Positions 1 through 49,840 of a stretch of 49,840 nt of DNA are shown in pieces. Both the position numbers and the translations under genes were made by a program. The notes beneath the pieces were generated by a model, which made no database searches, was not told where the DNA came from, and saw nothing but the letters and a program-made list of their open reading frames with translations. Source of the DNA: Ectocarpus siliculosus (taxonomy: Eukaryota; Sar; Phaeophyceae; Ectocarpales; Ectocarpaceae); contig FN649748.1 in NCBI GenBank assembly GCA_000310025.1, forward strand, positions 1,602,259 to 1,652,098. The letters run 5' to 3'. Position 1 is the stretch's first letter, and the number at the start of each line of letters is the position of its first letter.

Positions 1-50
1 AAGGAAAAGGGCGGGTACCCAGATAGATCCCCCCTGCCGTAGGTGGCATA

Positions 51-240
51 AGATGTCCCCCCCCCCCCCCCCTGGACGAATTTTAGAGGCTCGATTTCTC
101 CACAGCAGAAAAGAGTGGTAACGGCGGCGCTGAAGCCGTCTCGTCGAAAGTTCTATTCCGAAAACGCGGCGTTTTATTTTAGCATCCTCTTGGTGGAGTA
201 GTCGAGCTTTGAATATCGGGAGCAGGGGGTGTGGTATCTT
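51..240. repeat. Degenerate terminal-inverted-repeat element, family 1, copy 1
   Basis: The left side (a C-rich run, then GGCTCGATTTCTCCAC near 88-103) is an imperfect inverted copy of the right side (GTGGAGTAGTCGAGCTTT near 194-211, then a G-rich run and GGTATCTT). The same arrangement, with a C-rich/G-rich block outside a GCTCGATTGCTCCAC block, recurs at 4989-5203 and 24872-25371. No coding sequence lies inside. This copy is the most decayed, so the ends are approximate. It looks like a non-autonomous DNA transposon (MITE-like), but no target-site duplication was confirmed. Confidence 0.5.
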
Positions 241-2269
241 GTGTCATGTCACCTGCGGTACCCGGGAACACGTTGCGTGGGCGGAGAGCGCCCGCTGCCG
301 AAACAGAGAAGGAGAAAGTGGGCCGACCAAAGTGTCGCGGTGGGAATTGCTTCGCGGATCGAGGGAGGGCTAGCAGCAGAGTTTTTTAACATAGCATGGT
401 GTAACACGGCAGGTTTTGCTCTGTGTAGTAGGCATGAAGTGGTGTTCAGTTTTGATAATTTCCTGTACAAGGGGTATCAGCAGAGGGATAGTTTTTATGT
501 AGCTTGAGATCAACAAGTTTATCACTTTTTCGTACATTGGACTGCCGCGTTTTGTGTATTTGGTGTTCCGGCGTGTGTTTCATCCTGTTAGTTTCGCCGG
601 GGACGTGGTGAGGTCTCTTCTCTGTTTCATTGTGTAGGCACGTTTTATTCTGTGACACGATGTGAGTGTTTTCTGCATGCCGGCAGTATCCATACACAGC
701 AAGCCCAATAGTTGGGTCCTGGTGCTCTTGCATGAAACATGTTCGCGTTTCAAGGATTCTCCGTGAGCCAACACCTCACAAATGCTGAGTCGGAGCTTGT
801 GGGAACCCTCGGTTTGAACGGTTTCGCCCGAACTCATCCGCAACTCGGATTGTGTCTGTAGTGTGTACGAGGCTCCCGTTCGGGGTTGGGTGGCTTGCCT
901 CCCGGGGGTGACGCAAGGGGACATGGCCAATAGCTTAACCTTTGTTCGGTGTTAAAGTGCCGGTTGCCGTACAATCTGCGGATAATATCTCGCAATCGTG
1001 TTGCGGGAAACTTTCTTTTTTTTTTCATCGTGACCTTCTCGTGCGCGTGGGGAAATGTGTGCTTGATGTAGGCTAACGCCGTATTTGCCGCTGAGGCTAC
1101 TGCTGCCGTAGTGTAGACTTGTTGCACATTCTCTTCGGCGAGTATTTGGACGGTCATCGCTACTACCCAGGAGGAGATTTCTGGGCAGGTTATATCTCTT
1201 ATTCGTTCGGGCCCCGATGGATAATCGGGAAACTGGGACCCTGATCTCCTCGCGAATTTCCCCACGGTAACAGGGAAATCATCATGTCGCACGGTCGACG
1301 GCCGGTGATTGCCTATTGTTAGGTGTTGGCTGCTGGCAGCTGGTGATCATACTGCTGCAACCTGCTGCTCTCGCTCTCTCTCTCGCTGTGTGTATGCCGT
1401 GTTGCTCTCATGGGGTGAGTGTTGCGCAGGAGGAGTCAAAAGTGTTCTTTTTTTTTGTATATACTGCGAAGGCTTGTTTGGTTCGGAAAGGCTCCCCGCG
1501 ATTTCGAGCCGGTCCCGGCAACTTCAGGCGTCGATTGCACGCGCCACGGATGCCTGGGGGTCCTCGGGCATGCGCGGTAATGTGCCGACGAGCCCCCTGC
1601 GTGCCTCTCAGAATCTCAGAAGCAAGCGTGAGAAATGGTTCGCTGCCGCGAGCGACAGATATATGTCCCGAAGCACGAAAAACATCGACATGACGCCTGT
1701 ACATACAAGGGTACCCTCCGGAGAGAGCCCATGGAAAACAAAACGGCGGAGGTGGCGAAACATGCTCTCCCCATGTTCGAGTGATGCTGTGTTGTTCAGG
1801 GAGAAAGCTGATTGTAGGGGTCTGTTTGCTGACTCAGCGCATCTCACCATGTGTACGCCAACCGCCCGCAAATATCAATTTATTGCCATGTTAATAGCGG
1901 CTGTGACGTTTCAAAGGTCGACCAGCCCGGCTATGGCGTTCCCAACGCTCGAAAAGCTTTCTTGAATTGGCTGCTGCTGTCGCTCCCTTCACTGTTTTCA
2001 ACGCGACCTAGATTTGTTCTCAGTTGTGGTGCCACCCCCCTGTGTGCGTCGTTAACATCCCGCCTGCCTGTGGTTTGCTTTGCGTTTTCATGGTCCGACG
2101 CTCCGCCAGTGCTGTGCTATCACCGTCTCGAGTGCCATCGGCTTGACGCCGCAGGCTGTCGATGAACCATACGCAGTGCACATGTCCAAATCATCGCTCG
2201 AAGCCCAACACTTGCAACCGATTGCAGCTCTCAGCTCCGTCGCAAGCACGTCAGAACGCACCAACGGAG
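241..2269. other. Spacer without a supported gene
   Basis: Several open frames of 70-218 codons occur on both strands (for example 1309-1965 plus and 834-1292 minus). None shows a recognisable motif, an exon-like composition, or paired splice sites that link to anything else. I see no RNA gene here. An exon of an unrecognised gene cannot be excluded, because exons elsewhere in this window are only 50-200 nt long. Confidence 0.5.
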
Positions 2270-2600
2270 CGGTGCGCCGATGCCGACTGCGCTGAAGGGG
2301 GGTCGTTAAACCCCAGGCCTGGATGAAGATGGACGCAGAAACACGCGAAGGTTTAGCCGACAACAAGCATATCATGTTCCAAAACATGAAGGAGGAGGAG
2401 CAGCGCCGCGCGGAGGCTCACGCGCCGTACGTCGAGGTAGGTACCAGTTGACCGGCGCTGCTCCTCCTCGTTCATGTTTTGGAACATGATATGCTTGTTG
2501 TCGGCTAAACCTTCGCGTGTTTCTGCGTCCATCTTCATCCAGGCCTGGGGTTTAACGACCCCCCTTCAGGGCAATCGGCATCGGTGCGACTCGTCGCCTG
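2270..2600. repeat. Large inverted duplication with an exon-like arm
   Basis: Bases of about 2270-2408 and 2453-2600 are near-identical reverse complements separated by a 44-nt spacer (2409-2452). The similarity fades at the outer ends, and there are few mismatches in the core. In the left arm on the plus strand an acceptor-like CCCCAG (ending 2315) precedes a 40-codon open frame (2316-2435), whose end falls in the spacer before a donor-like GTAGGT. That looks like an internal exon rich in Glu and Lys, with phrases such as FQNMKEEEQRR. I do not recognise the protein and see no flanking exons, so I read it as an exon fragment captured in a fold-back structure. Confidence 0.8.
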
Positions 2601-3194
2601 GGTTCGAACATGTTCCCCACTATGTTTGTGCCCCGCCGTTTTCGCAACACCGTGCTGCCTGTTTGCGCACACTTCTGTTACAAAGCTTAAGACGCTCTAT
2701 GGTGGCTAGGGAAAATCTTCGGGCATACTCCCAACTATTGCCACCTGTGAATCATTATCATTCCACGCTCGGACAGTCCACACAGCTGACGTCGAAGGGC
2801 CCAGCGAACCACACCGAACCAAAAAGACGACAAATAAAAACCTGTGTACAGCAGCAGTCTACAAAGGCGCGCGTTAAGCTTCGCATCTGCCGAATCAGAC
2901 GAAAAGCACGACGCTCTTCCTCGGGCACTGTCGTCGTTACCCGTGCCACTAGAAACCCGCAGGCCACGTACAAAAACGTGGTATCGATGGCGCCTCTGCT
3001 TCTGACAATTGACAATATTCACAAGAGGCTGCCAAGGAAAACAGCAAGCAGCAAATACCACGGCCCCGACAGACAATAGGCATGGCCAACCCATGGTGTT
3101 TTTTGACGTCTACATCTCTAGCACAAGAAGCGGGCGGCGCCCGGCCCGCCACAAGAAGCAAGCATGCATACCGTCCCCGCACACACGGCACCAA
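2601..3194. other. Spacer downstream of the PSMG4-like gene
   Basis: This stretch lies between the inverted duplication and the stop codon of the minus-strand PSMG4-like gene, and should include that gene's 3' untranslated region. Overlapping frames on both strands show no recognisable motif. Confidence 0.4.
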
Positions 3195-4187
3195 TCAATC
3201 CTCGGCTTTCAAGAGAGCGACGACCTTCGCCTCGACGGCAGCCACCAGGATCTGCGAGTCCTCCGACAAGTCGCAGCTCACGAACACCACCCTCCCGGTG
3301 CGTTTGCACAGCCGCTGCGCCATGCTCACACCTACCCCTCCTCCGCCGGCCTCCCCGGCCCCTTCCCCCGCCAGCAGCGGCGTGGCCGTCGGCATGCCTC
3401 CGTCGAAACGGGTCCCCACGGCCGCAGCCAACGACCCCTGGGCCACCGAGCCTTCCGTCGCCGCCCACACGTAGCACGAGCCCGCCAAGACTACGACGTG
3501 GCCGACCACGGAAGCACCGAGGGTCGGTTCTCGAACGTCGAAAGATACGACCTTCAACTCCGGGAGCACCGCTTCAGAACCTGCGTCTTTCGTCGGCGCG
3601 GCAGCCGGCGGCGACGGCGCGGGCTCCGCAGGCTCGCGCGAGGCAGACCTCGCCGGTTCGACTGACCCCTTGCCCTCCGCTTTTAACCGTCTCGCCGGCT
3701 CTGGTTCTCCTGCCGCCGCCGCCGCCGCCGCCGTCGCCGCCGCCACCGTCTCTGATGCAGGTACCGGGGGAGGTTTCCTTCCCACATCACCGACATCGTC
3801 GGCGGCAGGAGGTTCCTCAGGTGTGGTCTCGGTCGGCGCTGCTGTTTCAGGGCTCCCGCTCTCGGCAACTGCAGGTGGCAGTTCGAGGGTTGCGGCGCTG
3901 GAGGGTTGAGCGTTCGTTGCCATGTGAATCTCTGCTAGTAGGAGTTGTTCTAGTGTTGGTGCTGTTGGTGCCTGTGCTGCCGGCTCTGATCCCGCTAGGG
4001 GTTCTGCTGCTGGCGTCGGTGCTGGCGGTTTTTTCCTGGAGAACAAGGAAGTCGCCGGGGCTAGCTTCCTCAACAATCGACCTCCGTGCAATGATCCCGC
4101 CGTCAACGACTGGGTTATTCTTGTTGTCGCCGTCGTCGTTTGTTTCTCAAGCCCCCTGATGAGAGCCATCCCTCGCGGGCCTTCCAT
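3195..4187 (-). CDS. PSMG4: Proteasome assembly chaperone 4 (PSMG4/PAC4)-like protein with long N-terminal extension
   Basis: Single long reading frame ending at 3195. The last ~120 residues (about 211-330 if the start is 4187) resemble the PAC4 family: a beta-strand leading to SCYVWAAT, then TRFDGGMPTATPLL, MAQRLCKRTGR and VVFVSCDL. This matches the family pattern of a hydrophobic strand, LWVG, pvsTsLlG, aqRLarktgkqvfvS. PAC3-PAC4 dimers help assemble the alpha ring of the 20S proteasome in the cytosol or nucleus. Family members are usually ~120-150 residues, whereas here ~200 residues of Ala/Pro/Glu-rich, probably disordered sequence precede the domain. The start is uncertain. 4187 is preferred for its purine at -3 and G at +4, and because the Pro/Ala-rich composition begins downstream of it. 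3923 is a shorter alternative, and the frame stays open to 4535. An upstream first exon is possible. Confidence 0.65.
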   Translation of the reverse strand: MEGPRGMALIRGLEKQTTTATTRITQSLTAGSLHGGRLLRKLAPATSLFSRKKPPAPTPAAEPLAGSEPAAQAPTAPTLEQLLLAEIHMATNAQPSSAATLELPPAVAESGSPETAAPTETTPEEPPAADDVGDVGRKPPPVPASETVAAATAAAAAAAGEPEPARRLKAEGKGSVEPARSASREPAEPAPSPPAAAPTKDAGSEAVLPELKVVSFDVREPTLGASVVGHVVVLAGSCYVWAATEGSVAQGSLAAAVGTRFDGGMPTATPLLAGEGAGEAGGGGVGVSMAQRLCKRTGRVVFVSCDLSEDSQILVAAVEAKVVALLKAED

Positions 4188-4601
4188 TGCGCACGGCAAC
4201 GAAATTGAACGGGCGGAACATTCAAGACAAGACCTTTGAGTTACCCAAAGACGGAGGCCAAAACAACGAGCGGGTGCGCGAGATCTCTCATGGGTGCGGT
4301 TCAGACGACAGCACCCAGCACCCCCTGAGGTTGTGTCGACTTGTGCTTCGTGATCAGGGTCTCGGGCTGGTGCACCGGCGTGGAGTTCGAGAGCGACTTG
4401 TGATGCCGAGCACAGCAGTGCGCCCATAGCACCATCGGAGGGTGAGGAATGAGAGCACAAACGAAGCACGTCGAAAGCTCGTACCCCGGACATGTCAACG
4501 CTGTTGCTGTTGCCTACTTCTACATTACTGGACATTCAACACCAGTGTGCACCAAAACACTTGTCCGGAGGTGGTGTACGTTGTATCGCAAGCTGGATAT
4601 C

Positions 4602-4715
4602 CTATGCATACTTCTTGCTCTCACCGATAGCTTTCGCCGCATCTTCCATGTCTCTCTGGTGCTCTTCGTGTATCTTCTTCGACGTCGCGGCGTCAAATAT
4701 ATCTATGTCTCCCAT
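4602..4715 (-). CDS. Possible small or terminal exon, 37 codons, unknown
   Basis: A 37-codon minus-strand frame starts with ATG at 4715 and stops at 4602. It has a charged, exon-like composition (DIDIFDAATSKKIHEEHQRD, then DMEDAAKAIGESKKYA). Just upstream on the minus strand is a pyrimidine-rich tract ending in GCGGCAG, a good acceptor, so it may be the last exon of a gene to its right. A donor-like GTGAGA inside the frame instead allows an internal exon that could join the PSMG4-like gene, although I found no convincing partner acceptor in phase. No family was recognised. Confidence 0.3.
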   Translation of the reverse strand: MGDIDIFDAATSKKIHEEHQRDMEDAAKAIGESKKYA

Positions 4716-4988
4716 ATCTGCCGCAGAAGACGTGTGCACCAAGACGGACAGCCGTGAACAGATCACCGAGGTCGAAAACGGTGGGGTAATTAGTAAAGGA
4801 CTGTAAGCTGACCCGCCGGCGCCAAGTTGGTCCACAACTAATCTCAAACCACACCATACATAATGATATAATGATATATGCAAGCACCGACGCTCGCAAG
4901 ATTGGAAGTGCCCCGTTAAATACCTCACATCATAATGACTATGCCGTAGCACTCTGTAGAGCGTTCCTACCATTGTACCGTACGAGGC

Positions 4989-5203
4989 GGGAGAGATGGC
5001 ACTCCCCCTAAATTACTGCTGTAACCGATTTTGAAACAAAGCTCGGTTGCTCCACAACAAAGCTTGTGCCAACAACAAACGTGTTGGTTTTCGAAACATC
5101 TCGTCGAGGTCTACTTGTAGCGTATCGGGCTCTTTTCCGCAACCACTTGGTTGTGGAGCAATCGAGCATTGAAAGTCGGTCTAGGGGGGGTGCCATCTCT
5201 CCG
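4989..5203. repeat. Terminal-inverted-repeat element, family 1, copy 2
   Basis: The left end GAGAGATGGCACTCCCCCTA with a following CTCGGTTGCTCCACAAC is the inverted counterpart of the right end, GTTGTGGAGCAATCGAGCATT followed by CGGTCTAGG and TGCCATCTCTC. The terminal repeats are about 60 nt and the whole element about 215 bp. The inside is non-coding. Similarity to 24872-25371 continues beyond the right end (a CCGTTCTC and TAGGACGA block), so the mobile unit may be larger than the inverted repeats. Confidence 0.75.
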
Positions 5204-5876
5204 CCCATGTACGGTAGGTACTAGTAGGTAGACATCGAAAGACAGGTATTTGTACCGTTCTCCTGTCCGGTAGGACGATGACCTCTCCGATTGCTTTGGA
5301 CCAAGCTCCCGATAATTGCGCAGTGCCGACGAACGACTTCAAAACACTACTCTTAAAGGAGGCGGGCGATCAACCTAACACAGCCTCCCACACAGATGAG
5401 CCGCTTGGAGATGCTCCCAACTAAATACTGGTACATGCATAGTACCTGGTAACAGCTGCGGGACATCTTTACGCACCCACGGAGACATGCTGCAGTCTGC
5501 AGTACCTGCCTGCGGGCTCAGCTACTTGGGGGACGAAAGAGGGATGCAAGAAAGCTAGGCTCACCGCTGAGGTACTCACCCATATCTTCTTTACCTATGG
5601 TTGAACCAGGCGATGTCATTGAGCTGCAATGTCCAGGACCTCTTGTGGAACCGCGGGGCAGTTGACCAAGCACGCAAGTACGAGCAAGCACGGGGGTCAA
5701 AACGCGGCGTAATTACATCGCACCAAGTACCCTTAATATTCTAGTCCGCGGCCCCCATTCGTTGCTCCGCGAAGCAGAGACGTTCGAACACTGCACAGCA
5801 GCGAGGCACAGAGGCAGAGAAGAGAGGAAGAGAGGGAGAGGAGTAGAGGACAAAGGGATAGGGAGAGGAGGGAGCC
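5204..5876. other. Spacer and presumed promoter/5' leader of the V-ATPase subunit C gene
   Basis: No gene is supported. The 5204-5430 part holds the outer flank of the family-1 element. The stretch 5800-5870, just before the start codon of the subunit C gene, is strongly purine-rich (repeated GAGAGGA) and is likely leader sequence. I see no convincing TATA box. Confidence 0.4.
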
Positions 5877-8800
5877 ATGAGTGGCACCACGTATACGTTG
5901 GTTTCCCTGCCCAACGAGCAGCAGCCTCCTGACCAGGTGAGGAATTGAGAGCCCTGTGAAAAGAGTGAAGCGAATCGATCGGATGTGTGTGCATCGCTTC
6001 TCGCTTCTGCTTGCTCCCCTTTTGGGACAGTGGGCAGGAGCCCCAGTGTAGGTCGCACGAGGTGGTCTTTCACGTGGGTTTGTTTGTCGTGCTCAGGTGT
6101 GTGATAGTATGAGTGGGAAGTCGGGTATGTATCTCTCACCGTGCACAACAATAGAGCAGTAAGCAGTCACGTTACTTACGTGCTTGTTCGCTAACTGGGA
6201 AGATGATGGGGAGGTTCTGTGCCATGCATGGAGCGTGCTTGGAGAGCTGGCGCTGATCTACAATCATCAGGTTCTGAGAGACAGAACCTGATTGAGCGTT
6301 TTACCTTGGCATTCGCCGGGATTGATATTCCCTGTCCATGGGCCGTTTGCTGAGGTTCCCTGTAATGCCACCCGAGTTTGCAGCTACTGCAGTCCGTGCA
6401 GCACGGAAGAAAAAGAAACACAGCCTCCTACTCTTGTTGGGTCTTGCAAGCGTCGTCACTCGTTCAGTTCTACGCCACCTTCGCTGGTGCATGCCTGTTC
6501 AACCTCACCGTGAAGGCGCGTGCCTGCTGTGCCTCCCGCGTACACCAGGGGCTGCTGTTTGCGAAAGAGCAATTGGCTACGATTTGCTCGGAGAGGTGGT
6601 CTGTCCGTGGAGGGGGGCGTTTTGGTTCTTAACTGCCAGAGGCAACGACTCGATACAATCCGTTTGATCGCGTCCTCCTTTGCTTACAACAGGCAGCAGT
6701 GCTGCCCCGAATATTCTTTGCCCACCCACTCCAACAAGAAACGGCACTCCGCACTACTGTAATCAGACCCTCTCGAACACTCGAACACGCGTTTTTTCAT
6801 CCTCCACTTCGAGCGCTGCGTGCACGATTATTAATACTACGGTAGTTGCTCTATTTGTACAGATTACGCTGAATCACTGGGGTATGCGGCGGTCGTGCTC
6901 TTTCGATATCGAGTTGTGTCCGGTTCTCCAACACAGACTGTGGGTATATCTCGAATGGGTAGTCTTTCTGTGTGTGTTTTTATTATTCCTTAACACATAC
7001 TTCTAGATGGTTGTGAACCAGCACAAAAATAGTTCTGGTGCTGCCGGCACATGGTGCAGCGATATTTCCACTCTAGTGTTGTGCCTATGCGCCTCTCTCG
7101 TCTGCTTGTAAGCAAACAGACACGTCTATAATAGCAGGCGAGAGTAAGAACAGCCCACGCCGACGTGTTTACCGCGGGCAACCCGAAGCCTCTTACCTGG
7201 GCAAGCGCTTTCGTTTCCTTCGTTTGGTGGTTATGTTGCCTCTGAGAAAGTGCGGTCCTCATGGGATGGCCAAGCGTCGGGCGTGTTATCCTTGTCGCCC
7301 CGCGACCAAATTCTCGGCTCAAGAGCAACAGCGGTCACAAAGGAAACCCCCCGACTCCCTTTGGTCTGGTGAAAGCCCGTGCTGCTCCGTCCCGGCTTTG
7401 TAAGGGTGCGAGGTCAATGGTCTAACGACTACGGCATGCACGGCCATGAGCACACCCGGTTTTACACCTACTTGGAAGAATATGATTCTTCCTGGACGAT
7501 TACTCAACAATGAGCATGTATTTGTGTCGTATGTAGGCGCGTTTTTTTCTGGATTGTGGCTGCGGGTGTAGTGCTCCCGCCCTGACTTGCTGTCCGGTGA
7601 TATATTCCCTGCCTGATGTCCCACTTCCCCTCCTTGCGGGAAACTGAGCGGTCAAAATATGTCCAAGGGTGATGATGCTCACGTCCCATGCGGACGGGAT
7701 GCAGGGCTTTACATAGTCGCATGTCCCGGAACCCTGCCGTTGGGACCGACTCTCTTGTGGTACATATAGATTCGTGAAATTTTTCCCTTTCACGTGGCGG
7801 CGACAAAACACTCCTTGCTGTGACTTGCAGCCACGCTTGAATATGCACCTATTAATAGTCTGAACAAGTCGTTTGGCGGAGGCAACAATAGGTTTTCGGC
7901 TCGTGGCCACGCAAGTCGTCTTTTCTTCTTCGTTGAAGACCACGGAAGCGAAAAGGTGCTGAATAGACTTCCTCAAAGCGATGCTGGGGTTTGGCGACGG
8001 CGGTGGCCTATCCCGTCGCTCCCTTGACATACATGCCGTGTGTCCCCGGTACAAGAAAGCAAGTGCGTTGTCAACGGCATTGTTCGTTAACTTATTTACA
8101 AATGTAGCTGGAACATTTCGATTCATGTCGTGTTACCGCGGCATCCGTTTTTGGCCTCCCCGACGCGGCCTTGTCCTTTCGCTCTTGTGTCAACTCTTTC
8201 GCGATACTGTACATCCCACACCAACAAAGGGCAAAGTGTTCCTGCAGCGGATTAAGTGTGCCTAATTTCAACGGTTTTGACGACAACGTTTGTGTGTCAG
8301 GTGTTCGGGAAGCTCAAGGGTTCAGCCGTCAAGACCTATGCCGACATCTTTAAGGTCGAGGTGCCTGCGCTTCAGGTGGGTGTCCTTCATTTTTTCGGGG
8401 TTCCTCTTTCTCTCGGTTTTTCTTGTACACCCTAGCACGTGTAAATTTTTCGCGCGTAACTCTTCGTTAGACTATGCCACATTCCCACCTGTGTCTACCC
8501 ATCTCGGCACCCATTACAGGGAAAAATTCGCCCGTGCCTGCTTGTTGTTCTAGATTCATTTGGAAGAAGGATCCCGAAGGGTAGAAAAAGCAGCCCGCCG
8601 CTCGGGACAAAACGTGTGCTGCCGTCTTCCCATCAACCTCAAGTTTCCTTGTCTTGCTTGGTGGATTGCTCGATGTTTTTCGCAAGATGTGGTGTGTTGT
8701 TCCTCTTGTCGATCTCATGTGTCGCGAATTTGTTCATCCATTGCGCTCGGGCGTACGTCGCCGCGCTCAGGGTTAGGGTTAGGATTATGATTAGGGTTAG

Positions 8801-11800
8801 ATGTCGCCACCGCAATATAATTTGGCTCTTCTCCCTCACTTTCTGGGCTGGCTCTTGTTCTAAACACGCACCCTATTCCGGGTAAACAAAACCTATTATC
8901 TGTTCCCTGTGCAGCCAGCCGTTGTTGACCAATATTTTCAAGCGCTTCCGAACAACCACGTTTTGGTCAATCAACGCTCCCGCTTGGAATCCCCCGATGA
9001 TGGCGGTGCTTGGTAACTCCACTGCAGAGTTTGGTGACAGGTTCGACTTGTTCCTGGGCGCTCGTTTACGCTAACCCCTGCCAACCGACCACGTTCTCCC
9101 GCTGTCCGGGTTGTCGTTTTGTTTGACGGGTGATGATGGTGCGGCGCGGCGTTGACAATGCAGGTCGGCACCCTGGACTCTTTGATGCAGCTGTCGGACG
9201 ACCTGGTGCGGATCGACATGCTCGTGGAGAACATGGTCCGCAAGATAGAGAAGCAGTACATGGAGGTGGCTGGCGAGGCGTCGGAGACACTCAAGGTGAG
9301 AGCTTGTCAGCTCGGCGGGGCGGGGGGAGGGGGCGTATCGAATCGAGCAGGAGGGAGGGTGAGAGAGAGAGAGATAGGAACGAAGGAAGACCGACGTGGA
9401 GGCGGTGGGGGGGCAGACAGAAGCAGAGACAGCGTACAATGCAGGCATCGCGTGATCAGTGAGACAGAGGGTCGCCACACCGACAGCTTCACAGAGAAGG
9501 CGCGTGGTGTGCATGGTTCCCCACCCGACCCATACCGCTGCGGCCCACTGCGATCTCCCGGACGCGAAAGCGTGTAGTCGCCATTGCCCCATGTCCGTCC
9601 ACCCTGCTTTTCGGTTTGACTTGTATGTTCGTGTTTTGGCACTCGTTGATGCTGAGGGCAGCCTCGCTTCTCTCCCAGTTGCTCTCTCCCTCGATTTTTC
9701 GCGAGTCTTTCCGACGCTTTAATTTGTTCTTTTTTCGTGCGTTAGTTCATGCGCACGTATGAGACTTGTGTCTTTCCCTATCCACGAGGCTTTTCCCTCG
9801 CCTTTTTCTTGTGGATCGCCTTTGCCGTACGTACGTAAGTAGCTCCTCATCCTCTTCTGGCATCGTCTCTCAACCTTTGTCCCGATATTTATTGTCGTGG
9901 TGGGTCCTTCTGCCTGGTGTACCTAGGTGGCCGGAGTGTCGCCGGGGCAGTACGTGCGGATGTTCGAGTGGGACTACTCCAAGTTCGCCGTGCGTCAGAG
10001 GCTGCCGGCCCTCGTCGCGCTAATCCAGGGGTCCGTCGGCAAGATCGAGGAGGAGCACCGGAACCTGTCCATGGTCTTCGCCGAAAAGAACCAGGCCATG
10101 CAGGTTAGCCAGCGGGAACCGTTACGGCAGAAAGGGAGGCGGTGGTTTTGTTTTTGTAGAGCTGACCCAGGCTAGAGAGGTTGGAAAGGTTAAGGACATG
10201 TGGTCTAGTAAGATTATGAGTTTTTTTAGCAGATATATGAAATCGTATCGTCGTTGCGAAAGAAGCACCAGGGCGTATGTATGTATCGGTGTGCGCTCGG
10301 GGGGAGTGGGTGATACCGGTTGAGTGAGTGGTGCAATATAGCTGATTGAGGGGAGGGGGTTATGATTCACTATCCAAGCGATGGCCGACGCTTAGAAACA
10401 AGGTGGAAGGTGGAAAGATGTTGTACGACGGCGTCAACAACAAGCAGGAAGAGGACTCCAACCATTGTTGACGGCCTATGAAAGAAACTACTTCTTAGCG
10501 TCCTGGTCTCTCCTCGCGACGGCTTGCCGTACAACGTAGCCATTGGGGGCCCGCAGTTTGTACATGCGGTGTAACCCCACCCACCCACCCACCCACCATG
10601 CGATATCTCCGAACGCGGCCGAATCGTACGTCTCAAACACCGTACATTCTTCACGCAGGCGCTCAAGCGCAAGAAGGGCAACAACCTTGCCACGGTGGAG
10701 CTATCCGAGGTGCTGTCGAGCGAGCAGCTGCGGGGCGTGATGATGGTGGACACGGAGAACCTGGTGACGCTCGCCGTGGCCATGGGCAAGCCCCAGGAGA
10801 AGGACTGGCTCGAGGGGTACGAGTCCATCGGAAGCGTGAGTGCCTGCGGGCGGACGGACGGACGGACGGACGGATGGCATGACAATGCCGACGAGAAGGG
10901 GGAAGAGATGCGTAGACGAGAGAGAGAGTCGATTGCCGTCGTTGTAGGTTGGCGAAGGGCGAACATCAGTGGATGCAGAAGAGCATCGTTGTACTCACCG
11001 CCGGATACGGATAGTGCCATGTTTACTCCTCATTTTTTTTTTTGTTCCCACGCGTCGGTCGGCGTTCGCACCCTCTTGGTTTTCGGACAGTCAATCGAGA
11101 GCTTTGAAAGTCAGTCTAGTGTGGGTGCGATCGCTCAGTGCCGACCGGGTGGCGATTGAATACACAAGGGTTCACGGGTGGCCAAGGCAGGTTGCATTGT
11201 ATGCAGCTAGCCCCGCATCACGGATTACGGCGTTGGTTCAATAAATAGGGTGGGCTGGCAGCGTAGACTTAAATGCGTCCAAGGTCGGTCCCCAACGTCC
11301 CAACCTGCCGCCGGGGAGGTTGGGCACCAGCTACAACCTCCTTTGGCCACCTACGTTGTCACGGCCTATACCTTCAATTCAAGCCCAGGAGACGAAGGGG
11401 GACCAGGGAGCATGAACCAAAAGAGCCGTCGGGCGCATGGGGAGCTCGAGGCATAGATCTAAGTCCATCAGTATCGGATTGATTTTCTTCACGAAAGGCA
11501 TATACCTGCCGCCTTCTCCAGACCAAGCCTCATTTCGAGCACCGCACGCGTTTGTTCTTTGCTGCTGCAGGAAATTGCCTCTCTCGGCAGCCCGGACTGG
11601 TCCAACCCTAGCGTAGCGTACAGCCTCGGCACCCAAGACGGGCAGTTCGGCCCCGGGTTTTCCAGCAGGGGCGTCGTGAAAGGGTCTCCCGTTGTGCCCG
11701 GCTCCACCCAGAAGGTGTTGGAGGAGGGGGAGCAGGTCCTCTACACCGTCACCGTGCTCAGAGGGCAGTACCAGGTGTGGACAGTCGTTTGGGGGGTGTC

Positions 11801-13449
11801 TTGCGAGATGTTTTTTTCACGGTTGTTGACTCGTTTCGATACTTGGTAAAAACTGCTGGACTAGACACATGGCATCGCGCTCAGAAGGCAGCACCAGGTT
11901 GTGGTGGTGTTGCCGTTTTTGATGGTACAGCAGTAGGGATAAGGCGAAGCACATGAGATGCACGTTGGTAAATTCCAGGCCATGTTTTCCTACCACGCAC
12001 AAAATATTTGTAGGACCAACGCGAGCCTTTGGGATTTGTCCATACAGCAGTGACATGGGTTTTATTTTGATGGAGGAATGTGATGCACTTCGTTCGCGTG
12101 TTGTAGCCTACCACCATGCACGCAACAACGCCTTGCAATAACGCCTGCGATTCGTTCAGGCGGGGTTCCACGACGGGGAGCAGTTCCAGGCGGGCATGTC
12201 GACGGACTACGTGGCGGAGTTCAAGCGGAAGTGCAAGGAGAAGCGATTCACGGCTCGCGATTTCATCTTTAACCCGGAGAGGACTGGGGAAAACCAGCGC
12301 GTGGAGGAGCAGGTCGGTTTTGATGTGCATGCATACCGCGGGTCCTCCTGCTACTGCTGACATCGCTTCATGCGTGAAGGTTGCTATGCATGTGCTTCTC
12401 TGTATTGTACCACTTCTAGTGGGAGCTCAAGAGACACATACACGGGCAATTTCGCTCGGATAGCTTTTGGGTATGCCGCTGATTGTGACTGGAGCGTGTG
12501 TATTAGTGCATCGGAAGAAGGTAAGGACAAGGAGAATACCCCACTAGGTGCTGTGCTGCCACTTATGGCACGCGCGTTCCTTTGCCGGCCAATTCTAGCT
12601 CAGCCTGCGCATGACGATCGCCCTCTGATTGTGCACGAACCACTCGCGACGTGTTGGCTCGTTCCGCCGCTTCCCCCCTCCTTCCCCCGTTGCCACTGCC
12701 CCGTTCGCCATTACTCGTCGCCATAGCTGAAGACATGACCATCTGATTTTTAACAAATCAACGGCTATGTTGGTGTCTGCGCCTTTTCCCCCGCTTCCTC
12801 CGTCCACGTTAGCTCAAGACGGAGGTACAGCAGTTGCACGCGGGCATGATCCGGTGGTGCCGCGCCCACTTCGGGGAGGCGTTCTCGGCGTGGATGCACG
12901 TCAAGCTCGTTAAGTCGTACGTAGAGAGCGTCATGCGCTACGGGCTCCCGGTAGACTTCTCGGCCTTCGTACTCGCGACGAAGAAGGGACAGGAAGCCAA
13001 GGTGTGGGTCGGTGTGTGTGTGTGTGTTTGGCTCTCGTTTTAAGCGAGTTTTGTGGGTGTGCTCCCAGGTTCATCGTTCCACCTGGCAGTGTTTCTGGTT
13101 CATCAAACAGTCGCAGCGCGATGGTGATCCCCCCCCCCCCTCCAGCGGTGTAGCAGCCGGTAGGCCCCTTCCTCGCTCCGACTAGAATAGTGCGGGTCGT
13201 AAGCACGAGTTTATTTCACCGCGTGCATGCCCCCACGCTTCACCCGCTTACGCTTGCTGTACTCCCTTGTGTGAACGACAACAACAAACAACACCGCAGG
13301 TGAAGGAGGCGCTCAGCGCGCTCTACGCACATGTCTCCCAGCTCAGCTCCGGGCCCATCACGGCCGGGGGCGGAGAGGACGACGGGGACAAGGACGATGA
13401 CGACACCGCGTACGTATCCGATAAGTTCTCGATCGTGGCGGCCAAGTAG
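5877..13449 (+). CDS. ATP6V1C: V-type H+-ATPase subunit C
   Basis: Nine exons: 5877-5936, 8301-8375, 9164-9295, 9927-10103, 10659-10835, 11571-11774, 12160-12312, 12813-13001, 13300-13449 (438 residues; canonical subunit C is ~380-390). Subunit C is a stalk protein linking the V1 head to the Vo/peripheral stator, and it dissociates when the proton pump is switched off. Family landmarks are visible in order: TLVSLPNE at the N-terminus, VGTLDSLMQLSDDLVRID across exon 3, FEWDYSKF, NLVTLAVAMGKPQEKDWLE, YTVTVLRGQYQ, RFTARDFIFNPE, HFGEAFSAWMHVK and ESVMRYGLPVDF (residues ~360-372). All eight introns are phase 0. One donor is GTCGGT (12313), others GTGAGG/GTGAGT-like. The last exon carries an acidic Gly/Asp insertion before the C-terminal YVSDKFSIV. 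Start ATG 5877 fits the usual short N-terminus. Confidence 0.93.
6939..6995 (+). repeat. Dispersed ~55-bp repeat, copy 1 (intron 1 of the subunit C gene)
   Basis: The core TGTGGGTATATCTCGAATGG followed by GTAGTCTTTCTGTGTGTG recurs in opposite orientation at about 15062-15115 and 41861-41918, including a shared flank (AAGGAATAATRAA on the other strand). It is non-coding and of unknown origin. Confidence 0.7.
8769..8800 (+). repeat. Interstitial telomere-like repeat
   Basis: Two perfect GGGTTA units are followed by degenerate units and a further AGGGTTAG, inside intron 2 of the V-ATPase subunit C gene. The short length and the internal position argue for a remnant inserted at a repaired break rather than a chromosome end. 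Confidence 0.75.
11060..11145. repeat. Family-1 element, right-end fragment
   Basis: The succession TTCGCACCCTCTTGGTTTT, CAATCGAGAGCTTTGAAAGTC and AGTCTAG resembles the right halves of the elements at 4989-5203 and 24872-25371. No left end was found, so this is a truncated copy in intron 5 of the subunit C gene. Confidence 0.55.
11282..11371. repeat. Family-2 terminal-inverted-repeat fragment
   Basis: The segment contains GGTTGGGCACCAGCTACAAC and TTGGCCACCTACGTTGTCAC, which match the ends of the element at 39944-40188. It is shorter than that copy and lies in intron 5 of the V-ATPase subunit C gene. Confidence 0.5.
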
Positions 13450-13498
13450 AAGAGTGGTCAGCAACAAGCAACTTAGGCACCGGGGAGCAGTTGGGACG

Positions 13499-13610
13499 GC
13501 TGCTGCTTGCTGCTGCTGCTTGCTGCTGCTCCTTGCTGCTGCAGCTGCTAGCTGCTGCTTGCTGTTGCTAGCTGCTGCTTCTTGCTGCTGCTGCTTGCTG
13601 CTGCTGCTCC
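13499..13610 (+). repeat. CTG triplet-rich tract in the presumed 3' UTR
   Basis: An imperfect CTG array of about 110 nt, interrupted by CTT, TAG and TTG units, begins about 50 nt after the stop codon of the V-ATPase subunit C gene. It probably lies in that gene's 3' untranslated region and reads as CUG in the transcript. Confidence 0.85.
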
Positions 13611-15769
13611 CGTTGTTGTGGTACCGTGCAGCAGTGTCGGTGCTGCAAGGTGTGCCGCGTTTTGCGGTACACGACAAATAGGCTAACGCACCTGTTCGGC
13701 GTGCTGTGCTATGCGGTACCGAGCATGCCCTACCACCACCGTGATTTGCCCCTGTTGCACGCCATAGAGCGTGCAGTTCTGTCGATCGTCTCCGCGGTAT
13801 AGGCACCGCGGGTAGGATGGATCGCGCGCTTTTTTGTGCCTGCTAGTTTTAGATAGCCGGGAGCCTTTTTTCGGCCGGGGCGAGCGGGTGGTGTCGTACT
13901 GGCTCGGGGGCTCCCTTGTACAAGTTTTGGGATTTGATGTGTCATTTGGAGTTTCTTTTTCCTTTGGCTGGCCCGGAGAACAGAAGGGGCGTAGAGGTAT
14001 AGTACGCGCCCCACCTTACAAAGACTACGGTATTGTTGGAGGAGTGCTGCGTACGTGTACTCGGTCGAGGAGAAAAGAGTCGAGCTTGTCGTGAACAAAA
14101 CAAGGTGGGGACTATGAGGAGGAGGGTGAGTATGTTTTTGCCTCCCTTTTGACGATTCGGTTTGGGTCGAGCGAAGATGCTGTGTGGGCGAGGTGGAAAC
14201 GATTCTTGTCGTCGATGGCAGAAAAATCAGGCCGTTCATACCGTTGACCACCCATTCACGTTTCATCTGGGACAGCTATTTGTCATTTCCCCTCAACCCT
14301 GGTGATCTTGACGATGCGTTTTGAGATACTGCTGTATCTCGAGGATATGGGAGGCAGTCGGTGGGCGAGGATGGACTGGGGTCGAGGCTGTATCCTTCGT
14401 TTTGGTCAAAACTTGCAGAGCTGGGTGTGTGGGATAGGATCTAGCCTTAGGTTTGCTTTGCGACTTTTTTTCGTTCATGTATTTTTCTGTGTGTCATGTC
14501 ACCCACAGCCTCGTCGGTTCAGGCAAAATTGTTGGGGAGAGGCGGCTCCTCGAGCATCCCGTCCTTTCAGTTGGTAGACCTGTCATTTCGAGACGACTAA
14601 GAGAACCGATCTATGTATTGTTCACCAGCTGTGTTCCTCCTGCCACCGAGCATCGCGTTGAAGACAAAGCTGTCAATGAAGTGGTACTGCAGGGCACTCA
14701 CTCTGGTTGTTTGTGAAACGAAGGGCTACTTCGTGTTCTCAGTCAGTTCCATGTACTTGAACGGGACCCCACGAACTTCGGTATATCGAACATCCTTGAA
14801 CCAAAGACGGCGGCAAAGGCAATAATAACCGTTCGCATCGGGTCTGTACGCATTGAAGCTGCTTCCAGTTTCACTCGGGGCGCCCGAACAGCACGAGCCC
14901 CTTCGCGCAGCGCCTGCAGCCTGCTCCGCTCCCCCTGCGCCCACACCCCTTGCCCTTGAAAAGGGACCTCTCGCTGCTGGTCATCCTCACGGCAGGTAGA
15001 GTTTTTCACTCCTCAGAGCCTCCCTGAGCCCTGAGGGATGGATGGAGAGTGCGCTGTGCATCAAGGAATAATGAATACACACACAGAGAGACTACCCATT
15101 CGAGATATGCCCACAGTCGAACGGGATGTGGTGGAGTCTTGTCAGTGAGTGGAGGAAAACCGGCTGGGTACTGGACTTATTTGCACATGAGCGTAGAACC
15201 CTGCCTTATTGGTCCCAACCACATGTGAAATATGCATACGATACATGTCACATCTGTTGCAATTAACCCCAGAAGAGGATCACGCCCCAGTTTCTTGAAC
15301 AAAACAGGGTGAGAGTAAGGCGTTTTCCGTGAAGCTCAGCCTCTGTACACCACCGTGTGCCTCGTGCAGCGATGCTGGTCAGGCCTGCCCGCATGTGCGG
15401 CTGCGGTACGCGTGCGTAGCCCCCCGCCGGGGTACTTCGCGCTTCATTCACGGAGCCCCATTGGCGGAGCGCCTCAGCTTTGCCAAGTGGCACCAACACA
15501 GCAGCAACGAGGTGCACCGTACAGGGGAGCCATAATCTACTCGGGAGGAGCCACCCCCTAGCACTAGAGCTGACCATCATCCCGCCGTTGGTCTTGGAAG
15601 TTTCTTTTCCCTCGCTGGCCCGAACCGGAGCTACCCTATTCATACAAACACAGGCGGGGAGAAGAGGGGCGGGTCCTACAGCAACTGAGGGCCGCAGGGA
15701 GTGCGCGTGGGGAAAGCAGCGGCTGGTCTGGTGTGCGTGTGACGTGACGGGAGGAGCCCTTCTGCGAAG
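13611..15769. other. Intergenic stretch between the V-ATPase and J-protein genes
   Basis: No gene is supported. Two overlapping minus-strand frames near 14730-15009, one of which reads NGYYCLCRRLWFKDVRY, have a protein-like look but no recognised family and no clear splice partners. A copy of the ~55-bp dispersed repeat lies at 15062-15115. The 3' end of the V-ATPase transcript and the J-protein promoter must lie here, but I cannot place either signal. Confidence 0.4.
15062..15115 (-). repeat. Dispersed ~55-bp repeat, copy 2
   Basis: Reverse-complement counterpart of 6939-6995 and same orientation as 41861-41918. The shared core is CACACACAGAGAGACTACCC then ATTCGAGATATGCCCACAG. It sits upstream of the J-protein gene. 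Confidence 0.7.
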
Positions 15770-18700
15770 ATGTCGGACACCGCGGAGTCAGCCGGTGCGC
15801 TGGGCACCCTCTTCTTCTATGTGATGTTCGTGCACCCCGTGTGTGCATGGATCCTCGCCCCCAAGAGGTTCCCCAAGGACAGAGCCATCGTCTACGCCAT
15901 CGCGTTCCTGGCTACGATAGCCATCGGCAAGATGGTGAGAGAGGGGCAGAGATCACAGACAAACAAAAATACCATAGGGGGCGTATGTCGCTGTGTGTTG
16001 CGTGGTGTGAACTCGTGGCGATTCAGGATCTTCCAGCAGTCAAAAGGTAGTGTGTGTTTGGTGGGGGCTCGTCCCCCCCGTGTTCATGCGTCAACATGTG
16101 CCCGCGGGCAGTTGCAGTTGGTGCAGCTCTATCGTCAACCCGCTGCATATACAGCTACGCTGCTGTGTGCGTGCTCGATGTTTCGGCTAAGGCAGATAAA
16201 ACCGTGGTGCAGCTGCGTATGTACGGCTTTGGGTCAGGTTCTAGGTATATTCCATTTGCGAAAATAGAGAAATTCAGCCCTACTGCTGTATGCTGCCAGA
16301 AAATTCGAATCGGCGCGGAGTGTCCGGTGTCTGCTGCAACTACATAGCGTCGAGCTTGGATCACAGCAGATCGATGGTTGATTGGTTGCTTGTTCTCTTC
16401 TCCCACCCTCGCTCTTGGACAGTAGCGAACTTGAAATAATCTGCTGTGTTTGCAACTATTTTCTTGTTCAACAAGACTGGAGAGACCCTCTCTTGCTTGT
16501 CGTTAGTACTACTGTCGTTGTGAAATTATCAACTCTCGCGCGGCGTCTAGGGACCAGACAGAGAGCACACGGACAACCGGCGGCAGCAGCAGTTCTCGCA
16601 CACCAACTGAACTCCGGAGTCTGCAGCCAACAGCGCCAACAAACATAAGCGTTGCTTGTACTCCAAGAAGTTGGTTGTTCATGTGTTTCCTATTTTGTCT
16701 TGATGCCGTCTTCTGCTGCTGCTGCTCCTCCACAGGCGTTGGAGAACGCGGAGCGGGGGCCGAACTTCTACCAGCTGCTCGGGGTGCGGAGAGGGAGCAG
16801 TGCCATCGAGATCAAGAGAGCGTACCGACAGCTGTCGCTCGAGCTGCACCCGGACAAGAACCCCTCCCAGGACGCAGCGGACATGTTCTCCAAGATACAG
16901 GCCGCCCAGGAGGTGTGAAGAAGTGTAGGGCCGGAACCCGGGGGGTTGCAAGTCGCGTGTTTGAGCCGCGTACAGCAGGAGGGTGTGAAGTGTAGGACCG
17001 AGAGCCGGGGTTGCAATGCGCGTCTTGGGGTTGCCATGTGCAGCAGGAACAGCCTCCACGGCCTCTGCTGGCACCCCAAACTTGCCAACCAGACAATAAA
17101 GACTGAAACGTATTTGGGTTCGTAGGTTCCAGCGGCAGTGTCTCTTTTGAGCTTGGAAGGTAGGGAGCCTCAAGACCTAAGTTCACCGGCCATGTCCCCG
17201 GTACGGGGCACCAACATCGAACAGCAGTGCCACTTCCCCCGGGATGGCCGGTAGCGCTGTTTCCAGGCAAAAGGATGTTTGTCTACACGCAATAGGACAA
17301 CAGCTCGTTACGGATGTGGTATGAGGTCTATGGTATGTTTCCGCGTGGTGGACTGGGAAGGTCGTTTAAGCCATGCCCCATCGAGGGCTCCCCCAAGAAT
17401 AACTACCCGGTTGGTTGGCCTCTGCCGAGAAGTCCCCGGTGTAAGATACACGAGGTACCCACCCCTTGTCGAAAATCTTCTGAAACATGTAAACGAGCCT
17501 TATGCCTTCATTATACCTTAAACTCCTTTTTGCCCTTACCGGTATCATTTTTTGAGACGTTGCGAGATACCCCCCTTGTTGCAAGGCTTCTGAAGCATGT
17601 AGGAAGAGGCGTGTGCCTTCATCCAATCATGACGTCTTGTTTTGCCCTCACCGATGTCATTTTCCGAAACGTGACACGAGGTACCTACCCCCCTCGGAAA
17701 GCTTCTGACCCATTTACAAGAGTCGTGCGCCTTCCGTTAACAGTTTGACTCTTGTTTTGGCCCTCATCGGTCCCATTTTTCGAAGCGCTGCGTTGCCGTG
17801 TGCCGTCGCTGTGAATATTTTATACCCATTTCCCCTTGGTTGATGACAATTTTCTAATCGTTGTGTTGCCAACTGCGGCTGGTGGTGGTGATGTTGCCGT
17901 GCGCCACTGCCGTGGCCGGGACTGTCGACGGAACTGTCGCTTGAAGATTTTGATGGACTCGGAGAAGCGGGAGATCTACGACAAGCTCGGACCGGAGGCG
18001 GCTACGTCAAAGCACCCCTTCAACGAGAACACCATGCTCATTGAGGTGGGTGTGTCGGCGATGCATTTAGATGTACCGCAACACGCAGTATGCACCGTGC
18101 TCATTGAGGTAGGTGCGTAGGCGATGCTTTTAGATGTACCGTAACACGTGGCTGTGATCGATGACCATGTTGCGGGATTCGTGCTCGAAAGCCGTTGGCA
18201 CGTACTGCTGTACCATTCGTTTTCCATCTTCCAACAGCTTATACCCCGGTCAACGGGAAGACGGAGGTCACGCGACACCAGGCGGTCTTGCGGCACTACC
18301 TGCTGGCCCCATTGTGCTCGCGTATAGTTTGACTGATTTGCCGTCGAGTGTCTTCTTTAGTGTTTCTTAATTTTTTTTTCCTTAATATGACCCAACGAAT
18401 CAATCTCTATCTAAGAAAAGAGTCTTAAGATAGATTTAGCAATGGATACATAGCTTTGCATCCTTGCCGGCTGGCGGAACACAGCGTCTACCTCGTAGAT
18501 GGTGCATTCGGTGTGTGTTCAAGACTCCAACCGTGCTGTCCACAGATGGGTCATGTCTCGAGTCAGTAGCGGTAAACCACGTCTGACTGTTAGATTCTTG
18601 GGCGCGAGGTCTTGTGTTGTGGGTGGGAAGGGGGGGGGGGGGGGGGGCGGCATGGTAAACCATGACTCTGCCATGGGTTTTGAGAACGGGTATGTTCTTG

Positions 18701-21700
18701 GATTGTCCCAGATGAGATGCATACAATGTAGCAAGTGAGCGACGGCGGGGGTGCTAAGGCTTCGGGCTACCGTGTGCTTTTTGGGTCGATGTGGTTTCTT
18801 CTCCGTTTGTCGTACGTGCGCACTTGATGTCGTTTCACCACGCATCCGCCACGATTGTTGCTGCTATTGTACTGCTGGTGCTCGTGCACGCGGCAAGGGA
18901 GAGGCAGTGGCGTTTCAATCGTAACCATTAGGGGATGCGACGGTAAAAACACAAGCCAATTTGTGCCATCCTTCCCGCCGTCTGGGACAACCTGTTGCAT
19001 GGTCAAATCGCGTCCAACAAAACACAACTATGCCAACCCCCCACCACTTTCGTGGTCAAGGGTCAAACCGCTAAGAACATGAGTACGCTTCCCCTCCATG
19101 CTGTGCAGATGGCTATCTGGTACATCACGTGGGGAGTTCTGGCTTACGTGATGACTCTCGGGAAGGCTAACCGCCAGGCGCGGGATTGGGTCTTCACCGG
19201 GCAGATCGTCATGCTCGCGGTGGAAGTGGCGATCGTCACGACTCCGGGTGGCGACGGGGTGTTGCCGTCCTGGCTCTTCCCTCACATGGCGGAGTACGAG
19301 GTGCGCGGCTGGGTGATGCATGCTGCTTTCTTGCGTGCGTTTGTTTATACCAAGGGAGTGGATTCGTTCGAGTTGAAGGAGATGGGGGTTGTACCCAGAG
19401 ATTGTGTGGGTGCACATTGTGCTCTGCTCTTCTTGCGTGGGCGTGCAGAGGGAGCGGTTCTTGAATCGTTCGAGTTTTAAGAAATGGTGGTGCCGAAGAT
19501 TGTGGGTGCCATGTGCTGCGTTTCCTGCGTGCGTTTGCAAAAGGGAGAGATTCGTTCGAGCTGAAAAAGAATGGCGTTATCGAAAAGAGGGGCAAGAGGG
19601 GCAAGAAGGGGTCGCCACCGCCGCCATGTGCGGACAAGGGGTGTTCCCATCGTGCGTGCGTGCGTGCGTGCATGCTGGTTTCCTTGCGTGCGTTTGTGAA
19701 GGGAGTGATTCGTTCGAGTTTCAAATAAATGGTGGTGCCAAAAAAGGAGTAAGAGGGGTAAGAAGGGGTCGCCGCCACTGCTGTGTGCGGATATGAGGTG
19801 CTCCCATGACCTTGCGATAATGCTGACAGTAGTGGTATTTTCAGCTGCTGATCGCTGGTTGGTTTTGTGTCCGTCTGGGTTGGTTCTTTGCCTCTGATGG
19901 ACGCGGTCCTCTACTGCTTCTGCTATTGCAATTGCTGGTGTTGTACGGTAGACACGCGCGTGCTCGTGTTGCTTTCCGCGGCGGCACTGGCGTCAAAACA
20001 CCCTTCCCCGGTACCGTTCTGGTCGATATCCTGTCGGTGTATTTGACCGTTTGCGGCGAATTTACTCTCTCCGTGTGCACACCTTTGTCTTCCTCGTTGA
20101 TGATTGCCGAGAAGACGCGCCTTAGACGCACCTCAGAGTACATACCTTCCGGCCTGACCGCCTAACCCATGCCAGCCGGACAGGAGATTGCACTGGGAGA
20201 AGGCACAAGCCATCGGCACGTCCGAACCCGAAGTAACTTCCGTGCTCCTTGGCACAATAAGAAAAACTGGAACTATTTCTGTCTTGGGTCCTGCTCTGAT
20301 TTCGGCCCGGACGCCGTGTACGCATCGCGCACCACATCACTTAACCATGGCGAGCGGACGCGGGCTGGGTCGGTCGGCCACGCGTCGCTCGAGTCGACGG
20401 GTTTTTCCGCGTCGGGTCGGTCCGTACAGCAGCCCTGATTGGTTCACGTATTTTGCCGCTTTTGCCCGATCGCCCCAATCACGCCTCCTCATCCACCGCC
20501 TCTCTGACTGATGGGGGCGACGCAGTGCTAATTTTCTCCTCCCCCACCCCACCCCGGTTCCGCAATATTGTGCCGCGAAATTTTACGGTCTGTGTCCAGG
20601 TGGTTTGGATCTTGCATTCCATCTTCCCCGCCTACATGAACGGCTGTCGATCGCTGGGAAGCCACCTGTTCGTGGACGTTGACCAGCAGACGAGAGACAT
20701 GCTCCTGGCTCTCAGGGCGGGGCACCAGGTACGTTGTTTTTTATATATTTTTGTTGAATATCCTGGGCTGGTCATTGTCGAGAGTCGTGGGTGCGAGTTA
20801 CTCTTCTTCGTTTGTGAGGGTGATTTTTTGTATTTCCCTTTTCCTGGTTGGCCCGAGGAAGAGGCTTTGTGGTTCCCGTTCTCTGTGTGGCACGGGGTGT
20901 TTGGCTTTCGTCACGTAGTTCCATGACTTGCCGTCGTAAGCAGCAGGACAGGAGAGGAAAGGCAAGCCCCCCAGTTGAGCCGTTAATAAAAAAAAAAACT
21001 ACCAAGTTCAGAGTCACGGCTCGTCCGGGTCGCACGCATGTGCGGCGGCTCTTCTCAACTGTTTTGAAAGAGTGTAAAATAGGATATGTAGTTGCGGGAT
21101 CGGATATTGGCTTTGGGTTTTTGGCAGTCCATGTACCTGGTGGGCATGACTGGCGTCGGGGGGTTGGTGTGCCGCCAGCCGCGTGGTCTCTGAGGACAGC
21201 TCGAATCCAAGGATTAGAGGCGTATCGATCCCCGGCCGGAAATAAACAGTTGCCTGCGTCCGATACACAACCAAGAAGAGACCCTTTTTAAAGTCCCGTA
21301 CCACTCAATCCCCCTCCAGCATTGTCGACTCATATCATGATGCTCACATTCCTCCCACCCTCCGACACCGTCGAAATGTTGTTTCTCTTTGTACCGTTTC
21401 ACGTCTTGTGCCGTTTCAGGACGTGCTCGTGGTTCTGCGTGACATCCAGGGTAGCATCAACTCCCTCGGCTCCTCCGGCGGGGGCGCGCGATTGACAAAC
21501 AGCTCCTCTGGGGGCTCCGCGGGTCCCCGAGCCATACCTGCGAAGGCGTCGGCAGTGGGCAAGCTCCGGTGCGTTGTGTAAGCCTTGCATGATTCATGTG
21601 TGGCTTGTATGATGATATATTAGTCGGATGCGCATTTTTCTGCTGCCTTTTTCATGAATATTAATACGCAGGTTGGTCCTGTTTCTTGCATCACCTTCTG

Positions 21701-22196
21701 GTGACGGGGTTAGTAATGGAGGTGGATGGTAGTGTGGATTGGTAGACGTGAGCAGGAAATCTTGGGGATAGATCAGCGTAGTTCTTGTTGCGACAGTCGA
21801 TGTTGTGAGTGAATTCGCCTTCCCGTTCCATCTACCATCAAAGCGAGCTTTTTTGCTCGGGTTGGTTGTTGACAGGGTGACAAAGCCAGCGATGTTTGCA
21901 TACCAGCACGCTGTATCCCACTCAGGTGTGACTCGCGTGCCGTTTTGTGTTTGTCAGCACGAGTTTTCTGTCGTTGGCTATTCAATCAATACATGGACCG
22001 AAACAGCGTGTGCTTGCGCTCTTTTTTTTCTTTTTCGCACAGGGAGTTGGAGGAGAAGTTGACCCGGAACGGAACCGGGGTAGATGCCGTAGCGGCGGAG
22101 ATCAAGGACTCGGGCAAGTCCAGCGGAAACATGCAGTGGCTGCTAGTCGGGATCTGGGTTGTCTTCTACTTCTTCGTCAACAACGGTGGTTCGTAG
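15770..22196 (+). CDS. Multi-pass membrane J-domain (DnaJ/Hsp40) protein
   Basis: Seven exons: 15770-15934, 16736-16912, 17947-18045, 19109-19300, 20600-20728, 21420-21568, 22043-22196 (354 residues). Residues ~14-30 and ~40-55 are hydrophobic helices. A J domain spans ~64-129 with FYQLLGV, KRAYRQLSLELHPDKNP (HPD motif at 93-95) and SEKREIYDKLG. Further hydrophobic segments lie at ~148-165, 177-193 and 212-225. A Gly/Ser-rich linker and charged, possibly coiled-coil region (ELEEKL) precede a C-terminal membrane span (WLLVGIWVVFYFFV) ending NNGGS. J domains stimulate Hsp70 ATPase activity. The HPD is intact, so it should be active. The topology suggests an endomembrane (perhaps ER) co-chaperone, but the compartment is inference. 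Five introns are phase 0 and the last is phase 2. Exon 3 has a duplicated donor (see 18030-18150). I do not recognise a specific orthologue. Confidence 0.85.
17449..17790 (+). repeat. Intronic minisatellite, ~112-bp period, three copies
   Basis: Three diverged units start near 17449, 17562 and 17674 in intron 2 of the J-protein gene. Each contains a CGAGRTACCY-like start, a CTTCTGAARCATGTA-like block, a TGCCTTC block and a TTTTGCCCTYACCGRT-like block. The divergence suggests an old tandem duplication. Confidence 0.7.
18030..18150 (+). repeat. Tandem duplication of an exon 3-intron 3 boundary (63-bp period)
   Basis: The end of J-protein exon 3 plus its donor (CACCATGCTCATTGAG, GTGGGT at 18046) is repeated 63 nt downstream as CACCGTGCTCATTGAG, GTAGGT at 18109. 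The following ~40 nt match as well. The period is a multiple of three and the intervening frame is open, so the second donor would add 21 residues in frame. The second donor is closer to consensus than the first. Confidence 0.9.
19313..19795 (+). repeat. Degenerate intronic tandem repeat, about four units
   Basis: Blocks of the form TGCTG..TTC.TGCGTGCGTTTG, a purine stretch, GATTCGTTCGAGTT and AATGGTGGTGCC recur about four times with irregular spacing in intron 4 of the J-protein gene. Longer GGGCAAGAAGGGGTCGCC-like pieces appear twice. This is non-coding minisatellite-like sequence. Confidence 0.6.
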
Positions 22197-22215
22197 GGGG
22201 TTTGGGGGGGGGGAG

Positions 22216-22450
22216 AGGCAACAGGGGAGACGATCGTCTTGGAGTGGAAATGGGACGGTATGGAAGTGGGTGCGGAATGCCGGTTCTCGTCTGGCGGGTT
22301 AAAAGGTTAGGAGCCTCGTGGTTAGTCTGGTGCTAGGCAACAGGGGAGACAGTCGTCTTAGAGAGTGGAAATGGGACGGTATGGAAGTGGGTGCGGCATG
22401 ACGGTTCTCGTCTCGCGGGTTAAAAAGTTAGGAGCCTCGTGGTTAGTGAT
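22216..22450 (+). repeat. 119-bp tandem duplication downstream of the J-protein stop
   Basis: AGGCAACAGGGGAGAC starts copy 1 at 22216 and copy 2 at 22335. The copies are nearly identical through GGGACGGTATGGAAGTGGG and AGGAGCCTCGTGGTTAGT. The array begins 20 nt after the stop codon, so it is probably in the 3' untranslated region. Confidence 0.85.
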
Positions 22451-24291
22451 GCGGGGGTTATGGCTGACTGCCGATTCTACTCTCCACATTTTGGAGCTTG
22501 GGTCTCTTCTCACACGTGGTCTTCTTTGCCCCGGCTGGCGCGCGTTGGCATGTTGGTGGTGGTGATATTTTTCGTACCTCTCATTGCTCCACCAGGCATG
22601 GTGATGTTGGTAAAACCTTCACGTTTGGATGGGTGTTTTCGGTGAGAAGGGTAGAAGGCTGGCTTGCTGTTCTTTCGAGTGGGATAATGGTAATCGCCAT
22701 GGTAATCATCCTCCCGTGCTAGGGGTTGGATGCTTGAAAGATATGAGAGGAAAAGGAGATAGGTGTCGTTTGTTCCCCAAGGGCGTATTCGTGTGATCCA
22801 AACCGCACGACTAGCTCTGTCTTGTTGTAACTGACACATAAAACAGAAAACGCTCTAAAAAACGGAAGAACGCCGATGGTTTTCTTGTTGATTCGGCGGC
22901 GTTCACGACGCTTTTGTGTTTGCGTTGGAACCTTGAATGCCCTTCAGACCCTGCTGCCCCCTCATACCAGGCGCGAGCGTGCCGCACTATAATACCATCG
23001 TCAGAATCGGTTCAAATGTGTTCCCCCGAAGTCTAATATCAGCAATGTTGCCATTAATTGTTGCCATTACTCTTTGTTGGTTCTTACCCCGTAGCTTTGT
23101 TCAACAACTATTTTATCATCATCATCCACGGTTAATGTTTTTCCGTGGCAAATCTTCTCTCTTCTTTCTTCTTCATTTTTAATGTGTATCGAAATGGTTT
23201 GCGTTTTTTATCGGGGTCCGGGTATGGTGACCGCACGAAAGAGACGACTCGCGGGGGTGGGGAGAGGGGCAGGGCGCGCCCGCGCCGGGGGGCTGGTCAG
23301 TTTTTACAGTCTTGATGGCGGCAGCAGTACCCTGCAGGTAGGCCGATGGTGTAGGAGGGTGGAGGTTTCGTGCTGTAGAAGGTGTGTGGGGGGAGGGGGG
23401 GGCATGGCCGTCGCCGCCGCGAGCATCGTCTGACTCAATGTAACTTTCATCGACCGGAATCGCCATTAACCCGAAGGGATTTTTTTGGGGCTGTTGGTGG
23501 CGCTCCTCTGAAACAGGAAGGCGATGGCGCTGCTTTACCACAATAACGAGGGCAGGTTCCGCATTGATCATGGCCTGCTCGCTCGGAACAGGCCAGTGCA
23601 CCTCGCGGACAAGCTGCGCTGCGGGTGACCGCGGGATGGCTTTGGCTGTGCATTGAGCTGTCGTTGGGGGCGTTCGTTCTCCACGACCCTCATGCCGCAA
23701 GCTGCGACACAGAGCAAAACAGCAACAAAAACCATGGATGTAGGTTTTGATTTGAGGTTGGGGGCGAAAGAAAGGTCGTATTGTCACCACCATGCCGAAC
23801 CCCGCAGGCCCTCGAAATGACGCCACGAACAAACCTAAAATCTTCCTTGTTATCCGTTAGAAGGTGACGCTCATCCGCCCGGCTCCATGTACGACAAACT
23901 GCAAGGCTGCGTTTGCGGTCACATGATGATACTTTTTTTCGTTCGACCCGAATCACATGAATGATGGATAGAAAGGTTCCGCCAGAGCATCGAACGCGGG
24001 GCTGCGTGGGTGTTTAAAGTTCGAAGAGAGATTAGTCTACCCCTCCGCGGCTGGTGGAGGTATTTCGTCGTCGAGAGGGCAGCGGCAGCATTCCATTGGC
24101 AGGTGGCTGGATCAAAGCTAGCTGCCACAGCAGTTTGCACCTGCAACCATGGGCCCAGCGCGACTAGTGTTGCTTTTCTTTGCTGCGGACACCCGCGTTT
24201 CCTTACCATCAACGTGTTTTTGGATAGCTGCTTTCATGCGCACTCCCCAAGCCGCCCCCGCCCCCCCCCTCCACACACACACACACGGCCT
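22451..24291. other. Convergent intergenic stretch
   Basis: This lies between the 3' ends of the J-protein gene (+) and the AANAT-PhzF gene (-). A 217-codon minus-strand frame (23179-23832) and smaller ones are present, but they show no family motif and have Pro/His-rich low-complexity ends. No terminator or RNA gene was recognised. Confidence 0.4.
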
Positions 24292-24500
24292 TCCTTCCCC
24301 TCTCAACCTGCAAAAACGATCCTACCCCCGGTGCTCTCAACCCAGGTTGCTTGCTGCTTGCTGCTTGCTGCTTACTGCTGCTGCGTCTGGTGCTGCTGCT
24401 GCTGCTGCTGCTGTACCCGCCTGTCTTCCCCTCTCAACTGGACAACAACCTGCAAAGACGATCCTACCCCCGGTGCTCTCAACCCCAAGTTGCGTGCTGC

Positions 24501-24555
<55 letters not shown>
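24292..24555 (+). repeat. Duplicated CTG-repeat block ending 3 nt from the fusion gene's stop codon
   Basis: A unique block (CCTCTCAAC, then CGATCCTACCCCCGGTGCTC) followed by a CTG-rich tract occurs twice, at about 24297-24415 and 24429-24555. The second tract is a pure run of 18 TGC units (24502-24555). On the minus strand it reads CAG/GCA and starts 3 nt after the TAA of the AANAT-PhzF gene, so it should be at the very start of that gene's 3' UTR. Confidence 0.9.
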
Positions 24556-24558
24556 ATG

Positions 24559-27500
24559 TTAACGACGAAAAAGCCCGCGGAACACCGAAACCGCCTTCCC
24601 CTCCAGCACGACTCGGCCGTCTCCCTCGCTTTTCAAGCCAACAGTCGCCCGAACGGTCCCCCCTCTAGGCGACGCCTGGTAACCCACCATGCATCTCCTT
24701 CGGGACGCGCGACAACAGCACCACCAGCGGCACGGCACGGCACATGCGGAATTTTATTAATTCTTTCAGCATTTTTTTCGGGCGTGAGAGACAGACAGGG
24801 CGTGAGTGAATGGCCACGGGTGGGTGAGGGGACGATTTCGCTACATGTTTACACAGACACCTACTCGTCTCCGAGACGGCACCCCCCTGGATAGGCCAAT
24901 TTTTAAAGCTCGATTGCTCCACGACCAAGATTGTGCCAACACCAAAAAGCTCGATTGCTCCGCAACCAAGATTGTGCCAACACCAAAAAACTCGATTGCT
25001 CCGCAACCAAGACTGCGCCAGCACCAAAAAACAAAGGTGGTCTTGGAACCGTCCGATTTTCAAATCTCGATTGCTCCGCAACCAAGATTGCGCCAACACC
25101 AAAAAACTCGATTGCTCCGCAACCAAGACTGCGCCAGCACCAAAAACAAAGGTGGTCTTGGAACCATCCGATTTTCAAATCTCGATTGCTCCACAACCGA
25201 TTGCAACACCAACATTCATTCATTCATTGTGGTTTTGGAACCATTCCGCAGAGGGCTTTTCCTTACACGTGTCGGGCTCTCTTTTCGCACCCCCCCTTGG
25301 ATGATGTGGAGCAATCGAATCGAGCTTTCAAAAGTCGGTCTAGGGGCGGCGCCATCTCTCCGACTCTCTGACGAAATCCAGTACCGTTCTCTTTACGTCT
25401 CCTACTTGTAGGACGAAGGTGATTGAGACTTGACTTCCAAGCAAGCAAGCCTCGTGTTTGTGACAGCAAATATCTCAACTCTCGCGTTTCGCCAACACTA
25501 GAAACACGCCCGACTGAACGGCAAATAACTCCAAGCATCTTCGAGTACCCATACCACACCAAAACTCAACCGAGCATGAAAAAAAAAAGACTACACAGGG
25601 TTGCACAGGGTAAAAACACGACATCGTCGATAAAAAAACTAGAGAAACACAGAACGTCGACACATTTATAGCTTGTCGCAGCTCACCTGCCAAGCTTAGA
25701 GCCCCAGTATGGTGCTAGGCAGCAGTGTGCCGACCCGGTCACGGGGTCCTCGTCGATGCCCATCCTAGGCGCGAAGAACCGGCTTTGAAAATCCACGGAG
25801 CCCCCGTCTGCGGAAACACGGAAAATTGCGCTAGAATTAAAAACACCCGGTCAAGCCTAAAGAGTCAGTAACAGACCGTAAGTAGACCTGTAGGCGGCGA
25901 GTTTCTTGCGATGTGAAGCGCTTTGCTAGGTCGGCGCTGATAGAGTTTACTGTTCTTCTTTCGCATCTTCGGAGCAATGGTTCGGCAGCGGGCACTACAT
26001 CAGTTGCACCAGCAGCAACAAGATGACGCGGTCCGAGACGGCTTGGGTGTTGTTGAATAGGGGCAACAATACTTGTTTTGGACTTTTCTCGCGTGGCGTG
26101 CATGCCGCGCCAGGGTAGCAAGACCGTATACTTTCACGGCCACCTTTATCGAGCGTTCTTGATTTTCTCTGTCGACAGCAATGCAGAATCACGCCCCCAA
26201 TCAACTGGTGCACAACACGATTCATGTCAACGTCGCTACTATTCTTACGGTGTCTTTGTCTACAAGGCTTCGCAAGGCGCTAACCTGTATCGCCAGCAGT
26301 GCCAATACCCTCTTCCCCAGCCTTCTTCGGTTGTTGACCGTTGCACGTCACGATGAACCCGCGGCTTTCGATTGCGGCGAGCATTCTCATGTCTGGCGCT
26401 AGAGTAGAGAACGCGTCCGGGGTCACCTAAACAGGTAGATAGTTACATGTGTACAGCGGTTTCACGAAGGAGAAAGAGGCGTGCGGATTGGGCGGGTCGT
26501 GGTGGCAAACGAGAGCAACAGCGTGGGGAAAAAAACGGACGGAAAACAAGCGAAATACTTGTCCGTACGGTAACATATGTGCCCTACGGCTATACAAGGG
26601 GAACGTAAAGTGGGGTTCTACTGTAGTCGGACACTCGCTGCCCAAGGGAGGAACAGGTGGAACTGCGGAGAAAGCGATCTAGGCATTGGCGATGGCGTTG
26701 ACTGTCTGTCCACGTGGCACGCTCGTCGAATGACTACGAGGAGCGTGCCACCGACCTCGGTATTCCTCTGAGGCGTTGGCATGCTTGACCGTTTCCCCGC
26801 AACAAGATTTTGGATCTCGACGTCAAAGGAAACAAAGTGATCTGTACCGCCAGACTGGAGTGTGTCGGTTGTACTGCTGTCCAGGAACGAAGTGAAGTCA
26901 CCGCCACGCCCAACTACAGAAATAATTACCGAACCGCAACCAGCGTGCACCAACCGGCAAACCTCTTACCGACGCTTTCAAGCGTTCCGGGTCACCAGCT
27001 GCAACATCAAACACTTCGTACGGCAACAAAAGAGGGTCCTCTGCATAATCAGCTACACGTTCCAAAAGAAGCGGCAGCCGTTACCTCAACCATGACGTCA
27101 CAGCGATTCCGGCCAACGAACAGCACCCCACCGCCCTCGCCTCCTCCTCCTCCTCCTCCGACACTAGCGAGGCCGAGGGCTTGCACGATGGCCGTGCGGC
27201 CCTCGTCGTCTTCAGGAAGCGCGTCGCCGACCACCTGGGGGGGGCGACGCCGAATCAGCCAAAAGTGATGCCGAATCAGCCAAAAGTGATGCCGAATCAG
27301 CCAAAGGGGAACGAAGCTCAGAATAAGGGGAATGAAGCTCAGAGTAAGGACCACACGGTGGCGAAATTGCTGTCCTAAGCTCGTAATATGCACTATCGCA
27401 TCGATCGTAACCCCCGAAGCAGCTCAAGGGGAACGCCTCGCAGACCAACAACAAAAAAAATGACCATGCGCCGGCGAACTTTAAATAGTTGAACTCCTAC

Positions 27501-30500
27501 TAACAGCATTTGTCACACCTTACTGCAGCAAAAAAACTTCCAAAAGCGCCCCCCACCGATCCAGGGCACCGAAGCAGCCGAAGGGGAACGAAGCACAGAG
27601 TACGCAAGGCAAAGGACAAACCCCTCAACAAATTCAAAAGTTCAACTCCTATAACTGCATTTATGCCGCCTTCGCCAAAACTTCCGAAAACGTGTCCCCC
27701 ACAGATCCAGGGCACCAAAGCAGCCAAACGGAAACACAGCCCAGAGCAATCAAAGCAAAGGATAAACGCCTCAACAAACTCTAGTTGAACTCCTCCCATT
27801 TTCAAATCTTAGATCTTGAGCTGAAAAAAATAAGCGTCCCCCATCATCTCGCCCACCTCAGACGGGAAATCCATCGCCACCCAGCCCTCCGCGTCGCGGC
27901 GGCACGTGAGAACGCCGCTCGCGGTGGAAAACCTGATGGGGAGGCCTGGCCCGACCCTCCCCTCCTCCCACAGCGCGAACGCCGCGGCGAGGGTGGCGTG
28001 TCCGCAGAGATCGACTTCTCCCCCGGGGGTGAACCAGCGCAGAGCGTAGGTTGGTCCCATTGAGGAAGCTTTGAGGGGAGGGGAGGGGAGGGGAGGGGAG
28101 AGTAAAGTCGCGCACGATGTGAATGTTGAGAACGGTGGGGGTTAGCATATGGTGGGGTCCTGGGAGAGTGCGGTTTACCGTATCCGACACGGAATAACAC
28201 ACACACAATCCAACACTTGGGGGAGAATGTTCTTCCCAACAGTCAAGGACAATCGCCCAACACGTGAACAATGAACAATGAACAATACGATACAACCGCT
28301 CCCGCTCGATACCGTCAGTACAATACAAACAGCAGCCAGCGACAGGTAAAGGTCATTTCACGAAATCCCTTATAGTAAGTCTATTCCGCTCGATCTACCC
28401 CGGCCTTCTGTCCGTGACGTCAATTACTTTGTCCTCCACCAGATCTCAGTCGTTTTTGTAGTTAAATAACTACTCAGTATAGAGGAGACGCTGTGCTACA
28501 CGTTACCGTTGACGTTGAGCATCGAGCGCAGCTGTTTTCAAGGCCTTTTTGCATCGGTGATCCAAACTGCAACTACCTGTTGGGCAACAAACCACTGACC
28601 CTACACGTTCCACGTAAGCCATTGACGGTAAAACGAAAGGTTCTCGGCAGCAGAAATTTAACACTTTTATACCCCCGTCACCACAGTTAGACAACCACCA
28701 ACACAACCACCAACACATGTTGACCATGCTAACCTTCATCCGGCGTGGCGGGTTGCAGTTCAAGGAAGCATGTTTCCGAGATGTTCATCTCCACGGCAAC
28801 CTTGTTGGAACGGGTGGGAAAAGGAGGCGGTGATCGTGAGGCAGATAGATCAGATCACACGCGCCATGGCGAGGATCGTGGGCATGAGTTAACGATGTTA
28901 AACAATGCCCGCAGGATCTGAAACAGCTTTGCGGCTTCTGACTCGGAGAAAGCCAGCAAAGGCACATCAGTCCAACTAAAAAACGCTCCTTCTCGTTGGC
29001 GCCGACCAAAACCGCGTCCTAGACGTAACAGCTACACTTAAAAAAAAACGACGAACAAGAGGAGTTTTTCAACCTGACCGTTGCTCTGCTCAACCTGACC
29101 GTTGCTCTGCTCACTCGATGTCACGGCCAGGCGACGCGAGAGGCAAAAAGGCACGCACCCGTGCAGTACGACACTCAACTCACCTTCTGCATCCAATCAG
29201 CGTCTCCACCGGCCTGGGTGAAGAACACGGCTGCCGGATTGCCGCAGAACTTTCGGCCCGAGAAGGCATCCACCTTTACCGGGACACGGAGGCGGTGTAG
29301 GGTCAGGGCACGCGAGCGGACACGCTCGACACAGCACAAACTTTCTACGAAAAAAATTTAGAAAAAAAAAAAAAAAAAACACTTGAGGAATCTGGCGGAG
29401 AAAACTACAGCTACTCTTTCAGCGGCACAGCAGTACTTGCGGCACGGTTGCGACGCGAAGATTCAATCGTTCTTGCAACCGGAGAATGCGACTGCCCACC
29501 TACGTTTGCGCTCGTCGGCGAACCGTTCGGCTTACAAAAAAACGGCGTATATTTCGCCCTTTGTCGTGGTGGCTAGCCTGCATATCGTCTTGACAGGTAA
29601 ATCAAAACAGATACCAGCGCACATCGTCTATGCAACTAAAATAGTGCCGCCAACGCCAGAAGACGGGCCTCAGAATCCACTGCACACCATTGTCTCCGGC
29701 GAACGGAGCCGTTAAACTTGTGGAGCACTCATCAGTCGAGCGGTCGTTTGGGTACTGAACTTACCCCCAAACAGGCAACGAGCCCGTTTAAGGCAAAGCA
29801 TCCACGAATCCCTCGAGACATCAACGTGGAGCACCACACGGTGGATGCATCTACGTACGTGAACTTCGGACCCCAGTCAATCGCCCACGATCCCCGCAGT
29901 CATTCGGGGCGCACCAACGCTTGCCCGAGCAGCAGGCTCAAGCAGCCGTCCACACCACAGCTAGCTCCTCTTATGATAGGGATAGGACAATACACGCGCA
30001 AAACGTTGACGTACTGCGCCGCCCCTCCCCCCCCCCCCCCCCCCTCCATCATCCAAATCCCCTTCTTCCTCAACAACAACCCCTGGGGGGCCCCTTCCTG
30101 CCCACCTCTTACACCTACTCAACACTCCCCTCCCTCCCATGCAACAAAACTCAATCCCTTCCTTTTGCCCCACACAACCCCATACGGTCAAAAATTCCCT
30201 CCATCCTCCCCCAACACAAAACTTTCACAACCCCCGAACCCCCGGGGGGGTTGGGGGGGCCCCCCCCCGGACCCCCTTCCCCCGGGGGCCCCACTGGGGG
30301 GGGGAAAAAAAAAAAAAAAAGGTTTCCCCCGNNNNNNNNNNNNNNNNNNNNNNNNNNNNNNNNNNNNNNNNNNNNNNNNNNNNNNNNNNNNNNNNNNNNN
30401 NNNNNNNNNNNNNNNNNNNNNNNNNNNNNNNGGGCCCCCCCTTCCCCCCCCCCCCCCCCCCCGACTCCCCCCTCGTCGTCACCTGTACGAATCTAAGCAG

Positions 30501-33500
30501 GCGAGGCTCAGAGGAGTCCAAGTCTATCCGCATCTCGAACCACGGGTCCTTTCCGTGCACGACCGGACTGAGGCCCTCGAGGGTGAACCCGCAGGAGGCG
30601 TACATGCCCAGCAGTCCTGCCTTCGCGATGAGGCAGACGCGCCGGACTCCCGGCTGGGTCAGGGCGACGCTCTCCACGTACGCCTTCAACCGTGTACCAT
30701 CATCGTGTGGTGAAAAAAGAAGCAAGAAGGGTTTCCCAGCAGTACGGGGGAGCGGGGTTTTTTAGGGCGGGGTCACAAATTCTCCGACTATTCTACGTGT
30801 GTGTGTGTGCGTTAACGAGCGGCGGCACGCCGGCAAACCTGGCGAAGCAGCAGCACAATGCAACCTCTGGCCCCCGCCCTCGCACTTTCTGTTTCCCCCG
30901 CCCTCGCATTTTCTAGTTGCCCTCAGTGATCCAAATTCCGGCGAGACACCTCCCCCCCGGTTCACATGAACTGCAAAATCTGTTCTAGGCCTTAGTACAA
31001 CTCCTAAGGTTCGATTTACGCCGCCGCTGCCGCACCGGCCGGGGAACGCGCGCCCCTGTTGCAGTTTTGGGGGTGAGGCTTGCCCTTGATTGAGCAGACG
31101 GAACTGAAACCGTCAGTATTCAACCAGTTTTGGTGTCCAGCAGTTGAATGTCCTACCTATTGTCGACACTCGCTTGTGTTGGCAACCGGAATTTTTTCAC
31201 CAGACCATTTTTCGTGATTCCGGACGAACCGTGCACCTACACTTCCCCCGCGTTTTATCCGGGGCACCACGCCTCCGTACTTAAAAACCCTTAAGCCCTT
31301 GTGTGCGTCAAGTTGAACGGGACCGGATGCCTGGCACGATCTAACATCTCCGCTACGCTTACTGCTGCGGTACCGCACCGGGAGAGCAGAACCCTCTCAA
31401 CCCTTAATCCTTACCCTTACCTTGAGCATCTCCGTTGCGTACCCCCTCCGGCGGAAATTTTCCGCGACGACGACTGAGTGGATGCACAGAGTCTGCCCGC
31501 TCGGGTCGTGCAGGTGCATGGACTCGTGAGACAGCTCTTCCCCCTGGCTACAGGTGCCGCACACGAAACCGACCAGTTCCCCCGCGTCGCCGCCGCCGCC
31601 GCCGCCGCCCTCTCCCTGGGGATGAACAAACGCGCGTTTGCCGCTGGGGATTGAGGGTTAGGTGTAGTCATGGTCGTGCATACCGTAGTGTCGTTAGACC
31701 ATCGACCTCGCATCTCTGCAAAGCCGGGACGGAGCACGCCGGGGTTTCACTGGACCAAGCTAGCACATCAGCGCTGTGAGGTATTCAGCGAGTCGCGTGG
31801 AGGATGGGGGGAGTTTATCCATCGTTGCTTGAACCAGGCCCTACTGAAGACAACGAGTTTCAAGCGCCGCTGAGGAATAGGGGATAGCAAGGAGGGAAAT
31901 TTTGTGGTGGCAAGGTTGGGTGGCAGCACCTTGGCATCGGCCATATATGCATCACTCCTCCAACATGCCCGATGTACTTGGGAATCTAACGTTCAATCTG
32001 TTGTGTGCCGTCGTGTTTTTCCCCCCCGACAGCATCTGCACTTGCATGCCAGCCTCTCCGGTTGCCCTGCCCAACACGACCACGAAAACAAAACCGTACG
32101 CTCTGCCTCCAAATCCCATTCGCCAGACAGCGATGCCGGTTTTCAATAACCTACTGCATCGCCCTGATCACTTCTCGCCACTCGTGTTTCCCACCTCCCG
32201 TCGGGCATGCAGTACACGGTTACAAAAGCTCGAACGGCATCGCTGATACCTCTCGCCGACTGGATCACTTATAGGGGGGAACCAATCAGTGATGAGCAAA
32301 AGTGTACATGCCGTCAAAGGCGCGTGTGTGTATCTTTTGCACCCGATACTCACGGCAGTCTTTAGAGTAGCCTCGAGGAAGAAGTCGCCGGCGTTGGCAC
32401 GGCGGAAGCGCATGTTCTCTGGGCTAGCGGCTTCGTCTTCGGGATAAGACGCCGTTTCGAGCTCCACCGCCTTCGGGAGATTGGCTTCGGAAAGCCCCCG
32501 AACCTGTGCGTTGTGCGGGGTTTTACGCGTGTTTGTCACCCGGTGTGGGGTTCGATCTGCTGGAACGTTACCTTCACCGAAAATATGGATCAAACTTTCT
32601 GAAGAGCACTAACCCCTTTTTTTGTCAAGCACAGCCTACCGCAAGATTGCGAGCCATCGCACGGTCTGGGGTCAGCGCACATTCCGGCAGTCATCGCACC
32701 ACCGTCCGTGCGATCAGAATAAAACGGCCGGTACGTGTTTTCATTCGGTTTCTGCACAGGGTCCGGAGTCATCACACAGGGGTGGTTGAGTGCCAACGAT
32801 TCCGGGGCAACTTTTTCCCCTGTAGCCATGCCGGTGCTGGCATGTTAGCTCCGCTGTACCACAAAATATGGCATCGTCGCATACCACATGTATGCGGAGA
32901 TGCGGAGGTATGGAGGAGATCAAAAACAATGGTGATTTCCATTGATATTTTGATGTTTTCATTGAGACGGTTGACTTTCTTGTCTACTCCATCAAAACAC
33001 GAGCAAGAAACCAGCAGCCACAAGCTTGGCTACTACCCTCTAACATGATTGCCAAGGTGGCTGCTGTGTGTCGCGTGTGCGCACAACTCGACGGCGGATA
33101 ATTTTGTTTTCCCGCCAGCGGGATTTCATATTTCGCCGCGTTTCATTTCGCCGCTTAGACTGTATTTGGTTTGTGCGTGTGTCTTTTCTCAAATATGATC
33201 CACCGCGCTAACTGGTTGAGTGATGGGCCTGTTGATCCTGCTGCAACCGCAGCACAACCGAGGTATCCGTAGTTCCGCAAATGTCTACTCGAGTACCGCA
33301 CATACCGGATTTATCGCACAGGGGTGCGCGTCAAACACTTAAACCAATTGATTCACTTCGATGTCCGCACAGGGTCCGGAGCCATCGCACAGAAGTCCGG
33401 AGTCATTGCACCCCTTTGCGATGAAAATGAGATGGCGAAAACGTCCAAAAAAACGACCTTCTTTGTGGGTGCGATGACTCGCAATCTTACGGCATGTTGC

Positions 33501-34315
33501 CCACGAGGTGCTGAGCTTCTGCGTACAACCTACGACATGGCAACGGCTAATGCCTAAGGAAACACGCACCTCAAGGCCTTTGCTCTCCAGCGCAGCCAAC
33601 GTCTCTGGGCTGAATGGCGGATCTGAGGTAAGCAGCAAACAGCAGCAGCAGCAGCAGCAGCAGTCGTTGATCACGGGACAGATCAAGAGAGTCACTGGAG
33701 AACGATAGAACCCAGCGGTACTCTGAAGGTCTTGGCCGTGTTCGGTTACGGGGAGTTTCTTCGGCGCAAGAGGAAAGAGGCTATCGCGTGGAACGGCAGC
33801 AGTGATCGACATCATCATGGGCGGCAGAGGGCGGGCGCATCACGCGCACACAGATCCATAGCAGCTCTGCGACTGTAGGTACAGCTGCGTACCGGCGACA
33901 GGGTGCGCGGTGGTAAGCGGGTTATTGTAGCTGGGGCGCACTCCGATAGTCTCCCGGCCGGCAATCATGTTGGTTGCACACCATATTGCCCGGGCAAGGG
34001 ACACTGTTGCCAGTCTAGTGTAGTTGCTAGCAAAGGCAGCGAGGTGCGCCGTCTACAGCAGGCAATGGAGCAGGGAGCAAACGACGCAACGCAGCGACAA
34101 CGAGACCACAACAGCAGCAGCGCAGAAGTACCTGTGGGGGACGTGTAGGTCGGACCCGACATGACGACGGCTGTTCGGATGCTACTCCTGCGCTCGCTGC
34201 TGCTGGTTCGTCCTCGGGATAAGGTGGGTTCCGAGGGAACCAGCAAGCTGGTTGCAAAGGTCGACAGCAGGAGAACCAACCACAGCGACACCGCGCGGAG
34301 CGAGGCAGGATCCAT
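24559..34315 (-). CDS. Fusion protein: AANAT-type GNAT acetyltransferase + PhzF-type isomerase domain
   Basis: Twelve minus-strand exons: 34132-34315, 33570-33622, 32354-32503, 31421-31615, 30483-30683, 29184-29273, 28734-28800, 27857-28068, 27085-27234, 26285-26426, 25687-25807, 24559-24697 (567 residues, splice phases consistent throughout). Residues 1-61: hydrophobic [18 protein letters not shown] plus a Ser/Arg-rich stretch, a likely targeting peptide. Residues ~80-255: non-vertebrate AANAT-like GNAT domain, with [27 protein letters not shown] (His175), the acetyl-CoA loop RRRGYAT, MYASCGF (Tyr222) and VVHGKDPW. Residues ~260-567: complete PhzF fold, with [24 protein letters not shown] (Glu300 at the PhzF catalytic position), [36 protein letters not shown] (Asp502) and GYQASPRGG. 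AANATs acetylate arylalkylamines; PhzF relatives isomerise or epimerise small substrates. The substrate is unknown. Both active sites look intact. Confidence 0.88.
24872..25371. repeat. Family-1 inverted-repeat element with internal tandem array
   Basis: Ends of about 50 nt are imperfect inverted repeats: GACGGCACCCCCCTGGATAG to AAAGCTCGATTGCTCCAC on the left, GTGGAGCAATCGAATCGAGC to CGGTCTAGG and GCCATCTCTCCG on the right. Between about 24908 and 25200 the left-end block CTCGATTGCTCCGCAACCAA with GCGCCAACACCAAAAA is repeated about six times (~42-bp period, some ~80-bp units with AAAGGTGGTCTTGGAACC). The element lies in the last intron of the AANAT-PhzF gene. Confidence 0.8.
27245..27315 (+). 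repeat. 21-bp tandem repeat in an intron
   Basis: ATGCCGAATCAGCCAAAAGTG and near copies repeat three times, followed by two AAGGGGAAYGAAGCTCAGA-like units. The array starts about 10 nt upstream of the acceptor of the fusion gene's exon 27085-27234, so it lies next to, and possibly within, branch-point sequence. Confidence 0.8.
27488..27800 (+). repeat. ~150-bp tandem duplication in an intron
   Basis: Two diverged units start at 27488 and 27640 (GTTSAACTCCTAY then GCATTT). Each contains AAAACTTCC, a CCCCCAC..ATCCAGGGCACC block, AAGCAGCC and CCTCAACAAA. A third partial unit starts at 27784. The array fills the intron between fusion-gene exons 27857-28068 and 27085-27234. Confidence 0.75.
30332..30431. 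other. Assembly gap (100 N)
   Basis: Exactly 100 N, the usual placeholder for a gap of unknown size. The flanks (about 30240-30331 and 30432-30475) are long runs of C, G and A that look like low-quality read ends. The gap falls in the intron between the last GNAT exon and the first PhzF exon of the fusion gene, so no coding sequence is known to be lost, but the true intron length is unknown. Confidence 0.98.
33640..33664 (+). repeat. Short CAG repeat in intron 1 of the fusion gene
   Basis: About eight CAG units lie next to the acceptor side of intron 1 of the AANAT-PhzF gene, where on the minus strand they read CTG and serve as part of the polypyrimidine-like tract upstream of the exon at 33570-33622. 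Confidence 0.8.
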
Positions 34316-34534
34316 GTGGCTACCAGGAAATGCGGCCAAATTCGGCTGCTGAGGCGGCGAGGGAGTTGTAGAGAATGGGTTCTTGCGACTTTCTCGTTCT
34401 CGCTATGTAATTGCGCCGCGCCCTAGCAAGCTTGCTAGCTGTGCAAGGCAGCCTCGAGCCCAGAGTCTTAAAGACGGAGGCAGAGGATAGACTGAAAACT
34501 TACGTAGCTCACGGGACGCACTGGAGCTCACGAG
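34316..34534. promoter_or_regulatory. Short divergent intergenic region (candidate bidirectional promoter)
   Basis: Only 219 nt separate the start codons of the AANAT-PhzF fusion gene (ATG 34315, minus) and the trigger-factor-like gene (ATG 34535, plus). Both 5' leaders and core promoters must share this interval unless a leader exon is missed. I see no clear TATA box. Both products have N-terminal targeting sequence, so shared control is conceivable but not shown. Confidence 0.55.
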
Positions 34535-37500
34535 ATGATGTCTTCAGCCTGCTCGTGTGCTTCGTTGGCGGTCGTAGCGATAGCATGCGTCGTCTTGCCC
34601 GGCGATGGCTTTGTTGCGAGATCGCCAGCACCGCTCATGAGGCAAGCCTCCCGGCACGTGCCAGCCGGGCGAAGTAGATTAACGACAGCCGCCGCATCGG
34701 GCCGAAGAACGACGAAGATGGCTGGCGATCTCGATGTGAGTCTTTTTCTCTACCTCTGCGTGGATTGTGAGGATATTGGCGGCAGCCCGGTTTATGTCGT
34801 GTTACCGCTGTATCCGTCTTGCAGGTTTTGGCTTCGGTTGGGGTTTTGCTGTGAAGAGTCAACAGCAGCCCTGGGTGCTGTTGTGCTGTTCCTGGGTGCT
34901 GTTACCACCTACTACTGCTGTACGCTGCCGATGGACGAGCGAAGTCCTAGCCGATTATCTAGCTAAACGCGAATGAGACCCCACCAAACACTGCTGTTGT
35001 GCGCATCTCGTTAAAGCCATGGCTACGCTGTGTCCAACGCCACGTCGTCAAGCACAGCTTTGTTGCATGCTACTGCTGCGGTACACTGCTGTTACCGACC
35101 AAGCAAGATACATGTTGTAAGTAGTTCGGAGAATGGTTGAATTGTTGCGGGCCGGCCGTTGTCGTTAATCTTGCTTCCAGTAACCACTGCTCAACACTTC
35201 CGTATGCACGATCTCTCTACTGCCACTGCCAGGAAACGAAAGGAGTCACCGTGGACCTAGCGGAATACAAGGGTGGGGCGGTTACTGTGCGGGTGCCGCT
35301 CATCGAGATCACCGAAGCGCAGGCAAGAGCAGAAGAACAGACACCGTGCACGACGATTGTTGCAATGTTTCCCTTCCTTTAGCCCACACTACTTTTCGTT
35401 AGAAGCAGGCTGAAGACTTGACTGTTGGTGCTGCTGCACGTGCTATGCACCGCAGGCAGAGTTTATCTCCCGTGAAACGATGGGTGTGTGGGGATTCGTA
35501 TAGGCAACTCTAAGCGACTCTTCTTCATGCCCATACGTCGCACCTATGTACGTTTTCGTCCTCCGTATTCTGAGTATGCGTTTGCTTTTCCGACGGGATA
35601 CGGTGTTGGGTGTACATGTACTCCATAGTCTCATCTCGGTGTAGACTGCGGACTTTCCAATGATTGTCAGCTTCGTTCTGCTGTTTCTCGCATGCTACAC
35701 TGACGGTATGTGACTGTGGCTTGTTGGCCCTTCTCACCACGCAGGTGGAGGCGGCCTTGCAGAAGTCGAAAAAGCCGTACAAGCTTATCCCGGTCCGGTT
35801 CGTCGAGGAGGGGGGTACGAAGATGGGCCACACGGTCATCATGAACTGGGACGCCAAGGTGCAAAGGTGTTTGCTATCTTGAAGTAATAAATCCTCGCAT
35901 GTTCAATATATGGTGGTACACGTAGGCGGTGCTCACACCAGCACGGCCGATGTGCCGTGTGTTTTTCATATTAGTGCCGAAGCTTGGGTACAATGTTTAC
36001 AAGCTGAGAGCAGCCAGTTGCAACACGCATATCAACGCCGCTTAACACAGCCGTGAGCACTTAGTGGGAATCCTGAACGGGAAGTCGAGAAGAGTTTGTT
36101 TTGCCCACCAACGGTTTGTAGGCATCCATAAACACAAGCCTGTCCCTCCCCCGACCCAGCTCCGTTGCTCCTGCTGCTTTGCACTTCATCATTATTTCCC
36201 GGCCTTCGGACGTGCCACCCTCATTATTGCTCTTTGCAACATCTTCTTGTGTTCCCAACAATCTTTCCTTTGTTTCGCGGCGGCTTGTTTGCATGTCTTT
36301 TTTCGCGTTGGCGTCGACGTGAACCACCTGACTGTCCAAGGTCGACGGCCGGCCCGTCCCTGGCGCTAAGAAGGAGAACTTCGAGCTAGAATTCAAGGTG
36401 AGAGGGTGATCACCACGACGAGATTTTGTCTGCAGTGCTAATATACTGTGCGAGTTCTCGCCTACCCCATCCTATCCTACGCATGTACGACTTGGCGCGG
36501 CGTGTTCGCACAGACCTTATCGGGACAAAACACAACAGCTGGAAAGGTTCATGTGCCCACGTGTGTGGGTGTACCGTGCTCCAAAGAATCCCGAACGCAA
36601 CACATACACGTGATACCGCCGCGCGTTCGATGTCAGGTAGCTGTCACCATGCCTCTAATGGCGGCACTATTTAGATGTATCAAGGCCACAGCGTTCTAAA
36701 TGAACGAAGATGTAGCACACAACACGCGAAAATGACGTATTTTTGGCCTCGTTGTGGCCGTGTCGCGCTCGGATCGTGTTGTCTCCGCGGCGTGACGGGA
36801 AAAAAACAGGAGGGACACCCCGAGCCGTGGGCAACGTTTGCGACGAAAATGGCCGTCGGTATGGGACAAATGGAGACCAAGGTCTTCCCGGCAACCTTCC
36901 CGGAAGACTTCGAGGTACGGACAAACGGGACAGGATTGATAGCCATGGCGGTGTTCTTGCGACCGATGCAATTCTGACGGAAAGTCGTCCTAAAAGGGAA
37001 GCGGTTTGTGTTGGTTGCTGGTGGAAGTAGGCGCTGATATAAGTATGGAGTCTTAGCACTGCTGTGTCGTAAATTCAGGCACTTGATACCCCACGCGACA
37101 CCACTGGCGCTTTTCGACATGCCACAGGGGCCACTGCTTCCTCCACCTTGATTTAACCACGCCTTTGAGCAGTACACGTGCGACCTTCAGCTCTCGATGG
37201 GCTGCATCGGTATGAACGCGTGCTTGCCGGCTTTCCAAATGTTTGTGTATGTGCGTCGTTCGTTATTGGCCCGCGATGGAGTTCACGTCGCCACAGATAT
37301 CGTGCGTCGTATTGTCACCATTGCACATGTAGCTGTAGATATCTACTGTTGAGACTGAAGTTGCTTGTCATCTTCACATCTTGTCACCTTCACACGTCAG
37401 ATGTTGCGGTCTTTTTATGCGGTACATATGCTGTCCGCCAAAGTATCCCGAGCAAGCGTGTGTGCTTCCCCGTGCGCGACAAATCCTCTTGCTCTGTTTC

Positions 37501-39501
37501 GTTCGCGCTGAGAGAAGATCGAGGGCTTGAGGGGCAAGCAGGCGTTGGTCCAGGCTGTGGTGAAGAACATCGCCAGGAAGGAGGTCAAGGTAAGTAACAA
37601 TATCAAAACACATGTACGTACACGTGATTGTTTGTTTTCCCCTTTGGAAGAAGCATGGCTTGCTAAATAGAACCCCCTTCTTTTTGTTCGGTAGAGTGAC
37701 TGCACAACAGGGGGCCCGAGGTGACCACAAAATGAGGGGTTGCAGCGGAGAGCCTCGCCCCCACGCTGCACCTGTTGCACGACTTTCCCGTAGATCTTCG
37801 TAGATACTCCAACATGCAGATTCCCTTGTTCCAAACATGCAAAAGCGAGGCCAAAGTGAACATGCAACAGAGTAAAGGTTTTCCACCGATCAAGACACCC
37901 CTTGTACCCAATCACCGAAAACGAAGGAACCCGAGACCAGGAGCGACGACGAGGTCAGGGCCGCTCTGCGGGTGAAGGGGGAGCAGACCGTGAAGGTGAG
38001 CCAGCTGGCAAACATCATGGAACGATTTTAGCTTTGGCTTGCTCGTTGTCAACCGGCAGCGTGCATGGTGATGCTCACCGACTTCATGGCAGTTGTAGGG
38101 GCGGGCATTTTTTCACAAGGGTGGGTGGGAAAACCCGATGCTGTACCGATGGTCAAGTGCAAGCAGTTCGGGCACCGGCCGGGAGAAACACGCACAGCAT
38201 GTTCATCGTGAAGCGGGCAGTGGGGCATGGCTGTACCAGCGAGATCCATCCCACAGATCTATTCTCAGGCGGGTTTGCTTGGATAAAATTACTGAAGAGA
38301 TATTTTAGATACTTCAGTCTGTGCCGGCGTCGTCGGTATTGATCTTTAGCACGAAAACCATCCGAGTCCCCTCGAACGGCTGTCGCTGTGCAAGGTGGTG
38401 GCCTCGATGTTTTGTCGCATCGAATGAGAGTTGGACCATCGGGAATCGGTCCCGCCGTGCCTTCCGGGATTCGCACTGATGGCCGCTGCGGTTGTGTAGC
38501 ACCATGCCAATCCATAGAATCAATTTAGTGGTGTCCAGAGGCAATGATGGGCATAGCGGCACGCTCGCGCGTCAGGTCTCTCATGCCACTGGTGTCTCGT
38601 AGAAGACCGGGACACGGCATTTCGTGGTTGAGATTGTTCGTTGCTGGTATGTATCAGACACCCAGCCCATCGTCAACCCCCCCGCCCGCCACTCGCTGGA
38701 CATCAACTACCATTTTCTGCCGATCCCGCATGTGCGACATGAAATGGCGTGACAACAACTATTGCTCTCTGATAATACTGTATGTTCCGTTTGGTTTCTG
38801 AACTGTCGACGACAGAACCGCACCGACAAGGCCGTGGACGAGGCTGTGAAGAAGTTCCTCCTGAGTTCTTGCAACGTCAACGCCGATAAGGTATCTTCGT
38901 GCTAATGGCTGCAGTATCTATGCTTTGGTTTGGATTGGCAAGCGGCGTGTTTGATTTCTTAGCAACGAGCACGCGCGTGAGCAGGGCCGCAAGTAGGGCA
39001 GTAGGTGATGTTGGGTTTTTGTCTGCTTTTCCTGCGTTTGTCATGAACCTCAGACCCCATTTCGTTCACCCAGACGCATCGTTGGCGCCTTGCTTGTATG
39101 TAGGCAACGCGTGATCGCCACAGCTTGCCCATCAATCCGACTGCTGCACACATGCGAGAAAAACGTGTTGAGTGTTTCAACGGACCCTTGAGGCATATAC
39201 CGAAAGTATGAAGTAATGCATATATATAATCATACTCGGAATTATTCTTACTCGGAATATGTTATCAGAGAGCTGTACACTATATAACACCAGCTGATCC
39301 CCCCCCCCACCCCCCCGAATGCGGATGCCCCTCTCGCAGGTCTTGAACGCTGTGTCGTGGGCGAAGTTCGGGGAGCAATCGACACTAGACTTCAAGTGGA
39401 ACTGTATCAAGGAGAAGATCGCTGTTGCTGAGGGCATCGAGCCTCGCGCAGTGGTGGAGTTCCTGCGAGATGAAGCCGAAGTGATTCTCATGGAGAAGTA
39501 A
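34535..39501 (+). CDS. Predicted plastid trigger-factor-like (FKBP-fold PPIase) protein
   Basis: Nine exons: 34535-34735, 35233-35322, 35745-35858, 36341-36397, 36810-36914, 37518-37589, 37927-37995, 38816-38890, 39340-39501 (314 residues, all introns phase 0). Residues 1-25 are a signal peptide ending in GDGF, then VARSPAPL and a Ser/Arg-rich stretch: a bipartite plastid-targeting layout. Residues ~100-215 follow the trigger factor PPIase domain: GHTVIMNWDAKVDGRPVPGA, ENFELEF, AVGMGQMETKVFPATFPEDF and GLRGKQALVQAVVKNI. A helical C-terminal region resembles a shortened chaperone arm. Bacterial trigger factor (~430 residues) binds ribosomes through a GFRxGxxP motif, which I cannot find here, so this may be a divergent soluble chaperone rather than a ribosome-docked one. 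Intron 2 has a GC donor (CAG/GCAAGA at 35323). The exon 37927-37995 acceptor (ACGAAG) is weak. Confidence 0.72.
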
Positions 39502-39943
39502 AGCCAAGCACTTTTTGCAAACGATACACAGGGTCGTATTGCGTGCCGCTTCCTCTTCGCTACTATTCTCGGAATTGGAGCCCACCTTTTTTGTGCACTC
39601 CAAAGGCCTCCTGTGTCACCCACGAGGATTGTTCGTTCTGGCATTCTCCCAAACGGCTTGTTTCTTGAGATGGCATCGTTTTGGCACCCGGCGAACACCT
39701 CGTTTGCGGGGGGGGTGCTGCTATGGATTTCGGTAGTACGCGTAGACCCTGTCCGGTTTAGAAAGTCATGACACGCGGCATTGTAGAGTGGTCGAGAGGT
39801 CTCGTCAGCTCCTACGGAGGAGGACAATTTTGAGTGTTTTGGACCGAGCCCTAGCTGATCCAGCTGGGATTTTGATCTGTATGTTCTCGGTACCTCATAG
39901 AAGAAGAAGAAAAAGAGCAGATGGAAAATTTACAAACGTTTCG
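39502..39943. other. Spacer after the trigger-factor-like gene
   Basis: Presumed 3' untranslated region and spacer. No reading frame with a motif and no recognisable polyadenylation pattern. Confidence 0.4.
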
Positions 39944-40188
39944 CTGGTGGCCAAAGGGGCAGGTTGGGCACCAACCACAACCTGGGGGGGGGGAGGTCGG
40001 GAGGCCGAGTTCGACCTTGAACCCATTTTTTCTTCAGGCTTGCAGCCCACCGTGTTGATTTTGGAACAGCGCCACTATCCAAGATGCGGGATAACTTGCA
40101 AACTTTGGGCTGCAACCTCCCTGCAACCTCCCCCCCCCAGGTTGCAGTCGGTGCCCCAACCTACCCATAACCTGCTTCTGGCCACCAG
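39944..40188. repeat. Terminal-inverted-repeat element, family 2
   Basis: The left arm (CTGGTGGCCAAAGGGGCAGG, TTGGGCACCAACCACAACCT, G-run) is the imperfect inverse of the right arm (C-run, AGGTTGCAGTCGGTGCCCCA, ACCTACCCATAACCTGCTTC, TGGCCACCAG). The arms are about 55-60 nt and the element about 245 bp. The inside is non-coding. A shorter relative sits at 11282-11371. MITE-like. Confidence 0.75.
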
Positions 40189-41002
40189 TGTTGTGACAGA
40201 CTTGCGTAGCACGTTCGTTCTTCGCTGTAGTCGCGAATCTACATAACTTGCACTGAATAGAGAGCGGGTCATCCTCTGCACCCGACTTAAAACCTGTGGC
40301 GATGAGGGCTATAAGACAGTAAAAACAGCAGTTTCGTGGTGAGAGACGCCGCACAACGTTTGTTTGTTTGTCCGCGGGGGGCGTTTTCGAGCTGCGTTCG
40401 TTCGTGCGCTCATCAGAAGTACAAAACAAGCAATATCAACCGCTTTTTTTTCTGGAAAAGACCAGTCGCCAGGCCCGGCGCGTTGAGTGCGATTGCCTGT
40501 TTGTGCACGTCAAGCACCATCAATTTTACAGCAGTACATGCAGCTATACTGCTGTATACTACTATTTTTTTCTTTGGACAAGTCATATACACACGAATGG
40601 ATGGAAGTCCTACATATCTTCGCGCAACTAGATACGTAGATGCAGTTGTGGCGGGTAGAGACCGCGATTTCGTGGGCACGCAATACATGCTCGCTTTCCA
40701 TAGCAAACTCTTCAAAAAACACCTCCGAATGTCGACGATCTGAATGTCTGACACGACGACACGACCTTGGTGTCCAGATGTGGCATTCAACTGCTAGTGA
40801 ACCGTAATCCATTTGGCATGAACACCCGGGGGGACTAAAAAAATATGGGGTCTCAACAGACGGCGTTCATTGCGTCAGGGCCCTTCAGGGTGCTGGGCCC
40901 CTACTGAAAATCGTACGTCACCGCGCGTAGCCTCGGGTCGCAGCAGCAGTAGTCCAACACTTCTTCCTACCTCGTCACTCGATACTCTCCACCATCACAA
41001 CT
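40189..41002. other. Spacer and presumed promoter of the plastid Ala/Pro-rich protein gene
   Basis: Frames on both strands at 40336-40812 overlap one another and show no recognised domain. The last ~130 nt before ATG 41003 should hold the leader of the next gene. No regulatory motif was identified. Confidence 0.4.
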
Positions 41003-44000
41003 ATGACGATGTCTGGGCGAACGAGGAGCTGCCTGTCGGCGGTGATCATGCTGCTCGCGGCGGCAATGCAGGTGCGCCCCTTTCGGGAGATCAGCTCAGC
41101 TCCTCGAGTGCGTTGCGTCTGTCTGTCTGCTGGATGAACGTAGAGAGCGGGGGGCAGGAGCGACAGCAGGATGTAAGAGAGGATCTACGATGGATACCTC
41201 TCCCAGCGCGGGACCCATGCAGCCTGTGCCCCGTGCACACGCATTGGTTTACATGCGGTGGTCAGCCCGCCCTTGCTCAGCATGGCTTTCATCTGCTCTT
41301 GACGTTTTTTGCTTCCTCGACCTTCACCATGCGTCACCCGGCGCAATCGCACGGGACTCATGATGTTATTACTCCCTCCCCCACGCCTGTCCTGTCTTGG
41401 TTGCCCTCCTGCGTTCGTGCGTGGACAGACGGAAGCGTTCGTGGCGGGCCCAGTGATGGCAGGGAGGAGGACCGCGGTATCCATGTCGAGCTTGAATGAG
41501 GTGAGTTTTACGAATTGATGGCAACAAAAAGCGCCCGCGCGTGCCCATTTTTTAGGAACGAACGATTCGGCACCAGCTGTTAGCTGTTTGACCAGTCCAG
41601 CTTTGGGCGTTTCCTTTTTTTGGTGCCACGTACAGTAGAGAGGCGCTTCTATCTGGGTCCACGGACGCGTGTTGTTTTTTTGCCTTTGCTGTGCACTTGT
41701 TTGCGGCTGCTCTCGGGACTTGTGTGTCATGAGAACGCGCATGCTCTTGTATATTTGTCATGAGCTACATGTATATATGTATTCCCGCAAGCTGACGTAT
41801 TTGACGAAAGTGTGTGCGTGTCCTCCGCACACTCATGTTCGTAAAACACGCGACGTATTTTATGAGGAAAAATAAGTACACACACAGAAAGACTACCCGT
41901 TCGAGATATACCCACAGCAGTCGAGAATTAAACCGTCTGTTGGCTTTTTGGTAACATGTGCATACGTTGGTGTCGTTGTGCACACATACGCACGCATGTA
42001 GATAGTGTACGCAGCCGGCGTGGATGTTCAAGTATTCGCCGTTGTTTACGACGTACGGCGCAGGGCCGACGTCACACATTTAGGGTGTGCGGGTGGGTTC
42101 TAGCGTTGGCTCATGAAGCACCTTGTCTGTGGATGTATGCGTAGAGATGATGAATTCGTGTTTCTGCAACAACCAATGATCCACAGGCTTTTTCTATTTA
42201 CTGCAGTAATTGCGCAAGCAGTAGTTGCCATGCGTGCACTCAGCAGGCGCCTAGAAAGCGGGCGGCTTGAAAGCTGTGGTATAAAAACGTATTTCGCGTT
42301 GATTGTGTCGTTCTCTGCCGGCGAAATGCACCAAACCGAGATGCCGGACAGGTAGCAGTCTACTCAGCGGTTGACTCGAGACCTTGTTGATTTTGATTAT
42401 CGAGTGACACTTGCATATGAGGCAAAGAGGCCCCCGCGCGTATCATGTCCACCATACACATATCATCCACGTAACCCCCCGAAGCCCCGTAGATCAGTAC
42501 CCTGCTGAGAACCCCAACAGCCCCCCTGTTCGATACGAGATCTACGATCTACGACACCTTCCTTGCGGACTCTGCCAGGTAAAACGGCAGAGAAACCGAA
42601 AACCCCAAGTCATCAACAAACCATCCACCATTCCAATTCAAACAACTCTGTCGAAATGCACTACGAAATCGCCGGATCTTCCAATAGAACACGTCGTGCA
42701 AAGCTCTCAAATCCATGATGTTCATACGTTCATACTATGCAATGTCTGCCAATGAACAAGTTACCCTCTTGAGAAAAATGCTCTACGAAATTCTCAAGAA
42801 GTCAAAACACAAGTCAACACAATCAATCACCCTTGAATAGCCGCCAACGATGAACATGACATCAGAATCACGTCAGAACGAGTACCCCCGGGAAAACGTG
42901 TCCTATCGTCCTGACTACTCAGAACAAGTTCCTCAGATAAGCATCATGTTTCAATCATGGACCAGTTCAAATAACCTTCGGAAGCTCAAAGGCCTCAACA
43001 GGAAATAACGAGACGAGAACATGCCAAACCCTTCCTCCAAGACCCAATACCTTAGAAAATAGACCGGTCTAACAGCTCCCGTGCTGTAACATGCATCCTG
43101 AACATGCAACCAGTCTTGTTCTTGCTGTGTTGCACAACTCCCGGCGGTTTCCTTTTGTGCATGTTTTCCCGTGGTTGCTGAGAGGTGTCATTCCTCTTCG
43201 TCGCCACTGCAAACTTTTTTTTCCCGATCGCGTTGCTTGTTCCAATCCCTGAATCGGAGCCAAGCTGCCACTTTTTTCTCTGTACGTGAGAGCAGGCAAT
43301 GCGCCTTTTGCAACGTTGCCGGCCGGCGCTCCCACCACCCAACGAAACGAGAAAAACGCCTTGCCGCACACAAACCCTCTCGATGCAGGTTCATGCAGCG
43401 GTGGTTTCTGGTCTCTTCTTGTCCGTTTCAAGTGGACAACATCCCTGGTTGAGCATCATCCCAGACAGATTCGCAAGTTCCCACTTTCTTTTCCCTGCAG
43501 CTGTGACTTGCCCACACACGGTGTAGAACCGTTTGGCAGTACTCTTGAAAATGATACAGCTACAACGGCAGTAGTGTGTTGTGTCACCCCTAGAGGTATG
43601 CGTGGTACCTCTGCGGTCGATGGTGGCGGCATTTTCTTGCTCCGACGTCGTACGTCCTGCACGGCAGAAATACTGATTGTGTGGGTGTGACCGCTCATTT
43701 AAAGTAATTGGAAAAAAATAAAAGAGCACCAGCCTCGAATGCTTCGCCCTCCGGTCTCCTTGTTCCCTTTCGGTTCAACGGAAATACTTTCTACGCGCGC
43801 CCGAGTGGCAGGCGGGATCCTGGCACTCTTCCGACCTATTGGCCCGCTCACGTTGTAGATGCGACCTAGAGCACCTCTCTCCCACCTAGAACACTGTTTC
43901 CCAGCCAGGTTGTTGTTTTTTGTGTGTCACAAAGTCTCCAATCTTGCCCCCCTTCCCCCGATACATGTACATCTGCGACAGTTGCAGGAGGCGCCTTGGG

Positions 44001-46491
44001 CCCAGCCGACGCCTGTTGTCGTTGGACGTCACAATGATTCTTCTCAAACCCTCTTTCCCTGCCCCGATACTACTGCTGCACTTGTACTTGTACGATAATT
44101 GCAGGAGGCGTCTTCCGCCCAGCCGGCACGGTCTTCTCGGTGGGGAGCCTCCTCCTCTCGCCCAGTCGGCGACGGTTTCGAGCTCAGCGTCGCGGAGAAG
44201 TCGTTCACGGAAATGCTTAGGGAGAAGTGAGTGGAGTGGAGATGTCGACGGTCGTTTTCCATGCTCGTTGGTTTGGGGGGAACGCACCCCGGTGTGATTG
44301 TTGTTGGTTGGTGTTTGGCTGAATATTCTTGTTGGTGGGCAATGTCTTTTAATATTGTTGTTGCGCTTGAGGGTCTGCTCAGTACCTCCCCACACCCGGC
44401 CCAACTGACACGGACGCCTTCCATGGACTATCCACAAAAAGGGTGTGCACTTATACTCCGGGTATGTAAAATAAAACCAAAGAGGACCCAGGAAATCATC
44501 ACAGACGCATGCAGGACGAGAATTTTTGCGAGGCGTACGTACGCGTGCGTTGCCAGCGAGTTCAAACTACAAGCCGTTGATTTTTGTCTCACAGACGAAT
44601 GATTTCATCAGATGCTCATTGGTGGATTGGGCACTGAGCCACCAAGTGCAGTATTTTTTGGGTGGTCGCTGAAAACCGGATCCGGAAAAGTCCCCAAAAT
44701 GCCGCGGCGGTCCTTGGACGAGCCGAGGTACTGCTGTCCGAATGGGTGGGAATGCACAGCTTTCAACCTTCCACACCTTGTGTGTTCATCTCGGCCAGTG
44801 GATTTTATGGCGTTCCAAACCCCCCTTTTTTTCCCGGAGTCAAGTTAGTCGCTAAACGACAGAAAGACCGTAACTTTATTGTACTCTCGTGTACGCTTTG
44901 TATCGTGGGTTACCTTACACGTTGCTCTGAATACTGTTTTTTTTTTTTATGTTTTGGGGGTTGGTCGCTGCACCAGGTATTTGTTGTTTTCCTTGACCAA
45001 CCTCCCTCGGCTGCTTGCTGCTCTCGTTCCGGTTGGTCCGCTTGCGCCCCCAGGAAAGCGAAGGGGTCTTTCTTCGCCCCTTCCTCAGAGGCAGCCGCCA
45101 ACGCCGACGAGGTCGCCGCCTCCGCCGCCGCCGAAGCCGTAGAAGCGGCCGCCGCTGCCGCCGCCGCAGCCGAAGCCACCCACCAAGCCAACCTGGAGAG
45201 GCAGAAGCTGGCGTTCGACGACGAGGCCAAGCCCTTCGTGGCGCCAGGGAGCGCATCCACCCCCAGCGTTTCCACCCCGGGAAGCGTTACCCCTCCCGGA
45301 GGCGTCTCTAACCCGGCCGCCGTGTCTACCCCCAGGGTGACCGACCCCGCCAGCGTTGGCCGCCCCAGCGCCCCCGCGGCGCCACCCGCCGCCCCCGTCA
45401 GCAGCCCGGCTGCCCCTAGGGTAACCGACCCGGCCAGCATTGGCCGCCCGGCCGCCCCGGCTCCCCCCGCTGCTGCTGCTGCCCCCGTCAGCACCCCGGC
45501 CGCTCCCAGGGTGACCGACCCCGCCACTCTCGCCGCCAAGGCAGCAGCCCCCGTGGCTCCCCCCGCCGCCCCCGTCAGCAGCCCGGCTGCTGCTGCCCCC
45601 GCAGCCGGCGCCGGAAAGAAGTGGGAGCCCAGGCCCGACTGGAAGTCTTCCGCTGGTTCCGCCGCCCCATCGAGACCGGCTGTTTCGAGGCCCGCCGCCG
45701 CGGCGGCTGTTTCGAGGCCCGCGTCTGGCGGCCCGGCTAAGGCTACCTTCAACCCCAAGGCGGACGCTCCCTGGAAGGCCTCGGGGGGCGGGGCTCCGGC
45801 CGCCCCCGCCTACGCGCCGCCCGCCGCGGCTGCCCCGGCGTACGCACCCCCGGCAGCAGCTGCCCCGGCCTACAGCCCCCCAGCGGCGGCGCCTAAGGCG
45901 GTAAGATGCTGTGCGCAGCAAGTCGGCGTTATTATTTTTTCTGAGTATTGACGGGAAAAAGACACTTGTTGTAGCAGTGCTGCCGGGACATTTCATGGGG
46001 AAGGAACCTCAACGTCGTTCGTGGCGATTGGCTAGTTGCGTGTGTGTCACTATTGCAAGAGTCGCGGCCGTGTTTTGCGGTAGAGACAGTAGTGCGTCCG
46101 AAAGGTAGAAAACAAGAAAATTGCGTCCTAAGGTATCTACCGCCGTTTTGTCGAAAGCGCTCTCCACCCGGAGCACCATCCTGGAGCTGGCTCAACATTA
46201 AACGGCTGTGATTTTGAAGGAGGAACGCATGCTGTAGCGACACACACAAGACAATTTGGTCGCCCTTTTAGTTCTGTGGATCACGCTTTGGTCGTGTTTG
46301 GGCAGTCCCATCTCATTCCTTCGTCCCCCTTTCCGTCGCTTCTTTTGTTCTGAAAGGCGGACGAGAAGCACATCGGCACCGGCGGCATGGCAGACACCCG
46401 CGACCCCGACGCCTTGGACCACGAGGACCCCCGCAAGTCCATCTCCGCCGCGCCTTCGTTCGCGGAATACCTCAAGTCCAAGCAGAACTAG
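41003..46491 (+). CDS. Predicted plastid-targeted Ala/Pro-rich low-complexity repeat protein
   Basis: Five exons: 41003-41071, 41429-41500, 44105-44226, 45054-45900, 46357-46491 (414 residues; phases 0, 0, 2, 0 agree). Residues ~10-27 form a signal peptide (CLSAVIMLLAAAMQ) followed by EAFVAGP, an ASAFAP-like junction, and a basic Ser-rich stretch, so plastid import is likely. Residues ~97-135 are an Ala-rich helix-forming region (EAVEAAAAAAAAAEA). The middle is disordered Ala/Pro/Ser with three PRVTDPA repeats spaced by Pro-rich linkers. Then come Trp-containing basic patches (KKWEPRPDWK, APWKASGG), three AYAPPA/AYSPPA repeats, and an acidic tail ending in APSFAEYLKSKQN. No catalytic domain is visible. 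The architecture suggests a flexible scaffold or linker rather than an enzyme. The family was not recognised. Exon 4 is unusually long for this window. Confidence 0.78.
41861..41918 (-). repeat. Dispersed ~55-bp repeat, copy 3
   Basis: Matches 15062-15115 directly and 6939-6995 in reverse (CACACACAGAAAGACTACCC then GTTCGAGATATACCCACAG). It lies in intron 2 of the plastid Ala/Pro-rich protein gene. Confidence 0.7.
42400..43060. other. CA-rich composition island in an intron
   Basis: Within the 2.6-kb intron 2 of the plastid Ala/Pro-rich protein gene, this stretch is markedly richer in A and C and poorer in G than its neighbours. It contains several 30-110 codon frames in the plus direction with no recognised motif. 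It looks like an inserted foreign or transposon-derived segment, but no terminal repeats were found. Confidence 0.4.
43944..44150 (+). repeat. Duplicated intron-exon boundary (117-bp offset)
   Basis: The acceptor of the plastid Ala/Pro-rich gene's exon 3 (GCAGGAGGCGTCTTCCGCCC, exon from 44105) has an upstream near copy (GCAGGAGGCGCCTTGGGCCC, potential exon start 43988) preceded by a similar CCCCGATAC tract. The offset is 39 codons, but the extra segment contains an in-frame TAA at 44096, so the upstream acceptor would truncate the protein. It appears to be a non-functional decoy. Confidence 0.8.
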
Positions 46492-48210
46492 AGGAAGTAG
46501 GTTATCCGCGCGAGACGTGCGCTCGCTTTCGAGCGTGCGGAGCTTGACCTGGGTCCGTCAGCAGACGGGTGATGGCGATCTGGGCTTGGCTTTGAAGCGG
46601 GTTGCTGTCTTCTGTTCGGTTTCGTGTTCGTTGGGTGGCGGCATGGGAGGCGGTGCGAAGTTTCTAGAGAGACGGGCACGCAGGCACTACAACGCCACGC
46701 GCGCTGCTGCAGAAAGACGAGCCTCAAGGCAGCGTGTGAGGCGACGGGGGTTGGTTGTACATTTTTTGCGGTTCGCGGGGAGCGCTGGGCTCGGTCGATA
46801 GCGTGGTTGACCTGGTCCGGGCACATTTGCGGGACGAATGGATGTGTCGTGAGTCGTTGAATCCCACGAACAAGTGTCGAAGAAGCCGGTGACAGCGTCG
46901 CGTGCCGCTGGGCGAAATTAGGATGTGTTTTTGATAGATTTGAGACATCTATCGAAATTTAGATAGAGGTGGTACAACTTCTTTTGTGTTTTCATGCAAC
47001 GCTGTGTTCGTTTTTTATATCCCCTTTTCTGCCGCTCCTCAACTGCTGCTGCTGTGCGACAACGTGAGGGAAAAACCTTGGTACAATGGAGTCCTTCCTT
47101 GTCTCTTGTTCTTTGCTCCGAGTTGGGGTGCGGCGACACCCGTCGTGGTGTTTGATATCGCCAGTCATCAAGTCGGAAAAACAATGACTGGATGTCGGCC
47201 GGATGATGTGGCAGAAGGGTCGTTACGGCTTACCAATTTTGTAAAGGGCTGGGAGTGTTGGGATAAGATTCATCCTGTTTGGGCTGGTACCAGGTGTTTG
47301 ATTGAGGGGGGTAACGAGGTACCTGCCCTTCCCTTGTGGTCGAATTACGCCGAGGAGCAGCCAGATAAGCAAAAGCATGTTTTGTTTCGGTAACGAAAGG
47401 CGGCATTCAGTCGCGGGGGATGACATTGGGTGGGAAATTCTGATGGCCCCTCTCGGAGGTTGTACAGCAGTAGAATACGTAATGGAAACATCTATCTATG
47501 CATACCACTGGAGCCTGATGCTATCGGAGGAACGCTAGCCTAACCGGAACGGAAGAAAGGACGTCGTCACAAAATGTTTGGCGAATGCTCCTTTTGGCCG
47601 CTCACTAGAAAATGCTAGGTAGAGATAGGGGGTACCTCGCACAGCAGTTCTTCGCGATCTTTTCAGATATAAGACCGTTGTCACGCTCATGACCGTAGTA
47701 AGGTCATTAAACGGTTACAATATACACCATCCATGCGTTACAAATATAACGCGACGCTTGGAACCGGGCTTAAGAGATATGTTCTTGCACCTCGTGAACG
47801 TGTTGCATCCGATCGTCCGGGACGTGATGACGCGAGACTCCCTCTCAGCCTTGAGACAAAACCGAGCCACCGGAGCCGTCATTTGTAGGTGTTGGCACAT
47901 CGGACAGTACGCAGTGCTGCGAGCAGTGTTCACGACCGTAGGAGCCGCTTGTGTCAGCATTTCTTGCGGTCGGTGTCGCTCGACTTGTCAGGACGACCCT
48001 TTCGTGTACAAAACAACAGCAGTTGTAGTAGAGATAACAGATGACACCACCCGCCCTACCGTCACTGGAGCAAGTTTTGTCTGTTCCCAAGCTCTAGCTT
48101 GGGTCTCATTCGATCAAAAGTCTTTTTTTTCCGTCTGTGGAGTTTTCAGTAGCATAGCGGACCCTTTGCCCGACCGGGTCGAAAAGGCCGATCTCAGCCC
48201 ACACTGCGAA
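46492..48210. other. Spacer without a supported gene
   Basis: This includes the presumed 3' UTR of the plastid Ala/Pro-rich gene. Plus-strand frames at 46986-47393 (135 codons) and 47689-48240 (183 codons) have no recognised motif or splice context, and the latter ends inside a repeat. Confidence 0.45.
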
Positions 48211-48847
48211 CCTCCGAGAACTACCAGCAGTTCTGGGTAGCTGAGACGATTTCAAGACCTCTCACAGTCGTTTGAGCAGCCATCGCTTGCTGTGGGGCGA
48301 TAACCAGTTTCTCCGTCGACAAGAAGATCTGCGTTACATCGTCACATCGGAACGACCAGATTGGTTGACTTGTCGTTGAGGGTCCTCTTTTTATAGATCT
48401 TTTTGTATAAGAGTCGTCTTCATTTTTTTCGCCGCCCGCGCCAAGCCTTCTTTTTTACAGATCTTTTTATATAGAGTCGTCTTCTTTTTTTCGCCGCCCG
48501 CGCCAAGCCTTGCTTGCTGGCCACGCTTCTCTCGTGTCCCGCGCCAAGCCTTGCTTGCTGGCCACGCTTCTCTCGAGATGCTGACCGACCTCAGCACACA
48601 GCTGGACATTCTGTTGTTGCAGGTTTTTGCATGGCTCTTTTGTGGTGCGAAAATTAGCATTTATTGTTGTTGTTGATGTGCGGACGAGAGGACGAGAGTG
48701 GTAGGCGAAAGCAGTACGTACCTGCAAATCTCCGGCAACTACCAGCAGTTCTGGGTAGCTGAGACGATTTCAAGACCTCTCACAGTCGTTTGAGCAGCTA
48801 TCGCTCGCTGTGGGGCGATAACCAGTTTCTCCGTCGACAAAAGGATC
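48211..48847 (+). repeat. Direct repeat pair (~119 bp, 518 bp apart) with nested tandem units
   Basis: Copies at 48211-48329 and 48729-48847 share ACTACCAGCAGTTCTGGGTA, CAAGACCTCTCACAGTCGTT and GGGGCGATAACCAGTTTCTC. Between and after them are tandem pieces: a CTTTTTATAKA..GAGTCGTCTTC block three times (about 48385, 48463 and 48900) and CGCCAAGCCTTGCTTGCTGG with CCACGCTTCTCTCG twice (about 48502 and 48541). This is nested tandem growth and non-coding. Confidence 0.8.
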
Positions 48848-49215
48848 TCATTGGAATGACCAGATTAATGTTTAATTGATGACCTGTCGTGGAGGGTCCT
48901 CTTTTTATAGAGTCGTCTTCTTTTTTTTCGCTGCCCCGCGCCACGCTTCTCTCGAGATGCTGTTTTCTTTACTTGTGGTCCACGCTGCCTACTAGTGGGA
49001 GAGGTAGCCATACCTTCAGCCTACACACGGGCGAGATAGGTAGCCATACCCACTACATTTAACACACACCCACATGTCGGAGATGAAACCTCAACCACAT
49101 GCCTCTATCGGCTACCACGTCAGGAGACAATGAAGAAAAATTGTTCTCCCGTGACATTTGCAGATCTAACAGCACAGAATTACACGAAATTACACAAAAA
49201 GGTAAGAAAATGGTG

Positions 49216-49776
49216 AAACTGTCTTGTTGAGCCTGTTACCCGCAGGGGAGATGTCCCTATATGCTGTCTGGGAAATCGTAGACATACAGGTACTTTCTGA
49301 CGTTATGAATCCATTGCTAATCTGTCTCAGACTCTTTTCTATGATAGAGATGGTTTCGTTGTGTCATATTAAGAAAAATATAAAAAAAATGGTGAGACCA
49401 CGCCCGTGTGTCCGCACATAGTCCGAAATGTATCCACACATACATATACATACCCGGTACATACGCGTACCACATTGAAAATACGTTTGAAAACTGAGGG
49501 AGATTGCATGCCCTACGATTAAAAGGGTGTCACACACAAAACGCCCGACCAGTACCTAACACATATCATCTGCACCTTCCCAACATAACATATATGAGAC
49601 ACACAAGACACCTACCAAACTGTGTTGTTGAGCCTGTTACCCGCAGGGGAGATGTCCCTATATGCTGTCTGGGAAATCGTAGACATACAGGTACTTTCTG
49701 ACGCTATGAATCCATTGCTGATCTGTCTCAGACTCTTTTCTATGATAGAGATGGTTTCGTTGTGTCATATTAAGAA
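49216..49776 (+). repeat. Direct repeat pair, 160 bp each, 401 bp apart
   Basis: 49216-49375 and 49617-49776 are nearly identical (shared TTGTTGAGCCTGTTACCCGC, ATGTCCCTATATGCTGTCTG, TCTGTCTCAGACTCTTTTCT). Both end in an A-rich tract after GTGTCATATTAAGAA. The middle is AT-rich and non-coding. They could be two units of a long satellite or short LTR-like repeats. The window ends too soon to decide. Confidence 0.85.
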
Positions 49777-49840
49777 TAAAAAAAAAAAACATCCTGTCGT
49801 TAGGCCACTTGTTAAGCTATCGTTTTTTGGGCTGTCCCTA

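Follow-up and report, generated by a model that had tools for sequence, protein, structure and literature searches.

A probable fusion of an AANAT-like N-acetyltransferase with a PhzF-family isomerase in the brown alga Ectocarpus siliculosus

Does Ectocarpus siliculosus make, from a single gene, a protein that is both an acetyltransferase of the GNAT type and an isomerase of the PhzF family? The question is raised by a locus in a window of 49,840 nucleotides, the whole stretch of DNA analysed here (assembly GCA_000310025.1, contig FN649748.1, positions 1,602,259 to 1,652,098), to which all coordinates below refer. PhzF-like proteins are widespread, but to our knowledge no substrate has been established for those of eukaryotes, PBLD for example. 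Were such a domain naturally fused to an enzyme whose chemistry is known, the choice for the PhzF domain would narrow to a molecule that carries, or leads to, a primary amine, and the open substrate question of the PhzF family would become testable by assay. Our reading of the locus is that one gene probably encodes a single polypeptide, with an AANAT-like N-acetyltransferase linked to a complete PhzF isomerase of the short CGHAT kind, and that this is probably a new domain architecture formed from two known enzyme families.

Gene model and the two domains

Rebuilt exon by exon, the gene runs on the minus strand from 34315 to 24559 in 12 exons, whose 1704 nt contain a single, terminal stop and encode 567 amino acids. 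Each of the 11 introns (383–1209 nt) has a GT donor and an AG acceptor, and the phases agree throughout. A preliminary description of the locus had given a twelve-exon model with matching splice phase at all introns and no stop between the two domains; the rebuild bears out both points, the frame being open to the terminal stop. Both domains are present in the order GNAT, PhzF, in one reading frame and with conserved active-site residues, and the last GNAT exon ends in a stretch that resembles a PhzF strand. That the whole is read from a single transcript is what we infer from this model.

Exon 1 (34132–34315; all exons lie on the minus strand), placed by phase and splice sites, supplies the start codon and a leader, hydrophobic at first and then rich in serine and arginine, which may be a targeting sequence for the plastid or the secretory route. 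The GNAT domain starts with KGLEV in exon 2 (33570–33622), placed by phase, splice sites and alignment; KGLEV|R, across the boundary of exons 2 and 3, aligns with GLEIR of a Treponema GNAT. Exon 3 (32354–32503), with the YPEDEAAS region, and exon 4 (31421–31615), with C173, H175 and the sequence RRRGYAT, which we take to be the acetyl-CoA loop, were placed by alignment and splice sites. Exon 5 (30483–30683), identified from alignment and junction scores, carries the end of the GNAT domain (Y222 and FEMRIDL), the linker DSSEP, which puts about five residues between GNAT and PhzF, and the probable first PhzF strand, RLLRFVQ. The remainder of the PhzF domain is spread over seven exons. Exon 6 (29184–29273), exon 9 (27085–27234, with a glycine-rich insert), exon 10 (26285–26426) and exon 12 (24559–24697, the C-terminus and the stop codon) were placed by profile match and splice sites, and exon 7 (28734–28800, catalytic S299-E300), exon 8 (27857–28068, CGHAT with H337) and exon 11 (25687–25807, D502 and S507) by profile and alignment. 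With other in-frame acceptors exon 12 would begin at 24694 or 24664.

A thirteenth exon of 23 amino acids, at 27038–26970 on the minus strand, was considered and rejected. It splits the PhzF match into two parts of 135.5 and 111.4 bits, while the product of the 12 exons gives one PhzF domain of 249.1 bits over profile positions 3–263 of 266; because the additional exon breaks the match in two, the twelve-exon model is the better one. The stretch itself, 69 nt open in frame with GT/AG borders, is perhaps an optional exon or perhaps due to chance. The query for the PhzF search against solved chains and for the second-copy, prokaryotic-locus and viral-contig searches included it; the Pfam search was repeated without it.

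In the 567-residue product, PF02567 is matched over all of its positions, 1–281 of 281 (E 4.4e-51, 174.5 bits against a curated cut-off of 27), and the PhzF domain is thus complete, as had been claimed. Alignment places E300, H337, D502 and S507 opposite E45, H74, D208 and S213 of the PhzF of phenazine synthesis, all four of which therefore have algal counterparts. The adjacency of S44 and E45 is repeated in S299-E300, and the spacing of five between D208 and S213 in D502 and S507. The assignment of the four numbered PhzF residues to their motifs is in part presumed. With its complete domain and its S-E pair, the algal half resembles the PhzF family isomerases (PF02567, TIGR00654; 1s7j). The side chains of E45, H74, D208 and S213 are those in the quantum-mechanical part of one study (PMC5524880). 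The solved chain nearest to the algal half is 1s7j (2.6e-38), whereas the phenazine PhzF 1u1v is more distant (5.3e-10), both values having been obtained with the query that included the rejected exon. We take the 1s7j-like short CGHAT kind of PhzF to be that of PBLD. A search of the genome for PhzA/B gave no match, but the control of the same search was likewise empty, so that the result does not speak for absence.

The Pfam match of the GNAT half is modest (PF00583, E 6e-8, 33.4 bits). Its best solved match is sheep AANAT (1b6b, E 4.1e-12), a similarity specific to AANAT that is known here by sequence only. Bacterial GNATs related to it were found in 22 plasmid records, and among the 20 matches listed they cover 90–99% of the query at 26–33% identity. 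In the alignment Y222 falls on the tyrosine of AANAT that protonates the CoA thiolate, presumably Tyr168, and this residue, like the overall similarity, is common to AANAT, the bacterial AANAT-like GNATs and the algal half. The role of the AANAT tyrosine in protonating the thiolate is given in PMC4730296. Vertebrate AANAT has two catalytic histidines, but the algal half has only one of them: H122 corresponds to H175, and H120 is replaced by Cys173. PMC2897805, which contrasts vertebrate with non-vertebrate enzymes in this respect, describes the histidine pair as missing in the AANATs of amphioxus, and both histidines are absent in all three aligned bacterial relatives.

H175, Y222, E300, H337 (of CGHAT) and D502 all lie where the preliminary description had put them. 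Its statement that both catalytic signatures are intact stands for the PhzF residues, Y222 and H175 and fails for the position of H120. The label 'AANAT-type' should be narrowed to an AANAT-like GNAT in which the histidine pair of vertebrates is incomplete. The lost histidine, the modest Pfam score of the GNAT half and the glycine-rich insert in the PhzF half would suit a fused gene in which only one domain works and the other serves as a scaffold or regulator. We consider such a division of roles possible but doubtful: Y222 is retained, the three aligned bacterial relatives do without both histidines, and on the other side all four of the PhzF active-site residues examined are retained.

The join between exon 5 and exon 6

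The join of exon 5 to exon 6 is the weak point of the model, and we think it probably correct. Intron 5 (1209 nt) contains an assembly gap, visible in the sequence as a run of 100 N at 30332–30431 between low-complexity flanks. Three bacterial AANAT-like proteins end no more than two residues from the strand aligned to FEMRIDL; the algal exon 5 continues from there to a GT donor. The N-terminal strands of bacterial PhzF proteins read, for example, MQLLQIDAF or VPLYQIDAF, a pattern that is fitted by LRFVQ of exon 5 followed by VDAF of exon 6. Unlike AANAT and the AANAT-like GNATs, the algal GNAT half would thus probably be fused at its C-terminus to a PhzF domain.

Instead of one fused gene, the region could hold two neighbours of the same orientation: first an AANAT-like gene, ending within the gap or beyond it, and then a PhzF gene with its first exon inside the gap or somewhere between there and exon 6. 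The true length of the gap may differ from 100 N, its flanks are of low complexity, and the frame of exon 5 is open as far as the gap, so that the true end of this exon is not visible. Set against this, exon 5 carries its PhzF-like strand in phase and beyond the point at which the three GNAT relatives end, and intron 5, gap included, is little longer than the other introns (383–1066 nt). We therefore regard two genes as unlikely, and the scores at the junction bear further on the choice between them and a fused gene.

With position weights built from 23 bacterial PhzF starts, the start methionine being left out, LRFVQ scores 7.78 and ranks fourth, itself counted, among the 5537 open pentapeptides followed by a GT on both strands of the window. 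Intron 5 contains 74 such pentapeptides, the best of which scores 1.03 against the 7.78 of LRFVQ; for the 21 with an upstream ATG the best value is −1.47. When the whole PhzF profile is used, the fused reading scores 252.2 bits, exon 6 read upstream 248.7 and a version with neither extension 247.0. The tail of exon 5 thus adds 5.2 bits to exon 6 onward and the upstream reading adds 1.7, a gain that would speak for a separate PhzF gene, except that the open frame of exon 6, which starts at 29357, has no upstream ATG in frame.

The control with the whole profile is less sharp than the pentapeptide ranking. At 20 of 2132 minus-strand sites the score reached at least 252.2: ten are stretches of the gene's own PhzF exons, one is the junction and nine are unrelated. 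One of the nine lies in intron 5 itself (29543), where a stretch from an ATG at 29624 to 29544, ending in GEIYA and spliced in phase to 29273, equals the fused score of 252.2 bits. This stretch would give a separate PhzF gene its start, but GEIYA has a pentapeptide weight of only −1.85 against 7.78 for LRFVQ, and its donor, GTTTTT, is presumably poor by the splice consensus. The residues at the junction had already been seen when all of these tests were designed. For this reason, and because of the whole-profile control, we lowered our confidence in the fusion to the level stated at the outset, at which a fused gene is still the favoured reading.

The run of N between the two halves also raises the question of an assembly artefact, in which scaffolding joined two pieces across the gap. 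The halves lie on the same strand and in the same order and seem to complete each other at the junction, which would be rare for a random join, and exon 5 was found once in the assembly. We judge an artefact to be very improbable.

Copy number and relatives

By profile search, this gene is the only one found with PF02567 in the 189-Mb assembly of 492 contigs, and no second copy of either half was found; such searches proceed exon by exon, and weak copies may escape them. The five other genome matches to the protein query that included the rejected exon all had E ≥ 0.2.

Patterns derived from that same query led to 36 prokaryotic PhzF loci. For 24 of them the frames were read (one, L018, could not be recovered) and up to 60 residues upstream were viewed; the three longest frames, scanned over their full length, have no GNAT. 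In a tree of 23 of these loci and the alga, the algal domain sits on a long branch beside a Geitlerinema (96/91). This is only a hint of a possible cyanobacterial source for the algal PhzF domain, because the query itself had supplied the patterns by which the loci in the tree were found. Among 292 cyanobacterial genomes, 118 have a PF02567 match above the cut-off, and of 200 genomes from the phylum to which Marinobacter belongs, 107 have one at E ≤ 1e-15; the algal protein query matched 10 of 100 genomes from the phylum of Streptomyces.

Pfam was run on all 11 listed frames of at least 414 amino acids from the first two sets of genomes and on three from the Streptomyces phylum, a selection that a very short fusion could escape. 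Thirteen of these 14 long frames have PhzF and no GNAT, one of them (L043) over the 816 of its 1032 residues that were covered; the fourteenth (L040) has a 288-residue PhzF frame without an upstream extension. The long frames in L005, L006 and L012 contain no GNAT, nor do two further long frames of G004, one of them covered for 293 of 407 residues. There was, then, no fused GNAT-PhzF protein among the frames examined from the 292, 200 and 100 prokaryotic genomes: in the alga PhzF makes up the C-terminal half of a longer chain, whereas the bacterial relatives examined have no GNAT on the PhzF frame. Since no fused relative was found, there is no independent sign that the join is conserved. Three plasmid matches gave the impression of extending into the GNAT half. 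Two (H3 and H5) were rejected, as other annotated genes upstream overlap them, and the third (H2) has no annotation. Viral contigs gave no pattern match to the algal query with the thirteenth exon.

Of 95 genes that neighbour PhzF at 24 loci, three match GNAT families, counts too few to argue from for an operon link between the two families. The 95 come from 138 frames called at 26 of the 36 loci; the PhzF frames, L012, L036 and some others were not included. At one locus (L038), on a plasmid of Azospirillum lipoferum, GNAT genes, a threo-3-hydroxy-L-aspartate ammonia-lyase, PhzF and a LysE transporter lie close together. In the titles and abstract openings of the papers listed by open-access literature searches for the pairing, we found no description of GNAT or AANAT with PhzF in one protein. 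This agrees with the earlier remark that the pairing is undescribed, within a scope that leaves eukaryotic protein databases outside.

Possible function and surroundings of the gene

Because E300, H337, D502 and S507 of the PhzF half and Y222 of the GNAT half are kept, a bifunctional enzyme is plausible; both activities, and their coupling, are predictions from the residues. The GNAT domain would use acetyl-CoA to acetylate a small primary amine, and the PhzF domain, with Glu300 as proton shuttle, would isomerise a related substrate that is cyclic or resembles an amino acid. One domain might then cap an amine that the other makes or uses, before or after isomerisation, and this could be the reason for the fusion. 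The aminoketone that PhzF yields is prone to self-condensation, which is why we propose capping. An aminoketone is the product of PhzF chemistry (PMC5524880). A pathway of two steps, acetylation and isomerisation in either order, may be envisaged, and it is equally possible that the two domains act on unrelated molecules. More speculative, and in our view rather improbable, is a dedicated bifunctional enzyme in which isomerase and acetyltransferase act in turn and the product is passed across the five-residue linker, in an uncharted pathway of aromatic amines or cyclic amino acids of fucoxanthin-bearing algae.

Several observations concern the surroundings of the gene and the genome at large. 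By eye, a stretch like CTCGATTGCTCCGCAACCAAGATTG recurs several times in the last intron (24900–25200), and CTG-rich runs lie past the stop codon (about 24400–24555). Outside 24500–34400, two of the 57 open frames scanned in the window (436 are listed) match V-ATPase subunit C. The Rubisco large subunit gave no match in the genome assembly searched. Light-harvesting proteins gave 87 matches in the genome, of which one was translated and had FCP17 of 9ygv as its nearest match, followed by other fucoxanthin proteins, and they mark the genome as that of a fucoxanthin-bearing alga; 20 of the matches, on contigs C92, C232, C488, C11 and C18, have an identical profile score, and 18 of these 20 lie on three contigs. 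On the plus strand, 220 bases away from where the fusion gene starts, a divergent gene begins at 34535–34740 with the leader MMSSACSC...GDGFVARSP, which we take to resemble heterokont plastid presequences, and it is possible that this gene and the fusion gene share a promoter.
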